Part shown: positions 1 to 64,000 of the stretch, one piece after another
How positions within the stretch are numbered: the stretch's first letter is position 1
How the letters are laid out: every line of letters begins with the position of its first letter
Assembly (NCBI RefSeq): GCF_000712135.1
Contig: NZ_JOOE01000001.1
Location: forward strand, 434,001 to 498,000
Reading direction: 5' to 3'
From: Sphingomonas sp. UNC305MFCol5.2
GTDB taxonomy: Bacteria > Pseudomonadota > Alphaproteobacteria > Sphingomonadales > Sphingomonadaceae
DNA: 64,000 nucleotides
Notes under the pieces: generated by a model
What the model saw: only the letters and a program-made list of their open reading frames with translations
Databases searched by the model: none
What the model was told of the DNA's origin: nothing
Made by a program: the position numbers and the translations under genes

Positions 1-1832
1 TCGGCATAGGCCGCCGTGACGTTGCGCACGCCCCGGAATGCGCTGGCCGTCGACACGATCGGCGCGGCCGTCGTGATGTCCAACCCCGCGGGATCGCTCA
101 CATAGCGCTCGCGGCGGTGCTCGGCGCCCAGCGCGAGCCGGACATCCCCCGCCGGCATCGCGAACAGGGGCCCGTCGCCGCGCAGCTGGAACGCCCAGAG
201 CCGATAGCGGCCGCCGCTGGTGAGCGTGCCGCGGATCCTGTCGAGCGTCGCGGGATGGTTCGCGCTGCCGTCGCCGAACAGGTTGAGCGCGGTCGCGCGA
301 CTGGTGTCCGCGAGCGCAAGCGCGGCCCGCGCCGTGTTGACGAGATTATCGACCGTCAGCCCCTCGCTCTGCTGGCCATAGGTGGTGCCGAAGGCGAGAT
401 TCCAGCGCTCGACAGCAAGATCCGCGCCGAGCGTGGCGCCGAGCGCCTGGCTGAACCCGCGGCCGCGCTCGGCGCCGAGATCCTGACCGAAATTATACGC
501 GACCTGCACCGGCTGGCGCGTGCCGATCGGATCGACATAGAAGGGATTGGTGACCGGAACGGTCAGGGTCAGGGCATTGCGTGCGGTCGGGCGCCGCACC
601 TCGTAGCGGCGATCCCCGAACAGCGCCTGGGCATGGAGCTCGAGATCGCCCAGCGACTGGCGGGCGCTGGCGAATACGGCGTGCCGCGCCTGCTGCGGCA
701 GAATATCCGAGCCGGCATAGCGGTCGCGCAGATTGACCTGCCCGGGAAGCAAGTCGCTTGCCCGCAAGGCAGTGCCGTCCTGCCCGGCAGGGATGCCGAA
801 CCGCCGTCCGCCCGCGATGATCGTGCCGGGCACGCCGGCGGCGCCGCGATAGTCGCCCAGCCCGTAGCGGCGGAGATCCTCGCTGACATAGGGACGGTCC
901 TCCGCGGCGAGCCGGCTGCGGAAATAAACTTCGTAGGAGAGCATCGCCTGGCCGCTCGACCAGCGCGTGCCGGCGATCGCGCTGCCCTGGAATTCGCGCA
1001 CGCCGTCGCCAAGACCGTAGCGCAGCGCCATCTCGGCCCCGCGAAAGCGGCTGCGCGGCACGATGTTGACCACCCCGGCCACCGCATCGGATCCATAGAG
1101 CGCCGAGGCGCCGTCGGGCAGGACCTCGATGCGCTCGATGGCGCTCACCGGGATCATCGATAGATCGGTGAAGATGCCGGAGACGCCGGCCATGGGCGGC
1201 CGCTCGCCGTCGAGCAGCACCAGAGTCGAGGAAGCGCCGAGCCCGCGCAGATTGATGCCCGCCCCATAGCTGGTGTTCGAATCGGCGTTGCCGCGCGCCG
1301 TCGCCGCGGTCGTCTCGTTGGGCCCGCCGCCGAAATTCTGCGGAAGCGACTGCAATATCTGCTGCGCGGTCGCATAGCCGCTCTGGTCGATCGCCGTGCG
1401 GTCGAGCGTGATCACCGACGCCCCCGCGGGCGCGCGCCCGCGAATACGGGTGCCGGTGACGACGATCGCCGCGTCACCGGCACCCTCCCCGGTGCCTTGG
1501 GCGTCTTGCGCGCTTTCGGCATCCGCGCGCTGGATCACCAGCGCGTCTCCGACCCGGCGGGGACCGAGGCCGCTGCCCGCGAGGAGCAGGGAGACAGCGG
1601 CCTCGGGGGAAAAGTCGCCCTTGAGCGCGGGCGCGCGCTTGCCCGCGACCAGCCCGGTGGGCGCGACGATCGATTGGCCCGAACGGCGCGCGACCGTCCG
1701 CAGCGCATCGCCGAGCGGCTGGGCGGGCAGATCATAGCTCCGCGCCTGATAGCCGGCCGCCGCCGGCAGCGTCCCGCACAGCGTCAGTGCGGCGCCGGTC
1801 AGGAACAAGGTCTTGAACGTCCGGATTTGCAT
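1..1832 (-). CDS. TonB-dependent receptor with N-terminal STN domain (3' end cut by window edge)
   Basis: Outer-membrane ligand-gated channel that imports a chelate or other large substrate using TonB energy. The ATG at 1832 is followed by a signal peptide (FKTLFLTGAALTLCGTLPAA). Next come an STN secretin/TonB short domain (about residues 28-90), a TonB-box-like segment (IVVTGTRI) and a plug domain with the family motifs INLRGLGASSTLVLLDGER and IERIEVLPDGASALYGSDAV. Strand-rich barrel sequence then continues with no stop to base 1. About 610 residues are visible; the end lies outside the window. The STN domain marks transducing receptors that signal through FecR and an ECF sigma factor, and both are encoded at 3349-4910. 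The substrate cannot be told from sequence. Confidence 0.93.
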   Translation of the reverse strand, partial: MQIRTFKTLFLTGAALTLCGTLPAAAGYQARSYDLPAQPLGDALRTVARRSGQSIVAPTGLVAGKRAPALKGDFSPEAAVSLLLAGSGLGPRRVGDALVIQRADAESAQDAQGTGEGAGDAAIVVTGTRIRGRAPAGASVITLDRTAIDQSGYATAQQILQSLPQNFGGGPNETTAATARGNADSNTSYGAGINLRGLGASSTLVLLDGERPPMAGVSGIFTDLSMIPVSAIERIEVLPDGASALYGSDAVAGVVNIVPRSRFRGAEMALRYGLGDGVREFQGSAIAGTRWSSGQAMLSYEVYFRSRLAAEDRPYVSEDLRRYGLGDYRGAAGVPGTIIAGGRRFGIPAGQDGTALRASDLLPGQVNLRDRYAGSDILPQQARHAVFASARQSLGDLELHAQALFGDRRYEVRRPTARNALTLTVPVTNPFYVDPIGTRQPVQVAYNFGQDLGAERGRGFSQALGATLGADLAVERWNLAFGTTYGQQSEGLTVDNLVNTARAALALADTSRATALNLFGDGSANHPATLDRIRGTLTSGGRYRLWAFQLRGDGPLFAMPAGDVRLALGAEHRRERYVSDPAGLDITTAAPIVSTASAFRGVRNVTAAYA

Positions 1833-2011
1833 CGTCTCTCCCCCAGCCGGCCGCCTTCGCGGCGGTCTCGATGGGGTGCATGACGACAGCGACGGGAATT
1901 CCCCCCGGCACGAACCAAATATTTCCGCGGCGCCCATGTACGCAGCCGCGCGAATATGCTGCGGCAGGCGGGCATCGAGGCGCGGCGGCGCCATCATACA
2001 AGGAGGACTGG

Positions 2012-3358
2012 ATGGCGGGCTTGACCGATATGGAGGAATTGCTCGCGACCGTCCCCGAGTCCGAAATCCGCGATTATCTGCGTGAAGCGATGGTCTGCTA
2101 CGGCGCAGGAGCCTATCGCGGCTGCGTGGTGCTGGTGCACACCGCCCTGTTCGAAGGGCTGCGGCAGCGTTTGCTGGCGCTGGCTCCGGTCAATTCAGCG
2201 GCCAAGGCGGTTTCCGCCGCCATCGAGCCGCTGGCATCGGCCCAGAAAGTCTTCGAGTTGTCGCTGGTCCAACAAATGAAGACGGCGGCAATCATCACGC
2301 AGCTCGAGGCGGACATTCTCGAGCAACTCAACAAACAGCGTAACAAGGCGGCGCATCCCTCGGGGCACAAGGTCACGGCGGAGGAAGCGCGGTTCGTCTT
2401 TTCCGAGGCCATTCAGAAATTTCTGTCGAAACCCATCCGACAAACCTCGGTGCTGGTACAAAATATCGTAGACCGGCTCGACGGACCGAATTTCTTTCCC
2501 GGTTCGCAGCTCGGAGACATCAAGCTCATCGTCGATCAGGAGACCGAGAATCTCGACGCGGCGGCGATGCCCCAGCTGATTGCGAAGCTCCTCGGCGCGA
2601 TCGAGGGCGCCCAGCCCGATGCGGCAAAGAACGCCCGCCGGTTCCTGCTCGCACTGGCGAACCGCAAGGAACCCTCGATCCGCGCGTTGATCGTCAAACA
2701 ATTCCTCGATGCGAAGACGGCCGACGATACCCATGCGACGCTGGTCTCGACCCTGACCACGAGCGACCCCCGGCTCCTCGATGGCCTGAAGCCCGGAACG
2801 CGGGTGCGGGTACGGGCCCTGCTGCTCGCGCATGCGCAAACCGTTGGCGTGGCAGTCCCCTATGTCGAGCTTCGCAACCCCGCGCATGTCCTCGCCGCAA
2901 TCGTGGCGGAGCTTGGCGAGGCATTCGCGACGGGCAACTACAAGGAATTTGTCGACTGGATCCTCGAACAGGGTCCGCAGGCACCGGAATTTGTCACCGC
3001 TCTGGCCGGGGCGCCCGGTCTCTTCGGCCGCTTGTTCGCCCATTACCTTGCGCGCGCGTCCAGTTCGCAATGGGATATATCGAACCCCTTCGCCGCCGGC
3101 GCGCCCGCGCTCGATGCCCCGCTTTCGAACATCGTGAGCGACGAAGAGGCGTTCCGCCTCGTGGTGGCCATCGCACGCGGAGCTGACTGGAACGGTTTTG
3201 GGCCGCTTGAACTCGCCAACGCCAGGTTCGCGGCACTTCCGGGCCTCAAGGCCAAGGCCGTGACCTTCGCCGGCGCCGATTCCGCCGGAGCACTCCAGCA
3301 TATCCAGCAAGCCGGACTGACGGATACGCTCGCCGACTTCGTGGCGACCTATTTCTGA
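2012..3358 (+). CDS. HEPN-domain protein, 448 aa, function unknown
   Basis: The start is the ATG at 2012, preceded by a strong AGGAGG seven bases upstream; an earlier in-frame start at 1871 lacks this. The N-terminal ~140 residues are helical and look like a DUF4145/HEPN-type unit: YRGCVVLVHTALFEGLR early, then LNKQRNKAAHPSG, which contains the HEPN-type R-N-x3-H motif. HEPN proteins are often RNases or RNA-binding parts of defence and toxin systems; that function is inference here. The remaining ~300 residues are helical and unrecognised. The gene lies on the plus strand between a receptor and fecR that are both on the minus strand, and its 3' end overlaps the fecR stop by 10 bases. It therefore looks like an insertion into a receptor/sigma cluster. 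Confidence 0.8.
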   Translation: MAGLTDMEELLATVPESEIRDYLREAMVCYGAGAYRGCVVLVHTALFEGLRQRLLALAPVNSAAKAVSAAIEPLASAQKVFELSLVQQMKTAAIITQLEADILEQLNKQRNKAAHPSGHKVTAEEARFVFSEAIQKFLSKPIRQTSVLVQNIVDRLDGPNFFPGSQLGDIKLIVDQETENLDAAAMPQLIAKLLGAIEGAQPDAAKNARRFLLALANRKEPSIRALIVKQFLDAKTADDTHATLVSTLTTSDPRLLDGLKPGTRVRVRALLLAHAQTVGVAVPYVELRNPAHVLAAIVAELGEAFATGNYKEFVDWILEQGPQAPEFVTALAGAPGLFGRLFAHYLARASSSQWDISNPFAAGAPALDAPLSNIVSDEEAFRLVVAIARGADWNGFGPLELANARFAALPGLKAKAVTFAGADSAGALQHIQQAGLTDTLADFVATYF

Positions 3359-4347
3359 GCGGACGCCGGGCGCAGGCGACGAAGCACGAGCTCGCCATCG
3401 GCCGATTCCTGGACCTGTAGCCCAAACGCCGCCGCCAGCGCGGCGGCGAGCGCAGCGGGATCGCCGACCTTGAAGCCGCCTGTGACCTTCAGTTCGCCGA
3501 GCGTCGGGTCGGCGAGCGCGATGTGCCGCGTCGAATAGCGATTGGCGGTGGCGATCACTTCGCGCAGCGGCACCCCGTCGAAGTCGAACATCCCCCAGAC
3601 CCAGCCGAGATCGTCCGGCGTCGACGGACGGGGCGCGACGCGCGAAGCGCCGGGATCGAGTGCAAGGCTCTGCCCCGGCGCGAGACGGGCCAGCACCGGC
3701 GACGGGAATCTCGCGCCTGCGCCACGCACATCGACACTGCCGCTGAGCAGCGCGACCTCGATCCGGCCGGCTACGAGGCAGACGTCGAAGGTCGTGCCCG
3801 TGGCCACGACTTCGCGGTTGCCGGCCGCCACGATGAAGGGGCGTGCGGTATCGCGCGCGACCTCGAAGCGCGCCCTGCCAGCGCGCAATATCAGCCGACG
3901 CTCACCCGCCACAAAGCGCACGGCCAGCCTGGTTCCGGCGTCGAGCGTGACGCGCGTGCCGTCCGCGAGCCGGACATGGCGAATGCCGATCTGCGAGGCG
4001 ATCTCCTGCCCCGGAGAACCAGGCCCGCCAGTCGGTGCGCGATGGGCAAGCAGCAGCACGACGACCAGAAGCGCAGCGATACTCGCGGCGATCGCATAGC
4101 CCCAGGGGATGCTCCGCGAACGGGCCCTCGGTGGCAGCCCCTCCCAAGCCTGGCCGACCGGCGTGTGCGTGACGAGACGCGATTGCGCCCAGGTCACGCG
4201 CATGCGTTCGTACATGCGCCGGTGGCGGGAATCCTCGGCAAGCCAGGCTTCGAAGGCACGGCGGTCGCGCCCGGCATCGGGCGCCCGCATCCGCGCAAAC
4301 CATTCGGCGGCTGCCTCCCGCACCGCCTCGTCGGATTCCGATGCCAT
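3349..4347 (-). CDS. FecR-family anti-sigma regulator
   Basis: Inner-membrane regulator that relays ligand occupancy of the TonB receptor to the ECF sigma factor. The 332 residues show the normal FecR order. A cytoplasmic DUF4880-like head comes first (AAEWFARMRAPDAGRDRRAF, then FEAWLAEDSRHRRMYERM). One membrane segment follows around residues 80-102 (YAIAASIAALLVVVLLL), then a periplasmic FecR domain (IRHVRLADGTRVTLDAGTRL) and a C-terminal STN-like domain (DDLGWVWGMFDFDGVPLREV). Its start codon shares one base with the sigma-factor stop (TGATG), so the two are translationally coupled. The partner receptor at 1-1832 is separated from it by the inserted HEPN gene. Confidence 0.92.
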   Translation of the reverse strand: MASESDEAVREAAAEWFARMRAPDAGRDRRAFEAWLAEDSRHRRMYERMRVTWAQSRLVTHTPVGQAWEGLPPRARSRSIPWGYAIAASIAALLVVVLLLAHRAPTGGPGSPGQEIASQIGIRHVRLADGTRVTLDAGTRLAVRFVAGERRLILRAGRARFEVARDTARPFIVAAGNREVVATGTTFDVCLVAGRIEVALLSGSVDVRGAGARFPSPVLARLAPGQSLALDPGASRVAPRPSTPDDLGWVWGMFDFDGVPLREVIATANRYSTRHIALADPTLGELKVTGGFKVGDPAALAAALAAAFGLQVQESADGELVLRRLRPASAQK

Positions 4348-4910
4348 CAGCGCGAGCCGAGGAGGTCGCTCAGATCCAGCATGGCACGCGCGATACGCTT
4401 CTCGACCTGCTTCAACGTGAGGCCGGTTCGTTCGGCAATCTCGGCATAGGTCAGGCCCTCGACACGGTGCGCCATGAAAACCTCCCGCGTTTCCTGCGGC
4501 AGCTCCAGCATGGCGAGCTCCAGCCGGTCAAGCAAATCGCGCGTCTCGAGCAGGCGGAATTGATCCAATCCGGCGAGGACCGCGTCGTCGGCGGACATAT
4601 GCAGCGCCGCCGAACGCCGCACCGCGAACTTCGCCCGGTCGCGCAGCAAATTCTGGCCGATCCGCCGCAGATAGGCCTCGGGCCGCATCAGCCCGGCGCC
4701 CGCCCCTGCCCCCAGCATCCGCGAGAAGCTTTCCTGGACCAGGTCCCGTGCTTCCTCCGGATTTGCCGTGCGGCGCCGGAAGAAGCGGAGCAGCCGCGGT
4801 CCCTCGGCGCGGTACAGCGAAGCCACGTCCTCGGCCGCGTCCCCCGTCTCGCCCGCGGCAAGCGGTTCGCCCGCCTCTTCCCCGGCACGCGCCACAGGCC
4901 GGCCGCTCAC
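4347..4910 (-). CDS. ECF sigma factor, FecI-like (start uncertain)
   Basis: RNA polymerase sigma-70 family factor of the extracytoplasmic-function class. Region 2 is visible as YRAEGPRLLRFFRRRTANPE with DLVQESFSRML. Region 4 is visible as LPQETREVFMAHRVEGLTYA followed by EIAERTGLTLKQVEKRIARA. Those are the only two domains, as expected for ECF factors of 160-190 residues. No convincing ribosome site was found. The GTG at 4910 (187 aa) is chosen because FecI proteins start shortly before region 2. The frame stays open to 5132, but the extra N-terminus is compositionally odd. The sigma factor probably activates the receptor gene when the upstream signal is present. Confidence 0.85.
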   Translation of the reverse strand: MSGRPVARAGEEAGEPLAAGETGDAAEDVASLYRAEGPRLLRFFRRRTANPEEARDLVQESFSRMLGAGAGAGLMRPEAYLRRIGQNLLRDRAKFAVRRSAALHMSADDAVLAGLDQFRLLETRDLLDRLELAMLELPQETREVFMAHRVEGLTYAEIAERTGLTLKQVEKRIARAMLDLSDLLGSR

Positions 4911-5038
4911 GCCGGGCCCGGGCGGCGGCGCCGCCCCTCCAGAAGTCGGAAATTCGCCGAACCGTCCACCAGCCGCCTCTCCGCTTCGAGGCAGGCCGGC
5001 GACAGCCGGGTGATGAGAACATGTCTGAAAGTACATGC

Positions 5039-5081
5039 GCCCATGTCTTTGGCCGCAAGCGGCTTGGACATGCACATGGGC
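5039..5081. repeat. Nested inverted repeats upstream of the sigma gene
   Basis: The outer arms GCCCATGT (5039-5046) and ACATGGGC (5074-5081) are perfect complements. Inside, CATGTC (5042-5047) pairs with GACATG (5067-5072), and GCCGC-AA-GCGGC (5052-5063) forms the centre. The element lies 130 bases upstream of the proposed sigma start, or inside the gene if the longer frame is used. It may be an operator or a transcript structure; no T-run follows, so it is not a typical terminator. Confidence 0.35.
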
Positions 5082-5266
5082 CACCCGGCCACACGCATGA
5101 CCGGCTATAACGCTTTCAGACGAGGTTCTCACGCCTCGGCGCCGGACGGATACCGGCGCACCCGAATCCTACGATTCGCCCGGCACAATGCAAGTCGCGC
5201 AAGCGTCGACTAATCCAAATCGGAGCAAAGTAGCGTCAGCGGACAGATCCCGCGTCGCACAGCTGA

Positions 5267-5292
5267 AGATCAGCATCGCCCGATGCTGATCT
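5267..5292 (-). terminator. Perfect 12-bp hairpin after the MNT-HEPN gene
   Basis: AGATCAGCATCG (5267-5278) is followed after CC by its exact complement (5281-5292). It sits 31 bases beyond the stop of the minus-strand gene at 5324. No clear T-run follows on either strand, so it may be a weak terminator or an mRNA-end structure. The rest of 4911-5323 shows no gene. Confidence 0.45.
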
Positions 5293-5323
5293 CACGAGCC
5301 TTGGAACGCCCGCCGCCTCTCGT

Positions 5324-6250
5324 TCAATTCGCAATCCCGGCTTCCGCCCGCAATTGATCCAGCCGCTCTCGGCAAAGCTGCTCGACGACATCGCGCAACT
5401 GCTTCACCGACACAGCAATCGCGTCCAGATCCTCGGCAGCGATCTCATAGGACGAGGAATAGCGCGCCTCGACATAAGCCCGCTTCAACAGTTCGAACCG
5501 GCGTCGATCCATACGCGTCGCCCGCGGCCATGCGGCAACCAACCGATGATCCTTGTCCTCCGACAGCGAGCGCAGGAACTTGATGTTGTGCGACCGCGGG
5601 AAATAGAGCGTCCATACGAGAAGAAAGCAGGCGTAAGCGGTCTCAGTCGCTTGGTGAAAATTGAACGCGGCGTTACGTACCCAATCGCCGTCCGCATCAC
5701 TTTCGGCTTGTGACACGAGGGCCAGCTTCATCCACCGATCAGTTGCCCGGATCTGGGTATTAAAATACCCCACTGCCATTTCGACCGCATCGGCCGGCTT
5801 CAAAGGCTTCGGCGCGGTCAGCGCGTGGTTCGGCAACTCGTACAGGGCGATGCCATCCCGGGCGATATCGACCCAGAAATACTCGCCCCGCTCGAGCGCC
5901 TGATTCACTTCGTTCAGCGTATGCACGATGATGTTTACCGGCCGCCCAACCGCCGCATCGTGCAGGATCAGATCCTCCGCGACGTACCAGTAGTCCGCTA
6001 TGTCGGTCAGATCCTCATGGCTGACGATCACCAGCAGATCGAAGTCGGACTGATAGCCGTTCTCAGGCTCATCGACCCAGTCCTCGCGGGCATAGGATCC
6101 GAACAGGATTATCTTGAGGATCTTGCCGTTCTTCTTCCACGGCTGGGTGGCCATCGCGATCGCCCGGGAGAACTCCTCGCGCAGCGTCGCGACAACGCGC
6201 ACGAGCTCGTCCTGCTGGGTCGTCGGGAGATGATCGACGTCGTTACGCAT
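5324..6250 (-). CDS. Nucleotidyltransferase-HEPN fusion protein
   Basis: A 308-residue two-domain protein. The N-terminal minimal nucleotidyltransferase has the signature ILFGSYAREDW followed by SDFDLLV, supplying the GS motif and the DxD metal-binding acidic pair. The C-terminal half (from about residue 155) is a helical HEPN domain (AAFNFHQATETAYACFLLVW, then KRAYVEARYSSSYEI). MNT and HEPN proteins usually form toxin-antitoxin pairs in which the MNT domain nucleotidylates the HEPN RNase. Here both are fused, a known proteobacterial arrangement, and no separate partner is adjacent. The start is ATG 6250; the Shine-Dalgarno-like GAGGAAG is rather distant. Substrate unknown. Confidence 0.85.
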   Translation of the reverse strand: MRNDVDHLPTTQQDELVRVVATLREEFSRAIAMATQPWKKNGKILKIILFGSYAREDWVDEPENGYQSDFDLLVIVSHEDLTDIADYWYVAEDLILHDAAVGRPVNIIVHTLNEVNQALERGEYFWVDIARDGIALYELPNHALTAPKPLKPADAVEMAVGYFNTQIRATDRWMKLALVSQAESDADGDWVRNAAFNFHQATETAYACFLLVWTLYFPRSHNIKFLRSLSEDKDHRLVAAWPRATRMDRRRFELLKRAYVEARYSSSYEIAAEDLDAIAVSVKQLRDVVEQLCRERLDQLRAEAGIAN

Positions 6251-6943
6251 CGTTCGCGGCTACTTCCTCATTACCCCATCAAAGTCGTAACAGCGGGCAC
6301 CTGTTTCCACAATGTTCCCCTCGCCGCCGCACCGCAGGCGCGGCCCACAAGGCGCACTCTCGCGAGAGGCCGGCCGTCGCGGCGGCGTGCGCGCGGGCCT
6401 GTGGGCCAGCCGCCGCCGCGCCCCCCGGCCGCGCGAGTGTGCCACGCGGCAAAAAAAAGCTGGCGGACCCTGCCGGCTTCGCAGAAGTCGGCAGAGCACG
6501 CTCCGCTGATCCCCGCGTTCAAACGATCCCCGTGTTCAAGAGATCTCGGCCCTGCGATCGCGATCGTATTGTGAAGTCCACGTGGTCGACCGCCGACACC
6601 TCCGAAGCCTTAATCGGGGTGGAGCTCGGACGGGACTGGCAGAACGCATTTTCGCGACATAACGGTTATGGCGCGAAACGTCCGCTACGCGCCCTAATCC
6701 TCATTCAGCCTCGCCTTCGCGCTTCCCGAAAGCGGACATGCGTTTCAACTGGATCGCGCACGGCAGCCGCTGTCCTCGTGCATCATGCGACAGCATCAGG
6801 AGGGGACTTAGGCGCAGGCTTTTGACGCGTGCTTGTGTGCAATGAATGTGGGAATCAGCGTGTGGTCGGTGTTCTTGGACTTAGGACCCAAGGTGGTGAC
6901 CTTATTGTAAAGGATAGAGGCGGAATGCTCAGCTGCCAACAAT
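6251..6943. other. 693-base non-coding stretch with a GC-rich structured segment
   Basis: No convincing gene in six frames. Bases 6330-6445 are extremely GC-rich and can fold. GGCCCACA (6342-6349) pairs with TGTGGGCC (6400-6407), TCTCGCGAGA (6359-6368) is a perfect palindrome, and the segments around 6352-6364 and 6431-6443 are imperfect complements. A run of eight A follows at about 6451. The remainder (6500-6940) is unremarkable. It could hold a structured RNA or be remnant DNA at the edge of the defence island. Confidence 0.4.
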
Positions 6944-7588
6944 CTAGAGGTAAGAGTCCATCTCGATAATGAGATCGAATATGTCGCCCGGCCAAAGGTC
7001 GGAGTGCAGGATCTGCCGTCCATTGTCAGCGGCAGAGTATGTCAGTCCTTTCCAACTGACGGGCGATGCTCCGGGGTTCTGGAAGTGGATCTTGCCGCCG
7101 TGCGACATAGCGTTGCGAACGGTCCGGCCGAAGTTCCAGACGTGGGGCCATCCGGTGACGTCCGCTCCGAATTTAAGCTCAACCTCCTCTCGACATTGCT
7201 CGAAGAATGCCGTCGCGAGTGCTTGACCGAAGGATTGCAGAAGATGACTAACCGCGCCGAGGCCCAAAACCGCGTCGACGTCCGGCTGGCAGGCGACGAG
7301 GCGACCCATTTCGATGTGTTCGGATCGGGCATTGTGACTGATGGCCGAAACGGTGATGTAGGGCCGCCAAAGCCAGCATGCGGGAGATTGCTTGCAATCG
7401 AAGCGCGCTAGATCCGCGGGGCCATAATTGGTGGACGCCCCGGACACACCAGCTTCCGCAAAGTGAGCGAAGCCAAGTACCGCAACACAATATGCTTCAA
7501 AAACGTCGAAATAACGGGCGCTTTGCGGGATCTTGTCGTCGAAGAAAGGACTTGGCTCGTTACCAGTCTCCTTTGCTCCGATGCTCAT
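6944..7588 (-). CDS. HEPN-like hypothetical protein downstream of nucC
   Basis: A 214-residue helical protein I do not recognise by family. It contains RTVRNAMSHGG near residue 165, an R-N-x3-H arrangement like the catalytic motif of HEPN RNases. A C-terminal segment DLWPGDIFDLIIEMD follows. ATG 7588 is chosen over an upstream TTG (7615); GAAGGTGG lies 11 bases upstream. It is on the same strand as the CBASS operon, 106 bases after the nucC stop, so it could be read through from that operon or be an independent defence gene. No membrane segment or signal peptide is seen. The HEPN assignment rests on one motif plus predicted helicity. Confidence 0.6.
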   Translation of the reverse strand: MSIGAKETGNEPSPFFDDKIPQSARYFDVFEAYCVAVLGFAHFAEAGVSGASTNYGPADLARFDCKQSPACWLWRPYITVSAISHNARSEHIEMGRLVACQPDVDAVLGLGAVSHLLQSFGQALATAFFEQCREEVELKFGADVTGWPHVWNFGRTVRNAMSHGGKIHFQNPGASPVSWKGLTYSAADNGRQILHSDLWPGDIFDLIIEMDSYL

Positions 7589-7694
7589 GCAAATATGGCC
7601 ACCTTCAAGATGCAACGATACCCTCCTTGGGCGGTAGGGAAACCGGACTAAGGTGGCAATCGGTTACTCGCATGCGATGCCGTCCCCGTGGCGG

Positions 7695-8417
7695 TCAGTC
7701 GCTATGTTGCAGCCAGCGCGCGTAGGCGTCGACGTCAATCATCGGGACCGTGCCGCTGAACTGAAGCATGCTGATGAGCTTGAACAGGAACGCGGTCGCC
7801 GGCTTCGCTTCGGGGAAAAAGGTGAAAGCGTCGCCCCCGCGCACGAAATGACCGTGGCTGGCGATGCAGCCGAGATCGAGCACACCGTCACCGACATCTG
7901 CCTTTAGCGCCTTTTCCGCGGCGTCACCGAATGCGGGAGACCAATCGCTGTCGAGGGTAAGCAACCCGCCGAGTATCCGGATCGGCGGCTTGGCGGCGAA
8001 CGTTCCGCCGGCATGCGGGATGGGCAACGAGGTGCGGTGCAGCCGCCGGACCGATGCAGTTTTCTCCTGAGCGTATTTTACATGCGCGGCGTTGGCGACC
8101 TGCTTGGCCTCGAACACAGCGTATACGCTTTCCGCCGGAATGACCTTCTGGCCTTCGACCACAAAGATGAACGGCGTATACTGGCGGTCGAACACAACTA
8201 CGTCGATCTGCTGACTGATATTGTCGAGGCTGTCGATCACGTGCGCGCGGGCGACGCTGTAGCGTTCTGGCAGATAGCGCTCGAGCAACTCGAGCCAGAT
8301 CGCCTCGCTGCCGTCGCCGAGCACGCCCGGGTGACCGATCGTGTCGCGAACCGTCTGCAACCTGCGCTCGATGTCGGCGTGAAGGCTAGCGAGCATCTTG
8401 TTCAAGGACCAAGTCAT
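7695..8417 (-). CDS. nucC: NucC, cyclic-trinucleotide-activated DNase (CBASS effector)
   Basis: Effector endonuclease of CBASS. In characterised homologues, cyclic tri-AMP binding drives trimers into hexamers that shred double-stranded DNA and kill the infected cell. The 240-residue protein has the restriction-enzyme-like PD-(D/E)xK site: D72 in QQIDVVVFD and E103-x-K105 in VYAVFEAKQ. These positions are almost identical to the D73/E104/K106 I recall for E. coli NucC. Other family-typical stretches are ASVRRLHRTSLPIPHAGGTF and ATAFLFKLISMLQFSGTVP. The start is ATG 8417 with GAGG upstream; longer frames enter the upstream gene. It lies 13 bases after the cyclase stop as the last core gene of the operon. 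Confidence 0.95.
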   Translation of the reverse strand: MTWSLNKMLASLHADIERRLQTVRDTIGHPGVLGDGSEAIWLELLERYLPERYSVARAHVIDSLDNISQQIDVVVFDRQYTPFIFVVEGQKVIPAESVYAVFEAKQVANAAHVKYAQEKTASVRRLHRTSLPIPHAGGTFAAKPPIRILGGLLTLDSDWSPAFGDAAEKALKADVGDGVLDLGCIASHGHFVRGGDAFTFFPEAKPATAFLFKLISMLQFSGTVPMIDVDAYARWLQHSD

Positions 8418-8430
8418 CGGGTCTTTTCCT

Positions 8431-9330
8431 CTACGACAGCGGGAATTTGGGGCCGAAGAGCGCACGCCACGCCTTGAGCGCGTCCCCGCCACGACCTTCG
8501 CGTGCATGGCGGATCGCTTGCGACGCATCGCGGCTCGCCGTCGCGAGGAGAGTGCGCGCCCGGGCGCGGCGGTTCGCGTCCATGCAGTCGCTGACCGGCG
8601 GTCCGAGTCCAGCCGGGTCGGGCCACACATCGTCGATGCGATCGGCCAGCGTCTGGAAGAATGCCTGCAGCTCATAGGCAAAGCTGCCGCCCCATGGCGC
8701 GTGCAGGCATTCGAGCGCCATGACCTCGATCAGGAACGACGGTTTGACCGCCTTCTCGCGGTGCTTCGGGTTGTTATTCCAATATTTGACCATGCGCACG
8801 ATACCCTTCCATTCGGACGAGTGCGCTTGGTGCGCAGCCGTGGCTTTGGCGGCATGCGTTTCGGGATTGGTGAGGATCCACGTCCCTTTGTCGCGGTCGG
8901 GGATCTCGTAGTCGTCATCGCACGCGAATGCGGGTACGACATCGACGCTGACGATACGATAGTCGGTGTTGTCCTCGGCATCGGCGACCACTCCGAAGTC
9001 GACGTTGACGCTGCGCGTCTGCTTGCGCACGGCGGCCGTGCCGTATTTCTCGACAAGGGCGTCGTAGAAGGCGTCGATCACGGTGTCCGGCGATTTGTCG
9101 CGGTAGTGACGCTCCGCTTTGCCAAGCTGCAAGAAGATATCGATGTCCTTGAGCGGCTTCGTCTTGGTGTGGCGCTTGTAGGATCCGGTCAGGAAGCTGC
9201 GCTCAATCGAGAATTTGGCAGCCAGATAGTCGCGCACCTCATTCTGCCGCACAGACGCATTGGCCTGCTCGCGATCGTTCAGCTCTAGCCGACTCTTGAA
9301 CTTCCGAAACGCATCGTCGATGGTCAGCAT
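8431..9330 (-). CDS. CBASS CD-NTase (cyclic oligonucleotide synthase)
   Basis: Synthesises the second messenger that activates NucC. The 299-residue protein has the polymerase-beta-type active site [20 protein letters not shown]: the GSY helix at 49-51, metal-binding D62 and D64, and a third acidic residue D130 in VSVDVVPAF. Pairing with NucC, HORMA and TRIP13 predicts a cyclic tri-adenylate product, as in characterised CdnC/CdnD systems; the exact clade is not assigned here. ATG 9330 overlaps the HORMA stop by one base (TGATG) and has GGAGG at a good distance, so it is preferred to GTG 9333. HORMA binding is expected to switch the enzyme on. Confidence 0.94.
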
Positions 9331-9827
9331 CACGGTTTCCTCCAGTAAGCGGCGTTAGCGCCCAGCCCATTGTGCTCGATCGTCGAGCCTAGGCTCTGCC
9401 GCACGAAACCTTCGGTGCTGCGCGCGGTCGCGGAGCCCCAGCCTTCGACGGGCGGGGCGCCCTGCTTGCGGCGCAGGGTCAGGTCGTATTTCGCGTCGGT
9501 CGGCGCGACGCCGGCCTTGCGAATATGGAACCGCAGCTGCTCGGTGTCGGTGTAAAACCCGCCGTCGCCGGTGTAGCCGTAAACCACCTCGATCTCCCAC
9601 CGGATGATCAGCGCGTTGGTGGCGGGGTGATAGATGTCGAGCATCACCTTGGTGAGGTGGCCCGACGACAGCCAGGTGCTGATCGCACGGTGGTTGGACG
9701 ACCAGTCGGCGGCGAACGACGCCGGGTCGAGCCCTGCCATACGCACGATATCCTTCAGGCTCTTGAGGATGTTGTCGGTTACATAGGTGACCGAGTGCGT
9801 ATAGGTGTTGACGGTAACGCTGGTCAT
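9330..9827 (-). CDS. cap7: Cap7, bacterial HORMA-domain protein
   Basis: Signalling subunit of type III CBASS. In characterised systems a closed HORMA bound to a peptide ligand activates the CD-NTase, and TRIP13 unfolds it again. The 165 residues match the bacterial HORMA family from start to end. The N-terminus is [20 protein letters not shown], the middle carries [19 protein letters not shown] then [16 protein letters not shown], and the C-terminal safety-belt region ends [20 protein letters not shown] 9827 overlaps the stop of the preceding gene by one base. What peptide closes the HORMA is unknown; the adjacent Cap8-like protein is one candidate. Confidence 0.92.
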
Positions 9828-10318
9828 CAGCTGAACAACCCCTTGAGATCAATGTCCATCACCCCGCTCGCGGCGCCTGCGGACTGGTCCATCGATGCGC
9901 TCTCAGAAGTGTCGGTGGCGCCCTTGTCGCTGGCGTCGCGCGCGGTGATTCGGCTCGACAGCCCGGCGAGCGCTGCCGACACCCAGCTGAGGTCATCGCC
10001 CAGGCAGGGCAGGGAGACGCGCCAGTCGCCCTCCACCGCGTTGTGCGGCAGCCGCGATTCATCCGCGGTGTCGGCGTCGAGCGCATCATCGTCGTAGACG
10101 CAATAGATGCGGGTGCGCGGCCCGCTGCACGTCGAGACGATCGCCGAGTGCTGCGGGGCCATGTCCGCGATGATCGACGAGGCGACGCCGCTCACCGAGA
10201 GGAGTTCGTCGCGCGCTGCGCTCTGCCCAGTGCCGGCGAGGAGATCGACTATAACGCGCCAGCTGTCGTCGGCGCTGCGCGTCGGGACGCTCGTGACGGT
10301 GCGGCGATAGACGGTCAT
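9827..10318 (-). CDS. cap8: Cap8-like partner protein of the CBASS HORMA
   Basis: A 163-residue protein encoded between TRIP13 and the HORMA gene and overlapping both (ATGA with cap6, TGATG with cap7). It resembles the second HORMA-like protein (Cap8) found in some type III CBASS operons. Typical stretches are [33 protein letters not shown] and [16 protein letters not shown]. The last ~40 residues are low-complexity ([19 protein letters not shown]) and end in a hydrophobic patch, [11 protein letters not shown]. That layout would suit a flexible tail carrying a closure peptide for Cap7, but this is inference. The Cap8 name rests on position and remembered family resemblance. Confidence 0.72.
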
Positions 10319-11217
10319 GCGACCCCCGTGCGCGCAGTGCGCTCGCTGACCGACTGGCGCAGCGCGAGAATCAGATCCGCGATGGTCACACTGGCGGGGT
10401 CGAGCGCGACCGCGCGATTGCTGGCCAGCGCGTTCGCCACCGCCTTGCGGATCGCGCGGGCATCAAGTCCGTTGCCCGCGGCAGCGCAGGTGGCGAGTCC
10501 AAGTTCGTCGGCAAGCCCGCCTATCGCCGGATAGGCGGCGCCGAGCGCCCTTAGGCACCGTTTGAGGATTTCGAGCCGCGCTGGAGCATCGGGCAGCGGT
10601 ACGGTCATCACCAAGTCGCAGCGCGACGTGAAGGCGCTGTCGAGCGCTTCGGGGAAGTTGCTGGTGGCGACGAACAGCAGGTGGGGATAGCGCTCAGCGA
10701 GGGCATCGAGCTGGATGAGCACCGCATCGGTCGCGCGGTGGATGTCGATCGGGTTGGCCTCAAGGCTCATTCGCGACCGGTCGGCGGCGAGCGTCTCGAC
10801 CTCGTCGAGCAGCACGATCGTCGGCCCGGTCGCTGCGGCTTCCGCGATCGTCTTCGAGAACAAGTCTGTGACCGCGCGCTGCGTCTTGCCCATACCCGAA
10901 CTAGTCAGCGAGTGCGGTTCGACTTCCAGCAAGGTGAAACGCTGGCGGGGGAAGGCGAGCGCGACACGGTGGGCGAGACCACGTGCGAGCGAGGTTTTGC
11001 CGGTTCCCGGTGCGCCCGTCATCAGGATGACGCCGTGGAGCGGGAGTTCGGCCCGCGAAACCCGCGGGCGGACCGTGTAGTTGAGAACTGCATGGGCAAG
11101 CAGCCGCTCGCGCACGTGCTCGGGGACGACAATCGCGTCCCAATACTCCCCGAGCCTGTTGTCGGGCAGCGCACGGCGCACGTGAATGCCTCGCGGCAAG
11201 TCGTCGTAGTCAGCCAT
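10315..11217 (-). CDS. cap6: Cap6, TRIP13/Pch2-like AAA+ ATPase
   Basis: Hexameric remodeller that disassembles HORMA complexes and so keeps CBASS off until infection. The 300 residues hold Walker A GAPGTGKTS (68-76), Walker B TIVLLDEVETL with D138/E139, sensor-1 N187 in VATSNFPE, and an arginine-finger region DSAFTSRCD. ATG 11217 has GAGG seven bases upstream; a GTG at 11229 is possible but lies inside the putative operator. It is the first gene of the operon. A promoter with a dyad overlapping its -10 element lies just upstream. Confidence 0.93.
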   Translation of the reverse strand: MADYDDLPRGIHVRRALPDNRLGEYWDAIVVPEHVRERLLAHAVLNYTVRPRVSRAELPLHGVILMTGAPGTGKTSLARGLAHRVALAFPRQRFTLLEVEPHSLTSSGMGKTQRAVTDLFSKTIAEAAATGPTIVLLDEVETLAADRSRMSLEANPIDIHRATDAVLIQLDALAERYPHLLFVATSNFPEALDSAFTSRCDLVMTVPLPDAPARLEILKRCLRALGAAYPAIGGLADELGLATCAAAGNGLDARAIRKAVANALASNRAVALDPASVTIADLILALRQSVSERTARTGVA

Positions 11218-11229
11218 CAGACACCTCAC

Positions 11230-11271
11230 TTAACATATAAGTTATGTACAGGGGGGTCTGAGCAGTTTCAA
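11230..11271 (-). promoter_or_regulatory. CBASS promoter with overlapping AT-rich dyad
   Basis: On the minus strand TTGAAA (11271-11266) and TACATA (11248-11243) are 17 bases apart, a sigma-70-like promoter about 25 bases from the cap6 start. The sequence CTTAACATATAAGTTATG (11229-11246) carries TAAC-N6-GTTA symmetry and covers the -10 region. It matches the dyad before the RelE/HTH operon (14436-14454) at 13 of 18 positions when that one is read on the minus strand. A repressor binding here would block CBASS transcription. Confidence 0.55.
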
Positions 11272-11290
11272 GATCCGCGTGCAGAAAAAT

Positions 11291-11306
11291 TTAGTTATAT
11301 ATTAAG
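11291..11306. promoter_or_regulatory. Second AT-rich dyad-like site upstream of the CBASS promoter
   Basis: TTAGTTATATATTAAG resembles the sites at 11229-11246 and 14436-14454 (TTA/TAA arms around a TATA core) and is an AT island in GC-rich DNA. It lies 20 bases upstream of the -35 element, so it could be an auxiliary operator. Confidence 0.4.
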
Positions 11307-11361
11307 TTTTGCGTTTTCAGAGCGTTGCGGCGGAATGAGCTTGAGCTACGGGATGCCGGCC

Positions 11362-11389
11362 AAAAAAAACCCGGCGATCGCTCGCCGGG
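11362..11389 (-). terminator. Rho-independent terminator between the ATPase and CBASS operons
   Basis: On the minus strand CCCGGCGA-GCGA-TCGCCGGG (arms 11382-11389 and 11370-11377) is followed at once by eight T (11369-11362). This is a textbook terminator for transcription arriving from the ATPase gene ending at 11590. It isolates the CBASS operon, whose promoter lies further on. Confidence 0.88.
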
Positions 11390-11427
11390 CTGGTCGTTTC
11401 CGAAAAGGTGCGACCTCGAAGCGTCGC

Positions 11428-11457
11428 TTAGTCTTCAGCTCCGGTTTCGTGTACCAT
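11428..11457 (-). CDS. Possible 9-residue micro-ORF (MVHETGAED)
   Basis: On the minus strand an AAGGAG site lies seven bases before ATG 11457. The frame MVHETGAED ends with TAA at 11428, and the strong terminator begins 38 bases later. It occupies the otherwise empty 11390-11589 interval after the ATPase gene. The good ribosome site and nearby terminator suggest a small expressed unit (peptide or regulatory RNA), but nine codons are too few to prove coding. The rest of this 370-base gap contains no other gene. Confidence 0.25.
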   Translation of the reverse strand: MVHETGAED

Positions 11458-11589
11458 TCTCGGTCTCCTTCGTGGCCACGGATAAGATGGAATCCCTAAG
11501 CATTGGTTAGCTTGGAAGTTCCGCTTGACGGCGACTTCGCATGGAATCACCGCCCTCGCAATATGAATCTAGGACGCGCTGGCCGCGTT

Positions 11590-13455
11590 TCAATTTGTTG
11601 ATGTCGCCTTAGCGATGAATGGCGGCATTAGGGCGTCACCGCGTTCGAGCGTCGCGCGCATCTCATTCAGGTCGGCCTCGAAATCCTCTTCCGACATGTT
11701 GAGATATCGCCAGCAGCTAAAAACGGGTCCGCTTGACGCTACGAGGCGTCGCTCCGCCGTAACCAGTTCGGCTGCCGCGTGGCTCGAGCGGCCAAGGACA
11801 CTGTGCACTAGCGCGAAGCACTGATGGGCGTTGGCATCGGTTTCGCTGCCGCTTACGATCAAGGCGTCGACCGCTCCGAACAGTTCGACCGAGGGCGAGC
11901 CGCTGCTCCCCCATGCCGCCATCGCACGATTAAATGTAGCGGCCAGTCTGCCTTCGCGACTTGTGCTGGCAGTTTCGAGCCTCTCGGCCATTGCCAGTGC
12001 TTCTGCAAACCGCTGCGAGCCAATCAGCGCCAGCTGGGCGGTATTGAGAAAGGCCGAGCGATCTTTTCGACGCAGGTCTAGATCATCGGCGTATTCGAGA
12101 CACTTGTCTGCAACGAGCGACAGTTTCTCACGATCGGCCATCAGGATCTGGGCGAGGAGCTGCTTCACCTTGATCGGCGTGCTAGCCGATTGGAACAACT
12201 CGTCTGCCAGCGCGATCGATTCAGGTTTCAGATCCGACATCAGCACCTGCATCGCGGGACCGAACTCGAAGATGGTCCCGTCGTGCGACTTGAGCACCGA
12301 GATCATATCTTCGCGACCTTCCTCGCGACGGCCGGTGTTGAAACGTGACACTCCTCGCGACATGAACGCCCGAGCGGTTGCCGCTCCATGCTCGATGGCG
12401 ATCGTACGTGCGGCGATGTCGCGTTCAAATTCGCCCGCGAAATGAAACATCTCGCCGGCCGCCATAGCAATGTCCGGATCGTTCGAATGCCGTCGCAGAA
12501 TCTCGGATGCATCTTTGACGATCGTCAGCCGGTACTTGTCGCGGCCTGCGCCGCGCGCGCGCCTGTAACGTTCAGGCATCTTTGTCAGCGCAAGCAACGC
12601 ACCGTCGCGGTCATCAAAGTTGCGCGAAGCGATTGCTGTGAGGAGATCGCTGTATTCCTTGGCAAGCAATGCACCCGGCTTGCCGATCGCGATGATCGGC
12701 TTGATCAACAACTCCAAACTTGTCCGATGGTGAATCGTCGTCGCCGGCTGATCGATGTCGTCATTGTAGCCAAGTTTCAGGCTCGCCTTGTCGAGTAGCT
12801 CCTTGAGGATACCGTCCTCGTCATATTCATAGGGCACGTTCGAAGGACAGAAATGAAGGTGGATCGGCTCGGCTCGCTCGCTCGATTCCTCCCGAATACC
12901 CTGGACGATCGGTACTAGCCCGTCGACGTTCTGATCATTAGGGAGATACATGATCGCGACGGCGTCGGGCAGATGGCGTGTGCAGATGCCGCCGACATCA
13001 GTGTGGCCGGTGCGACTGTCGATGAGGACGTAGTCGAACCCGTGATCCTCGAAATCCGCCCACTGCTGTCGAACATCCTCGAGGAGAAGATAGCCCTCCT
13101 CTTCGTCGTACAGCCGCTCCCAGTCGATCGCGTTCAGTCGCTCGGTGTAGTTGGCGGCGCCACTGTCGCCCGCTGGCATCACCCATATCGACTGGCCTCG
13201 GTGTACGCAGGGCACGACGAAATCCGCGATGTCCGGCGCGGTCGAGGTCGCACGATATTGTTCAATGAGATCGACAATCCCACGCTGACCTCTGGCTTCC
13301 GCAAACGCATCGAAGCTCGGCAATCCGGGCGCCTCGAGATCGAAATCGACCAGCAGCACGCGCTTGCCCGCCTGGGCGAAGCCGAACGCGACATTGACGA
13401 GCGCCATCGTCCGGCCGACGCCGCCCTTGTAGGAATAGAAGGTGACGACGTGCAT
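11590..13455 (-). CDS. KGGVGR-type ParA/MinD-like ATPase with long helical-repeat tail
   Basis: A 621-residue protein. The N-terminus is a deviant-Walker SIMIBI ATPase: P-loop YKGGVGRTMA at 9-18 and DFDLEAPG at 37-44. VLIDSRTGHTD supplies the switch-type motif. From about residue 290 the chain is helical and TPR-like (FHFAGEFERDIAARTIAIEH, then GVSRFNTGRREEGREDMISV). KGGVGR ATPases occur in bacterial conflict systems as signalling hubs; a defence role here is inference from neighbours. ATG 13455 is four bases after the stop of the XRE regulator, so the two are co-translated. It ends at a shared locus boundary marked by the terminator at 11362-11389. It is not a plasmid ParA: no ParB gene or parS-like repeats were seen. 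Confidence 0.85.
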   Translation of the reverse strand: MHVVTFYSYKGGVGRTMALVNVAFGFAQAGKRVLLVDFDLEAPGLPSFDAFAEARGQRGIVDLIEQYRATSTAPDIADFVVPCVHRGQSIWVMPAGDSGAANYTERLNAIDWERLYDEEEGYLLLEDVRQQWADFEDHGFDYVLIDSRTGHTDVGGICTRHLPDAVAIMYLPNDQNVDGLVPIVQGIREESSERAEPIHLHFCPSNVPYEYDEDGILKELLDKASLKLGYNDDIDQPATTIHHRTSLELLIKPIIAIGKPGALLAKEYSDLLTAIASRNFDDRDGALLALTKMPERYRRARGAGRDKYRLTIVKDASEILRRHSNDPDIAMAAGEMFHFAGEFERDIAARTIAIEHGAATARAFMSRGVSRFNTGRREEGREDMISVLKSHDGTIFEFGPAMQVLMSDLKPESIALADELFQSASTPIKVKQLLAQILMADREKLSLVADKCLEYADDLDLRRKDRSAFLNTAQLALIGSQRFAEALAMAERLETASTSREGRLAATFNRAMAAWGSSGSPSVELFGAVDALIVSGSETDANAHQCFALVHSVLGRSSHAAAELVTAERRLVASSGPVFSCWRYLNMSEEDFEADLNEMRATLERGDALMPPFIAKATSTN

Positions 13456-13459
13456 CGGG

Positions 13460-13948
13460 TTATGCCGCGTGCTGGGTGAGTAGCGGCGGCCGAGCCGCGC
13501 AGCCGCGGCGCACCACGAACTTGGCCTTGGCTGCAAGCTGCACCGCCGAGGCCGGACGATGGAAGCGATACCGCGCCTGCTCCGGGCCGAGCTCGACTGG
13601 TTCGGTCGGTGTGTCGGTCGGCACATCGCAGGTGGCATCCGCGACCGACGTGGCGTTTCTGGCCGGCGCTTCGACAAGCTGGCATCGCGCACCAAGGACG
13701 TAATAAATTTTGGCGAGTGTTCTGAGCGTGAGATTGTGCGCTCCGTCGCCGAACATCTGGCTGACGCGGGCTTGGGATACGCCGAGCCTCTCTGCGAGAT
13801 CGATCTGCTTGAGGCCGCGCTCGCGCAGCGCGCGCGCGATGCCGGTCTGCACATCCACAATTAGGTCTTCCTGCGCCTTGATGACCTCATAGCTCTCTTC
13901 GGCCTGGGCCGTACGCCCACGGGTCTTTCGCGCAGTATCCTGCACCAT
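13460..13948 (-). CDS. XRE/HigA-like transcriptional regulator
   Basis: A 162-residue DNA-binding protein with a Cro/CI helix-turn-helix at about residues 38-90 (GLKQIDLAERLGVSQARVSQ, then MFGDGAHNLTLRTLAKIYY). A proline/threonine-rich linker and a basic C-terminal tail (KAKFVVRRGCAARPPLL) follow. ATG 13948 with GGAGA eight bases upstream is preferred to ATG 13963. It follows a RelE/HigB-like gene, the usual HigBA order, and precedes the ATPase by four bases. As the antitoxin-type regulator it probably represses its own operon through the dyad at 14436-14454. The matching dyads before cap6 suggest it may also control CBASS. Confidence 0.82.
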   Translation of the reverse strand: MVQDTARKTRGRTAQAEESYEVIKAQEDLIVDVQTGIARALRERGLKQIDLAERLGVSQARVSQMFGDGAHNLTLRTLAKIYYVLGARCQLVEAPARNATSVADATCDVPTDTPTEPVELGPEQARYRFHRPASAVQLAAKAKFVVRRGCAARPPLLTQHAA

Positions 13949-14005
13949 CGTTGCTGTCTCCATTCGTTCGGATCCAAAGGCAGGAGCCCGGATCGGAAAG
14001 ATCGT

Positions 14006-14413
14006 TCAAACTATCTGGCTCAGGCGGATCGCTTCCTTGCCGGCGCTGTCGAGCAACGTGCGATCGGCCTTCGCCTGCTTCTTCGCGGCGTCCATGCCGG
14101 TTACGAAGAACGACGCCGTCTTCGCGTGCAGGGCGCCGAAGCCGAACAGCCGGACGGCCCCGGCCTTGAATTCCTCCAACCGCACCTGTCGGCGCTCGGC
14201 TTTGAAATGCTCAAGGAACTTGAACATCTTCTCGTTCATGTCGATTGGCCCATGATCGCAATAATGCTGCATCAGGCTCTCCAGCCGGGCTCGTGCGCGA
14301 AGATCGACCAAGGTCGGGTCTATAAGGACAGCCCATTCGCGCTCACGTAGGTAGATCGCGCGTCTAACCTGTATCCCGCCGGTAAACCGCTGCACATAGC
14401 CCTGCGGCGCCAT
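14006..14413 (-). CDS. RelE/HigB-like toxin-family protein (putative)
   Basis: A 135-residue basic protein, first gene of the HTH-ATPase cassette. Its C-terminal half (VRLFGFGALHAKTASFFVTG, then MDAAKKQAKADRTLLDS) resembles the Gp49/HigB and RelE pattern of a strand pair followed by a K/R-rich helix. The first 60 residues (FTGGIQVRRAIYLRERE) are less familiar and make it longer than the typical ~100-residue HigB. If active it would be a ribosome-dependent mRNA interferase neutralised by the downstream XRE protein. ATG 14413 has GAAGG upstream. The family call is moderate; position supports it. Confidence 0.58.
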   Translation of the reverse strand: MAPQGYVQRFTGGIQVRRAIYLREREWAVLIDPTLVDLRARARLESLMQHYCDHGPIDMNEKMFKFLEHFKAERRQVRLEEFKAGAVRLFGFGALHAKTASFFVTGMDAAKKQAKADRTLLDSAGKEAIRLSQIV

Positions 14414-14435
14414 CGATTCGCCTTCGCTTCATTGG

Positions 14436-14467
14436 AGTTAATATATACGTTAAGGCGCCGTGGTCAA
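14436..14467 (-). promoter_or_regulatory. Promoter and dyad operator of the RelE/HTH/ATPase cassette
   Basis: On the minus strand TTGACC (14467-14462) and TATATT (14445-14440) are 16 bases apart, a strong sigma-70-like promoter 27 bases before the 14413 start. The -10 lies inside the dyad CTTAACGTATATATTAAC (14454-14437), the expected place for autorepression by the XRE protein. Upstream, 14468-14769 (about 300 bases) shows no gene or other signal. Confidence 0.6.
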
Positions 14468-14769
14468 CCACTCGCGCCGTGCTAATTGCATTCTGCCGCT
14501 CGCGTCTGGCCAGAAGCGACGAGCGTCGCACAGGGCAAACTTGGCTACAATGCGGACAGTTCACTTTGGTAAAAATCAACGACCGATGGGGTGAATGGCG
14601 ATTCGGCCAATCGCGCGCAGGTAGAGACCGATCGCGTTCCCCCAATTGTTGATCCGCCCCCGTCAATCCTATCGCTTCAAAATGTCCGCTTATCTACCCC
14701 ACGACTGTAAGCGGCTAGTCCGCAATCGGCCGAATAGCAGTCACCCTTGCGAGAAGGCTGGCGGGCCAC

Positions 14770-15393
14770 TCACTCGCTCGACACGCGTAACGCGTCGAGA
14801 ACCTCGGACGTGATCGTTCCGGTGACGGGCAAGTCCCGCGCCTTCTGGAACTTACGAATGCTGGCACGCATCCCGGGCCCGACAATCCCGTCGATCGCCC
14901 CGTCATAATATCCTTGGGCGAGCAACCCAATCTGCACGCGCTTCACGATTGCCTTGAACCGTTCCGTCCGGCCGCTCAGCGCGGGGAGTGCATCGGACCG
15001 CGGCGGAGTGGCCTCCCCGGGCTGTGCGCTACGCAGCGGAACGTAACGCGTAGGCGGTGGTGCCGGCGTCGGTGAAGGGGCAGGCGTCGTATAGGCCGGC
15101 GACGAATAGCCTCCATCATAGCCACCGGTGCTCGAGCGGTGGCTGGTATGGCTCATGTGGCTATAGTGACCGCCGCCGCCCGAGCGGTGACTGCTGTGGC
15201 TGCGATGACTGCTGTGGCTGCGATGCTGGGCAAGGGTCACCATGTGCCCCTGCTTGAAGATGTCGAACAGGGTCTGGCGATCCGGGTCGCCGTTGCCGCT
15301 CGACAGCAGTTGGACCGTGGTCGCCGACAAATCCTCATGGACGCCGAAGCCCGCGGCAAAGAGGCTCGGGATCAGGAAGCGGGCTCGCCTCAT
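14770..15393 (-). CDS. hxsA: HxsA, His-Xaa-Ser repeat protein
   Basis: Presumed substrate of the two radical SAM enzymes upstream. The 207 residues begin MRRARFLIPSLFAAGFG. A His-Xaa-Ser repeat block lies around residues 50-85 (HRSHSSHRSHSSHRS, then HYSHMSHTSHRS). A proline/threonine-rich linker follows, then a C-terminal peptidoglycan-binding_1 domain (GYYDGAIDGIVGPGMRASIR, then KFQKARDLPVTG). This is the layout of the HXS system's HxsA. ATG 15393 overlaps the hxsC stop (ATGA). The repeats are probably modified post-translationally and then displayed at the cell wall; neither chemistry nor function is known to me. Confidence 0.92.
   Translation of the reverse strand: MRRARFLIPSLFAAGFGVHEDLSATTVQLLSSGNGDPDRQTLFDIFKQGHMVTLAQHRSHSSHRSHSSHRSGGGGHYSHMSHTSHRSSTGGYDGGYSSPAYTTPAPSPTPAPPPTRYVPLRSAQPGEATPPRSDALPALSGRTERFKAIVKRVQIGLLAQGYYDGAIDGIVGPGMRASIRKFQKARDLPVTGTITSEVLDALRVSSE
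15188..15223. repeat. hxsA: 18-bp tandem duplication inside hxsA
   Basis: TGACTGCTGTGGCTGCGA occurs twice head to tail (15188-15205 and 15206-15223) and encodes two His-Xaa-Ser pairs. Exact DNA identity suggests recent expansion of the modified repeat. Confidence 0.85.
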
Positions 15394-16472
15394 AGTGGAT
15401 GAACTCCCTCGGTTGCGCTGTCGGGATGCCACTCGAAAAAGCCCGTGCAGGCGTCCCGCTCGGTACAGCCGTCGCACGCGGGAACATATTTGCGCTTCCA
15501 GTCGGAGATCGAGGCGGCGGCGAGGTAGCGATAGGGCCGCGGCACCGTACAGCGGGGAAAATTGAACAGGCGCGCGGGCACGCCGTGTAGCTTTGCATGA
15601 TCGAGCGCGGCCGCCACCGGTGCGAAGTCTTGACTGTGCGGGACATAGAGCTTTGCCCAGCGATTGCGCGCGAAACCGACATGTTCAAGTTGCATGATCG
15701 ACCAGGCATGGATGAAACGCAGCCGGGTCGCGATATAGCGCGCCAATGCCGGTAGGGCAGCGAGGTTGTCGCTGAGCAGCACCGTACGCAATTCCACCCG
15801 CGCCCCGCTCAGCAAAAGATGCGCGAGGCTCTCTTCCAGTCGCGCGAAAGCGCCGGCCTTGCCGACGATCGCGTCATGGAGCGCGGCCGCGCGGGCATAG
15901 AGCGGGATACCCCAAAGGACCTGGGCGTAGACGGGATCGCGCAGTCGTTCGATATCCTCTTGCGCGAAGTGCTGGCCGTTGGTGAGGACATGGAAAGCGA
16001 GATCGGGGCGCTGTGCGAGCACTCGCTCGATCATCCCGAGCAGTTCATCCTTGTAGAGCGTCGGCTCGCCGCCCGAGATGCCGATGACGATGTCCGGTTC
16101 GGCGAGCAGGCACGCCTGCTCGAGCAAGGCGAAGCGGTCCACATGGGTCTTCTTTGGGGGCTGCGAGCACATGACGCAGAGTTGGTCGCAACGCTCGGTG
16201 ACGAGCAGCGTGTTGTGCGGCGACCCCGCGCGCAGCAGCCGCTCGATCCGGCCGCCATCGGGCTGGACAAGCACCACGTCGCCATCGAGATCGGCGGCAG
16301 AAAGCCCGTCGATCGCGAGGAGCCCGTGCGCTCCGGCAAAGGTTACGCCCGCGTCATCCTCTCCGCACAACAGGGAATCGTCATTTCCGGAAACGTCGCA
16401 GCGCCCTGCCCGCAACCGCGTGACGAACGGCTCCGACGCCTCGGCCACCGCAGGAAGCGTAAGCTCGATCAT
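15390..16472 (-). CDS. hxsC: HxsC, radical SAM/SPASM-type enzyme of the HXS system
   Basis: A 360-residue radical S-adenosylmethionine enzyme. The cluster-binding CxxxCxxC is C95-x3-C99-x2-C102 in ERCDQLCVMCSQPPK. A GGEPTLY motif (SAM binding) follows near residue 140, and a C-terminal auxiliary-cluster region CDGCTERDACTGFFEW ends the protein. It should act with HxsB on the His-Xaa-Ser repeats of HxsA. ATG 16472 overlaps the hxsB stop by four bases; the longer frame to 16676 lies within hxsB. All four genes overlap and form one operon. Confidence 0.92.
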   Translation of the reverse strand: MIELTLPAVAEASEPFVTRLRAGRCDVSGNDDSLLCGEDDAGVTFAGAHGLLAIDGLSAADLDGDVVLVQPDGGRIERLLRAGSPHNTLLVTERCDQLCVMCSQPPKKTHVDRFALLEQACLLAEPDIVIGISGGEPTLYKDELLGMIERVLAQRPDLAFHVLTNGQHFAQEDIERLRDPVYAQVLWGIPLYARAAALHDAIVGKAGAFARLEESLAHLLLSGARVELRTVLLSDNLAALPALARYIATRLRFIHAWSIMQLEHVGFARNRWAKLYVPHSQDFAPVAAALDHAKLHGVPARLFNFPRCTVPRPYRYLAAASISDWKRKYVPACDGCTERDACTGFFEWHPDSATEGVHPL

Positions 16473-17881
16473 GCGTGCACCGTGCCAAGAGCATCCGGCG
16501 TGCCGTCGAGGCGCAGCCAGCGGCTGAGCGAATAGCGCACCGCGGGATCGTCCTCGTAGATCAGCCCGAACAGGAAATCGAAGAGGTGGAGGTGCCGGCG
16601 GCAGAATTCGGTTTCCAGCCGCGGCTTGTCGATCCGCCCATAGCGCGCGAGATCGTCGACGAGGTCGCGGCCGCAAAAGGGCTGGTAGGCGCAGCGCTGA
16701 CAGGCCGGGTCGTCGAAATTGGCGTTGTGGCGGTTGAGCAGGTCCCGCCGCGCGTTCTGCCAGCCCGAATGCACGTCGCCGATCGCGAGGTCGATCACGC
16801 CCGAGCGCGACAGCATCCGGGCCTCGTCGGATGGATAGATCACACCGTCATGGTCGATGACGACATAGTCATGCCCCAGCGGATTGGGATTACGCAGGTC
16901 GACATGCCTGTCCGCGCCCGGCTGGAAGATCCGGCGCAGGCAAATGCTGGTGTAGGTCTCCTCGAGCACCCGGCTGCGATCCGCCCAGTTCCGGGCGATG
17001 AGCGCGCGCACGAAGCGCTCATGATAGGCGCGCCAGCCGCCGGACTGCTCCCGCGAAGCGCTGTGCCGCTTGCGGGCGAAGCCCTGATAGTTGATTGGGC
17101 GCAAGAAGATGCTGTCGAGGCCGCGCGCGGCGTAGCTGTCGATCAGCGCATCGATGTCGGGCGGCGCCAACGGATCGATCGTCGGCAGCGCAGAGATCTT
17201 CCCGGGGCCATAGCGTGCGAGCACCAGATCGAGATTGTCGAGGAATTGCCCTGTGCTGGCCGCGGTGCCGGTGCGATGGCGCTGGTGCGTGAACGCGTCG
17301 CCATCGAGCGAGGTGCTGATAAAGAGTTCCGGGTCGTCGAATAGCGCCAGGATATCGTCGTCGAGCACCTGTAGATTGGTGCAGACGACGAACTGGCGCT
17401 CGGCGAAGCGCCGGCAGCGATCGATCACCGCCCGCAACAGATCCACGCGCAGGGTCGGCTCGCCGCCCTGGAACTCGATCTTAATCCGCTCGCCCGGCAG
17501 GCCGTCGAGCAATGCGAGCACCGCATCGAGCGTCGCCTCGCTCCAGTCGAACCCGGGCTGATGGATGCCGGCGCGCGACACCTGACAATAGCTGCAGCTG
17601 AGATTGCAGCGCAACGTCGGCACGAGGATCAGGTAATCGAGCGGTCCGGCATGGGCAGCGCGTTCGGCAAGACCATAGAGATAGGCGGCATGTCCAAGTG
17701 CGTCCGCCGCGTCGACCAGATGCCCGTGGTCGCCAAGGAAGGTGCGATCCTGTGACGTGAGCTGGTCTCCGGCGAGCCGCGTCATGAATGGCGCGTCGGC
17801 GCGAAAGAAGTGGCCGATATCGTGGACGCAGAGGACACCGCCCTCCCCCACTGCGCGCATCCTGAGCGGAACGAACGTCAT
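16469..17881 (-). CDS. hxsB: HxsB, radical SAM/SPASM enzyme of the HXS system
   Basis: A 470-residue radical SAM peptide-modifying enzyme. The cluster motif is C92-x3-C96-x2-C99 (RCNLSCSYCQ), with SAM-site EFQGGEPTLR near 140. The SPASM region is near 390-405 (PACQRCAYQPFCGRD), with a further C-rich end (EFCRRHLHLFDFLFG). The paired HxsB/HxsC enzymes suggest that two clusters of chemistry act on HxsA. ATG 17881 overlaps the hxsD stop (ATGA). Length and motifs agree with the HxsB family. Confidence 0.92.
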   Translation of the reverse strand: MTFVPLRMRAVGEGGVLCVHDIGHFFRADAPFMTRLAGDQLTSQDRTFLGDHGHLVDAADALGHAAYLYGLAERAAHAGPLDYLILVPTLRCNLSCSYCQVSRAGIHQPGFDWSEATLDAVLALLDGLPGERIKIEFQGGEPTLRVDLLRAVIDRCRRFAERQFVVCTNLQVLDDDILALFDDPELFISTSLDGDAFTHQRHRTGTAASTGQFLDNLDLVLARYGPGKISALPTIDPLAPPDIDALIDSYAARGLDSIFLRPINYQGFARKRHSASREQSGGWRAYHERFVRALIARNWADRSRVLEETYTSICLRRIFQPGADRHVDLRNPNPLGHDYVVIDHDGVIYPSDEARMLSRSGVIDLAIGDVHSGWQNARRDLLNRHNANFDDPACQRCAYQPFCGRDLVDDLARYGRIDKPRLETEFCRRHLHLFDFLFGLIYEDDPAVRYSLSRWLRLDGTPDALGTVHA

Positions 17882-18126
17882 CGTCTCAGGCTCTCGAACG
17901 CTGCCCGCCGCATGGCAGAGGCGCGCGCATGCAATTGCTCGTTCGCCAGGGCCGAAGCCCAGATCGCCTCCAGTCGAGCCGCGTCGAAATGATCGGAACG
18001 CAGCGTCACGCGGTCGCCCGCGGTGGCAATGGCGACAAGCGGGTAGAAGCGCGGTATCCAGTCCGCCGCCACAAGCGCGACCTCGCGCGAGGTCGCGTCA
18101 ATCGTGAAAGTCGCCGACACCCCCAA
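17878..18126 (-). CDS. hxsD: HxsD, small HXS system protein
   Basis: An 82-residue protein (SATFTIDATSREVALVAADW, then LRSDHFDAARLEAIWASALA) at the head of the operon, as in other HXS loci. Its size suits a recognition or scaffold role for the radical SAM enzymes, but this is inference. The start is uncertain: TTG 18126 has GGAG eight bases upstream, while GTG 18120 would shorten it by two codons. A possible promoter (TTGCAC, 17 bases, CATTGT) lies at about 18135-18165 on the minus strand. Confidence 0.85.
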   Translation of the reverse strand: MGVSATFTIDATSREVALVAADWIPRFYPLVAIATAGDRVTLRSDHFDAARLEAIWASALANEQLHARASAMRRAAFESLRR

Positions 18127-18289
18127 ATGCCCGTCTCCCCGAGAACAATGCTAGTCGTAAGAGACCAGTGCAACAAGGGTTTACGCATCCCGAAAGAACA
18201 CAAGCTCGCCGGAATGCATGAGACCCGCCGACAGTCGTTATTGTCTGGCGAGCATCACCGCCCTAGTCTTGGTCCCGGGGGACAAGTCG

Positions 18290-18919
18290 ATGGCAGAACC
18301 GCAATCCAGAAATGCCGATACGGGATGCATCGTCGTAGTCGGCGTCATCGGACTGGTGGCGATGGTCGCAATGTGCTCCGCCCCCAAAGAGGACAAGACT
18401 GCGCAATCCTTCGCGTCTCCTTCGCTCACCAACCAGATCGAGACGATGGCGACGCCGACCCCCGCGCCCGTTGCCCCGCTGAGCGCGGCTAGCATTCAGA
18501 TGGCCAGCCGGCACCTGGCGGCGGTGGCCCGTACCGAGGGTCTCTCCGGTGCGATGGTCTACAGCCAGAATTGCTATGACGCGCTGACGCGGGCTTTCAG
18601 CTGGAGGAAGCTCGACCAATGCGGCGGCTTCGACATGCTGGCGGCGGGCACCATCGAGACGGCGGATACCGAAGGCCTCGACGCCGAGGTCGCCTATTTC
18701 GAGCCGGAAGCCGCAGCGGGACGCTATCTGGCCGTGGCGATCAAGGCGGGTGACGAAGCGAGTGACGCGGACGAGCGTCTCGAGGCTCTCAAGCGACGCT
18801 CTGCCGCGCTCGCCCGCCGGGCATCCGGAGCGACACCTTCCGCGGAGATCGAGGCCGTGCCGCACCGCGACACGGATACCCCCATCGAAAACGCGGTCCA
18901 GGACGAAACGGACGCCTAG
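18290..18919 (+). CDS. Hypothetical protein with one N-terminal membrane anchor
   Basis: A 209-residue protein not recognised by family. A membrane segment at about 14-29 (CIVVVGVIGLVAMVAMC) follows a short polar N-terminus. A threonine/proline-rich linker (MATPTPAPVAPLS) and a charged extracytoplasmic domain come next, with cysteines in MVYSQNCYDALTRAFSWRKL and DQCGGF that could pair. The C-terminus is acidic. ATG 18290 has GGGGG nine bases upstream. It is divergent from the HXS operon (hxsD starts at 18126). No enzymatic motif seen. Confidence 0.7.
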   Translation: MAEPQSRNADTGCIVVVGVIGLVAMVAMCSAPKEDKTAQSFASPSLTNQIETMATPTPAPVAPLSAASIQMASRHLAAVARTEGLSGAMVYSQNCYDALTRAFSWRKLDQCGGFDMLAAGTIETADTEGLDAEVAYFEPEAAAGRYLAVAIKAGDEASDADERLEALKRRSAALARRASGATPSAEIEAVPHRDTDTPIENAVQDETDA

Positions 18920-19186
18920 CCGACGCCCTGCCGGATACTCCGCCTCTCCGTCGCGAGCGGGAGTCGAGGCCGCGCGCCAGGGCTCGGCGGCGCTGTCATA
19001 ACCGGACAATGCGGGTTGGCAGCTACGCGCCTCGAGACCTGCATTCGCAGGAAAACGCTCGAGCCCGGCAGCTACCGTTCGATCAGGTCATTCTCCGATG
19101 GCTTCGCGTCGATGCATACCTAACGCGCCAGGACCGCCGAAGCGGCGGCAACGCGATATTAACGCCGGTGACCAAAGGTGATCCCC

Positions 19187-19753
19187 ATGTCTTTTCTTGT
19201 CCTGGCTTGCACGCTGATGGCCGTGGATGGCGACACGCTACGCTGTGGCAAGGAAATCATTCGCCTGATCGGTATCGATGCGCCGGAATTGCCGGGCCAC
19301 TGCCAGGAAGGCCGCGATTGCGCGCCCGGCGACCCGCTGGCCTCGAGGCGGGCGCTGGAGGCCCTGTCTCGCGGCACGGCGGTGATTAATCGACAGGGGC
19401 GAGACCACTATGACCGAACGCTGGCGCGGGTAAAGGTCGATGGGGTAGATCTATCCTGTGCCCAGCTTGCCGGCGGGCACGCAATCTATCGTTCTGATTG
19501 GGACCAGTTCGGTTTGGTCGGCAAGGATTGCAATGTCGCGAAGCCACGCGAAGCCGTCCGGGCTTCAACCGGTACAACGCGCGCCCAGAACGTCGGCTCA
19601 GCGCCGAACGCTGCGGTCACGGGCTGGAGCTATCGCAATTGCGCCGAGGCTCGTCGTGCGGGCGCTGCCCCCCTTCACCGTGGGACGCCGGGCTACGGCG
19701 CTCATATGGATGGTGACGGCGATGGCATCGCCTGCGAGCCGTTCAGGAGATAA
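19187..19753 (+). CDS. Thermonuclease-like protein with C-terminal excalibur domain
   Basis: A 188-residue protein. The SNase-type beta-barrel has VDGDTLRCGKEIIRLIGIDA and a later RDHYDRTLARVKVDGVDL, where R and D residues of the nuclease site are expected. The last 40 residues are an excalibur calcium-binding motif (YRNCAEARRAGAAPLHRG, then DGDGDGIACEPF). Such proteins are usually exported and degrade or bind nucleic acid at the surface. The N-terminus MSFLVLACTLMAVDGDTL is only a short hydrophobic start, so export is uncertain. ATG 19187 is preferred over GTG 19178. Flanking intervals 18920-19186 and 19754-19975 show no gene. Confidence 0.82.
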   Translation: MSFLVLACTLMAVDGDTLRCGKEIIRLIGIDAPELPGHCQEGRDCAPGDPLASRRALEALSRGTAVINRQGRDHYDRTLARVKVDGVDLSCAQLAGGHAIYRSDWDQFGLVGKDCNVAKPREAVRASTGTTRAQNVGSAPNAAVTGWSYRNCAEARRAGAAPLHRGTPGYGAHMDGDGDGIACEPFRR

Positions 19754-19975
19754 CATCGATAGAGCGGACGGACTGAAATCCGCGACGATCGGCCTCGCCA
19801 GGCAACCGTGCGCCCCATGTCGGCCGCCGAGGAGGTTTTCAACTAATCGTCCGGGCAGGGTGCAGACGGGTCAAAGACAAGCGAGATCCGCCGACGTGTC
19901 TTACGGCAACACAGGCACACACAAACGTGCGTCGTTCTCGTTTGCGCCCCCGGCCACTTTAAACGCTGGGGCTAC

Positions 19976-22075
19976 TTGCGTATCGCTTCGACAAAAGCAC
20001 GGGATATCAGTAGTCTCGGGCCAGAGGAGACGGCAATCAAAGCAACGCTGAATCGCTGGACTTTGGGGGCTACGGCAATAGCCTTCCTGATATCTGCGCT
20101 GGCGCTCATCGGCTACGCCACCGGTGTTTCTGCGTTTTATTCGATCCAGAGCAGTGCGCCCGCGATGTCGCCGCTGACCGCGTTCGGCCTGCTTTCGCTT
20201 TCTGTAGCCCAGTTCGCCCGCACCGCAGACTCGCGTAAGGCTGCGTTGATCCTGGGCACTGCGGTGATGGTCCTGGGTGCGGCAGCGTTCATCGACCAAC
20301 TCCTCCGCAACAACGACCTGCTGAGCCCGTGGATCGCGCATCACTTGTTCGGCGCAGCCCCGACGCCGGGACGCGGATCACTCGGTACCGCAATTTCGCT
20401 GATCCTCCTCGGGATTACCTACCTGCCCTGGTTTGCTGCGCGCCCGCGCCATAGCGACGTCGCCGCGGCCGGCGCGTTTCTGCTGTCCATCCTCGCCCTT
20501 CTCGGCCAAGCCTATGGCGCGGAGGATATCGGAGAGCTCCGCATCTTCCGGACGATGGCGCCCAATACCGCGGTGTCGGTGCTGGCCCTGGCAATTGCAG
20601 CGATCCTTTCGCAAAGGGAAGGCGGGTGGGTCGGCGCGATCATGCTGGAAGGCCCCGCGGGCCGGACAACCCGACGCCAACTCCTTTTCGGCCTGCTTCC
20701 ACCTCTCGTGGGATATTGTCTGGTCGAGGCCGCGACGTCGGGTCTCCTGCAACTCGGTGCCGCGATGGCGCTGCTTGTGGTGATGACCATAACTCCACTT
20801 CTTTGGCTTGCTCTGCGTAGCGGGCAAACACTCGCCGATCTCGAAGAAGAGCGCGCGAAACGCCAGAACGCGGAGGCGCGGCATCTCGGCATGCTCGAGC
20901 AGCGGGTCGACGTGGCCATGGCGGAGCGCGAACTGGCGCAAGAGGCGCTGCGTCAAAGCCAGAAGATGGAAGCCATGGGTCAGTTGACGGGCGGTGTCGC
21001 CCATGACTTCAACAACCTGCTCACGCCCGTCATCGGGAGTCTCGACCTGATCGCAAGGCGCACCGACCTCACCGGGCGCGAGAGACGGCTGATCGAGGGT
21101 GCGCTGCAGTCGGCCGACCGTGCCCGGACGCTGATACAGCGCTTGCTCGCGTTCGCGCGACGACAACCATTGAAGCCCGGTCCGGTCGACATTGCGGCCG
21201 TCGTACGTGGCATGCACGCCCTTCTGGCCAGCTCAGTAGGAGCACAGGTGCGCCTGGAGGTGAACCTGCCAGATGGGCTTCCGCCCGCGCGCGCCGAGGC
21301 AAATCAGGTCGAGATGGCAATCCTTAACCTTTGCGTGAACGCGCGCGACGCAATGTCCGACGGAGGCAGCCTGACTATTGCCGTTGCGGAACGGACGGAG
21401 GAGGAGAACCGACAGGCGGCCCTGCCCCCCGGACACTATGTCGTGATTTCGGTGACCGATACCGGGATGGGAATGGATGCAGAAACGCAGCGCCGGGCCG
21501 TCGAGCCTTTCTTTTCAACCAAGGGAATCGGCAAAGGCACAGGCCTTGGCCTATCCATGGTTCACGGCCTCGCCGCCCAATTGCACGGGGGGCTGGACAT
21601 TCAAAGTCAGCCTGGCCTCGGCACCCGCGTCGACCTCTGGCTTCCGGTGGCCAACGAGCCCCTTGCGGCAAGCCCGGAACCTGTCCAGACCGCGCCCGCT
21701 GCGGTGCGCGTGGGCCGAGCGCTGCTCGTCGACGATGAGCCCGCCCTGAGGCTGGCTATCGCTGATATGCTGCAGGAACTGGGGTACTCGGTCACCGAAG
21801 CAAGTTCCGCCGTGGAGGCCCGCAGCTTGATTGAGGGCGGAACGGAGATGGACGTGATGATCACCGACCATGTGATGCCGGGAATGAGCGGCGCCCAGCT
21901 CGCGCGTCTGGTGAAACAGAGCCGGCCCGGCCTGCCGATCCTGCTTGTCTCCGGATATGCCGATGTCGATGACGTCGCACCCGACCTTCCGCGTCTGAAC
22001 AAGCCCTTCAAACAGACTGAGCTTGCCCAGGCACTGGCGCAGATTATGCGCGATGACGAAGCATCCTCTGGTTGA
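19976..22075 (+). CDS. Hybrid histidine kinase / response regulator with integral-membrane sensor
   Basis: A 699-residue signalling protein. Seven or eight membrane helices lie within residues 30-285. A short coiled coil (DLEEERAKRQNAEARHLGML) is followed by a HisKA domain with phospho-acceptor H343 in GQLTGGVAHDFNNLLTPV. The HATPase_c domain has N-box LNLCVNARDAMSDGG and G-boxes DTGMGMD and GTGLGLSMV. A C-terminal receiver domain has D631 in DVMITDHVMPGM. No output domain is attached, so the receiver likely sinks or relays phosphate. The start is uncertain: TTG 19976 is the first codon of the open frame and has only a weak GGGG site. Confidence 0.88.
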   Translation: MRIASTKARDISSLGPEETAIKATLNRWTLGATAIAFLISALALIGYATGVSAFYSIQSSAPAMSPLTAFGLLSLSVAQFARTADSRKAALILGTAVMVLGAAAFIDQLLRNNDLLSPWIAHHLFGAAPTPGRGSLGTAISLILLGITYLPWFAARPRHSDVAAAGAFLLSILALLGQAYGAEDIGELRIFRTMAPNTAVSVLALAIAAILSQREGGWVGAIMLEGPAGRTTRRQLLFGLLPPLVGYCLVEAATSGLLQLGAAMALLVVMTITPLLWLALRSGQTLADLEEERAKRQNAEARHLGMLEQRVDVAMAERELAQEALRQSQKMEAMGQLTGGVAHDFNNLLTPVIGSLDLIARRTDLTGRERRLIEGALQSADRARTLIQRLLAFARRQPLKPGPVDIAAVVRGMHALLASSVGAQVRLEVNLPDGLPPARAEANQVEMAILNLCVNARDAMSDGGSLTIAVAERTEEENRQAALPPGHYVVISVTDTGMGMDAETQRRAVEPFFSTKGIGKGTGLGLSMVHGLAAQLHGGLDIQSQPGLGTRVDLWLPVANEPLAASPEPVQTAPAAVRVGRALLVDDEPALRLAIADMLQELGYSVTEASSAVEARSLIEGGTEMDVMITDHVMPGMSGAQLARLVKQSRPGLPILLVSGYADVDDVAPDLPRLNKPFKQTELAQALAQIMRDDEASSG

Positions 22076-22353
22076 GTCCAACCGCGCTCACGCGGCGCGG
22101 CGCACACGCAGGCCTTGAACGGAGAGACATCCGCACACGGGCAATAGCGTTTGCATGCTTGAACGTATCGCAGCGACAGGCGCTTATCCGGGAATCTCCG
22201 CACCGAAGCCGCGGCGAGGGGCGCGTGGATCGCGGTTCCGGAGCAGCTGGGGAGTCGGGCAGGCTGCGGCCACGGCGCATGGGAGATTACCGGATCGTGA
22301 CGACTACGCGGCGGGCGTAGCCCTTGTGCTCCTTCCACCAAGGAGTGCTGTCG

Positions 22354-22782
22354 ATGCCCCCGAAGCATATTCTGGTCGCGACCGACGGGTCGGGCCCCGC
22401 CGCCCGTGCGGTCGCCCTCGCCGCGACGCTCGCCAAAGCCATCGGTGCCGAGCTTCGGCTGCTGACCGTCGGATCTGGTCTCGGGCCTGCGGAGGCTCGA
22501 CGACTCGCGCATGCCGAAGGCGATCTCGGAGCAGCGCTCGACGCAGACGCCGCCGCGCTCCTCGACGACGCCGAAGCCGTCGCCCGCAAGAACGGCGCTA
22601 CCCGCGTCCAGCGCATCGCCGCATGGGGGGATCCTGCCGAGACCATCCTCGATTCCGCGCGTGATGCGGAAATGCTGATCCTCGGGCGACGCGGACGCGG
22701 GCGTCTCACGGGACTGTTGCTCGGAAGCGTCTCCCAGAAGCTGGTGTCGCTTGCGCCCGTCCCGGTCATCGTCGTGCCTTGA
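22354..22782 (+). CDS. Universal stress protein (UspA family)
   Basis: A single 142-residue Usp domain. It has N-terminal ILVATDGSGPAARAVALAAT and the C-terminal ATP-binding signature LGRRGRGRLTGLLLGSVSQK followed by APVPVIVV, i.e. the G-2x-G-9x-G(S/T) pattern of ATP-binding Usp proteins. ATG 22354 has AGGAG at 22341. Its gene faces the phosphotransferase gene at 22824 end to end. The 22076-22353 interval has no gene. It holds the inverted repeat CTACGC/GCGTAG near 22303-22319 and a weak match to the cluster's regulatory motif near 22188. Confidence 0.9.
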   Translation: MPPKHILVATDGSGPAARAVALAATLAKAIGAELRLLTVGSGLGPAEARRLAHAEGDLGAALDADAAALLDDAEAVARKNGATRVQRIAAWGDPAETILDSARDAEMLILGRRGRGRLTGLLLGSVSQKLVSLAPVPVIVVP

Positions 22783-22823
22783 GATTGGAAATCAGCGGCA
22801 GTCGGCGCAAGCTTGACGAGAAG

Positions 22824-24437
22824 TCAGCCCCGACAGCCTGCATCGGGCTTGAGCAGGCGCTCGGCAGAAGCGCGTACCTGCTCGGGGGGCCCGCTCGCCC
22901 GCAGCCTGTGCCAGCGCTCGAGCGGGCCGCAGGAGCGACGGGTCTGCAATCGGACGATAGCCGTGTCCGCATCCGAGGCATCACGCTCGCGCGCCGCGAC
23001 GCGGGCGCAGCGGACCGCTTCTCCCGCCTCCAGCCAGAGGCCGGTGAACGTGACACGGCGGCCGGCGGCCGCCTCCTCGATGCCCCGCCGCTCCTCCAGC
23101 ATAAGGAAGGCGGCATCGGCAATCACCGACGCGCCGCCGCGAAGCGCAGTCTCGCAGGTAGCCGCGAGGTCCGCATAGACCTCGCGGGACGACTGCGGGG
23201 TGTAATGGTTCCGCGGAAGCCGCGCCTCCGGCGGAACGCCCGCGCGCCGTTTGCGGAGCACATCGGTGCGCAGAATACGCGCGCCCGGCGGCGCGCCGAT
23301 CGCGGGCGCCAGCGCCAGCGCGAGCGTCGACTTTCCCGTTCCCGACCGGCCGCCGATCGCGACCAGCCGCGGTGCGACCGGCGTGAGCAATTCACCGGCG
23401 AGACGCAGATAGTCATGGGCAAGCGCCGTATCGTCGCGTGTGCCGGTCCGCGATGCGCGTTCGGCGCAGACATGGGCACGCACTGCCGCGCGCACCGAGA
23501 GGAACAGCGGCATCAAAGGCGCGCCCGCCTCATCCTCGGCAGAGAGATCGAGATAGCGATTGAACACCTGGTTGGCGGCATCATGGTGATCCCGATGCCA
23601 CAGGTCCATGATCAGGAACGCCAGATCGTAGAGCACATCGATACAGGCCAGCTCGGGATCGAATTCGATGCAATCGAACGGCACTGGCGCACCCTCGATC
23701 ATCGCGATATTGGCGAGATGCAGATCGCCGTGACAATGTCGGACACGGCCATGTCTTCCGCGTCGGTCAAGCAGAGGTGCCAGCAGATCGAGCCGGTCGC
23801 GCTGCATGGCGAGGACCTCGGCAGCGGCATGTAGATCGAGATGCGCCGCATAGGCGGCGAACCGGTCCGCATTGCCGACGATGACATGCCGCAGCCTCGC
23901 CGAAGCCGGTTCCCCGTCGACGATCTCGGCGGCCGCATGAAATGCGTGAATCCGGTCCACCAGCGCGGCAAGCAGCCCCGGCGCAAGCGGTCCCAGCTCC
24001 ACTTGCTCGGCGAGCAGCGCGCCGTCCGGGAAGCGTCGCATCTCCAGCACCCAGTCGACAATTTCGCCCTCCCCCCCAATGCTGAGCATCCCGTCCGAGG
24101 TCCGGGTGATCGGGTGCAATGCCAGATAGAGGTCGGGCGCCGTGCGCCGGTTTAGACGCAACTCGGATTCGAGGGCTACCCGACGCTGCTCCACCGTCGT
24201 GAAATCGAGATAGCCAAGCGCGACCGGGCGCTTAACCTTCCAAGCCCGCCTGCCGGTCAGGAATATCGATGCCGCATGGGTATCGATACGGCAAACCGGG
24301 CCCTCGGGCCCGAACGCGCGGCCGCTTGCCAGGAATCCGGCGACGTCGACCGCATCGCGGGCTTCGCCGACCGGCAGCGCGGCCTGCCCGGCGCAGTTGG
24401 CGTCATCGGGTACGCACGTCACGTCTTCCATGGCCAT
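22824..24437 (-). CDS. Fused aminoglycoside-phosphotransferase-like / P-loop kinase protein
   Basis: A 537-residue two-domain protein. The first ~330 residues are an APH/choline-kinase-like fold with the catalytic loop HCHGDLHLANIAMIEG and metal-binding segment FDCIEFDPELACIDVLYDLA. The C-terminal ~190 residues form a P-loop kinase (AIGGRSGTGKSTLALALA) resembling gluconokinase/zeta-like small kinases, with RNHYTPQSSREVYADLA. Such fusions are common beside universal stress proteins in proteobacteria; the substrate is unknown. ATG 24437 has a purine-rich GGAAAGGCGG upstream. A copy of the cluster-wide motif lies 190 bases upstream (24628-24648). Confidence 0.85.
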   Translation of the reverse strand: MAMEDVTCVPDDANCAGQAALPVGEARDAVDVAGFLASGRAFGPEGPVCRIDTHAASIFLTGRRAWKVKRPVALGYLDFTTVEQRRVALESELRLNRRTAPDLYLALHPITRTSDGMLSIGGEGEIVDWVLEMRRFPDGALLAEQVELGPLAPGLLAALVDRIHAFHAAAEIVDGEPASARLRHVIVGNADRFAAYAAHLDLHAAAEVLAMQRDRLDLLAPLLDRRGRHGRVRHCHGDLHLANIAMIEGAPVPFDCIEFDPELACIDVLYDLAFLIMDLWHRDHHDAANQVFNRYLDLSAEDEAGAPLMPLFLSVRAAVRAHVCAERASRTGTRDDTALAHDYLRLAGELLTPVAPRLVAIGGRSGTGKSTLALALAPAIGAPPGARILRTDVLRKRRAGVPPEARLPRNHYTPQSSREVYADLAATCETALRGGASVIADAAFLMLEERRGIEEAAAGRRVTFTGLWLEAGEAVRCARVAARERDASDADTAIVRLQTRRSCGPLERWHRLRASGPPEQVRASAERLLKPDAGCRG

Positions 24438-24627
24438 CGTTACCGCCTTTCCGGGTGACCGCACGAGCCCGGCCCGGACGCGCACCCGCCCCGGGGAGTC
24501 CACCCGAACAGCAAAAAGGTCGCGCTGCTGACCGGATGAGGCACTCACCGGAGCCCCCCGGACGCTCGTCACGCGGCCCTGACCCGTGCGATCTATTTGA
24601 GGCTAGTTCGGAGGAGCGGCACCCCCC

Positions 24628-24648
24628 ATTGGGAATGTTACCTAGCGG
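24628..24648 (-). promoter_or_regulatory. FixJ-box-like motif, copy a
   Basis: Read toward the phosphotransferase gene the site is GCTAGGTAACATTCCCAA. Together with a GCTAGT element 26 bases away, the arrangement closely parallels that at 45023-45069. The rest of 24438-24801 (364 bases) has no gene. Confidence 0.5.
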
Positions 24649-24801
24649 ATGAGAGCACGACTGTTATCGCCAACGCCGTCGGGACAATCGCTCGCTTGAC
24701 CTCTGAACTTCCTAAGTCGCACAGCCTTCGTCAGAGCGTCGTTTCCAGCGGGCAAGGAGCCGTCTCGTCCCGGTCACCGGCTCGCGCCTGCATCGCATGG
24801 C

Positions 24802-26082
24802 TCAGCGCATGGTGGCGAGCAGCTCGTCGATCGAGAAGCTTGCGAAGCCGGTGAAGCTGTCGGCTATACCGTGTGGAAGAAGCAGGGTGCGTCCGAGCGC
24901 TAGCGCTCCGCAGCTATAGACAACATTCGGCACATAGCCGTCGCGCGTCTCGGGCGAGGGCCGGACGATCGGCTCGATCGAACGCGCAATCACATTTGCC
25001 GGGTTCTTCTTGTCGAGCAGACAGGCGCCCAGGCAATAGCTGCGGATCGGGCCGACGCCGTGCAAGATGAACAGCCAGCCCTCGTCGATCTCGATCGGTG
25101 GGCTGCAGATGCCCAGCTGGATGAACTCCCAGGGCCAGCGCGGCGAGGCTATCACGTCGCCGTTCTCCCACTGGTACAGCTCGTTGGATCTTAGCAGCCA
25201 GATATTCTCATGGTCGTGTCGCCCGAGCATGGCGTAGCGGCCATCGATTCGCCGCGGAAACAGCGCCATGCCCTTGGTCGCGCTGAGCTTGCCCGTAAGC
25301 GCGTTGAGGTCGAAGCTCACGAAATCGCGGGTTCGCAACAGTTCCTGGCGGACCGCCTCGCCGCTGAACGCAGTGTAGGTGCCTAGATAGGTCACGTGAC
25401 CGTCGTCCTCGACGAAACGAACCAGCCGCAGATCCTCGATGCCGTGACGCTGACGATAGGTCACCGGAAACAGCACGAGTTCCGACAGATCGTCGTGTCC
25501 GCCATAGAATAGCCGCACGCCGGGATCGTCGGGCGCACCGCCGGGGATGGTCTCGATCTGCGGCGAGGTCGCCCAGCGGCTCGGCAGATCGAGCGTGAGC
25601 TGGCCGTCCGCCCCGAAGACCCCGGTGCGGAAGATGATCGACGAGATATGCCCCTCGCCGACACCGCGGAGCGACAGGACGATCCTGACGGACTCCGCGG
25701 GCACGCCTTCCTGATCCGGGTGCAGGACGATGCCGGGATTGAACAGCGCTGCGGCTTCGAAGGAATATTCCTCGGTGAAATAGGCACCCGCGAGCAGCAT
25801 CTGGTCGCCGCTGACCGACCGGCCACGCGCGTGCGGCTCGACAATGTCGTAGAAGCGCCGCTGCAGCACGCATTTTACGTTGCGGTGCCGGTCGGCAAGA
25901 CTCGTCAGCACCCGGGCCAGCTCCTGCTCGAGATCCTGCTCGGTCAGGCCGAGCACGCGCTCCAGGATGCGCTCGACCCGCGCGCGCCCGTCATGAGGCA
26001 TGCCGCCATTTTCCGCCGGAACGAAGGGGCGCAGGACAACACGCGACGGCTGCGGCCGCAGCAGGATGTCGCCGGGCTTCAC
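24802..26082 (-). CDS. GH130-family glycosidase/phosphorylase-like protein
   Basis: A 426-residue five-bladed beta-propeller protein of the GH130 type, the family of beta-mannoside phosphorylases and related hydrolases. Diagnostic stretches are GIEDLRLVRFVEDDGHVTYL, KGMALFPRRIDGRYAMLGRH followed by DHENIWLL, and RDGYVPNVVYSCGALALG near the end. The N-terminal ~110 residues hold a helical segment (RVERILERVLGLTEQDLEQE) typical of the larger GH130 members. It probably works on a storage or cell-envelope mannoside; this is inference. The gene follows a 44-residue membrane-protein gene on the same strand. Confidence 0.85.
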   Translation of the reverse strand: MKPGDILLRPQPSRVVLRPFVPAENGGMPHDGRARVERILERVLGLTEQDLEQELARVLTSLADRHRNVKCVLQRRFYDIVEPHARGRSVSGDQMLLAGAYFTEEYSFEAAALFNPGIVLHPDQEGVPAESVRIVLSLRGVGEGHISSIIFRTGVFGADGQLTLDLPSRWATSPQIETIPGGAPDDPGVRLFYGGHDDLSELVLFPVTYRQRHGIEDLRLVRFVEDDGHVTYLGTYTAFSGEAVRQELLRTRDFVSFDLNALTGKLSATKGMALFPRRIDGRYAMLGRHDHENIWLLRSNELYQWENGDVIASPRWPWEFIQLGICSPPIEIDEGWLFILHGVGPIRSYCLGACLLDKKNPANVIARSIEPIVRPSPETRDGYVPNVVYSCGALALGRTLLLPHGIADSFTGFASFSIDELLATMR

Positions 26083-26131
26083 CCTTTCGTTCCTGCCTGC
26101 ATGGTCGGTTCGCGCCGCACCGGCGAGATCC

Positions 26132-26266
26132 TCAGCCGAGGCTTCGGGCGAACGCGAGCGCGACGAACATCAGGACGGCGGCGACCAGCATCCAGACGCC
26201 GTTTATGGCACGCCGGTCACGCACTTGATCCGGGCGAGAGGAATCGGTGTCGGGAGGAAGAGCCAT
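26132..26266 (-). CDS. 44-residue single-pass membrane protein
   Basis: MALPPDTDSSRPDQVRDRR precedes one hydrophobic helix (NGVWMLVAAVLMFVALAFA) and a short RSLG tail. ATG 26266 has a strong AGGAGG eight bases upstream, which supports translation. It lies 49 bases before the GH130 start and probably shares its transcript. Two other tiny membrane proteins occur in this cluster (29203-29370 and 49607-49750). Function unknown. Confidence 0.72.
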   Translation of the reverse strand: MALPPDTDSSRPDQVRDRRAINGVWMLVAAVLMFVALAFARSLG

Positions 26267-26321
26267 GTGAGCCTCCTTTGTGCATGTGGTCGTAGCAGGA
26301 TCGCTGCTGCCTCCCCTGCGC

Positions 26322-26340
26322 GGAATACGGTTCTTTCCGG
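26322..26340. promoter_or_regulatory. Possible FixJ-box-like motif upstream of the small ORF/GH130 unit
   Basis: AATACGGTTCTTTCCGGA on the plus strand matches the cluster motif in its TACGG and TTCC parts. It lies 57 bases upstream of the 26266 start, but the better match faces away from that gene, so support is weak. Confidence 0.3.
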
Positions 26341-26439
26341 ATCGGTGATGCGCGTCCGCAGGTGCCCGTGGGCAGCGCACCTGCCCCATCCCTCGGTCAG
26401 CCTGCGCAGCAGCGGGAATGCCGCCTCGTTCGGCCAGTC

Positions 26440-26860
26440 CGCGACGCCAGCTGGATTTTGCTGCTTCAGGGATCAGGAGCACGAGCGTCGCCGTGCCGAG
26501 CGCGACCAGCCTGTGGCGCCAGTCGAGTGCCTCGAATCCGGGCAAATCCGCCCGCCGGCGAGACCTCGGCGAGCGCGAGCATTGCCGCTGCGATCAGCAC
26601 GACTGCGGCAAAGGCGCGATTCGGCCTGAGCAGCGCAGTCGCGAGCGAGGCCGAGAAGGACCGGTTCGCCAGCACCAGATCCAGGATCGTCCCCACAAGC
26701 GAGACCAACATCGTGGCTCTCAGCACTCCCTCGTCCGCATCCCCCTAAGGACAGCACCGCGGCCAAGACCCCGAGCGCGGTCGGCCCCGGCATGACCGCC
26801 CCCCCGATCAGGCGCGCCGAGAGCAGCCGGCTGTCGATCGCCCCTGCCGACCCGGCGCCT
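26440..26860 (-). pseudogene. C-terminal remnant of a cation-transporting P-type ATPase
   Basis: Only the last ~140 residues of a P-type ATPase survive, in three frames. First comes IDSRLLSARLIGGAVMPGPT with ALGVLAAVLSL. Then EGVLRATMLVSLVGTILDLV with ANRSFSASLATALLRPNRAF and LALAEVS. Last comes FEALDWRHRLVALGTATLVL with IPEAAKSSW. The first frame change falls at a run of five G near 26744, and the second is around 26540. The catalytic part is missing: the upstream DNA is the Nudix gene on the other strand. An intact MgtA-like ATPase exists at 41562-44246. Confidence 0.7.
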
Positions 26861-27014
26861 CCACCGCCGCCCCGAAGCTCCGGGCAGGGATCCCGAGGGA
26901 CCAGATTGGCGCCGCGGCACTATCGGAGCACTGCGTAAAGGCCCGCATTAGGGCGGCTTGCAGCGCGGGGGCGAAATCGAGGATGATCGGCCCACGGCGC
27001 GAAAGGGTCGAACG

Positions 27015-27488
27015 ATGGTGGAGCAAAGCGCCGGCGTGCTGCTGTACCGGCAAGGGGAGCAGGGTCTCGACGTGCTGCTCGTGCACCCTGGCGGACCTTT
27101 CTGGCGCAACAAGGGCCAAGGCGCTTGGCAGATCCCCAAGGGTTTGATCGAGCCGGACGAGACACCCGAGGTGGCAGCGCGTCGCGAAGCGGAGGAAGAA
27201 CTCGGCGTGCCGCTCGCGGGCAGCCTCCTCTCGCTCGGCACCATTCGGCAAGCCGGAGGCAAGCAGGTCCATGCATGTGCGCTTGCCGGCGATCTCGATC
27301 CTGCAACGGTTCGCAGCAATCTGTTCGAGCTCGAATGGCCGCCCCGCAGCCGCCGGATGCACCTTTTCCCCGAGATCGACGCCGCGCGCTGGCTTTCCTG
27401 CACGAGGCGGAAGCGGCGATCCTTCCAAGCCAGCGGCCGCTGCTCAAGCGCCTCCGCGATCTTGTGCCCTGAGCCGATGGCGGCATAG
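27015..27488 (+). CDS. Nudix hydrolase with frameshifted C-terminus
   Basis: The Nudix box G-x5-E-x7-RE-x2-EE-x-G is complete in GLIEPDETPEVAARREAEEE followed by LGV, so the catalytic helix is intact. The start is ATG 27015 (MVEQSAGVLLYRQG). After FPEIDAARWLS the reading frame leaves the family pattern. The expected ending (LHEAEAAILPSQRPLLKRLR, then DLVP) continues in another frame to a stop at 27472. Adding one C near 27398 (TCC-CTG) restores it. The substrate class is probably a nucleoside diphosphate derivative. The shift is either a sequencing indel in a C run or a real lesion that removes the last helix. Confidence 0.82.
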   Translation: MVEQSAGVLLYRQGEQGLDVLLVHPGGPFWRNKGQGAWQIPKGLIEPDETPEVAARREAEEELGVPLAGSLLSLGTIRQAGGKQVHACALAGDLDPATVRSNLFELEWPPRSRRMHLFPEIDAARWLSCTRRKRRSFQASGRCSSASAILCPEPMAA

Positions 27489-27489
27489 G

Positions 27490-27506
27490 GCTAGTACGGA
27501 TTCAGG
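27490..27506 (+). promoter_or_regulatory. FixJ-box-like motif, copy h (weak)
   Basis: GGCTAGTACGGATTCAGG (27489-27506) lies 49 bases upstream of the RNase-like gene at 27555. It shares the GCTAGT/TACGG/ATTC elements with the other copies but needs a one-base gap to align. Confidence 0.35.
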
Positions 27507-27554
27507 TGCGCGCGCCGCTCGGCAAGGCTTTCCGGGACAAACAATTGCTCGAGG

Positions 27555-29113
27555 ATGATGCCCGTGCCGCTGGATCTGATCTTTCATGGTGCCGCAGGCA
27601 CGGTCACCGGATCCTGCATGGAGCTCCGGACGTCCGGGCGCCGCCTGCTCATCGACTGCGGCCTGTTCCAGGGCTCGCGCTCGCTCGAGGCGCTCAACCA
27701 TGAGGAGCTCCCCTTCGACGCAGGGGCGCTCGACGCGGTGATCCTGATCCACACGCATCTCGACCATTCCGGACGGCTGCCCTTGCTGACGCGCGAAGGC
27801 TATGCCGGCCCGATCTGGTGCACGCCGCCGACCCGCCAGTTGCTCAAGCCGCTCCTCGACGATGCCGCCCAGATCCAGGCACAGGACGCCGCGCGCCGCA
27901 ATGACCGCCCCGACCGGGCGGGCTTTCCGCGCTTCGAGCCGCTTTATGACCGCGAGGACGTCCGGCACGTGGTCGAACGGACGCGAGGCCTGGGATATCG
28001 CAAATGGGCAGAGATCGTGCCGGGTGTAGAAATCCGCTTTCACGACCCCCGGCATATTCTCGGCTCCGCCTCTCTCGAGCTTTGCGCCGAGGGCAAGCGC
28101 CTCTTCTTTTCGGGTGATATCGGCCAGGCCGCCGGCGATCCCGGCATGCTAGCTGATGCCGCAGGCCCGTTCGACCATATCGTATGCGAGGCGACCTATG
28201 GCGACCGTGACCGCGTCGTGCCCACGCCCGAGGCACGCCGCGAGGAGCTCGCCGGAATCGTCGAGCGGGCGTTGCGCCGCGGCGGCAACCTCCTTATCCC
28301 CGCCTTCGCGCTGGAGCGTACCCAGATCCTGCTCGAGGACCTGGTTGCGCTGTTCAACACCGGGCGCCTCGAGCCGGTGCCCGTGGTGATCGATTCGCCC
28401 CTCGCCGACCGGATCACCCGCGCCTATCGCCGCTGCGCGAGTCCCGGCGCACCGCGGCTGTTCGATCACCCGAACGTACGCTTCACCACGGGTATGGCCC
28501 AGTCCCAGGCGCTGTACCGCATCCCCGGAGCGGTGATTCTCGCCGGTTCGGGCATGTGCACCGGCGGGCGTATCCGCCATCACCTCGTCCGCAACCTGCC
28601 ACGGGCGGAATCCACCGTCCTGTTCGTCGGCTATCAGGCGCGGGGAACACTCGGTACCGTGCTCAAGTCGGGCGCACAGACGGTGCGGATCTCGGGCAGC
28701 GACATCCGCGTCTGCGCCGAGATCGCTACGATCGACGCCTATTCGGCGCATGCCGACCATGCCGCGCTGCTCCGCTTCCTGGGTGCCCGAGGGGCTGTAC
28801 GGGGACGGTGTTCCTCGATCACGGCGAGGAGCCTGCGCTTGAGTGCCTCGCCGCCGACGCCGCCCTGCTCCCCGGCCTGCCGCATCCCATTGTCCCCCGG
28901 CTCGGCGAGCACTTCCGCCTCGAGCCCGGAAGGCCGGCACAGCGCGCGGGCAAACCGCGCGCGGATGCCGAGACGCTGCTGGCTTCCGATGACTGGCGCA
29001 ATCGCTACGCCGCCTTCGCGAGCTCGCTCGAGGAACGGCTGCGTGCCTTGCCGAGCGATGCCGCGCGCCGCCACGCGCTCGCCGCAGCAGAACAGGCGAT
29101 CGCGCAGGGCTGA
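27555..29113 (+). CDS. Beta-CASP metallo-beta-lactamase-fold RNase-like protein, frameshifted near the C-terminus
   Basis: Predicted exoribonuclease/RNA-processing enzyme of the YsgA/CPSF type. It has the zinc motif HTHLDHSGRLPLL, further metal ligands around RHILGSASLEL and SGDIGQA, and the beta-CASP signatures CEATYGDRDR, PAFALERTQILLEDL and GSGMCTGGRIRHHL, ending with AYSAHADH. About residue 415 the frame breaks. Family sequence resumes in another frame (VFLDHGEEPALECLAADAAL, then LPGLPHPIVPRLGEHF) to a stop at 29113. One extra G in the run at 28799-28804 would restore it; unrepaired, the frame runs to 29123 with nonsense sequence. The catalytic core is unaffected. Confidence 0.85.
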
Positions 29114-29115
29114 AC

Positions 29116-29136
29116 GTGCGTAACCTTCCGTAGTGC
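29116..29136 (+). promoter_or_regulatory. FixJ-box-like motif, copy f
   Basis: CGTGCGTAACCTTCCGTA matches copy a (GCTAGGTAACATTCCCAA) at 11 of 18 positions. It lies 67 bases upstream of the small ORF at 29203. Confidence 0.45.
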
Positions 29137-29202
29137 ATACGCATGGCTTCCGGACGAAGCTCCGCCCATGGAGGCGCCTGACGCCTCGCCAGGGAGGGAA
29201 AC

Positions 29203-29370
29203 ATGCCTCGCCGCAACCCGGTCCCGTCGACTGAGCGCGGTCGGAAGCGCCATGTGGAAGCCGTGGCCACCTGGGCGCTGGTCGTCCTTCTCGGTTGGGT
29301 ACTGGTTCGCCTTGTCCTCGCGCTCGCGCGGGATTTCTGGGTGTTCGTGATCGCGCTGTCGCAGCCCTAG
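29203..29370 (+). CDS. 55-residue single-pass membrane protein
   Basis: MPRRNPVPSTERGRKRHVEA precedes one long hydrophobic helix (VATWALVVLLGWVLVRLVLA) and RDFWVFVIALSQP. ATG 29203 has GGGAGGG five bases upstream. The stop overlaps the end of the convergent HlyD-like gene by four bases. A motif copy lies just upstream, so it looks like an individually regulated small gene of the stress cluster. Function unknown. Confidence 0.72.
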   Translation: MPRRNPVPSTERGRKRHVEAVATWALVVLLGWVLVRLVLALARDFWVFVIALSQP

Positions 29371-30575
29371 CGCCGCGCACGGACCCGCACCCCCTCGACC
29401 ACGTCCTTGCCCGGATGGAGGATGACCTTGTCGCCCTTGCCAAGCCCGCCGAGCAGCTCGGCCCAGTCGTCGTTCATGTGCCCGATCCTGACCGGCACGA
29501 TCTCCGCCCTGCCGTCGCCCTTCTCGCGGAACACGCTCCAGCCGGCGGTACCACGGAACAGCGCGCCGATCGGCAGCCGCATGGCATCCGGCGTGCTCCA
29601 GGTGGCGATCCTGACCGTCGCGCGAAATCCATGGCCGAGGCGGGCCCAGGCTGCTCGCGGCTCCGCCAGGTCGATGACGACATTGACGCGCTGCTCCTCC
29701 ACCCCGAGCGCGGAGATCTTGAGGAAGCCATAGGGTTCGACCAGCCGGACCTTTCCTGCAAGCGGACGGGGACCGCCCCAGTCCTTGATCGACACCGCTG
29801 CCCCCTCGCGCACCTGGACCGCGTCCTCGGAGAGCAGATCAGTCACCAGCTCAATCTTCGCCGGATCGCCGATGGTGACGAGCGGCGTGCCCGCGGCGAC
29901 CACCCGCATGCTTTCCTGCGGCACGGTGAGCACCGCGCCCGATACCGGAGCGCGGACATCGACTATGCCGCGGCCGAGCGCTTGGCTGGCGGGAAGGATC
30001 AAAGCGGCACGTGCCGCTTCGAGCTGCTGGCGCGCGGCAGCTGCGGCGCTCCTCGCAGCGGCGTGGGCGGCGCGGGCACGGTCGCGCGCGGCACGCGCTT
30101 CGTCGAGCGCGGCGTGCGCGACGAAGCCGCGATCGCGCAGCGTCGCGACTCGCGCGAGTTGACGCTCGGCAAGGGTTCCCGCAGCCGCGGCCGCCTCGAC
30201 CTGCGCGCCTGCTGCAGCCGCCTGTGCGGTGGCGGCGCGAACCGTCGCCTCGGCTTGCGCGAGGTTCCGTGCGTCGAGCGGCCCGGGCGCAATCGGCCTG
30301 AGACGCGCCAGCACCGTCTCGCCCGCGATCGCCGGAGCGCCGGGTTTCAAGGGGACGCGCAGCAGCTCGCCGGTGACTGGTGCCGACAGCGTGTAGAGAT
30401 CGTGGACGCGGGTCTCGGCGAGATCGTCGATCGTCACCGTCATGGGCCCGCGCGTCACTTGGGCGAGCTCGACCTCGACCGCCGGCGCGCGCATTCGCAC
30501 GACGAGCGCGCCGGCGAGCACCGCCAGTACGAGCGCGGCGATCAGCCTTGGGCCGGTGATGATCCTGCGTGTCAT
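29367..30575 (-). CDS. HlyD/MacA-type periplasmic adaptor of an ABC exporter
   Basis: A 402-residue membrane-fusion protein. One N-terminal anchor (LIAALVLAVLAGALVV) is followed by a lipoyl/barrel-sandwich half (YTLSAPVTGELLRVPLKPGA) and a long alanine-rich coiled-coil hairpin (residues ~100-190). The second barrel half (VDVRAPVSGAVLTVPQESMR) and a beta-barrel/membrane-proximal domain complete it. It should bridge the FtsX-like permease encoded upstream to an outer-membrane channel, which is not encoded nearby. ATG 30575 with GGGAG is preferred; GTG 30581 would overlap the permease stop. Confidence 0.86.
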   Translation of the reverse strand: MTRRIITGPRLIAALVLAVLAGALVVRMRAPAVEVELAQVTRGPMTVTIDDLAETRVHDLYTLSAPVTGELLRVPLKPGAPAIAGETVLARLRPIAPGPLDARNLAQAEATVRAATAQAAAAGAQVEAAAAAGTLAERQLARVATLRDRGFVAHAALDEARAARDRARAAHAAARSAAAAARQQLEAARAALILPASQALGRGIVDVRAPVSGAVLTVPQESMRVVAAGTPLVTIGDPAKIELVTDLLSEDAVQVREGAAVSIKDWGGPRPLAGKVRLVEPYGFLKISALGVEEQRVNVVIDLAEPRAAWARLGHGFRATVRIATWSTPDAMRLPIGALFRGTAGWSVFREKGDGRAEIVPVRIGHMNDDWAELLGGLGKGDKVILHPGKDVVEGVRVRARR

Positions 30576-30577
30576 GG

Positions 30578-32950
30578 TCACTCCCGCGTCTTGAGCGCGC
30601 GTACAAGGTCGAGCCGGTCGACCCTGCGGCGGATGAGCAATGCGGTCACCGCTGCGGCCGCCGCGATGACGAGCACCCCCTGCGCCGGCACGCGCGGATC
30701 CACATAGAAAGGAATAGTCAGCCGCTCGGTGTTGAACTGGCCAATCAGATAGTGCCAGAGCTCGTACCCGGCCCAGATGCCGAGCGGGAGCGACAGGAGC
30801 AGCAGCACGGCCTGCTCGCCCAGCAGCACGAAGGCCACCTCGGCGCGACGGAAACCGAGCACCCGGAGCGAGGCAAGATCGCGCGCGCGCTCCGAAAGGC
30901 TGATCCGGGCGCTGTTGTAGACGACGCCGATGACCACCAGCACCGCAAGCGCGGTGTAGAACCAGGTCTGGATCGCGAAATTGCCCTGGATGATCTCCTG
31001 CATCGCAACCAGCGTCGCCTTGCGCACCGTGACACCGGCCACCATCGGGCTCGCCTCGAGCCGCTCGTAGATGCGCGGCAGCGCGGCCGGGTCCACGGTC
31101 AGAAAAGCTCCCGAGAGCGTATCGCCCTCATAGAGGAGGCGGTTGAGCGTGTGCCGCTCGAGCGCGGCGGCGCTCCCGAACGGGCTGTCGATCACGGCCG
31201 CCACCGGCAGCGTCAGGACCGGCCGTCGTCCCTCGGTCACCTCGGCTTCGACCCGGTCGCCGATGCCGACGCCGAGATCGCGCGCCATGCGTCCGGTCAG
31301 GATCACGCCGCGCGGCGGCGGATCGACCGTGACGCCTGTAAGATCGACCGAGCGCTGCAGCGTTGCGCCGGCGGCGTTGCCCGACAGGCCCTCGCGCACC
31401 TCGCGACTGCCTGCCCTCAGCCGTGCGCCGACGCCGCGGAAGGGCTGGGCCGCGAGCACGCCGGGGATCCGCCGCAGCTCATGCAGCGCACGCGCGTCCC
31501 GCGGCTCGGCGAAGGCCACCACCAGGTCGGACCGGTCCGCGACGTCGAAGCCGAGATGGATCATCCGGTCGACGCTGCCCATCGGGCTTTGCGAGGCCAC
31601 ATAGAGCATCAGCGCAGCCGCCAGGCCGACGATGGTGAGCGCCGAGCGCAGCGGGCGGCGAAGCAGCCCCCGCATGATGATCCTGCTCGGCTCGTCGCGC
31701 CCAAGCGCACCCGATAGAAGCGCGACCAACCGGCCCGAGTAATCGGCGGGCGCCTCGGGGCGCATCGCCGCAGCCGGCGTCAGGCGGGCCGAATGCCACA
31801 CGGCCGTGGCAGCGCCGAGCACCACGGGCACGAGCGTCCCGGCCGCGGCGATGAGATAGACGCCCGGATTGGTGCGGAAGGTCAGGAACGGGAAGATGAA
31901 GAAGCGCTGATAAAGGCCGGCCATGCCATGGCCCAGCCATATGCCAAGCGCGATTCCGAGCGCCAGCCCAAGCAGCGACAGCAGGGTCGCGAGCTGGACG
32001 TAATGGAACAGGATGGCGCGCGCCGGGAAGCCAAAGGCCTTGAGCAGCCCGATCACCTCGCGTTCGGTATCGACGAGCCTCGCCAGCACGATGTTGAGCA
32101 GGAACGCCGCGACCAGCAGGAATACCGGCGGCATCAGCCGCGCCATCGTGGAGAGCTGCGCGATTTCGTCGGAGACGAACCGGTCCGAGACCTGGAGCGC
32201 GCGCGGATAGGCGCCGACGCCGCCATAGGGCTGCAACACCAGGTCGATCCGCCGTTCGACCTCGACAGTATTGGCGCCCGGGGCAGTACGCACCAGCACG
32301 TCGTTGAACGCATTGGTCATGTCGAGCGCGGCGGCGAGCGGTGCGCGGCCCATCCACAACACCGCCGAGCGGCGATTGTCCGGGAAGATCGAGCCCGGCC
32401 CGATCGCATAGACATATTCGGGCGAGAGCACGGTGCCGACGATCCGCAGATTCACCTGCTTGCCATAGAGCACCGCCCCGATGCGGGCGCCGGGCGCCAG
32501 ACCCGCTGCCTCGACGAACGCCTCATTGGCCACCACCTCGTCTGCGTGGCGAGGATCGGGAAGCCGGCCTTGCCGCAGCACGAGCCGGTTGAGCGCGTCG
32601 CCGTTCGCTCCTGGCAGCGAATGCACCCGCGCCGACACCGGCTCCGCCACCGTTTCCACCTGCAGCGTCGCGCGTGCGGTGATCCGGCTGTCCGCCGAGC
32701 CGACGCCGGGAATCCGCCGCACCGCCGCCATTACCGGCTCGGGCGCACGCACGAGCGGCGCGAAGATGTCGGCGAAGCGGTAGCGGTCATAATAGGCCGC
32801 GCGGGTGGCACTCAGCGAGTCGATCAGGCCGACCGCCATCACCATGGTCGCGACGCCTGCGGCGATCACCAGCGCGATCGCGACCGCCTGGCCACGCAAG
32901 CGCCAGAGGTCGCGCAGCAGCTTGACCGTCATGGTCGACCGCGATCTCAC
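30578..32950 (-). CDS. Double FtsX-like ABC permease
   Basis: A 790-residue membrane protein with two FtsX repeats. The first has an N-terminal helix (LRGQAVAIALVIAAGVATMV), a periplasmic MacB-PCD-like domain (residues ~50-250) and three helices around 270-380. The second half begins near 430 (RRPLRSALTIVGLAAALMLY) with another periplasmic domain and three helices ending LDLVRALKTRE. This is the topology of MacB/LolE-like exporters with both halves in one chain. The stop of the ATPase gene overlaps a GTG start at 32950 (GTGA); ATG 32932 is an alternative. Substrate unknown. Confidence 0.88.
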   Translation of the reverse strand: MRSRSTMTVKLLRDLWRLRGQAVAIALVIAAGVATMVMAVGLIDSLSATRAAYYDRYRFADIFAPLVRAPEPVMAAVRRIPGVGSADSRITARATLQVETVAEPVSARVHSLPGANGDALNRLVLRQGRLPDPRHADEVVANEAFVEAAGLAPGARIGAVLYGKQVNLRIVGTVLSPEYVYAIGPGSIFPDNRRSAVLWMGRAPLAAALDMTNAFNDVLVRTAPGANTVEVERRIDLVLQPYGGVGAYPRALQVSDRFVSDEIAQLSTMARLMPPVFLLVAAFLLNIVLARLVDTEREVIGLLKAFGFPARAILFHYVQLATLLSLLGLALGIALGIWLGHGMAGLYQRFFIFPFLTFRTNPGVYLIAAAGTLVPVVLGAATAVWHSARLTPAAAMRPEAPADYSGRLVALLSGALGRDEPSRIIMRGLLRRPLRSALTIVGLAAALMLYVASQSPMGSVDRMIHLGFDVADRSDLVVAFAEPRDARALHELRRIPGVLAAQPFRGVGARLRAGSREVREGLSGNAAGATLQRSVDLTGVTVDPPPRGVILTGRMARDLGVGIGDRVEAEVTEGRRPVLTLPVAAVIDSPFGSAAALERHTLNRLLYEGDTLSGAFLTVDPAALPRIYERLEASPMVAGVTVRKATLVAMQEIIQGNFAIQTWFYTALAVLVVIGVVYNSARISLSERARDLASLRVLGFRRAEVAFVLLGEQAVLLLLSLPLGIWAGYELWHYLIGQFNTERLTIPFYVDPRVPAQGVLVIAAAAAVTALLIRRRVDRLDLVRALKTRE

Positions 32951-33681
32951 CAGCTGAGCCCCCCGGGCGCCTTGCGCACCGCATTGTGCCGCCGCCCGGT
33001 GATGCGCCCGTCGCCGAACATCAGAACTTCGTCGGCGATGTCCGCGATCACGGCATTATGGGTGATGATGAAGGTGGTCGTGCCGAGCTCGCGATTGACC
33101 TGATCGAGCGCCGCGAGGACCAGGGTGCCGGTCTCGCTGTCGAGCGCACCGGTCGGCTCGTCGCAGAGCAGCACCTGCGGCCGCTTGGCGATCGCACGCG
33201 CAATCGCGACGCGCTGCTGCTCGCCGCCCGAAAGCTCGGCCGGAAAATGGTCCAGCCGCGACTCGAGCCCGACCAGCGCCAGCGCCTCTGCGGGGTCCAT
33301 CGGCGCTTGGGCGATCTCGGTGATCAGTGCGACATTCTCGCGCGCCGTGAGCGAGGCGACCAGATTGTAGAACTGGAACACGAAGCCGATGCTGCGCCGG
33401 CGATATTCGGTGAGCGCGTCGTCGCCGAAGGTGGTGAGGTCGCGATCATGGAACCAGGCATGGCCGGCGCTGGCATGATCGAGCCCGCCCAGGATGTTGA
33501 GCAAGGTCGACTTGCCCGACCCCGAGGGACCGAGCAGCACGAGCATCGCGCCCTCGGCGACCGTGAAATCCACGCCGCGCAACGCATGGACCGCATTGTC
33601 GCCGCTGCCATAGACCTTGGTCAGCTGCTCGACGCGGTACACGTCCCGCCGCGCGGCGGAGGATTCGCCCGGCGCGGCCAC
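32947..33681 (-). CDS. MacB-type ABC transporter ATPase
   Basis: A 244-residue nucleotide-binding domain. Walker A is [19 protein letters not shown]-loop [18 protein letters not shown], signature [20 protein letters not shown], Walker [17 protein letters not shown] and switch His [11 protein letters not shown]. It powers the adjacent FtsX-like permease and HlyD-like adaptor. The start is GTG 33681. It lies ten bases after the stop of the glycosyltransferase gene, so the four genes probably form one transcript from the motif-bearing promoter near 35013. Confidence 0.92.
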
Positions 33682-33691
33682 TCGGTCACGC

Positions 33692-34930
33692 CTAGGCCGC
33701 GAGCGCTTCGGCCGGATCCGAAGCCGTCGGCACGGCTTCGACGCGGGAAAGCAGCGGCTCGAACGATGCGACGCAGCGCTCGACCATATGCCGCCAAGTC
33801 ATCGCCTGACCCTCGCGCGAGGTGCGGTGGGCAAGCGCGCGGCGCGCATCCTCATTGGCAAGCAGCTCGCCCACCGCATGCGCCAGTCCGCCAACATCGC
33901 CGAACCCGACCAGACGCCCGCGGCCGTCCGTGAGCAGTTCGGCGGCATGGACATAGGGAGTCGAGACGATCGGCTTGCCGAGCCCGAACGCGTAGGACAA
34001 CGTGCCCGAGGTGATCTGCGCCGGATTGCCATAGGGGGTCACATAGACATCGGCCGCGGCGATGCAGTCGAGCAGCGCGGCTTCGTCGAGAAAGTGCGCA
34101 TCCCAACGCAAATGCGCCTCGACGCCGAGCCCGGCCGCGAGCGCCTGGAGCCGTTCGCGATAGGCTTCCCCCTCATGGGCGACGAGGTGCGGGTGGGTCG
34201 CGCCGACGATGCGGTAGAGCGCATCGGGCGCCTGTTCGAGAATCGTCGGCATCGCCGCGATCATCGCCTCGAGCCCCTTTCCGGGCGAGAGCAGCCCGAA
34301 GGTGAGGATCGTCGGCCGCCGCTCCAGCCCGAGCCGCGCACGCGCCGCCGCCGGCTCCTCGTATCGCCGGGCGGGAACGCCGTGCGGGATGACCGTGATC
34401 CGCTCGGACGCCACGCCATAGATATGCCGAAGCGTCGCTCGCGCGCGCTCGGCCATGACGATGAAGCGGGCAACTCGACGGGTTAGCGCCGCCATCACGC
34501 GACGCTGGTCGTCGTTCGGCGCTTCGAGCACGGTATGCAGCGAGGCCACGACGGGCAAGTCGACCGCATCCAGCAGTTCGAGCAGCCAGGCGCCCGCCGG
34601 GCCGCCATAGATTCCGAACTCGTGCTGGACCCAGAGGAGCTCGGCCCCGCTCGCCACGATCTGGCGCGCGGCGGCGCGATAGCTGGCCGGCTCCTCCTGA
34701 TCGATCGTGCCGGTGACGGATTGCGGGAAGCGATAGCTGCGACCCGGGTCGACCATCGCATAATGGTCGACGACGATGCCGGGGAAGCGCGACACCAGCG
34801 CGTCCTGGACATGGCTGGTGAAGGTCGCGAGCCCGCACAGGCGCGGCAGCGCATTGCCGAGCAGCGCGATGCGCGCCGGCGCCTCCAGCGGCACCGCATT
34901 GTCCATGGCGTCGCGTCGAACTGCCCGCAT
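33692..34930 (-). CDS. GT4-family glycosyltransferase
   Basis: A 412-residue retaining glycosyltransferase of two Rossmann domains (GT-B). The N-terminal half starts ARIALLGNALPRLCGLATFT and includes WVQHEFGIYGGPAGAWLLEL. The C-terminal donor domain has RRPTILTFGLLSPGKGLEAM and the E-x7-E-like region YGNPAQITSGTLSYAFGLGK. It likely adds sugar to a cell-surface or storage glycan; the sugar is not predictable. ATG 34930 with GGGAGG six bases upstream is chosen. The gene diverges from PEP synthase across a 136-base region with two motif copies. Confidence 0.88.
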   Translation of the reverse strand: MRAVRRDAMDNAVPLEAPARIALLGNALPRLCGLATFTSHVQDALVSRFPGIVVDHYAMVDPGRSYRFPQSVTGTIDQEEPASYRAAARQIVASGAELLWVQHEFGIYGGPAGAWLLELLDAVDLPVVASLHTVLEAPNDDQRRVMAALTRRVARFIVMAERARATLRHIYGVASERITVIPHGVPARRYEEPAAARARLGLERRPTILTFGLLSPGKGLEAMIAAMPTILEQAPDALYRIVGATHPHLVAHEGEAYRERLQALAAGLGVEAHLRWDAHFLDEAALLDCIAAADVYVTPYGNPAQITSGTLSYAFGLGKPIVSTPYVHAAELLTDGRGRLVGFGDVGGLAHAVGELLANEDARRALAHRTSREGQAMTWRHMVERCVASFEPLLSRVEAVPTASDPAEALAA

Positions 34931-34981
34931 CCTGGCCTCCCATGAATGGATCGGGAGCGAGACTACCGGCAACGCGCGCCT

Positions 34982-35035
34982 GTCAGGATACGGGATTATC
35001 CGGACAGCGTGGCGCTTGGGACAATCCCGTATCGC
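34982..35035. promoter_or_regulatory. Divergent pair of FixJ-box-like motifs (copies g and c)
   Basis: GATACGGGATTATCCGGA (34987-35004) faces PEP synthase on the plus strand. GATACGGGATTGTCCCAA (35033-35016) faces the glycosyltransferase on the minus strand. The shared GATACGGGATT/AATCCCGTATC makes a perfect 11-base inverted repeat. One copy per direction strongly suggests a regulator site for each divergent promoter. Confidence 0.6.
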
Positions 35036-35066
35036 GTTCGCGGCAGCGAGCGCGATGCTGTCCCGC

Positions 35067-37511
35067 ATGACCGACCATGATCTTCTCGTCCGCCCGGACC
35101 ACGAGGCCCGATCGTCCACTGCGTCCGCGGACGCAGAACCCCTGCTGCTCAACTTCGAGGATGTCGGCATCGGCGACATCGCGCGGGTGGGCGGCAAGAA
35201 TGCGTCGCTCGGCGAGATGATCCAGCGGCTGCGGCCAGCTGGTGTCCGCGTGCCCGGTGGCTTCGCGGTGACAGCGGCGGCCTACCGGGCAACGATCGCG
35301 GAGGCGGGACTCGACGCCGCAATCGACGCAGCAATGCTTGCCTGGCGCGCGGGTTCGCTCTCGCTTCGCGAAGCCGGAAGCACCATCCGGGCTTCGATCG
35401 AGAATGCAGTGCTGCCCGACGCGGTCAGCAATGCGATCCGACGCGGCTACCGCGCGCTCTGCGCGCAAAGCGGCCGGAAGACGCTCGCTGTGGCGGTGCG
35501 ATCGAGCGCGACCGCCGAGGATTTGCCTGACGCGAGCTTCGCCGGCCAGCAGGAGACGTTCCTGAACGTCGCGGGCGAGGACGCGCTGCTCGCGGCCTGC
35601 CGGCGCTGCTATGCCTCGCTCTTCACTGACCGCGCGATCGTCTATCGCGAGGCCAAGGGGTTCGACCACCGCGCCGTCGCGCTGTCGATCGGGGTGCAGC
35701 AGATGGTGCGCTCGGACCTTGCCGGCTCCGGCGTCATGTTCACGCTCGATCCCGAGACCGGCTTTCCGCACGTGGTGACGGTGAGCGCCGCCTGGGGTCT
35801 TGGCGAGATGGTCGTGCAGGGTCGCGTCGATCCCGACCAGTATCTCGTCTTCAAGCCGCTGCTCGACGACCACGCGAAGCAGCCGATCATCGCGCGCACC
35901 CTTGGCGCCAAGGCGTGCCGCATGCGCTATCGCAAGGCGGGCGGCGGAACCGAGATCGTGCGGACCCGCAGCGCCGTGCGCGACACGTTCGTACTCGGCG
36001 ACGCCGAAGTGCTCGAGCTCGCGCGCTGGGCCGTGGCAGTCGAGACGCATTACGGCCGGCCGATGGATCTCGAATGGGCCAAGGACGGCGTTACGGGCGA
36101 GCTCTTCCTCGTCCAGGCACGGCCCGAAACCGTGCAGTCGATGCGCGGCGGGGCCAAACTCAGGAGCTGGCGCCTCGAAGGCAAGGGCGAAGTGCTCGCG
36201 ACCGGTGCCGCGGTGGGTCAGGCGATCGCCACCGGAGAGGTGTGCCGCATCCGCGACGCCGCCGATATCGAGCGGTTCCGCGACGGCGCGATCCTGGTGA
36301 CGGAGATGACCGATCCGGACTGGGTGCCGGTGATGCGCCGCGCCGCCGGCATCGTCACCGACCATGGCGGTCCGACCAGCCACGCCGCGATCGTCAGCCG
36401 CGAGCTCGGCGTCCCCGCCGTGGTCGGCACCGGCGACGCGAGCCGGCGGCTGGCCGAAGGCGCGCAAGTGACGCTCGACTGTGCATCGGGGGGCGTCGGC
36501 CGCGTGCTCGAAGGCGCGCTGCCCTTCGCTTCCGAGGCGGTCGCACTCGACGCGTTGCCCGAGACCCGCACCCGGCTGATGATCAATCTCGCCGACCCCG
36601 ACGCGGCCTTTCAATGGTGGCGGCTCCCGGCGAAGGGTGTCGGCCTGGCACGGATGGAGTTCATCATCTCCAATCTCGTGCGCATCCATCCGATGGCGCT
36701 GGTCCATCCCGAGGCGGTGACAGAGCCGCGCGACGCCCGTGAGATCGCCCGGCTGACCCGCGGCTTCGCCGATCCGGCCGACTATTTCGTCTCGACCCTG
36801 GCGCTGGGGATCGCCCGGATCGCCGCGGCATGCTGGCCGCATCCCGCGATCGTCCGGTTGAGCGACTTCAAGACCAACGAATATGCCTCGCTCCTCGGCG
36901 GCGCCGGCTTCGAACCGGGCGAGGAAAACCCGATGCTCGGCTTTCGCGGGGCGTCGCGCTATTATCATGAACGCTATCGCGAGGGGTTCGCGCTCGAGTG
37001 CCGCGCCCTTAAGCGGGTGCGCGAGGTGATCGGCCTCGACAATGTCGTGGTGATGGTCCCCTTCTGCCGCACGCCCGAGGAGGCGGACCGCGTGCTCGAA
37101 GCGATGGCCGCGAACGGGCTGGCGCGCGGTCAGGCCGGGCTCCGGCTCTATATGATGTGCGAGATTCCCTCAAACGTGGTTCGCGCCGAGGAATTCGCCC
37201 GGCTGTTCGACGGCTTCTCGATCGGATCGAACGACCTGACCCAGCTCGTGCTCGGAGTCGATCGCGATTCGGCATTGCTGGCGCCTTTGTTCGACGAGCG
37301 CGATCCCGCCGTGACGATGCTGATCGCTGACCTGCTGGGCCGGGCGCAGGCTGCCCATATCCCTGTAGGAATCTGCGGCCAGGCGCCGAGCAACTATCCC
37401 GATTTTGCGCGCTTCCTCGTCGAGCACGGGATCGATTCGATCTCGCTCAATCCCGACAGCTTCGTCCCGACGCTGAAGATCGTCGCCGACGCCGAGAAGG
37501 CGAGAGGCTGA
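35067..37511 (+). CDS. ppsA: Phosphoenolpyruvate synthase
   Basis: Converts pyruvate, ATP and water to phosphoenolpyruvate, AMP and phosphate. The 814 residues show the PPDK/PEP-synthase order. An N-terminal ATP-grasp-like domain is first (GKNASLGEMIQRLRPAGVRV, then SSATAEDLPDASFAGQQETF). The swivelling phosphohistidine domain has the catalytic His in TDHGGPTSHAAIVSRELGVP. The TIM barrel ends with GSNDLTQLVLGVDRDS and ICGQAPSNYPDFARFLVEHG. ATG 35067 is used; ATG 35055 is an alternative, and neither has a strong ribosome site. pfkB follows after one base, suggesting coordinated control at the PEP/fructose-phosphate nodes. Confidence 0.94.
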   Translation: MTDHDLLVRPDHEARSSTASADAEPLLLNFEDVGIGDIARVGGKNASLGEMIQRLRPAGVRVPGGFAVTAAAYRATIAEAGLDAAIDAAMLAWRAGSLSLREAGSTIRASIENAVLPDAVSNAIRRGYRALCAQSGRKTLAVAVRSSATAEDLPDASFAGQQETFLNVAGEDALLAACRRCYASLFTDRAIVYREAKGFDHRAVALSIGVQQMVRSDLAGSGVMFTLDPETGFPHVVTVSAAWGLGEMVVQGRVDPDQYLVFKPLLDDHAKQPIIARTLGAKACRMRYRKAGGGTEIVRTRSAVRDTFVLGDAEVLELARWAVAVETHYGRPMDLEWAKDGVTGELFLVQARPETVQSMRGGAKLRSWRLEGKGEVLATGAAVGQAIATGEVCRIRDAADIERFRDGAILVTEMTDPDWVPVMRRAAGIVTDHGGPTSHAAIVSRELGVPAVVGTGDASRRLAEGAQVTLDCASGGVGRVLEGALPFASEAVALDALPETRTRLMINLADPDAAFQWWRLPAKGVGLARMEFIISNLVRIHPMALVHPEAVTEPRDAREIARLTRGFADPADYFVSTLALGIARIAAACWPHPAIVRLSDFKTNEYASLLGGAGFEPGEENPMLGFRGASRYYHERYREGFALECRALKRVREVIGLDNVVVMVPFCRTPEEADRVLEAMAANGLARGQAGLRLYMMCEIPSNVVRAEEFARLFDGFSIGSNDLTQLVLGVDRDSALLAPLFDERDPAVTMLIADLLGRAQAAHIPVGICGQAPSNYPDFARFLVEHGIDSISLNPDSFVPTLKIVADAEKARG

Positions 37512-37512
37512 C

Positions 37513-38478
37513 ATGTCGGCAATCGCGACACTGACCATGAATCCGGCGCTCGACGTGACGACTTCGACCGCGACCATCAAACCCGGCCACAAGCTGCGAT
37601 GCGCCGGGCCCCGCGAGGATCCGGGCGGCGGCGGCATCAACGTTGCCAGGGCGATCCATGCGCTCGGCGGATCGGCCGTGGCACTCTATCCGTCGGGCGG
37701 CGCGTCGGGCGCGCGGATCACCGGGCTGCTCGAGCGCGCCGGCGTGCCCGTCCGCACCGTGGCGATCGCCGGGACAACCCGCGAGAGCTTCACTGTCGAC
37801 GAGCAGACCAGCGGTCGCCAGTACCGGTTCGTGCTGCCGGGACCAGAGCTCTCCCAAGGCGAGCAGGCACGCTGCCTCGAGCTGCTGGCGGAGCTTCAGC
37901 CGCGCCCGCGCTGGCTGGTCGCGAGCGGCAGCCTGCCGCCGGGTACGCCCGAAACCTTCCTGTTGATGCTCGGCGGACTCTGCCGCTCGCTGGACATCGA
38001 GCTGCTGCTCGATAGCTCGGGGCCTGCGCTCGCCCGATGCGCTTCGCTCGACGCGCTTCTGCTCAAGCCCAGCCTCAGCGAGCTCGAAGCGCTTGTCGCG
38101 AGGAGCCTGCCGAACGAAGCCGAGGAGGAAGCGGCGGCCCGAAGCCTGATCGATCGCGGGTTCGCGCGCGCGATTCTCGTCTCGCTGGGCGCGCGCGGCG
38201 CCCTGCTGGCGACCGCTGGGAGCGCCACGCGCTTTCCCGCGATCCCGGTGTCGATGCGCAGCACCGTCGGCGCGGGCGACTCGATGCTGGCGGCCGTGAC
38301 GCTTGCCCTCTCGCGCGGCTGGCCGCTGGAGCAGTCCGTTCGCCTCGGCATCGCCGCCGGCGCAGCCGCACTCACGGCGCCGGGGACGTCGCTCGCGTCA
38401 CGCGAGGATGTCGAGCGCCTGTTCGGCGGCGAGATCGACGGGGCGGCGCCTGGCCTGATGGCAGAAGCCATAGGCTAG
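37513..38478 (+). CDS. pfkB: PfkB-family 6-phosphofructokinase / 1-phosphofructokinase
   Basis: A ribokinase-fold sugar kinase of 321 residues. It has the N-terminal substrate signature DPGGGGINVARAIHALGG and the C-terminal ATP/anion-hole motif STVGAGDSMLAAVTLALSRG, where the GAGD aspartate is the catalytic base. The substrate is fructose-6-phosphate or fructose-1-phosphate. No fru PTS genes are adjacent, and pairing with PEP synthase favours the minor phosphofructokinase. One base separates it from the ppsA stop. It converges with the L,D-transpeptidase gene with only one base between the stops. Confidence 0.9.
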   Translation: MSAIATLTMNPALDVTTSTATIKPGHKLRCAGPREDPGGGGINVARAIHALGGSAVALYPSGGASGARITGLLERAGVPVRTVAIAGTTRESFTVDEQTSGRQYRFVLPGPELSQGEQARCLELLAELQPRPRWLVASGSLPPGTPETFLLMLGGLCRSLDIELLLDSSGPALARCASLDALLLKPSLSELEALVARSLPNEAEEEAAARSLIDRGFARAILVSLGARGALLATAGSATRFPAIPVSMRSTVGAGDSMLAAVTLALSRGWPLEQSVRLGIAAGAAALTAPGTSLASREDVERLFGGEIDGAAPGLMAEAIG

Positions 38479-38479
38479 C

Positions 38480-39427
38480 TTAGCGCGGCGGTTCCGCATC
38501 GAGCAGATCCACCGGCGCACCGGGCGCCAGCGAATCGGGTGTGACCACCACCGTGGTCCCCGGCACCAGCGCCGCGGCCACCGCCGAGCGGAACGCCGGA
38601 TCGACCCGGAAACGGCTCCAGTCGGGATCGGCATCGTTCGATCCTGTCGCCTCGCCCGGCAGCACGGCCAGCCAGACGGGCCGGCCTTGGGCATCGGTCC
38701 GCCGCACATAGGCGCTTGTCGCGGTGACGGGCGCACTGAATTCGACGGGCGCCGCGCCGATCTCCCGCCCGTCGCGCAGCACCACCACGCGGCGGTCGGC
38801 GCCGCTGACGATGATCGAGAGCGGCCCGGAAAGGGCGCGCTCGGGATGCCACTGGGCACCACCGCGCGCGGAATCGGCCATAGGCAGAGGATCGCGCGTC
38901 GGCGCGAGCCGCGGCAAGGCAGGCGCGTCGGTGACGATCACGGTCATGCCGAGCGCGGTCACGCCATAGAGCAGCCTGGCGAATGCGTGGGGCAAGCGGA
39001 TGCAGCCATGCGACGCCGGATAGCCTGGCAATTGGCCGCCATGGAGGGCGACGCCTTTCCAGGTGAGCCGCTGCATATAAGGCATCGGCGCATTGTCGTA
39101 GATGCTCGAGAAATGCTCGACATGCTTCTGGAGGATCGTGAACACGCCCGTCGGCGTGCGATAGCCTTGCCGGCCGGTCGATACGGTGGTCACTGCGATC
39201 GGCACGCCATTGCGGTACAGAATGGCGCGTTGGCTGGCGACGCTGACGATCAGCAGGATCGGACCGTCCGGTGCGATCTCGGGAAGCCAGAGGAACTCAC
39301 CCGGCTTGAGCTGCTCGACCGCAGCCACGACCGAGCCGCCCGGAAACCCTTCCTGTGCCAGCGCCGGAACCGCGCAAGCGAGGTCCAGTGCGGCGACAGC
39401 GCACGCCAGAAGCCTTTGAGCCTTCAT
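38480..39427 (-). CDS. L,D-transpeptidase (YkuD domain)
   Basis: Periplasmic enzyme that makes 3-3 peptidoglycan cross-links or attaches proteins to the wall. The 315-residue protein has a signal peptide (MKAQRLLACAVAALDLACAV, cleavage after PALA). Its YkuD domain carries the catalytic His/Cys motif HGGQLPGYPASHGCIRLP. The C-terminal ~140 residues (SGPLSIIVSGADRRVVVLRD) are a separate beta-rich extension of unknown role. ATG 39427 follows the upstream stop by one base, so it is co-translated with the host-attachment-type gene. It belongs to the stress cluster through the minus-facing motif at 39871-39890. Confidence 0.9.
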   Translation of the reverse strand: MKAQRLLACAVAALDLACAVPALAQEGFPGGSVVAAVEQLKPGEFLWLPEIAPDGPILLIVSVASQRAILYRNGVPIAVTTVSTGRQGYRTPTGVFTILQKHVEHFSSIYDNAPMPYMQRLTWKGVALHGGQLPGYPASHGCIRLPHAFARLLYGVTALGMTVIVTDAPALPRLAPTRDPLPMADSARGGAQWHPERALSGPLSIIVSGADRRVVVLRDGREIGAAPVEFSAPVTATSAYVRRTDAQGRPVWLAVLPGEATGSNDADPDWSRFRVDPAFRSAVAAALVPGTTVVVTPDSLAPGAPVDLLDAEPPR

Positions 39428-39428
39428 C

Positions 39429-39794
39429 TCAGGCGGGCGCCCGGTGAAGACGCTCCGCGAGCTCGTGCGGGGCGCATCCCGCCAGGTCCCTGCCGATCTC
39501 GGCGATGACATGCCGGCGCGCTTGCGGCGGCAGCTCCGAGCGCATCGCGCCGAGCAGGTCGGGCGGCGCCACGAGGATCAGCGGGGTGCCGGCGGCAAGC
39601 AGCGGGTCGACCGCTTCGATCACGTCCCGCACGCGCGCCCGGTCATCATGGCGGTCAGCGCGCGTGCCGCAGCGGCGCAGCCGGTCGCTCGGGACCGGCT
39701 CGAGATCCGGGCCGGTGTCCCTGCCGCGATTGCGCAGCAGCTGGACGTGCGCGCCGTCGAGCACCAGCACCAGCGCGCCATGGGGAATGAGCAT
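39429..39794 (-). CDS. Host-attachment-family protein (PF10116-like)
   Basis: A 121-residue protein of the 'required for attachment to host cells' family. It resembles the N-domain of bacterial/archaeal release-factor-like proteins: MLIPHGALVLVLDGAHVQLL, LLAAGTPLILVAPPDLLGAM, then PPQARRHVIAEIGRDLAG. The family name comes from Agrobacterium; in stress clusters it may act on stalled ribosomes or hydrolyse small molecules, which is inference. ATG 39794 has GGAGG eight bases upstream. It is the first gene of a two-gene unit with the L,D-transpeptidase. Confidence 0.8.
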   Translation of the reverse strand: MLIPHGALVLVLDGAHVQLLRNRGRDTGPDLEPVPSDRLRRCGTRADRHDDRARVRDVIEAVDPLLAAGTPLILVAPPDLLGAMRSELPPQARRHVIAEIGRDLAGCAPHELAERLHRAPA

Positions 39795-39870
39795 CGTCCC
39801 GCCTCCATTTGAAAAGCTGGCCCTGATGGCCATGGCACCGGCATGCGCTGGCGCATCTTCAGTTCGAATG

Positions 39871-39928
39871 CGGAAAGTCCCGTACTGTCGGTCGGGCGCT
39901 CGAGCTTCGCTACGGGACATTCCCAAGC
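39871..39928. promoter_or_regulatory. Divergent pair of FixJ-box-like motifs (copies l and d)
   Basis: On the minus strand AGTACGGGACTTTCCGCA lies in 39888-39870, facing the host-attachment/L,D-transpeptidase unit. On the plus strand GCTACGGGACATTCCCAA (39909-39926) faces the Usp gene at 39979. The two share TACGGGAC-n-TTCC. The layout repeats that at 34982-35035. Confidence 0.6.
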
Positions 39929-39978
39929 GCAAACCGGTTCCGTCCAAGGTTCGATAGACGCTTCGAAAGGAGCGTATC

Positions 39979-40803
39979 ATGATCAAGGATCTACTGATCG
40001 TCATCGACAACAGCAGTGCTGCGGATTCCTTCCTCCAGGCTGCCGTCGCATTCACCGAGCGCTCCGGAGCGCGTGGAGAGGTCGCGATGCTGTCGCCCGG
40101 CCCGCTTGCCGCCGCCGATCTCGCGCCGTTCGGCGCGCTCTATGTCCCGGACGAGGTCCTGCAACGGGAAGAGGAGGCCCGGCTCACCGCCGTTCGCGCC
40201 TCGATCGCGGAGGCCAAATGCCCGATCGAGGTCTATGGCCTGCGCGACGATATCGCCTGGGTACCGCATGACCTTCGGCTGAGCCGTCCGATGGCGGATC
40301 TCATCCTCGTCGGCGGTCCCGACAGCTGGGAGGTGCCCTGGCTGCATCGGCGCGTGCTCGAGACGCTGCTCCTGTCGACCGGGACACCGCTCCTGATCAT
40401 GCCTGCCGGGCGGCCGCTGGGGCCGATCCATCGTGCGGTTCTGGGCTGGAAGCCCTCGCGCGAGGCGAACCGGGCAGTGCATGATCTCGTCGCGCTGGCC
40501 GAGCCGGGTGCGGCTATCGACGTGATGCTGGTGGATGAGGATGCGAAAGCCGGCACGCGGCCCGATGTCGTCGAGGTCGAGCGCCACCTTAACCGGCACG
40601 GGTTCAAGCCAAGCGTCCATGTCTCGCCGCCCGGCGACTGGTCGAGCACCGCCGACATGCTCGAGCATTACGCCGTCCAGGTGGGCGCCGATGTCCTCGT
40701 GGCGGGCGGCTATGCCCATTCGCGCATGCGCGAGGCGGTGCTGGGCGGCGTCACGCGGGGACTGCTGGGACAGGTGCGCCTCCCGGTGCTCCTGTCGCAC
40801 TGA
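39979..40803 (+). CDS. Tandem universal stress protein
   Basis: A 274-residue protein with two Usp folds. The first (MIKDLLIVIDNSSAADSFLQ) lacks the ATP-binding GxxG pattern. The second begins near IHRAVLGWKPSREANRAVHD and ends ADVLVAGGYAHSRMREAVLG then GVTRGLL. Tandem Usp proteins of this type are induced by low oxygen or stationary phase in many alphaproteobacteria. ATG 39979 has AAAGGAG nine bases upstream and the motif copy d 50 bases upstream. A strong hairpin terminator follows at 40824. Confidence 0.88.
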   Translation: MIKDLLIVIDNSSAADSFLQAAVAFTERSGARGEVAMLSPGPLAAADLAPFGALYVPDEVLQREEEARLTAVRASIAEAKCPIEVYGLRDDIAWVPHDLRLSRPMADLILVGGPDSWEVPWLHRRVLETLLLSTGTPLLIMPAGRPLGPIHRAVLGWKPSREANRAVHDLVALAEPGAAIDVMLVDEDAKAGTRPDVVEVERHLNRHGFKPSVHVSPPGDWSSTADMLEHYAVQVGADVLVAGGYAHSRMREAVLGGVTRGLLGQVRLPVLLSH

Positions 40804-40823
40804 TGCTTCGGGTCCGGATGCAA

Positions 40824-40856
40824 AAAGACCCCGGAGGTATCGCCTCCGGGGTCTTT
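40824..40856. terminator. Bidirectional rho-independent terminator
   Basis: AAAGACCCCGGAGG and CCTCCGGGGTCTTT form a perfect 14-base stem with a five-base loop. On the minus strand the stem ends in TTTTT, a good terminator for the BON operon arriving from 40877. On the plus strand it ends the Usp transcript (stop at 40803). Confidence 0.92.
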
Positions 40857-40876
40857 CGTGTGGTCCCGAAACGAAC

Positions 40877-41527
40877 TCAGGCAAGAACGATATTGTCCTC
40901 GACCGACAGCACGCCCGGAGCCGCCCATGCGGCCTGTTCCGCGACCCGGCGTTCGTTCCAGCCATGGACCGAGCCGCCCAGCCTCACGGTCGAGCCATCG
41001 ACCCTGACCTCGATCGCAGTGGCATCGACTTCCGCCGAGCGTTTGAGCGCGGCGATGATCTTCTCGCGAACATCATGGGCGGTGGGACGCTGACGCACGG
41101 TGATGTTGCTCATCACGCCGAGCACGCCGTTAATCTGGCTGGCGGCGCGCCAGGCGGCCAGCTTCTGATAGTTCCACTCGGCCTCGCCGGTGAGCGTCAC
41201 ATAGCCCTTCTCGACCTTCACCTGGATCTTGTCGTGGGGGATGCTCACATTCCAGGCGAACATGTGCACGATGCGCTGCGCGATCTCGTCGTCCGAGGTC
41301 TTCGGATCGCTCGCGAAGCGCACCTCGATCTCCTGCGCGACCGCCTTGACGCCGTGCACGCGCCGCGCCGCACGCTCGGCCGCGAGCTTCATCGCATAAT
41401 TGGGGGCATGCCCGCTCAACGTGATCACGCCGTCGCGCGCCGTCACGCCGATATGGCCATGTTCGATATCGGGAGCCCAGCTGAGCTCGTCGAACACGTC
41501 CTTCTGTAACTGGCTGTCGGTCTTCAT
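40877..41527 (-). CDS. Triple BON-domain protein
   Basis: A 216-residue protein with three BON domains: DGVITLSGHAPNYAMKLAAE, KGYVTLTGEAEWNYQKLAAW and GSTVRLGGSVHGWNERRVAE. BON domains bind phospholipid or envelope components. There is no signal peptide (MKTDSQLQKDVFDELSW), so it is probably cytoplasmic or membrane-associated, like similar proteins encoded beside Hsp20 and P-type ATPases. ATG 41527 with GAGGAGA at proper spacing is preferred to ATG 41533. It is the last gene of the 44992-40877 unit, 34 bases after the ATPase stop. Confidence 0.88.
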   Translation of the reverse strand: MKTDSQLQKDVFDELSWAPDIEHGHIGVTARDGVITLSGHAPNYAMKLAAERAARRVHGVKAVAQEIEVRFASDPKTSDDEIAQRIVHMFAWNVSIPHDKIQVKVEKGYVTLTGEAEWNYQKLAAWRAASQINGVLGVMSNITVRQRPTAHDVREKIIAALKRSAEVDATAIEVRVDGSTVRLGGSVHGWNERRVAEQAAWAAPGVLSVEDNIVLA

Positions 41528-41561
41528 CGCCATTCTCCTCGCTGAGGGTGGCAGGGCCTCA

Positions 41562-44246
41562 CTACCCTGCGCCACCGAGCTTCGGACTGGGCCTCCTCCG
41601 GGGGAATAAGGAGTGTTGCGTACCGGCCGGGACGCGCCGCCGCCGGAAGAAGAAGCGCTTCGCGGCCTCCGTTACCGCGGCATAGGCGATCACGATCGCG
41701 ATCGCCGCAGCGAGCATCAGCGGCGGCAGTGGAACCAGGCCGAACAGCGACGCGAAGCCGTCGCTGTAGGGAAGCAGCAGCGCCATTCCCGCCGCCGCGA
41801 CGCTGCTCCATAACAGGGTCGCGCTCGGTCGGCTTCGAATAGCCGTCCGACGCGTGCGCACCACCAGCACGACGACGAGCTCGGTCAGGAGCGACACCAG
41901 GAACCACATGGTCTGGAACAACGGCGCGTCGGCGTGCAGCACCATGAGCAGCAGCACGAAGGTGAGCGCATCGAAGGCGGAGCTCACGAGCCCGAAGACG
42001 ATCATGAAGCGCTGCACTTCGCGCAGGTTCCAGCGTTGCGGGCTGGCGACCTGCTCCGGATCGACGCGATCGGTCGAGATCGCCATCGACGGCAGGTCGG
42101 AAAGGAAATTATTGAGCAGGATCTGCTTGGGCAGGAGCGGCAGGAAAGGCAGCAGCGGCGTCACCATCGCCATGCTCACCATGTTGCCGAAATTCGCGCT
42201 CGTGGTGATGGCAATATATTTGAGGGTGTTCGCGAAGGTACGGCGGCCGTCCGCGACTCCCTGGCGAAGCACGTCGAGGTCTCGCCTGAGCAATATGATA
42301 TCGGCGCTCTCGCGCGCGACGTCGACGGCCCCCTCGACCGAGATACCGACATCGGCGACATGGAGCGCCGGAGCGTCGTTGATCCCGTCGCCGAGATAGC
42401 CGACTGCGTGACCGGCGCTGCGAAGCGCGCGAACGATTCGCTCCTTCTGCTCGGGGTCGATCTCGACGAACAGCTGCGTCCGACGCGCATGATGGACAAG
42501 GGCGCGGTCGGACATCGTCGATATCTCGCTCCCGGTCAGCATCGTCGCTTCGCCCAGGCCCACGGCGCGGGCGACATGGGCCGTCACATGGCGGTTGTCG
42601 CCGCTGAGGATCTTCACCGCGATTCCCAGCCGCTCGAGATCGCCGAGCGCCTTGGCCGCATCCGGCTTGGGCGGGTCCACGAAAGCGAGGAAGCCGAGGA
42701 ACGTCATGTCGTGCTCGTCGGTGCGATCGAGCCGGTCCGTCGCGGGAAAGCGCCGTTCCGCGACGCCCAGCAGCCGCAACCCTGTATCGCCCTGCGCCCG
42801 GAACCGGGCGTCGAGCGCGGCGCGCATCGTCTCGTCGAGCGGCCGGCCAATGTCGGCACCCGGGGGCAGGAACGCGGTGCAGACGGACAATATGTCGATG
42901 ACCGCTCCCTTGGTGACCATCCGCACGCCGCCGCCCGCATCCTCGACCAGGACGCTCAGTCGCCGCCGCTCAAAATCATAGGGAATCTCGCCCCGCTTGC
43001 TGAGCCCGGCGGCGGTCCAATGCTCGGCTTCGGCCGCGGCGCAAAGCGCCTGGTCGAGCGGATTGGCGATCCCGGTCTCGAGCGCGGCATTGACATAGCC
43101 TGCCTCACGGACGCGGCGGCATGGGTGCCCCGCGCAGTCCAGGGCATCCGCCAGCGAGACGGTTCCTTCGGTCAGCGTGCCCGTCTTGTCGGTGCACAAT
43201 ATGTCCAGGCTGCCGAGATTTTCGATCGCCTCCAGCCGGCGAACGATCACGCCGCTTCGGGCCAGATGGCGGGCCCCGGCCGAAAGCGTAATGCTGACGA
43301 TGGCGGGGAGAAGCTCGGGAGAGAGGCCGACCGCGAGCGCGACCGCGAACAGCAGCGACTCTGCGACCGGGCGCCCGAGCAGCTGGTTGACCGTGAGCAC
43401 ACCGAGCACGATCACGATCATCACCCGCAGCAGCATCCCCCCGAACTGCCGGATGCCGCGCGCGAAGTCGGTCTCGGGTTCATCGAGCCTGAGCCGCGCC
43501 GCTATCGCGCCATAGAGCGTGCGCGGCCCGGTCGCCACAATCAGCACGCGGGCGCTGCCCGAGCGCACCGAGGAGCCCATGAACACGCAATTGGTCCGCG
43601 CCGCCACCGTGGCATCCGCCATTGCCGACCCGGGCGCTTTCTCCACGGGCAGCGACTCGCCGGTAAGCGCGGCTTCGGTCACGAGGAAATCATTGGCCTC
43701 GAGGATACGCCCATCGGCTGGTACGAGATTGCCGGCCGAGAGCAGCACCAGGTCGCCCGGCACGATCCCGGTGCAGGGAATGATGCGCTCGACGCCGTCG
43801 CGCACGACCCGTGCGCTGAGCGCAAGCCGGTCGCGCAACGCCAGCACGGCCCGTGAAGCGCGATATTCCTGCCAGAAACCGAGGATGGCGCTCCCCAGCA
43901 CGATCGCGAGGATGATCGAGGCGTCGACCCATTCGCTGAGCGCCAGCGACACGCCGGCACCGAACAGCAGGATCAGCACCAGCGGGCTCGCGAACTGCCG
44001 GAGGAACAGGCGCGCCGGCGAGACGCCTTCGTCGTCGCGCAGCTTGTTGGGCCCGCCAAGCCTGAGGCGCGCGGCGGCCTCTTCGGTCGCAAGCCCCGCG
44101 CCGCCGGTGGACAGACCGGCCAGGAGGGTGGCCTCGGGCACTGCCCACCAGCAAGGTGGTGAACCGGGCAGCGTCGCGGAAGACGCTGCCCGGTCGGGAT
44201 CTTCTCCAGGCCCGCGCGGCGGGTCCGCGCGGGCGGAGCCGATCAT
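41562..44246 (-). CDS. mgtA: MgtA-like P-type cation ATPase
   Basis: An 894-residue P-type ATPase, probably P3B (magnesium-importing). It has the phosphorylation motif LCTDKTGTLTEGTVSL, actuator TEAALTGESLPVEKAPGSA and membrane-helix-4 AVALAVGLSPELLPAIVSIT. The hinge is YLGDGINDAPALHVADVGIS, with long C-terminal helices (PFLPLLPKQILLNNFLSDLP). It would use ATP to move Mg2+ or another divalent ion across the inner membrane. It begins five bases after the hsp20 stop. The first ~30 residues are poorly conserved, so the true start may lie slightly later. Confidence 0.9.
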   Translation of the reverse strand: MIGSARADPPRGPGEDPDRAASSATLPGSPPCWWAVPEATLLAGLSTGGAGLATEEAAARLRLGGPNKLRDDEGVSPARLFLRQFASPLVLILLFGAGVSLALSEWVDASIILAIVLGSAILGFWQEYRASRAVLALRDRLALSARVVRDGVERIIPCTGIVPGDLVLLSAGNLVPADGRILEANDFLVTEAALTGESLPVEKAPGSAMADATVAARTNCVFMGSSVRSGSARVLIVATGPRTLYGAIAARLRLDEPETDFARGIRQFGGMLLRVMIVIVLGVLTVNQLLGRPVAESLLFAVALAVGLSPELLPAIVSITLSAGARHLARSGVIVRRLEAIENLGSLDILCTDKTGTLTEGTVSLADALDCAGHPCRRVREAGYVNAALETGIANPLDQALCAAAEAEHWTAAGLSKRGEIPYDFERRRLSVLVEDAGGGVRMVTKGAVIDILSVCTAFLPPGADIGRPLDETMRAALDARFRAQGDTGLRLLGVAERRFPATDRLDRTDEHDMTFLGFLAFVDPPKPDAAKALGDLERLGIAVKILSGDNRHVTAHVARAVGLGEATMLTGSEISTMSDRALVHHARRTQLFVEIDPEQKERIVRALRSAGHAVGYLGDGINDAPALHVADVGISVEGAVDVARESADIILLRRDLDVLRQGVADGRRTFANTLKYIAITTSANFGNMVSMAMVTPLLPFLPLLPKQILLNNFLSDLPSMAISTDRVDPEQVASPQRWNLREVQRFMIVFGLVSSAFDALTFVLLLMVLHADAPLFQTMWFLVSLLTELVVVLVVRTRRTAIRSRPSATLLWSSVAAAGMALLLPYSDGFASLFGLVPLPPLMLAAAIAIVIAYAAVTEAAKRFFFRRRRVPAGTQHSLFPRRRPSPKLGGAG

Positions 44247-44251
44247 CGCAG

Positions 44252-44722
44252 TCAGCCTGCCGTGCTGATGGCGATCTTGCGGGCGCGGTCGTGCGCCTGT
44301 TCGCTCCTCGGCAGGGTGACGGTCAGAACGCCCTTGGCGAAGGTAGCTTCGATCCTGTCGCCATCGACATCCTCGGGTAGCGCGATGCGGCGCTCGAACT
44401 TGCCGTAGCGCCGCTCGCTCATCAGATAGCCGGCTTCCTTATGCTCCTCGGCCTCGCGCTTTTCGCCCTTGAGCGTGAGAATGCCATCCGCCACGCTGAT
44501 CTCGACATCGGCCTCGGTCAGCCCGGGAAGCTCGGCGGCCAACCGATATTCCTTGTCGCCCGAGGAGAGTTCGAGCGCCGGCACCGGCGCCAGCGAGCCG
44601 AAGTTGAACAGGCTGCGCGCCGGGCCGAAATCGTCGAACAGGCGATCGATCTCGGTGCGAAGCCAGCCGAGCGGTGCACCCGTGGCGCGGCGCGCCGTGT
44701 GAGCAGGGGTCAGGTCATTCAT
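44252..44722 (-). CDS. Hsp20/alpha-crystallin small heat shock protein
   Basis: A 156-residue ATP-independent chaperone that holds unfolding proteins. The alpha-crystallin domain spans about residues 50-145: PALELSSGDKEYRLAAELPG, then EISVADGILTLKGEKREAEE and ERRYGKFERRIALPEDVDGD. The terminal A-x-x-x-G-V-L-x-V-x-L-P motif reads FAKGVLTVTLPRS. ATG 44722 has AAAGGAG nine bases upstream. It lies between a 75-residue gene and the P-type ATPase in one unit driven from the motif at 45049-45069. Confidence 0.93.
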   Translation of the reverse strand: MNDLTPAHTARRATGAPLGWLRTEIDRLFDDFGPARSLFNFGSLAPVPALELSSGDKEYRLAAELPGLTEADVEISVADGILTLKGEKREAEEHKEAGYLMSERRYGKFERRIALPEDVDGDRIEATFAKGVLTVTLPRSEQAHDRARKIAISTAG

Positions 44723-44764
44723 GGGACTCACTCCTTTCGCGGATTGCGCCACAAGCACGGATGG

Positions 44765-44992
44765 TCAGGCGAACAGGGCATGCTCGCCCTCGTCCTCGAT
44801 CGGCGGCGGGACGATCAGCTCGTGCGTCGCACCCGCCTCAACGGCCGGAGGCCGGCTGGGGGGAACGGCATCGCGAAGTGCCTCGCACCAGCCAAGACCG
44901 GCGAGAAGCGGCAGCTGCGTCGCGGCCGCGCTCCAGGCGATGATGCCGGCCGGGTCATAGGGCCAGGTCCGCAGCACATGGTCGATCGCCAT
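44765..44992 (-). CDS. Conserved-looking 75-residue hypothetical protein
   Basis: MAIDHVLRTWPYDPAGIIAW is followed by an alanine-rich helical centre and an acidic end (IVPPPIEDEGEHALF). ATG 44992 has GGGAG eight bases upstream. It is the first gene of the hsp20/ATPase/BON unit. No membrane segment or catalytic motif is seen. Function unknown. Confidence 0.65.
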   Translation of the reverse strand: MAIDHVLRTWPYDPAGIIAWSAAATQLPLLAGLGWCEALRDAVPPSRPPAVEAGATHELIVPPPIEDEGEHALFA

Positions 44993-45048
44993 CTTCGTCT
45001 CCCTGCTTGGGCTGCTCGAATGCTAGTGCCGGACCGAAGCAGGGCTCG

Positions 45049-45069
45049 ATTGGGAACACTACTTACCGG
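45049..45069 (-). promoter_or_regulatory. FixJ-box-like motif, copy b
   Basis: On the minus strand GGTAAGTAGTGTTCCCAA, 57 bases upstream of the 44992 start and followed by a CTAGCA element. It overlaps the last codons of the degenerate gene at 45059-45876. The GTAAGTA...TTCCC form is the copy most like the rhizobial FixJ sites I remember. Confidence 0.55.
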
Positions 45070-45876
45070 GTGCGCCTGGCCCCGTCCGAATGAGGATGAG
45101 GCCTGGTGCCAGCGGTAGCCACAAAGTGAGGCTTCGCAGCAGAAGCGCCGCCGCGACGGCGGCCTCGAGGGAGACCCCCAGCACGGTCAGCATGGCGACC
45201 GAGCTCGCCCCGGAGCTGCCAAGAGCCATCGGAATGGGCCCCAGGGTCGCGACGATCGACGCCATCATGAGGGCGATGAAACCAGTCGCGACACGAAACG
45301 GCTGGCCGAGTGCGGCAAGGCAGACCGCCAGCGTCAGGCCGTCGGCGAGAAAAACGGCGGCATTGCAACCGGCGACGCGGAGGATCAGACGCCTGTCCGC
45401 GATCAGATGCCTGGCCGCCTCGCCGAACGCACGCAACAAGGTGCGCACGATTCCGATCGACTCGATCCGACGCGGCAACGGCCTGCTGCCGCGCGCATGG
45501 AGCCACAAGGCAAGCGAGATAATAGCCGACAAGCGAGACGAGCAGCGTCGCCACTGCGGCACCACGTGGCGCGCCGAGCGCGGTCAGCCGGTCGATCAGC
45601 AGGACATTGCCGCCGATGCCCGCGCTGGGAATGACCTGGTCAGCGAACAGCTTGCTGAGAGCGACCCGCAGGAGGCGCGCCAGCCGGACCGGATGCCCCG
45701 CGCGCTTGAGGACTGCCGACCAGCCAAGGGCGACGGCGGCGTAGGTGCCGCACTGAAGCACCACCGCGGCCAACAACCAGCAAGGCGGCAGCAGCGACCA
45801 GCGCGAACAGCCAGTCCCATCCTGCTCCGGGAGGAGGATCAGTCACATCCTCTGTGTTGTCACGCGGCTGCGCCAT
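45059..45876 (-). pseudogene. Frameshifted lysylphosphatidylglycerol-synthase-TM/flippase-like protein
   Basis: A UPF0104-type multi-helix membrane protein split over three frames. The start is MAQPRDNTEDVTDPPPGAGW (ATG 45876, GGAGG upstream). The middle is LPPCWLLAAVVLQCGTYAAV with AVATLLVSLVGYY. The end is LALWLHARGSRPLPRRIESI with VRTLLRAFGEAARHL, ending GLILIRTGPGAPGK. Frame changes fall near 45790 and 45520. If repaired it would be about 270 residues, near the size of the family's membrane domain. The two lesions make a functional product unlikely unless both are assembly errors. Confidence 0.75.
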
Positions 45877-45924
45877 GCTCTGCCTCCAGAACGCAGCTAT
45901 GCCGCCGACGATGCGGCCGCGCCT

Positions 45925-45945
45925 CGCAATATCCCTTATTTTGCG
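45925..45945 (+). promoter_or_regulatory. Possible regulatory motif upstream of adh (weak)
   Basis: CGCAATATCCCTTATTTTGC lies 29 bases upstream of the dehydrogenase start. It keeps only the TCCC part of the cluster motif. It is AT-rich for this DNA and could equally be promoter sequence. Confidence 0.25.
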
Positions 45946-45973
45946 CCTTCACGCGACGCCGCAGGATCTCGGC

Positions 45974-46963
45974 ATGATCCAGGGCTATGCGATGCAGATC
46001 GAGCGTGCCGGCGCGCCGCTCAACCGGGTCGAGCGCAAATATGCCGCGCCGGCCGGACACGAGGTGCTTCTCAAAGTCCTCGCCTGCGGCGTGTGCCGCA
46101 CCGATCTGCACGTCGCCGACGGCGAGATCTCGGCGTCCTACCCGGTGGTGCCTGGGCACGAAGTCGTCGGACGCGTTCTGGCGCTGGGCCAGGATGTGCA
46201 AGGAGTCGCGGTCGGCGACCGGCTGGGCGTCCCGTGGCTTGGGCAAACGTGCGGCCGGTGCCGCTATTGTCGCTCGCATCGCGAGAATCTGTGCGACTCG
46301 CCGGTCTTCACCGGCGCCACGCGCGATGGCGGCTATGCCAGCCATATCCTCGCCGACTCGCGCTATTGCCTGCCGATCCCGCCGGACCTGGGCGATGTCG
46401 AGGCGGCGCCACTGCTCTGCGCCGGGCTGATCGGCTATCGGGCGCTGACGATGGCGGGTGAAGCGGCGCAGATCGCACTGTACGGCTTTGGCGCGGCCGC
46501 GCACATCATCGCTCAGGTCGCACTTTGGCAGGGGCGCGAGGTCCTTGCCCTGACCCGGCCCGGTGACGCCAGGGCCCAGGCCTTTGCGCGCACGTTGGGC
46601 TGCGCCTGGGCGGGGGGCACTGATGAGACACCCCCCGACCTTGTCGACGCGGCAATCCTGTTCGCGCCCGCGGGCGAACTCGTGCCGCTGGCGCTGCGCC
46701 ATGTGCGCAAGGGCGGGCGCGTCGTTTGCGCGGGCATCCATATGAGCGACATCCCTTCCTTCCCCTATACCGATCTCTGGGGAGAGCGATCGATCCTGTC
46801 GGTTGCCAATCTCACCCGGACAGACGGTCATGCGTTCCTTGAGGTCGCGCCAAGGGTGCCGGTGCGGACGCATACGACAGTTTTCCCCCTGGCTGAGGGC
46901 GGGGCTGCGCTCGCGGCGTTGCGTTCGGGCGCGCTGGAAGGCGCCGCTGTGCTCGTACCCTAG
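45974..46963 (+). CDS. Zinc-dependent alcohol dehydrogenase
   Basis: A 329-residue medium-chain dehydrogenase/reductase. Catalytic zinc ligands are in ACGVCRTDLHVADGE and VPGHEVVGRVLALG. The four structural-zinc cysteines are in CGRCRYCRSHRENLC. The NAD-binding fold follows (IALYGFGAAAHIIAQVALWQ; the usual GxGGxG is read here as GFGAAA). It resembles AdhP-like enzymes that interconvert ethanol and acetaldehyde, and fits a low-oxygen cluster. ATG 45974 is used; ATG 45992 is possible. The stop overlaps the end of the convergent lipoprotein gene by four bases. Confidence 0.88.
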   Translation: MIQGYAMQIERAGAPLNRVERKYAAPAGHEVLLKVLACGVCRTDLHVADGEISASYPVVPGHEVVGRVLALGQDVQGVAVGDRLGVPWLGQTCGRCRYCRSHRENLCDSPVFTGATRDGGYASHILADSRYCLPIPPDLGDVEAAPLLCAGLIGYRALTMAGEAAQIALYGFGAAAHIIAQVALWQGREVLALTRPGDARAQAFARTLGCAWAGGTDETPPDLVDAAILFAPAGELVPLALRHVRKGGRVVCAGIHMSDIPSFPYTDLWGERSILSVANLTRTDGHAFLEVAPRVPVRTHTTVFPLAEGGAALAALRSGALEGAAVLVP

Positions 46964-47508
46964 GGTCGTCTCGTCCGACGGACGTCTTCCGCACGATGCA
47001 GCGCCAGCAGCCGCGCCGCATCGACCGCCACGGGAGAGGAATTGGCCACTTCGAGCAGATCGATGGTGTAGGCGACCTCCACGCGTTCGAGCAGCCGCAC
47101 GCGCGAAGGCCAGAGCGGATCCTCCTCACAACCCTTCCAGCCTTGGCCAAGGCAGTAGAAGCGCCAGAAGCGGCGCCAGTCGCCGAACCCGCCGCGATAG
47201 GTGGCCCACGCGCCTTGTGGCCCGGGCAGCACGTAGACGCCGCGCGAAACCAGCCGGTCGCCTGGCGCGAAGAAGTCATAGCCTCTGGAAAGGCTGAGCT
47301 CGGCGGCACGGCGCAACGCAAGCCGGTCCAGCTGCGCGATGGGCGTCCCCTTCGGACCGGAATAGCTCACCCGGAACCGCTTCGGCCCGATCGGCGCCTC
47401 GGCATAGCCCATGCGATCTGACTGCCCCTCGGGCACATAGGCGAGGCGCGTCTGGACGCATCCGGCAAGCATCAGAAGGATCGCAGGCAGCGTGTGGCGG
47501 ATCGGCAT
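46960..47508 (-). CDS. CC0125/CC1285-family lipoprotein
   Basis: A 182-residue lipoprotein. The signal peptide ends in lipobox LAGC with Cys17 (MPIRHTLPAILLMLAGC). It is followed by YVPEGQSDRMGYAEAPIGPK and RFRVSYSGPKGTPIAQLDRL, the family pattern. The remainder is uncharacterised. The protein should be anchored in the inner or outer membrane facing the periplasm. No neighbour on the same strand continues the unit. It converges with adh. Confidence 0.82.
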   Translation of the reverse strand: MPIRHTLPAILLMLAGCVQTRLAYVPEGQSDRMGYAEAPIGPKRFRVSYSGPKGTPIAQLDRLALRRAAELSLSRGYDFFAPGDRLVSRGVYVLPGPQGAWATYRGGFGDWRRFWRFYCLGQGWKGCEEDPLWPSRVRLLERVEVAYTIDLLEVANSSPVAVDAARLLALHRAEDVRRTRRP

Positions 47509-47586
47509 GGCATCTTGTCTCCGGTCGTGACATCGAAGCTAGCCGGCAGACTTTTAGGCGCGATCCGCAATATCCACGACGAGCGC

Positions 47587-47607
47587 GCTACGGGATGTTG
47601 CGGATTC
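47587..47607 (+). promoter_or_regulatory. FixJ-box-like motif, copy e
   Basis: GCTACGGGATGTTGCGGA matches copy d (GCTACGGGACATTCCCAA) at 12 of 18 positions, mostly in the left half. It lies 52 bases upstream of the kinase-like gene at 47659. Confidence 0.5.
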
Positions 47608-47658
47608 GAATCGTCGCTGGTCCGTCAGAGGTTCGGGCGAACTTCGAGGGGAGCCGAG

Positions 47659-48321
47659 ATGCCCAGCTTGCTTGCAACCGCCCATAACACTGACCTTCGC
47701 CACCGCGCGCACGACCTGCGCAACCTGTTTGGCGCAATCGCCTCCGCGCGGCACTTGCTCGATAGCGCGCCCGAGGAACCGCGACGCAGCCAGATACTCG
47801 CGGCACTCGGCGACGCTGCGGAGCGCGGCGATGCGCTTACGACCAGCCTGCTGGCGGCGGACAGCGGCGCGCGTCCCGAAAGGCTCGATCTCGCGGCGCG
47901 TCTCCGGCGGCTGGAACCGCTGCTGCGCACGATCGCTGACGGCGACACCCGGCTCACCCTGGATCTCGGTGAGCGCTTTGCGGCGATTCGCGTCGTGCCG
48001 GAGCAATTCGATCACATCGTCATCGAACTGGTGGCCAATGCCTGCCATGCATTCACCCGCCCCGGCGCGATTCGCATCCGGTTGCGCGCGGCCCGAGGTC
48101 GGGTGCGGCTGATCGTCGCGGACACCGGCGCGGGCATGTCGCGCAGCGACTGCCACGCGCTGCTGACGCGCCCGGCGACCGATGGCGCGAACGGCACCGG
48201 ATTCCAGCAGGTCTGCGGCTTTGTCGAATCGTTGCATGGGCGGTTGCACCTGCGCAGCACACCGGAACGGGGCACTGTCATCGTTCTCGACCTGCCCAGC
48301 CTGCTCCGATTGCACAGGTAG
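47659..48321 (+). CDS. Small histidine-kinase-like protein (HisKA-like helix plus HATPase)
   Basis: A 220-residue protein with no sensor domain. An N-terminal helix-hairpin contains HDLRNLFGAIASARHLLDSA, resembling a HisKA dimerisation helix with the histidine in the usual H-D/E-L-R-N context. A HATPase_c domain follows: N-box FDHIVIELVANACHAFTRPG, G-boxes VADTGAGMS and NGTGFQQVCGFVESLHGRLH. It could be a soluble kinase feeding FixJ or another receiver, or a phosphotransferase-like ChpT analogue. ATG 47659 has GAGGGG upstream, with motif copy e before it. Confidence 0.82.
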   Translation: MPSLLATAHNTDLRHRAHDLRNLFGAIASARHLLDSAPEEPRRSQILAALGDAAERGDALTTSLLAADSGARPERLDLAARLRRLEPLLRTIADGDTRLTLDLGERFAAIRVVPEQFDHIVIELVANACHAFTRPGAIRIRLRAARGRVRLIVADTGAGMSRSDCHALLTRPATDGANGTGFQQVCGFVESLHGRLHLRSTPERGTVIVLDLPSLLRLHR

Positions 48322-48509
48322 TCGCTGCCGCTAGCGCATTCACTGCAATCGGCATAACGTCATATCGATTGATCCATCGCCTTGGTGGGTAGAATAACAG
48401 TGCGCGGGGACGAACGCAGCTGGACGATGCCCCGTCTCGGGGACGGGCCATTGAGGCTGTCCGGTTGCCCATGCGCGAGGAGCGCCCTCCTCGCGACAGC
48501 TCCCCCTCT

Positions 48510-48917
48510 ATGACGATCGAAGCGCAAGTTGAGGAAGCGTTGCATCGCGCGCGCGGCGCCCGAGGCGAAGGCGAAGCGGCAGCAGCACTGGAATTCTACA
48601 TGCTGGCATCAGATCTGGCCCGCACCGTATGCGACGAGGCCTCTCTCGCGCATGCGCTCCGCCACGTCTCCGACCTTGCCCGCGAGTTCAGGCTCGAGCG
48701 CCTGCCGCTCGAAGCGGCGACGGAAGCAGTGTCGATCTACGAGACCATCGGCACCTCGCCGCTGGACCGCACCAACGCCCGGCGAGTCCAGGCGCTCGCG
48801 CTGGCGCAAGCGGACGGGTCTGCCGGCTCGATCTGGGAAGAGGAGCGCAGACTCTAGACCGAAGCAGGCGTCGCCGCCGGCATCGCAGAGTACGACGCGC
48901 AGCTGGCGGCGCGGTAG
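48510..48917 (+). pseudogene. Small helical (TPR-like) protein interrupted by an amber codon
   Basis: The frame from ATG 48510 reads MTIEAQVEEALHRARGARGE, then LEFYMLASDLARTVCDEASL, a TPR-like pair of helices. A TAG at 48855-48857 stops it after WEEERRL. Beyond it the same frame continues with TEAGVAAGIAEYDAQLAAR to a second TAG at 48915, which looks like the native C-terminus (a Tyr codon would fit at the stop). No good ribosome site was found; ATG 48471 is an alternative. It may be recently inactivated, or the loss of ~20 residues may be tolerated. Confidence 0.6.
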
Positions 48918-48929
48918 CGGCGGCCGATT

Positions 48930-49595
48930 TCAGTCGTGAAGCGCCCGGTGCCTCTCGAAACGCGCATGGCGGCGTTCATGGAGCAGTTCGGCACAGAGGC
49001 CATGGACGACCTCGTCAACCCGCGCAAGGCACTCGTCGACATAGCGCTCCCTGGCTCCCTCGACGACGGCGTCGAAATGGACGTGCTCGACACTGCTGAA
49101 GCCGAAGATCGTCTCGAGATAGACGTCGAACGCCTGGCGCAGGGCGAGCCATTGCCCCTGCTCCTCGAGCCAGGGCTTTGTCGAGGCCGATGACGTGAAC
49201 AGGATCAGCCGCTTGCCATGGAGCAGGTCCGACGGCGTTCCCTCCATAAGGTTGCGCGCCGCGAATCCGCTGCCCAGCACCCGGTCGACATAGCCCTTGA
49301 TGATCGCCGGCGGCATGCCGAACCAGATCGGGTAAACGAGCGCAACCACCGCGCAGTCGCGGAGCTGTTCAAGCTCGATGCGCGCGTCGTCGCCCGGGAT
49401 ACCCTTTCCCGCTGCGGACCGTTCCGCTGCCTTGAGCCGCGGATCGAAGTCGAGCGCGTAGAGATCGCGCATAACCGGCTGCTGTCCGCAGGCCCGCACT
49501 GCTTCGCCATAGGCGGCCGCCACCGAATGACTGAAACCCTCCGGACCGGGGTGCCCCAGCACGATCAGATGCCGGATCGGAGTCTCACTGCTCAT
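48930..49595 (-). CDS. NAD(P)H:quinone reductase-like flavodoxin-fold protein
   Basis: A 221-residue flavodoxin-like protein of the KefF/MdaB/NQO type. It has the N-terminal FMN/FAD loop LIVLGHPGPEGFSHSVAAAY, then VALVYPIWFGMPPAIIKGYV and a loop TSSASTKPWLEEQ. It should transfer two electrons from NAD(P)H to quinones or other acceptors. ATG 49595 has GGAACGGAG upstream. It is 11 bases after a 47-residue membrane-protein gene, with which it probably forms one unit. Confidence 0.87.
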   Translation of the reverse strand: MSSETPIRHLIVLGHPGPEGFSHSVAAAYGEAVRACGQQPVMRDLYALDFDPRLKAAERSAAGKGIPGDDARIELEQLRDCAVVALVYPIWFGMPPAIIKGYVDRVLGSGFAARNLMEGTPSDLLHGKRLILFTSSASTKPWLEEQGQWLALRQAFDVYLETIFGFSSVEHVHFDAVVEGARERYVDECLARVDEVVHGLCAELLHERRHARFERHRALHD

Positions 49596-49606
49596 CGCTC
49601 CGTTCC

Positions 49607-49750
49607 TCAAGCCGGGGTGTGGCTGGCCAGCATCAGCGCCAACTCGATCAGCACGACCGAGGCGAGACCGAGGCCACCAATCGCGATGCGCGGCTGGCGC
49701 GCGCCGAACCCGGCAATCCTGCCTGGAACCATGCGTAGGTCCTGGGTCAT
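49607..49750 (-). CDS. 47-residue single-pass membrane protein
   Basis: MTQDLRMVPGRIAGFGARQP is followed by a hydrophobic helix (IAIGGLGLASVVLIELALML) and ASHTPA. ATG 49750 has GGAGGG five bases upstream, which supports translation. It leads the quinone-reductase unit, with a motif copy 53 bases upstream. Function unknown; compare the 44- and 55-residue membrane proteins elsewhere in the cluster. Confidence 0.7.
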   Translation of the reverse strand: MTQDLRMVPGRIAGFGARQPRIAIGGLGLASVVLIELALMLASHTPA

Positions 49751-49802
49751 CGAACCCTCCATAAATTGCTGGGTCGAGCCTATCGGCTGTGCGCCGGACC
49801 GA

Positions 49803-49827
49803 CATACGGTTCTATACTTATCGCTAC
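49803..49827 (-). promoter_or_regulatory. FixJ-box-like motif, copy k
   Basis: On the minus strand GATAAGTATAGAACCGTA aligns with copy b (GGTAAGTAGTGTTCCCAA) at 10 of 18 positions. It sits upstream of the small membrane protein/quinone-reductase unit. Confidence 0.4.
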
Positions 49828-49848
49828 CGCGGCCCGCTTGCTGCCCAT

Positions 49849-50133
49849 TCAGCCCATCAGGCTCTGGCACATGTCGAATGCATATCCGGCAAGGAGAGCG
49901 ATCACCGTGCGAGCGCAGGCGATGAGCGACAGGCCGGTGGCGCCCCACCATGCCGGGCACCCCGCCGAACAACCGAGCATGGCGAAGGTAGGGATGCCCG
50001 CTACGCGCTGGCCGGCGGGTTCCTCCCGCAGCTCCCAGCCCCGCTCGAAGCCGATGAGCAGTCCGATTGCACCGGCTAGCGCCAGCCCAGGCAGATACTC
50101 CGGGAAACGGATGCCAGCGACCAATGCGTCCAC
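49849..50133 (-). pseudogene. Truncated MgtC/SapB-family membrane protein
   Basis: The 94 residues begin like the N-terminus of MgtC/DUF4010 proteins (GLALAGAIGLLIGFERGWEL, then REEPAGQRVAGIPTFAMLG). The first helix and conserved G-I-R-T-F-like loop are visible. It loses the family pattern after about residue 55 and ends at once with VIALLAGYAFDMCQSLMG, far short of the normal ~230-400 residues. The start would be GTG 50133. A remnant is the best reading. Confidence 0.6.
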
Positions 50134-50186
50134 GCTATCGATCCGCCTGTGCGGATCTCCTGCCGAACATCACGGCTCGGTCGAAT

Positions 50187-50810
50187 TCATGGCCGTCCCT
50201 CGCCCATACCGGCCGCGAACGCGATGCGCAGCGCCTCGGACAGGCTGCGAGCCCTGAGCTTGGTCATGATGTTGGCACGATGCACTTCGACCGTACGCGG
50301 ACTGATGCCGAGGTCATAGGCGATCGTCTTGTTGGGATAGCCTTCGGCAAGACCCTCGAGCACCTGGCGCTCGCGATCGCTGAGCGCGCCGAGCACGACC
50401 TCGGCCTCGGCGGCCCGCACCATCACGTCCTTCTCGGAATTGAGCTGTTCGAAGCCTCGCTGGATGGCCTCGTGCAGCGCGTCGGTATCGAACGGCTTTT
50501 CGAGGAAGTCGATCGCCCCGGACTTCATCGCCTTCACCGCGATGCCGACATCGCCGTGCCCAGTGAGCACGATCACTGGCATCGTCACCCCGCGTTCGTT
50601 GAGCTGCTGCTGCACCTCGAGGCCGTCCATCTCGGGCATGCGGATGTCGAGCAGGATGCAGCCCGTCTCCGCGTGCCGGACCTCCTTCAGGAAGCTCACG
50701 CCCGATTCCCAAGTCCGGACGGCATAGCCGGACGTCTTCAGGAAGAAACTTGCGCCCCGGCGGACGCTGTCCTCGTCGTCGATGATATGAATCAGCGGCT
50801 TGTCGCTCAT
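50187..50810 (-). CDS. fixJ: FixJ-type response regulator
   Basis: A 207-residue two-domain regulator. The receiver has the acidic pair in [11 protein letters not shown], phospho-acceptor Asp54 in [13 protein letters not shown] and Lys in IDFLEKPFD. The C-terminal LuxR/FixJ helix-turn-helix is [20 protein letters not shown] with [23 protein letters not shown] 50810 overlaps the kinase stop (ATGA), so the pair is co-translated. It is the natural candidate to bind the recurrent GCTACGGGAnnTTCCCAA motif in the surrounding 25 kb. This is inference from context and resemblance to rhizobial FixJ sites. Confidence 0.92.
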
Positions 50811-52801
50811 TCCAGCGCCTCCGAGTCAGCCCGGACCAGTGTGAAATGAAAGCTGGTGCCCCCGTCCGGTCCGGGCTCCATCCAGATCCGCCCGCCATTC
50901 GCCTCGACGATGGTGCGGCAGATCGAGAGCCCAAGCCCCATGCCGGCTGGCTTGGTGCTGTTGAAGGCTCGAAAAAGGTTCTCGGCAACGTCCGGCGCTA
51001 CGCCCGGACCTGTGTCGGTGACAGTCATCCGCACGAAACCAGGCTCGTCGGCCGCACTGGTAACTGTCAGCACGCGCTTCGGCGAGTCAGCCATCGCTTC
51101 GATGGCGTTGCGCATCAGGTTGATCAGCACCTGTTGCGTCTGGACCTTGTCGACAAGCACCGACCGGGCGTGCGTGTCGAGCGCGAATCGGGTTTCGATG
51201 CCGCGCTCGCGTGCGCCGATCAGCGCGAGATTGGCGGCTTCCTCGACGAGCGACGACAGGTCCTCCACGGACTTCCCGACCTCGCCCCGCGACACGAACT
51301 CGCGCAGCCGCCGGACAATGCCCCCGGCGCGCAGCGCCTCGTCAAACGCCTCGTCCAGTCCTTCCTCGATCATCGCCTGATCGTCGGGATTTCCTTCCCG
51401 AATGAGATTGCGGACCCCGCGCACGAAGGTGACCACCGCGGTGATCGGCTGGTTGAGCTCGTGCGCAAGCGTGGACGCCATCGTGCCCATCGCGCTGATG
51501 CGCGCGGCATGGACCAGTCCGGAGCGCAGCTCCTCGATCCGCTCTTCGGCGGCGACGCGCTCGGTCAGGTCGCGGATGAAGCCGGTGAACACGCGCGCGC
51601 CATCGGTGATCGCCTCTCCGACCGCGAGCTCCATGGGGAAGGTACTTCCGTCGCGCCGCAATCCGATGACGCTCCGGCCGCGTCCGATGATCCGCCGCTC
51701 GCCGGTGGCGAGGTAGCGGTTGATATAGCCGTCATGCTGTTCACGGTCCGGAGAGGGCATGAGCATGCTGACATTCTTGCCGACGACCTCTTCCTCGCCA
51801 TAGCCGAACAACCGCTCGGCCGCCGACGAGAAGGACAGCATCTCGCCAAGCTCGTTGATAACGACCATCGCATCGGGAACGGTGGCGAGGATCGAACGGA
51901 ACTGGTTTGCGCCCTCGCTCAGCTTGCGCTCGGCGGCACGCTGCTCGGTGATGTCGCGGATCACCTTGCCGAATCCGCGCAGCACCCCGTCCTGGCCGTA
52001 GAGCGCGGTCATCGTCACATGGGCGAGGAACTCGGAACCATTTTCCCGCAGTCGCCAGTCTTCCTCCTCCAGCCGTCCTTCGGCGCGCGTGCGCGCAAGA
52101 TCGTCCGCGGGCTTGCCCGCATCGAGCGAGGGCTCCGGGTAGAAAATCGAAAAATGTTTGCCGATCACCTCGGCTTCGGTCCAGCCCTTGAGCCGCTCGG
52201 CGCCCTTGTTCCAGAGCGTCACGAATCCGTCCGGATCTAGCATGTAGATCGCATAGCCGGCGGTACCATCGATCAGCAGGTTGAGTTCGTCGGCGAGCTG
52301 GTCGGCCCGTGCCGCGCGAAGCACCGCCTGCGTAGCGTCTGCACTAGCGCGGCGCCGAAGATGCGTCACATAGCCCGCTGCCCAGATGATGATTCCCGAA
52401 GCCAACGCGAAGGCGAGCAATTCGGGCACGACGCTATCCGTCCAATAGAGGATGAACACGCCGAGCATGGCCAAGCCCGCTGCAAGCACCGCAGGCATGG
52501 CGCCGCCGAAGATGGCCGCGACAAGCACCGCCACGGTGAAGAACAGATATGGCGCACGCGCTCCCAGCCACGGATCGAGGCCGAGCCGCATCAGCGCGGC
52601 GACGGCGATCGCAGCGATGGCGACGCCAAAGCCGCGCCATCGCCGTCGTACCCTGTCCTGACCCATCGTCATGGCCGCTCCAGCGCGACCGACCGCCGGC
52701 GCAGGCGAGTCTGCGCCGGCGAGTCGTATACCCGGTTTCCGTTGCGGATATTGCCACGCTTCGTCCAGTGTCGAAACCACGGGATGTTTCAGCTCCGTCA
52801 T
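50807..52801 (-). CDS. fixL: FixL-like PAS sensor histidine kinase
   Basis: A 664-residue kinase. A DUF4118-like membrane domain spans residues ~55-145. PAS1 spans ~175-290 ([20 protein letters not shown]), and PAS2 ~300-415 is close to the FixL haem PAS. PAS2 has [20 protein letters not shown] and [19 protein letters not shown]. By alignment to remembered Bradyrhizobium FixL, H356 matches haem-ligand His200, R362 matches Arg206 and R376 matches Arg220; His214 is Arg here. HisKA has H447 in [17 protein letters not shown], followed by HATPase_c ([17 protein letters not shown]). Oxygen sensing is therefore likely but unproven. ATG 52801 is used. Confidence 0.9.
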
Positions 52802-52855
52802 GACGTCGAAAGCGGGTTCGCCGGAGATTTGCTCGCTCCCAATTGCTTCTGCCCG

Positions 52856-53233
52856 CTATCTGCGCAACGCACGAAGGAGGTCATCGTCGCGGAAGGGCTT
52901 GTCGAGCACCGTGGCGAATCCGGCGACCGAGGCTGTTTCCCGCAAGGTCGGCGATGAAAAGGCAGTGATCAGCACCGCGACACCATTCCAGCCCTGCGCC
53001 CGGAGCGCGCCGAGCAGCGCGACACCATCCATGTCGGCCAGCAGATAATCGATGACGAGATACTGCGCCCCGACCTTCGCCGCATCGGCGAGGGCCGTGC
53101 GGCTCGAGGCGAAGGCGCGCACGTCGAAGCCCTGGCCCTGCAGCAGCAATTGCAGGCCGCGGCGAACGGCACTGTCGTCCTCGACCAGCAGGAGCGATGG
53201 CCGCGCGCCATTGGCATATCGTGAGTCAGTCAT
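52856..53233 (-). CDS. Single-domain response regulator
   Basis: A 125-residue receiver without output domain. It has LLLVEDDSAVRRGLQLLL, phospho-Asp in YLVIDYLLADMDGV, T/S in VLITAFSSPTL and Lys in VLDKPFRDDDLL. It lies 54 bases upstream of fixL on the same strand and probably tunes that kinase as a phosphate sink or FixT-like regulator. Its ATG 53233 overlaps the stop of a degenerate dehydrogenase frame (ATGA). No independent ribosome site is evident, so it may depend on coupling. Confidence 0.86.
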   Translation of the reverse strand: MTDSRYANGARPSLLLVEDDSAVRRGLQLLLQGQGFDVRAFASSRTALADAAKVGAQYLVIDYLLADMDGVALLGALRAQGWNGVAVLITAFSSPTLRETASVAGFATVLDKPFRDDDLLRALRR

Positions 53234-53516
53234 TTCGAAGGTTGTTCTTTCAAGGCGGGGGTCGCGAGATTCAAAAAGCTGAGTACGATCCGGCCGTCGA
53301 CATCGTCCGCCTCGAGCCGCCGGAATACGCCGTTGATCGCCTCGGCAAGGTCGGCGCACGTGCCCGCGCCCTGCGCGGCGTGGAGATCGGTGTGGCAAAC
53401 GCCCTCGCATGCACCTGGACGAGGATCTGCCCCGGTCCTGGCCGCGGGATCCGCCGCTCCTCGATCTCGAGGGGCTGGCCGAACCGCCGGACCACCGCGG
53501 CACGCATCTTCTCCAT
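53230..53516 (-). pseudogene. Internally deleted zinc alcohol dehydrogenase remnant
   Basis: The N-terminus MEKMRAAVVRRFGQPLEIEE with RRIPRPGPGQILVQVHA is typical of AdhP. After a frame change it continues with GVCHTDLHAAQGAG. It then jumps straight to a C-terminal-type sequence, LAEAINGVFRRLEADDVDGR with IVLSF. Some 250 central residues, including the NAD fold, are missing. The restored frame ends at TGA 53232-53230, overlapping the ATG of the response regulator. An intact paralogue lies at 45974-46963. Confidence 0.72.
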
Positions 53517-53634
53517 CTTCTTCTCCCGCCGCGTCGCACGTCGCGCGCTTCGGAACCGGGCTACGGGTCCAGGTCGGGTGCAGCGATTGGGAGTCTTACG
53601 TATCGCCGCCGCGGGCGCAGCTTCAGCCTCGCCG

Positions 53635-54130
53635 GCAAGCGCAACATCCTCCTCATCGACGGCTATTCCGACGCGGACCGCGGCCGTTTCGTCCACGCCT
53701 TGGCGGATGCCTATGCGACGGGCGCCGGCACCCGCGGCCACTCGGTACGAAAGCTTGAGCTGGCGACGATCGAGGTTCCTATGCTGCGCTCGGGCGCCGA
53801 GTGGATGGAGGAGCCGCCCCGCAAGGCCATTCGTCATCCCGCGCGACATTTCCGGCACCAGCCAAGGCTATGCGCATCTCGTCTATTGCGGCTTTCGCGA
53901 GCCGATGACCGCGGTCGATCTGCTCGGCTACACCTATATGAGCTTCGCATTTGCTGCTGCTGGCACTGGGGACGCTGGGCTGTTGCGTTGATCGCTCATC
54001 ACCAACGCTTTGCTGGCGGTGCCCATCTTTCTTTAGCTCTTCTGGTCTGCACTGATCTGGGTGGCGGCGCCCTGGCTCCTCACTTTACCGGTCGTGATGC
54101 CGCTGCTCGCCGTCTCGTTCCGGCGCTAAG
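53635..54130 (+). pseudogene. Fragments of a flavodoxin-fold reductase and a membrane protein
   Basis: Bases ~53635-53835 encode the start of an NAD(P)H-dehydrogenase-like protein (NILLIDGYSDADRGRFVHAL, then MLRSGAEWMEE). It breaks off at once. After more broken frames, ~53990-54130 encodes SLITNALLAVPIFL, a TAG, then LFWSALIWVAAPWLLTLPVV and a final stop, a remnant of a small hydrophobic protein. No intact gene is present in this 500-base stretch. Confidence 0.55.
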
Positions 54131-54168
54131 GCAAGGCGGGGGCTCCCGGCCTCGGCCTCGCTTCGAAC

Positions 54169-54960
54169 TCAATGCGCAAGGAACAGTGGAACCGGACATT
54201 CCTTGAGCACGCGCCTGCTGACGCCACCGAAGCAGGCCTCGACGAAGCGGCTATGGCCGAACCCGCCCATCACCAGCCAGGTCGCGCCGGTCGCGCCGAT
54301 CGTGTCGAGGATGACTGTGCTCGGCAGGTCGATCAGGCTGTTCTCGCGCCGGATCATCGGCTTGATGTCATGGCGCGACAGATATCCCGCGGCATGCTCG
54401 GCGGGCAGTCTGATCGAGCCGTCATCCACCTCGAGGATGGCGACGCTGCGCGCCTTGGCGAGAAGCGGCGTCGCCGCCTGGAGCGCGGCCACGGCTTCGG
54501 GCGATCCGTCCCAGGCAATCAGCGCCGGGCCGAAAACGTCGAAGCCGCGCCCCGCTTCGGGCACTGCCACGATCGGCTTGCCCGTCCGCAGCACCGCATC
54601 GCCGACCAGGTCGCGCATATCGGGATAGGCGATGGTGTCGAGTTCGCGGTTGAGGACGATGACGTCGGCAAGGCCGACCGAATCGCACACGGTGGGGCTC
54701 AGAAAGCCGGTCTCGTCGGCCCAGTCATAGGAGACGCCCTCGGTCTTGAGACGCGCCTCCATCTGCGCGCGATTGCCCTGCTCGCGCACCTGCTCGTCGG
54801 CCATCAGCAAGGCTTCGCCCCCGGCATCGCATAGTCGCAGACAAAGGCGGGGGCGACGGACACGTCGATGCAGCCGAGATGTCCATCGAGCGCCCGGGTA
54901 AGGTCCAGTGCCGCCTGGAAGCGCGCATCCTGCTGGGTTGCGGACGACGGCGCCAACTTG
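54169..54960 (-). pseudogene. Frameshifted, N-truncated universal stress protein
   Basis: The downstream frame (54169-54810) reads MADEQVREQGNRAQMEARLK through ATWLVMGGFGHSRFVEACFG, then GVSRRVL, a Usp C-terminal half with the GxxG...G(S) region. The upstream part, ALDLTRALDGHLGCIDVSVA with PAFVCDYAMPG, lies in another frame. One extra G in the run at 54818-54822 would join them. The first beta-strand of a Usp protein is not visible, so the 5' end is also missing or diverged. Confidence 0.7.
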
Positions 54961-55297
54961 CGTAGCGGCCCAGCTGCTTCCGGCCCGTCAGCTGACAGTC
55001 CGCTCCCGAGTGGAACTTGCTGGACAGCCGCCGTCTGCCGCTGTCCCGCCAAGCCGTGCTTTTGGTTCAACTTCCCGGCATCCGGAATTGAGACGCACGA
55101 TCCTGAGGAGCACGTTGAGATCCGGGCCAAATCCAGGATCAGGTGGGCCGAGGACGAGCTTCCTTGGCGGCCCACTAGCGCAGGCGCCGGTCGAAGTCAT
55201 GTCCGCGAGTCCCCACATCCTCCCTATTTCGCAACCTGTGTTCGAGCTAACGCTCGATTCAGCCACGATCCGGCCCCGAACAGAGCGGGCGATAGAG
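54961..55297. other. Intergenic stretch without recognisable genes
   Basis: The 337 bases between the Usp remnant and the YadA-head fragment show no gene, repeat or clear promoter. Given the decay on both sides this is probably former coding DNA. Confidence 0.4.
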
Positions 55298-55642
55298 TCA
55301 GAACTCGAGCGCCACAGCCGACTGTCCATTAGCCACGCTGTCCGCGCCGATCGCCACTGCGCCGGTACCGGTCGCGCTGTTGTCCGCCCCGAGCGCGACC
55401 GCGCCGCGGCCGGTCGCCACATTGGGATCGCCGATCGCCACGGCGCCCGCACCCGATGCGCGATTGCCATAGCCGATCGCGACCGCCGCATCATTCTCCG
55501 CCACCGCGCCGCTGCCCAGCGCCACGGCATTGTCGCCGCTCGCCCTGGCACCGCTCCCTAGCGCCATCGCATTAGCACCGGTCGCGGCTGGTTTGGCGCC
55601 GCTACCATTGACCGCCACGTACTCGGTCGCCAAACCCGTCAT
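55298..55642 (-). CDS. Orphan YadA-like head-repeat protein, 114 aa
   Basis: The whole chain is tandem ~14-residue repeats of the trimeric-autotransporter head type: ANAMALGSGARASGDNAVAL, then GAVAIGDPNVATGRGAVALG and SATGTGAVAIGADSVANG. It has no signal peptide, stalk or C-terminal membrane anchor, so as encoded it cannot be a normal adhesin. ATG 55642 follows the upstream SDR stop with no gap (TGA-ATG), giving possible translational coupling. It may be a fragment of a trimeric autotransporter left by rearrangement. Alternatively it is a small cytoplasmic beta-roll protein; the first is more likely. Confidence 0.55.
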   Translation of the reverse strand: MTGLATEYVAVNGSGAKPAATGANAMALGSGARASGDNAVALGSGAVAENDAAVAIGYGNRASGAGAVAIGDPNVATGRGAVALGADNSATGTGAVAIGADSVANGQSAVALEF

Positions 55643-56668
55643 TCAGCCCTTGACCAGGCCTAACCGGATCAGGCTCTCGGCGGCCGCGACGATTGCCTCT
55701 TCGCGCGAACGCGGCTTCCAGCCCAGCAGGTGCTTCGCCTTTTCACTCGTCGTATTCAGGTTCACGCCCAGGAGGGGGACGATGCCGCGCATGACCGGAT
55801 CGCGCAGGGCACCGAGCCTGACCAGCCAGTTCGGCACGACGCGCGTGGTGACCCGCGTGGCCGCGTCGCCCAAGTGTTCGCGCAGCACCCTCGCGACGTC
55901 GATCATCCACATGCTGTCGCCGGCAATGGCCAGGAAGCGCTCGCCTTTCGCAGCCGGATCGAGCATCGCGCGGAGATGCAGGTCCGCCACGTCGCGAACG
56001 TCGACGAAGCCCGAGTTGATCCTGGGTAGGGCAGGCTGCCCTTCGAGCAGATTCTTGATGAGCCGGATCGAGTGCGAATATTCGCTGCCGAGCACCGGCC
56101 CCATGACGGCGGTCGGGTTCACTGCGGAAAGCTCGAGATCACCGCCTTCGCGGCCCATGAAGTCCCAGGCAGCGCGTTCGGACAGGGTCTTCGATTTCTG
56201 ATAAGGCCAGACCTTGCCCGTCAGATCGCTCCAATCGGTCTCGTCGAAGGGCCGGTTTCGCGGCTTGTGGCCGGCAACGATCGCGCCGGACGCGGAGGTG
56301 AGCACGACGCGTCGGACCCCCGCATCGCGCGCGGCGCGCAGCACCCGGAGGTTGCCGTCGACTGCGGGCTCGATCCAGTCCTTCTCGGTCACCTGATCGC
56401 CCGAGGGAGTCGGCGAGGCGCCATGTATGACATAGACGCATCCCGCGGCGGCTTCCGTCCAGCCTGCATCCGTACTCAGGTCCGTCCGTACGAACGAGAG
56501 ACGATCGCCGGGCTCGGCCCCACCGATCTTCAGATGCCGGCGTACTTCCCCCTCGCGCGCCAGCGAACGGACGCTGGTCCTGACGCAGTAGCCAGCATCG
56601 AGGAGCGCCAGGATGCAATATTGCGCGATAAAGCCGGTGCCACCCGTCACGAGCACAGTGCCGTTCAT
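55643..56668 (-). CDS. Extended SDR, NAD(P)-dependent epimerase/reductase
   Basis: A 341-residue Rossmann protein of the dihydroflavonol-reductase/3-beta-HSD type. The cofactor loop is VLVTGGTGFIAQYCILALLD, the NADPH-preference arginine is in RTSVRSLAREG, and the catalytic motif is Y-x3-K in WPYQKSKTLSERAAWDF. NPTAVMGPVLG follows. It probably reduces an aldehyde or ketone. The gene is divergent from a TetR regulator 101 bases away, which likely represses it. Confidence 0.9.
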   Translation of the reverse strand: MNGTVLVTGGTGFIAQYCILALLDAGYCVRTSVRSLAREGEVRRHLKIGGAEPGDRLSFVRTDLSTDAGWTEAAAGCVYVIHGASPTPSGDQVTEKDWIEPAVDGNLRVLRAARDAGVRRVVLTSASGAIVAGHKPRNRPFDETDWSDLTGKVWPYQKSKTLSERAAWDFMGREGGDLELSAVNPTAVMGPVLGSEYSHSIRLIKNLLEGQPALPRINSGFVDVRDVADLHLRAMLDPAAKGERFLAIAGDSMWMIDVARVLREHLGDAATRVTTRVVPNWLVRLGALRDPVMRGIVPLLGVNLNTTSEKAKHLLGWKPRSREEAIVAAAESLIRLGLVKG

Positions 56669-56769
56669 ATTTTCTCCAGTCGACCACTTCCGCGGTCGGC
56701 GCTGGCGCCCGACGCGGATTGCATCTACAATCGTATACCGATCTTTATGAATGAGTCTACAGGTGTATC

Positions 56770-57420
56770 GTGAAAACTGACCCTCGCGCCGGCGGCCGTG
56801 CTGCGAAAGCCGATGCGACCCGCGCTGCGATCCTCGCCTCGGCGCGCAAGGCCTTTGCCGAGCACGGCTATGATGGCGCCGGCTTACGGGGCATCGCCCA
56901 GGCTGCTGGTGTCACCGCAATGATGATCGGGCGCTATTTTGGATCGAAGGAAGGCCTCTTCGGTGAGGTGGTGACCGACAGCATGCGCGACCCGATCATC
57001 CTGTCGGAGGGCAATCTCGGCCGGGCCGACCTGCCACGGGCCTTTGCCGAGGCGCTCGTCGGCGTCACTACGCAGGGGCAGACGCCGCTCGACGGTTTCC
57101 TCATCCTGTTCCGCTCGACAACCAGCGAAACCGCCGCCCGGATCGCCCGGGAACGCATCGCCCAGGTGCATCACGCGACCGCCATCGCGGCGATCGCGGG
57201 CGACCATGCTTCGGAACGGGCGGCCTTGTTTCTCGCGGTCGTCGCCGGCGTGCAGATGATGCGCCAGATGCTCGAGCTCGAGCCATTGGCCAAGGCCGAG
57301 CCTGGGCTGCTCGTCGAGCTGCTGACGCCGGTCATCGCGAGCCTGATCCAGCCACGGACGCTAGTGGCCGAGGACCAGGCCCCAATCTGGAACCGCGGTT
57401 CGCCCACAGCCTCACTTTGA
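56770..57420 (+). CDS. TetR-family transcriptional regulator
   Basis: A 216-residue repressor. The N-terminal helix-turn-helix is AILASARKAFAEHGYDGAGL with GIAQAAGVTAMMIGRYFGSK. A ligand-binding helical domain follows with a TetR_C-type end. The start is GTG 56770; the frame lacks an earlier start. It is divergent from the SDR gene, the classic arrangement for a repressor of a detoxification enzyme. The shared 56669-56769 region contains GTATAC at 56733 as a possible operator centre, but no convincing long dyad. Confidence 0.88.
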   Translation: MKTDPRAGGRAAKADATRAAILASARKAFAEHGYDGAGLRGIAQAAGVTAMMIGRYFGSKEGLFGEVVTDSMRDPIILSEGNLGRADLPRAFAEALVGVTTQGQTPLDGFLILFRSTTSETAARIARERIAQVHHATAIAAIAGDHASERAALFLAVVAGVQMMRQMLELEPLAKAEPGLLVELLTPVIASLIQPRTLVAEDQAPIWNRGSPTASL

Positions 57421-57566
57421 AGCGGTCTGATCGGGAAAGTCCTTAAATGCCGGTCGTGACAATCGCGCAGCGTCCAGATGAACGAACGGCGGCTTTCGGG
57501 CCGCTTGCGGACTGGCAGATTTCGGCCGCCGAAGCGCGAAAGCGGACATAGCTGCGGTAACCCCAC

Positions 57567-58199
57567 TCAAAGAGCGATGATTCCTCGCCGCAGGGCTACG
57601 GTCACCGCCTGGGTGCGGTCATTGACGTCGAGTTTGGAGTAGATGGCTCGTAAATGCGCCTTCACCGTATCTTCAGACAAGGACAGCCTGCGAGCGATGA
57701 CCTTGTTGGCGTTCCCTTCGGCGACCATGCCGAGGATCTCGACCTCGCGCGTGGTGAGCGGATCCTCGGCGGCATGAATTGCGATCTCTTGTGCCACTTC
57801 CGCCAGAACGTAACGGCGGCCTGCATGCACAACGCGAATCGCTTCGAGGAGTTCTTTACGAAGCGACGTCTTGAGCAAATATCCCGAGGCACCGGCCTTC
57901 AGCGCGCGCAATGCCTGAACGTCCCCCTCATAGGTGGTCAGGACGACAATGCGCGCGCCGGCAAATTCCTCGCGAACCGCCTTGATAACTTCCAGGCCGC
58001 CCAGCGCCGGCATTTGCAGGTCGAGCAGCATGATGTCAGGCCGGAGATTGCGAAAAGCGGCTATTGCCTCCTCGCCATTTGCGGCCTCGCCAGCAATCGT
58101 GATGTCGGCCTCGTTACTGACGATGGCGGCAACGCCGTCGCGCAGCGCCGCGTGATCGTCGGCGACGAGAACGCGTATAGGCGCGATGTTGAGAGTCAT
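57567..58199 (-). CDS. NarL/LuxR-type response regulator
   Basis: A 210-residue regulator. The receiver has VLVADDHAALRDGVAAIV, phospho-Asp in IMLLDLQMPALGG and Lys in GYLLKTSLRKE. The LuxR helix-turn-helix is LTTREVEILGMVAEGNANKV with IARRLSLSEDTVKAHLRAIY. ATG 58199 overlaps the stop of the propeller kinase (ATGA), so the two form a co-translated pair. Likely targets are envelope or catabolic genes nearby; nothing in the sequence fixes them. Confidence 0.92.
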   Translation of the reverse strand: MTLNIAPIRVLVADDHAALRDGVAAIVSNEADITIAGEAANGEEAIAAFRNLRPDIMLLDLQMPALGGLEVIKAVREEFAGARIVVLTTYEGDVQALRALKAGASGYLLKTSLRKELLEAIRVVHAGRRYVLAEVAQEIAIHAAEDPLTTREVEILGMVAEGNANKVIARRLSLSEDTVKAHLRAIYSKLDVNDRTQAVTVALRRGIIAL

Positions 58200-61100
58200 G
58201 ATGCAGTCCCGGTCTGCCGCCAAAAGCGAAAGCGTGAGGCGTGATCCTTGAAGGCGCGCGCGGCCGGAATGAAGAGCGAGACTTCCACGCCCGCGCCGCC
58301 CCGGGTTCGCACGGCAAGGCGGCCACCAATACGTTCTGCGCGCTCACGCATCCCGACGAGGCCGTAATGCCCCTCGCGGGAACCGCTGTTTACAAGCGCC
58401 GGCTCAATGCCCTTGCCATCGTCCTGGACAATCACGGTCAGACCGCTGCGTTGATAGCTCACCAGCGCCTCGACCAGTGCGGCGCCAGAATGCCGGGCTG
58501 CGTTACGAAGCGCCTCGGTTGCAACGGAAAGGGCCTCTTCGCACGCGTCGGCGCGCAGATCCCGTGCCCAACCTTCGACCATCACTTGAAATCGCGGGCC
58601 ACCCTCAGGGATGCTATAAGCCGCCGCGTCCGCGATTGCCTGGGGCAGATCCACCGCTCTCATCGGCGCGCGCAGCTCGCGCACCCGCTCACGTCCTTCA
58701 ACGAGTGTTGCGTCCGCGCGTTCGAGCGCGTCATCGAGCTTGGCACGCGCTTCCCCGCCGGCAGGCAGCACATTCGCTACCGATTGGAACCGGAGCATCA
58801 AACCCTGAAAACCTTGCAGCAAAGTGTCGTGCAGCTCACGTGCGATCCGCTCGCGCTCGGCAATTCGGGCGTCAAAACGCCCCTGGATTCGCGCCGTCTC
58901 CTGCCGCAGACGCAGCGCGTAAGCGCCCCATGCAAGCAATGCCAGAACCAAGGCCAGTAGAAGCTTGAACCACACCGATTGCAGGAAGGTCGGCGCGATC
59001 GTGAAGCTCAGCGTTGCCCCTTTGTCGTTCCAAACGCCCGCATCGTTCGCGGCGATAACCTGGAAGCGATACGTCCCGGGCCCCAGACGGGTGTAAAAGG
59101 CCTGGCGGCGCGTCCCCGGATCGATCCAGCCATCGTCGACACCGTCGAGCCTGTAACGGAAGCGAACGCGCCGCGGTTCAACGAACGACAGCGCGGCATA
59201 ATTGATTTCCAAACTGTTTGTGCCCTCGGGCAGCTTGAGGTCTCTTGGCGCATCATAATCATGCCCGTTGGCCCGCAGCCCCTGGATCGCCACTGGCGGC
59301 GGCACCCGATTTCGGAACAGGTTCCCTGGATCGATCCAGACGACGGCAGCCCCCGTCAGGAACACGATGCGTCCGTCGGGACGCGGAAACACGGTATTTA
59401 CGGATCCGGATTGCTGCGTTGGAGTGGCAGCCGCCGGCAAGCCGTCGAGCTCGTCAAAAAGTTCGAACATCGGCGCCGGCGCGCGTGGATCGCGCATGGC
59501 TCTCGCCACCTCTTCGCGATCGAACCTGAGGATTCCGGATGCAGCGAGCACCCACAGATCGCGGCCAGCCGCCGCCACGCCGAATACGCGTGCCAACTCG
59601 GGAACGCGATCTGTTCCAAGCCGGTGGAAACGCGTGCCATCGAAGGCCGCCAGGCCTTGCTCGCCACCGACATATTCGACGTCTGGACCGGGAGAGACCA
59701 CCCGTATCGGGCCGATGCCGACATCGGCCTCGGGAAACTGCTTCAAGCCCCGTGAATCCTGCCGCATCAGTGCGTAGGGATCTCCACGTGCCATCCAGGT
59801 GGCGCCGTCGCGCCCAGGATCGGCAAATTGGATGTAACCGGCGGTCTGAGCGGAAGGCATGGTGGAGTCGCGGCGCCACCGCCCCCCGTTCAATATCCAC
59901 GCTCCGTTTCCGCGCTGCCATACCCATAGGCCGTCTTCCGGCCGCGAGACCACGGATACCATCGTCGTAGTCTCACCGCCCGGCGGCCGAGCGACGTCGA
60001 CGAAGCGGTTGCCTTGTTGGCGGAACAGCCCCCATAGCGACGCCATCCAGACCGAACCGTCGTCGGTCTGGGCGAACCGGTTCACGCTCCAGATGTTGTC
60101 GATGACGCGCTCGACCGACCCATCGGGCAACATCCTGAAAAGAGGACCGCGTGCACTGCCGAAGGGATCGGAATTGTCGATGGCCGTGCTCGCGTGAATG
60201 TACAGCAGGTTCCCAATTGGACCGGCGCTGTACCCGAACCGGTTTGCCCCCACGGGGATGGTTCGTTCGATCACGACATTGGCGGAGCGAAACATGTCGA
60301 GCCCGGCTTTGGTCGTTACCCAGATACTGCCCTCGCGGTCCTCGAAGATCCGCCCTGCCATGTTATGCGTGAGACCGTCGGCCGCCGTGTACGCGTCCAG
60401 GTCCATGACGCTTGCACCGTCCCTGAGCGCCGACCTGGCGCGCAAGAGGCCGTTGGTCCCGTTGATGTTCCAGACCGATCCGTCGCGGTCGATGAAGATG
60501 GAGCCGGCGATGCGCGCAGAGACGGTGGCGCCATATTCGCGTGGCGGGAGCTTCTCATCCGGCACGTTGGCGATCTCCGGTAGCCGATACATCCGCCCGG
60601 GGCGATCAAGGTCGGCCGTCCAAACCCGACCCGCGCGATCCTGCGCCAGGCTCATGCCGCTGCCCGCATAGCCCGGGGCGCGGGCGCAGGATCCACCGCG
60701 AGGCCGACAATAGAAGACGCTGTCGAAGTTCTTTATCCAAACCACGTCGTCGCGAGCGATCGCTGCGCTGTACACTTGGGTGTCCGGGAGAAGCTGGCGC
60801 CATTTGCCGCCCGTCCGGCGCCAAAGGCGGCGCCCCACGACGGCCCAGGCTTCCCCCCCGTCGCGGGAGATCAGGATATTGGACGTGCCCTCGCCGGATG
60901 GCCCGCCCTGCTTCGAGGTGAAATGGACGATTTGCGACCCGCGGATGCGCGAAAGTCCGCCCCAGGAGTACCCGACCCAAAGATCGCCGGCGCGCGTCGC
61001 TTTGACAACGGAGACACCGCCCTTCGCCAGTCGCTTCGGCGAAAAGCGGTCGAAACGTTGCCCGTCGAACCTGTAGAGCCCGTCGTCGGTACCGATCCAG

Positions 61101-61285
61101 ATGTGCCCGTCCGGGGTCTGCGCGATAGACCTGACGTCGGTCGGAGCCCCGTCATCCCGCGTGTAGGTGCGATGATACATCTGCAGGATGGAGCGCGTCG
61201 GATCGAGCGCATGGGCCGTCGGTGCAAGCAATACACCCGCCACCGCAAGCAGCCCTATCAGCGCGATTCTCAACCACAGCGACAC
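58196..61285 (-). CDS. Two-component sensor kinase with periplasmic beta-propeller (HisKA_3)
   Basis: A 1029-residue kinase. The signal peptide is SLWLRIALIGLLAVAGVLLA, cleaved after AHA. Two-component-regulator propeller repeats follow (QTPDGHIWIGTDDGLYRFDG and similar, residues ~40-700), then a Y_Y_Y Ig-like domain near 740-800. One membrane helix (LLLALVLALLAWGAYAL) precedes a HisKA_3 domain with the histidine in IARELHDTLLQGFQGL, then HATPase_c. The propeller senses a periplasmic ligand, often a glycan in related proteins. GTG 61285, preceded by GGGGGG, gives a clean signal peptide; GTG 61330 would add 15 residues. Confidence 0.9.
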   Translation of the reverse strand: MSLWLRIALIGLLAVAGVLLAPTAHALDPTRSILQMYHRTYTRDDGAPTDVRSIAQTPDGHIWIGTDDGLYRFDGQRFDRFSPKRLAKGGVSVVKATRAGDLWVGYSWGGLSRIRGSQIVHFTSKQGGPSGEGTSNILISRDGGEAWAVVGRRLWRRTGGKWRQLLPDTQVYSAAIARDDVVWIKNFDSVFYCRPRGGSCARAPGYAGSGMSLAQDRAGRVWTADLDRPGRMYRLPEIANVPDEKLPPREYGATVSARIAGSIFIDRDGSVWNINGTNGLLRARSALRDGASVMDLDAYTAADGLTHNMAGRIFEDREGSIWVTTKAGLDMFRSANVVIERTIPVGANRFGYSAGPIGNLLYIHASTAIDNSDPFGSARGPLFRMLPDGSVERVIDNIWSVNRFAQTDDGSVWMASLWGLFRQQGNRFVDVARPPGGETTTMVSVVSRPEDGLWVWQRGNGAWILNGGRWRRDSTMPSAQTAGYIQFADPGRDGATWMARGDPYALMRQDSRGLKQFPEADVGIGPIRVVSPGPDVEYVGGEQGLAAFDGTRFHRLGTDRVPELARVFGVAAAGRDLWVLAASGILRFDREEVARAMRDPRAPAPMFELFDELDGLPAAATPTQQSGSVNTVFPRPDGRIVFLTGAAVVWIDPGNLFRNRVPPPVAIQGLRANGHDYDAPRDLKLPEGTNSLEINYAALSFVEPRRVRFRYRLDGVDDGWIDPGTRRQAFYTRLGPGTYRFQVIAANDAGVWNDKGATLSFTIAPTFLQSVWFKLLLALVLALLAWGAYALRLRQETARIQGRFDARIAERERIARELHDTLLQGFQGLMLRFQSVANVLPAGGEARAKLDDALERADATLVEGRERVRELRAPMRAVDLPQAIADAAAYSIPEGGPRFQVMVEGWARDLRADACEEALSVATEALRNAARHSGAALVEALVSYQRSGLTVIVQDDGKGIEPALVNSGSREGHYGLVGMRERAERIGGRLAVRTRGGAGVEVSLFIPAARAFKDHASRFRFWRQTGTAS

Positions 61286-61405
61286 GCCTACCCCCCAAAG
61301 CCGGACGTATTCTGCACCGGGCGCCTTCACGCACGCCCATTCAGGCGAGTTTTTTCTAACACCTTTGGAAATGACTGCTAGCAGCGGTTGGCCGCATCAA
61401 GCGAA

Positions 61406-61765
61406 ATGCCTCCATTCTATCCTGCCGGGATCGTCGGCGCCGGACTCTTGCTGCTCAGATTCTCCGTCGCTGGGTCGGCTATCCTAAGCGTGCTGCTTGC
61501 CCCCGCCGCGCCTTCCTGGTGCCAAGCGCTTGTTGTCTTGATCGGCGCATCTCTGTGCGTCGGCGTTGGTGTTCGTGCATCGGCGTCCGTCGGACTGGTC
61601 GCGGCGCTCTATGTGCCGGCCGGCGCCCCGCAAATGCTAGTCATCGTTCATGCAGTGACGGCTGCTTCACTCGTCCTGACCGGAGCGGGCGCCTACTCAG
61701 TCGACGCGAGATTTTTTGGCCGCCGCCATGTGGTCCTGCCCGACACGGATGACACGTCAGTGTGA
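61406..61765 (+). CDS. DoxX-like small membrane protein
   Basis: A 119-residue protein with three or four hydrophobic helices (GIVGAGLLLLRFSVAGSAIL, ALVVLIGASLCVGVGV, MLVIVHAVTAASLVLTGAGA). It ends YSVDARFFGRR, the ending I associate with DoxX-type proteins. Function is unclear; DoxX relatives partner with oxidoreductases. ATG 61406 and TTG 61388 are both possible and neither has a strong ribosome site. It diverges from the propeller kinase and precedes the VOC gene by 150 bases. Confidence 0.6.
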   Translation: MPPFYPAGIVGAGLLLLRFSVAGSAILSVLLAPAAPSWCQALVVLIGASLCVGVGVRASASVGLVAALYVPAGAPQMLVIVHAVTAASLVLTGAGAYSVDARFFGRRHVVLPDTDDTSV

Positions 61766-61915
61766 TCCCGGCATCGCCCATCAGACATAGGCGGCACGCG
61801 GCGCGCCAGCCATCCTTGACCCAGGCGTCCGGACAAACCGCACACCGGTGTTCGTGCCCGCCCAAGACGCGATCTCGCGAGTGATTGCTTGCCGTCCGCA
61901 CCCAAGGAGAAAAAT

Positions 61916-62740
61916 ATGACCGACAAGATGGGAGACGCCGGGATCGACCGGCGCGAACTGCTGCAGGCCGGTGGCGGTCTGGCGATGACCGGCTTGCTGG
62001 CGACGGGCGGCGTCGTGCCGGCAGTCGCGGCGGAGGCGGGCGCGAGCTCGCTCGGCATGCGGCTGCAGGGGGTCCAGCATTTCGGCCTGACTGTCCAGAA
62101 CATGGAGCGCGCCTTTACCTTCTACACCGAGGTGCTGGGTGGCACCGAGGTGATGCGCGATGGCGACTTCCAGGGCGAGCGCATCCACAACACACTGTTG
62201 ACCGACCAGGAGATCGAGGCCCGGGCGCGCGGGGTCAATCCGCGCACGATCGGCGTGCCCGATCTCAAGGGCGGCACCCAACGGCTCGACGTCCGCTTCG
62301 TCCAGTTCGACAATGTCGTGATCGAGCTGCTGCAATATCGCGATGCCGACCAGCCGCTGGGAGGCCCGAAGAGCTTCGCCGAGCCGCTCGACCATATGAG
62401 CCCCGCTTTCCCGCGGATGATGCACATCTGTTTCCACATCCGCGACGATGTCGACTTCAACCAGTTCATCCACGATCTGGAAGCCGAATCGGCGCGACGC
62501 GGCATGGTGCAGGTCCGCGCCAACCGTGTCGTCACCGTCACCAGCGAAGCCCAGCGTCAGGCGGCCCCGCTCGAGACCAATTCCAATCCGATCACCGAGG
62601 GCAAGTCGAACGGCTGGCGGCTGATCTACTGCAAAGGCCCCGAGGGCGAGCAGCTCGAGTTCGTCCAGGCACTTGGCCCCGTCAAGCGCACCTTCGACAA
62701 TGCCCGCGCGGCGCGGCAACGCCTGGTCGCACGCCCCTAA
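61916..62740 (+). CDS. Tat-exported VOC-family (glyoxalase/dioxygenase-fold) protein
   Basis: A 274-residue protein. The twin-arginine leader is DRRELLQAGGGLAMTGLLAT, cleaved after AVAAEA. Two beta-alpha-beta-beta-beta VOC modules follow: VQHFGLTVQNMERAFTFYTE with VIELLQY, and MHICFHIRDDVDFNQFIHDL with QLEFVQ. The H/E residues in these strands form the expected metal site. Substrate could be an aromatic or unsaturated compound. ATG 61916 has AAGGAG seven bases upstream. The carotenoid-oxygenase-family gene starts 24 bases later, so the two are likely co-transcribed and functionally linked. Confidence 0.87.
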   Translation: MTDKMGDAGIDRRELLQAGGGLAMTGLLATGGVVPAVAAEAGASSLGMRLQGVQHFGLTVQNMERAFTFYTEVLGGTEVMRDGDFQGERIHNTLLTDQEIEARARGVNPRTIGVPDLKGGTQRLDVRFVQFDNVVIELLQYRDADQPLGGPKSFAEPLDHMSPAFPRMMHICFHIRDDVDFNQFIHDLEAESARRGMVQVRANRVVTVTSEAQRQAAPLETNSNPITEGKSNGWRLIYCKGPEGEQLEFVQALGPVKRTFDNARAARQRLVARP

Positions 62741-62764
62741 GCCCCGATCGAGAAGGACCAGACG

Positions 62765-64000
62765 ATGTTCGGTTCGCTTTTTGGCTCTCGCTCGGTCAGT
62801 GCGGAGGACACGCCGTACATCACCGGCGTCAACACGCCGATGCGCGAGGAGCTGACGATCGAGGATCTCGAGGTCGTCGGCACGATCCCGTCCGCATTGC
62901 GCGGCCGGTACCTGCGCATGGGGCCCAATCCCATGCATCCCAACCCGAGCCGGCATCACTGGTTCGCGGGCGACGGCATGATCCACGGCATCCGCATCGA
63001 GGACGGCAAGGCGCTCTGGTACCGCAACCGCTGGATCCGCTCCAACGCGGTCAGCGACGCGCTCGACGAGGAACGCACACCGGGGCCGCGCCACCTGTTC
63101 GACACGGTCAACACCAATGTCATCGGCTATGGCGGCACGACGTTCGGGCTGATCGAGGCGGGCAGCACGCCGGTAGTGATCGGCGAGGCGCTGGAGACCG
63201 AGCGCTACACCGATTTCGCGGGCACGCTGCATGGCGGGCTGAGCGCGCATCCGCATATCGATCCGCTGACCGGCGAGATGCTCGCGGTCAGCTATGACGC
63301 GGCCAAATGGGGCACGATCCGTTATCTGGTGATCGGCCCGGACGGCACGGTACGCCGCGAGGTGAAGGTGCCGGTGCGAAGCGGCCCGATGATCCACGAC
63401 TTCGCCTTTACCGGCCGGTTCGCGATCCTTCTCGACCTGCCTGTCACCTTCTCGCTCACCGCGGCGATATCGGGCTATCAATTCCCCTATCGCTGGAACG
63501 AGAATCATGAGGCGCACGTAGGTTTGCTGCCCCGCGACGGCGGGGCCGAGGATGTCGTCTGGTGCCCGCTCGATCCGTGTTTCGTCTTCCATGCGGTCAA
63601 CGCGCATGACGCGGCGGACGGAAGCGTGGTTCTCGACCTGATCGTCCATGACAAGATGTTCTGGCGGCGAACCTCGGGGCCTGATTCCGAGCGATGCAGC
63701 CTGGAGCGCTGGACGATCGACCCGGTGGGGCGCACGGTGACGCGAACCACGCTCGATCCGGCGCCGCAGGAATTCCCACGCTGCGACGAGCGCCGGCTCG
63801 GCCAGCCCTATCGCTACGCCTATACGATGGCGATGGTCGACCCGTTCCTCGGCACCGGCCTGTTCAAGCAAGACCTCGTGAACGGCACGCGCCAAGCCCA
63901 CGATTTCGGTCCGGACCGCCACCCTTGCGAATTCATCTTCGTGCCGGCGCATGCCGAGGCGCAAGAGGATGGGGGCTGGCTGATGGGCTTCGTCATCGAC
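62765..64000 (+). CDS. Carotenoid-oxygenase-family dioxygenase (3' end cut by window edge)
   Basis: 412 residues are visible of a seven-bladed-propeller iron dioxygenase of the carotenoid/lignostilbene cleavage family. Present are the N-terminal signature RGRYLRMGPNPMHPNPSRHH then WFAGDGMIHGIRI, and iron-ligand histidines in GGLSAHPHIDPLTGEMLAVS, MIHDFAFTGRFAILLDLP and PCFVFHAVNAHDA. The fourth ligand should lie past base 64000. It cleaves a C=C bond in a carotenoid, stilbene or lignin-derived compound. The pairing with a Tat-exported VOC protein is unusual; this enzyme itself has no leader (MFGSLFGSRSVSAEDTPYIT). Confidence 0.93.
   Translation, partial: MFGSLFGSRSVSAEDTPYITGVNTPMREELTIEDLEVVGTIPSALRGRYLRMGPNPMHPNPSRHHWFAGDGMIHGIRIEDGKALWYRNRWIRSNAVSDALDEERTPGPRHLFDTVNTNVIGYGGTTFGLIEAGSTPVVIGEALETERYTDFAGTLHGGLSAHPHIDPLTGEMLAVSYDAAKWGTIRYLVIGPDGTVRREVKVPVRSGPMIHDFAFTGRFAILLDLPVTFSLTAAISGYQFPYRWNENHEAHVGLLPRDGGAEDVVWCPLDPCFVFHAVNAHDAADGSVVLDLIVHDKMFWRRTSGPDSERCSLERWTIDPVGRTVTRTTLDPAPQEFPRCDERRLGQPYRYAYTMAMVDPFLGTGLFKQDLVNGTRQAHDFGPDRHPCEFIFVPAHAEAQEDGGWLMGFVID

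Follow-up and report, generated by a model that had tools for sequence, protein, structure and literature searches.

Three predicted operators of one family were found in the window (the whole stretch of DNA analyzed, 64,000 nucleotides), one over the -10 element of a toxin/XRE/ATPase cassette (S2) and two in the promoter region of the neighboring CBASS operon (S3 and S1). The operator likeness first described for S1 and S2 is confirmed and is stronger than first claimed. The reading preferred here, to which a probability of about three in four is given, is that the XRE protein is an antitoxin that would repress both its own operon and CBASS, with XRE loss releasing both.

Genes and predicted operators of the window

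The features are listed in order along the window.

7695-8441, minus strand: NucC-type effector nuclease (PADLOC Effector (NucC), E=1.9e-103)
8431-9333, minus strand: CBASS CD-NTase (NCBIfam CBASS_cyclase_b, E=9.3e-101)
9330-9827, minus strand: CBASS HORMA protein 2 (Pfam bacHORMA_2, E=5.5e-76)
9827-10318, minus strand: CBASS HORMA protein 1 (PADLOC HORMA, E=1e-60)
10315-11217, minus strand: cap6, CBASS TRIP13-like ATPase (PADLOC TRIP13, E=2.4e-137; start taken as ATG 11217)
11229-11246, plus strand: S1, predicted downstream operator of CBASS (score 20.1, window rank 3)
11289-11306, minus strand: S3, predicted upstream operator in the CBASS promoter region, over TATAAC (score 21.9, window rank 2)
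11368-11391, minus strand: intrinsic terminator between cassette and CBASS (10-pair stem, then a T run)
11590-13455, minus strand: KGGVGR-variant AAA ATPase, in place of the SecB-like gene of the relatives (NCBIfam NF047398, E=7.2e-50)
13460-13948, minus strand: XRE (HTH_3) antitoxin-like regulator, proposed repressor at S1, S2 and S3 (Pfam HTH_3, E=2.7e-6; PADLOC PDC-M64; relatives lie behind the operator)
14006-14413, minus strand: putative toxin, first gene of TAC-like operons (same-position homologues in other genomes)
14437-14454, minus strand: S2, predicted operator of the toxin/XRE/ATPase cassette, over the -10 (score 26.0, window rank 1)
14440-14467, minus strand: predicted sigma-70-type cassette promoter, TTGACC-16-TATATT (10 of 12 consensus bases)

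The CBASS gene set is complete for the HORMA/TRIP13 type with NucC (CD-NTase, HORMA, TRIP13 and effector all present), which we take to be type III CBASS. The terminator would keep cassette read-through out of CBASS and was counted in favor of the preferred reading. The first cassette gene had been labeled RelE, a label that is unsupported: searches of Pfam, PADLOC, NCBIfam and PDB sequences returned neither RelE nor any other match, and a single-sequence model (pLDDT 41) was too poor for judging the fold. The first gene (21-36% identity to relatives) and the XRE gene (24-38%) are homologous to the toxin-antitoxin pair of TAC-like operons. The cassette genes gave no match to ImmA/IrrE peptidases (Pfam, NCBIfam) or to WYL (Pfam), and the window's own genome gave no SecB-like match in a search run without a positive control.

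To score operators, a weight matrix was trained on six other genomes only, using palindromes that precede related cassettes. Across the 64-kb window, its top three sites were S2 (26.0), S3 (21.9) and S1 (20.1), and the fourth reached only 12.7. The same three remained on top after each training site was left out in turn, with a matrix from just three training sites whose palindromes were found without the window, and with a matrix from four sites of loci outside the training set. The operator is an 18-bp imperfect palindrome of the form [G/C]TTAA-N8-TTAA[G/C]; S3 reads CTTAATATATAACTAAAT on the minus strand. The S1 and S2 18-mers lie where the preliminary description had placed them and are identical at 13 of 18 bases, and its third AT-rich site is a real family member, S3, which outscores S1 and occupies 11289-11306 rather than 11291. 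As had also been noted, the sites are AT islands in GC-rich DNA (window GC 0.66, about 0.54-0.56 around the sites).

The claim that both original sites cover a -10 element holds for S2, which overlaps TTGACC-16-TATATT (14467-14440), and is not supported for S1, where only weak candidates were found (CATAAC with a 19-nt spacer, 9/12 bases; TACATA with a 17-nt spacer, 8/12). S3 covers the candidate TATAAC (9/12 bases, 15-nt spacer). S1 directly adjoins the ribosome-binding site, and S1 and S3 are 60 bp apart, center to center. With S2 on the -10 and the operator kept before the cassettes of relatives, the cassette appears to have the own-promoter operator of type II toxin-antitoxin autoregulation.

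Related cassettes in other genomes

At the six training loci, the operator immediately precedes the first cassette gene. Outside the training set, toxin-side operators scored 24.4 (L112/L133) and 24.5 (L123), and a site at L114 scored 28.0, at a locus where toxin homology of the adjoining ORFs is not established. In five of the six solitary cassettes (L129-L134) a single strong site, at 24.2-28.8, stands out, and nothing else exceeds 14.5; the sixth, L134, has a weak site only (7.3), and another position of the same locus reaches 9.3.

Among five cassettes near immune genes, three have an immune-side site: the window, L127 and L142. L127 carries an extra site (18.6) before a divergent MBL/E2-E1-JAB operon, and L142, which is divergent to a Pycsar operon (PycC, E=2.9e-161; PycTIR, E=1.9e-67), has an immune-side copy scoring 21.6 and a toxin-side copy scoring 12.3. 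L123 and L128 are without one. At L123 no full-strength immune-side site was found, and a palindrome near the metallohydrolase start (9.1) was not counted; at L128 no site was found at the MBL/E2-E1-JAB promoter (best score 9.9, in L143), where the slot is taken by a divergent WYL gene, with the cassette downstream and in tandem.

Each of three genomes has an extra site before its immune operon, a different operon in each, and no solitary cassette (of six) has one. CBASS loci lacking the cassette gave no site scoring at least 15 in 65 distinct upstream regions (80 loci). This phylogenetic footprinting, together with the absence from cassette-free CBASS relatives and the immune-side copies at two other immune operons, supports S1, S2 and S3 as one operator family and the cassette XRE as its probable cognate regulator, as had been suggested for the 13460-13948 product at both promoters. 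None of the 80 other CBASS loci carries the toxin/XRE cassette, so the CBASS side of the case depends on one genome. Among hand-picked ORFs upstream of CBASS relatives (78 of 128), 27 HTH_3, 18 IrrE peptidase and 6 WYL matches were obtained, which marks the position upstream of CBASS as a regulator slot.

The profile of the relatives' third gene has the SecB-like chaperone Rv1957 as its best PDB match (E=2.6e-4), and Pfam returned no SecB match for this gene in the seven relatives tested. The related cassettes look like toxin-antitoxin-chaperone (TAC) modules, with the KGGVGR ATPase in place of the chaperone in the window. At KGGVGR loci that lack this XRE (L119-L122, L124-L126), no strong site precedes the ATPase operon. 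A separate 22.9 site lies at the 3' end of the ATPase gene in L122. Scans of viral contigs gave no confirmed relative; plasmid searches gave no match for the toxin, one record for XRE and three for the SecB-like protein, and two of these three (L135, L136) have no strong site.

Chance controls and alternative readings

In 1,490,304 control bases from the 80 CBASS loci, a score of at least 20.1 was reached at one position. Dinucleotide shuffles of 11218-11589 gave at least one site at 20.1 or above in 18 of 20,000 and two sites in none. A permissive genome-wide search for palindromes returned 89 places (261 for the reversed control); the 50 listed were scored, and at least one unrelated site among these 50 of the 89 places, C2:172380, reached 20.3. 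Consensus searches derived from the very sites in question were set aside; they carry little proof because they are circular and, in one of them, the reversed control was nearly equal (5 matches versus 6).

Repression by XRE at CBASS was weighed against a reading in which XRE acts at S1 and S3 as an activator or fine-tuner, or in which S2 alone is functional and S1 and S3 are relics of a duplicated promoter. S1 is oddly placed for a classical operator, downstream of the best -10 candidates and ahead of the ribosome-binding site, and sites 60 bp apart could serve looping too. However, S3 and S1 score at the 20-22 level seen once in the control bases, and immune-side sites also occur in two cassettes beside other immune operons; this reading is considered unlikely.

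Still less probable is that another HTH protein of the same genome, unrelated to the cassette, binds S1 and S3, their resemblance to S2 being accidental AT-richness. The DNA is AT-rich and -10-like, and under the harshest control for AT-richness, column-permuted matrices, the placement of two sites plus one recurred in 14 of 2000. Against this, a matrix from the cassettes of other genomes still selects S1 and S3, paired sites were absent from the shuffles and sites from the cassette-free CBASS upstream regions, and the window's genome has no second match to the cassette XRE at E<=0.001. That the cassette is an independent defense module, beside CBASS by chance and sharing sites without regulatory consequence, would fit the single genome that joins the two, the KGGVGR ATPases that elsewhere are partnered by other HTH proteins without CBASS, and L128, which is near an immune operon yet lacks an immune-side site, but is highly improbable given that extra sites mark three immune operons in three genomes and no solitary cassette.

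Proposed switch and known systems

In the preferred reading of dual repression, XRE would serve a toxin-antitoxin(-chaperone)-type cassette as its DNA-binding antitoxin and would bind the 18-bp imperfect palindrome as a dimer. At S2, over the -10 of its own operon, it would cause autorepression, and at S3 and S1 it would hold the TRIP13-HORMA-HORMA-CD-NTase-NucC operon off or low. A drop in the antitoxin pool would free the toxin and open the cassette and CBASS promoters together. In E. coli CmdTAC, as described in the sections of PMC11618068 drawn on here, phage capsid strips the antitoxin of its chaperone and degradation of the antitoxin follows; by analogy, the trigger may be lost stabilization by the third gene product (SecB-like in relatives, the KGGVGR ATPase here). 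We infer XRE binding, repression and trigger alike, repression from operator position alone.

TAC modules (M. tuberculosis HigBA1-Rv1957; E. coli CmdTAC, in the same sections of PMC11618068) resemble the relatives in their putative toxin, HTH antitoxin and Rv1957-matching third gene. The window differs in having a KGGVGR ATPase where TAC modules have a SecB-like chaperone, and in the additional presence of the antitoxin's operator on a separate immune operon. In the excerpted text of PMC13373217, the controllers named for adjacent immune pathways are CapW, CapH+CapP and CapK+CapS, all linked to DNA damage; there, CapH+CapP, CapW/BrxR and CapK+CapS are likewise regulators beside CBASS, Pycsar or ubiquitin-like operons that repress their neighbor. 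A regulator lies beside an immune operon in the window, L127 and L142 as well, whereas the cassette is without an IrrE-type peptidase, WYL or kinase, and the window regulator is a toxin-antitoxin-type antitoxin with its own operon and operator. A toxin-antitoxin module in the controller slot would extend this list and would answer to another signal: the stability of the antitoxin, and possibly phage proteins.

CdxB of Caulobacter is likewise an XRE-family repressor, directly repressing two targets, one of them the immune-like lysis operon lypABC; the portions of PMC13236601 on which this rests present it as a stand-alone regulator, not as the antitoxin of a toxin-antitoxin-type operon next to the genes it represses. 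HigA2 of M. tuberculosis, a HigA-type antitoxin, also acts beyond its own operon, on targets that the consulted part of PMC11205783 gives as dispersed, unlike the adjacent immune operon here. RptR, repressor of an R-M/DarTG2 defense island, is likewise small with several operators at a defense promoter, and in the corresponding part of PMC12255303 is a dedicated regulator gene, in contrast to the antitoxin of the window.

Recurrence of the repressor's own site before CBASS and other immune operons suggests that toxin-antitoxin modules can serve as common on/off immunity switches; such modules would gain a role in switching other immune systems, and a simple search rule for targets of an antitoxin would be its own operator before a neighboring gene. 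More tentatively, and with the odds somewhat against it, TAC-type modules may be infection-sensing transcription switches in which phage material titrates the stabilizer, the antitoxin is lost, the toxin is freed and the neighboring CBASS, Pycsar or ubiquitin-like promoter opens. In a tree of XRE proteins, the window sequence is a long branch without a firm place and the immune-linked sequences require two changes; the tree is compatible with a single origin and with separate ones. The KKQ motif of the toxin is kept in the window and in seven other relatives and is absent from L127, L123 and L142, the divergent immune-linked cassettes, as if the module had there been converted to a dedicated controller.

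Three candidate operators in the window

The cassette lies on the same strand as the CBASS operon and upstream of it:

14006-14413, minus: putative toxin, first cassette gene
13460-13948, minus: XRE protein, second cassette gene
11590-13455, minus: KGGVGR-variant ATPase, third cassette gene
11428-11457, minus: 9-codon reading frame (MVHETGAED), after the ATPase stop codon and ahead of the terminator
11391-11368, minus: strong terminator after the cassette and before the CBASS operon
downstream of the terminator, minus: CBASS operon (TRIP13, two HORMA proteins, CD-NTase, NucC)

The 9-codon frame is preceded by a good ribosome-binding site (AAGGAG) and may be due to chance.

The two 18-mers, S1 (11229-11246, plus strand) and S2 (14437-14454, minus strand), were found where the preliminary description had placed them and are identical at 13 of 18 bases. 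The third AT-rich site (S3) belongs to the same operator family and lies at 11289-11306 (minus strand) rather than at 11291. Because a consensus derived from the sites themselves cannot settle the question of chance, related cassettes were used as the test. Across 396 genomes from the order, the XRE was detected in the window's genome plus six more; for the toxin, matches at E ≤ 1e-4 came from the window's genome plus three more. Directly before the first cassette gene, which in two of the six other genomes was named toxin by position, without significant match, all six carry a palindrome that follows the pattern [G/C]TTAA-N8-TTAA[G/C] or departs slightly from it (GTTCAC...GTGAAC, GTTTAG...CTTAAC). 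A symmetric weight matrix trained on these six sites alone was scored at all positions of the 64-kb window. The top scores were S2 (26.0), S3 (21.9) and S1 (20.1), followed by a fourth position at 12.7. The same three positions remained on top after omission of any single training site, with only the three training sites that had been identified as palindromes independently of the window, and with a matrix from four sites at loci outside the training set. A score of at least 20.1 was reached by one position in 1.49 Mb of control DNA, and two such sites occurred in none of 20,000 shuffles of the intergenic region. The least favourable control was column permutation, which preserves AT-richness: 14 of 2000 permuted matrices reproduced the 2+1 placement.

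Distribution of the operator among related cassettes

The related cassettes are toxin-XRE-SecB-like operons. Pfam names none of the seven third genes profiled, and the best PDB match of a profile built from the seven was Rv1957 (E=2.6e-4), the toxin-antitoxin-chaperone (TAC) chaperone of M. tuberculosis. Six cassettes (L129-L134) have no immune genes close by, judging from one near upstream neighbour each and some other neighbours, run against PADLOC and Pfam. Neighbours with a match were housekeeping genes, a chemotaxis gene or a transposase; at L130, L132 and L133 the near neighbour matched no family in either library. Five of these six have a single strong site, in front of the toxin gene (24.2-28.8; next best ≤14.5), and the sixth, L134, had a weak site only (7.3). 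Cassettes outside the training set were preceded by sites scoring 24.4 (L112/L133) and 24.5 (L123).

No strong site was found before the ATPase operon at seven loci with a KGGVGR ATPase and without an XRE homologue. On these sequence comparisons, the operator is associated with the XRE gene, not with the ATPase nor with CBASS. Three of four plasmid records examined label the gene preceding the KGGVGR ATPase an MqsA-family antitoxin; L120, L121 and L122 (Rhizobium and Massilia plasmids) have this gene followed by the ATPase gene. In the window, the ATPase family is paired with an antitoxin family other than MqsA. A strong operator-like site outside the training set (GTTAACATTTATATTAAC, L114:324-341, score 28.0) precedes a small ORF and a gene distantly related to the XRE, which do not clearly form a TAC-like cassette.

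The first gene, called RelE-like in the preliminary description, was not recognisable as RelE in the sequence libraries used, and its structure model was poor. A KKQ motif is present in all eight toxins of the window and L128-L134 and absent from those of three divergent immune-linked cassettes:

L127:6558-6968: toxin without KKQ
L123:3519-3929: toxin without KKQ
L142:8555-8986: toxin without KKQ

These look as if the toxin had decayed and the regulator had been retained.

Cassettes adjoining immune genes

Besides the window, four cassettes adjoin immune genes. At L127, from the window's genus, the cassette points away from a metallo-beta-lactamase-like gene (PADLOC LmuA, E=1.4e-11; no match in Pfam) and an E2-E1-JAB gene, with sites on the toxin side (23.0) and the immune side (18.6). 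At L142, a locus of the same genus encountered once the matrix was final, a Pycsar operon (PycC, E2, PycTIR) lies divergent to the cassette, and both best positions of 19 kb fall within the shared intergenic region, on the Pycsar side (21.6) and the toxin side (12.3; perfect 7-bp arms, GC-rich centre). With the Pycsar operon (5107-8383) on one side and an LmuA-like metallo-beta-lactamase gene (10217-11401) on the other, this TAC-like cassette sits among defence genes. The Sphingobium plasmid L123 has a single strong site, on the toxin side, and no full-strength site on the metallohydrolase/Mov34 side. At L128 the cassette, whose own site scores 23.8, follows an MBL-like/E2-E1-JAB/patatin run in tandem; the immune promoter has no site (best score 9.9) and its slot is occupied by a divergent WYL gene. 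The whole arrangement covers L143:343-4833 with L128:4879-10346 (genome G192). Immune-side sites were thus present in three of five immune-linked cassettes, window included, against none of six solitary ones, and in three of the four that occupy the regulator slot.

Three plasmid operons related to the L127 immune operon were examined, and one of them has HTH and ImmA/IrrE genes divergent to it. On these small numbers, TA-type, WYL and CapH/CapP-type regulators seem to alternate in one slot. Among 80 CBASS relatives, no cassette genes were found at E ≤ 1e-3 within the flanking sequence covered, which for some is ended by contig ends; the 65 distinct upstream regions of these relatives all scored below 15. 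Their upstream slot is often occupied by known kinds of controller: by similarity, a CapH-like XRE gene was upstream in 14 of 80 loci, and 78 upstream ORFs gave 27 HTH_3, 18 IrrE peptidase and 6 WYL matches, counts that describe the selection only because the 78 were hand-picked from 128 extracted.

Promoters and proposed control of CBASS

S1 and S2 had both been described as covering a -10 element. This holds for S2, which overlaps the -10 element of a predicted promoter with 10 of 12 consensus bases; S1 lacks a convincing -10/-35 pair of its own. S3 covers TATAAC, a -10 candidate, and S1 lies 60 bp beyond S3, adjoining the ribosome-binding site. We infer that XRE dimers would repress their own promoter through S2 and the CBASS promoter region through S3 and S1, and that a drop in antitoxin would open both promoters. 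According to a report on CmdTAC, a capsid protein pulls the chaperone off the antitoxin, which is then degraded (PMC11618068). If, by analogy with that chaperone, the KGGVGR ATPase acts as stabiliser, phage infection would link toxin release to CBASS transcription. A passage in PMC5105189 raises the idea that a TAC chaperone may serve as transcriptional co-repressor, and one in PMC13236601 describes CdxB of Caulobacter as an XRE repressor of an immune-like operon. In the titles and abstract openings of the open-access papers that the literature searches returned, no TA antitoxin was described as the controller of a neighbouring CBASS or Pycsar operon.

Positions 14770-17881, upstream, are occupied by a His-Xaa-Ser (hxs) peptide-modification cluster, with a second radical-SAM-like ORF, judged by eye, between the two genes listed:

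14770-15477: HxsA (E=2.5e-41)
16469-17881: HxsB-type radical SAM protein (364 bits, just below the NCBIfam cut-off of 370)
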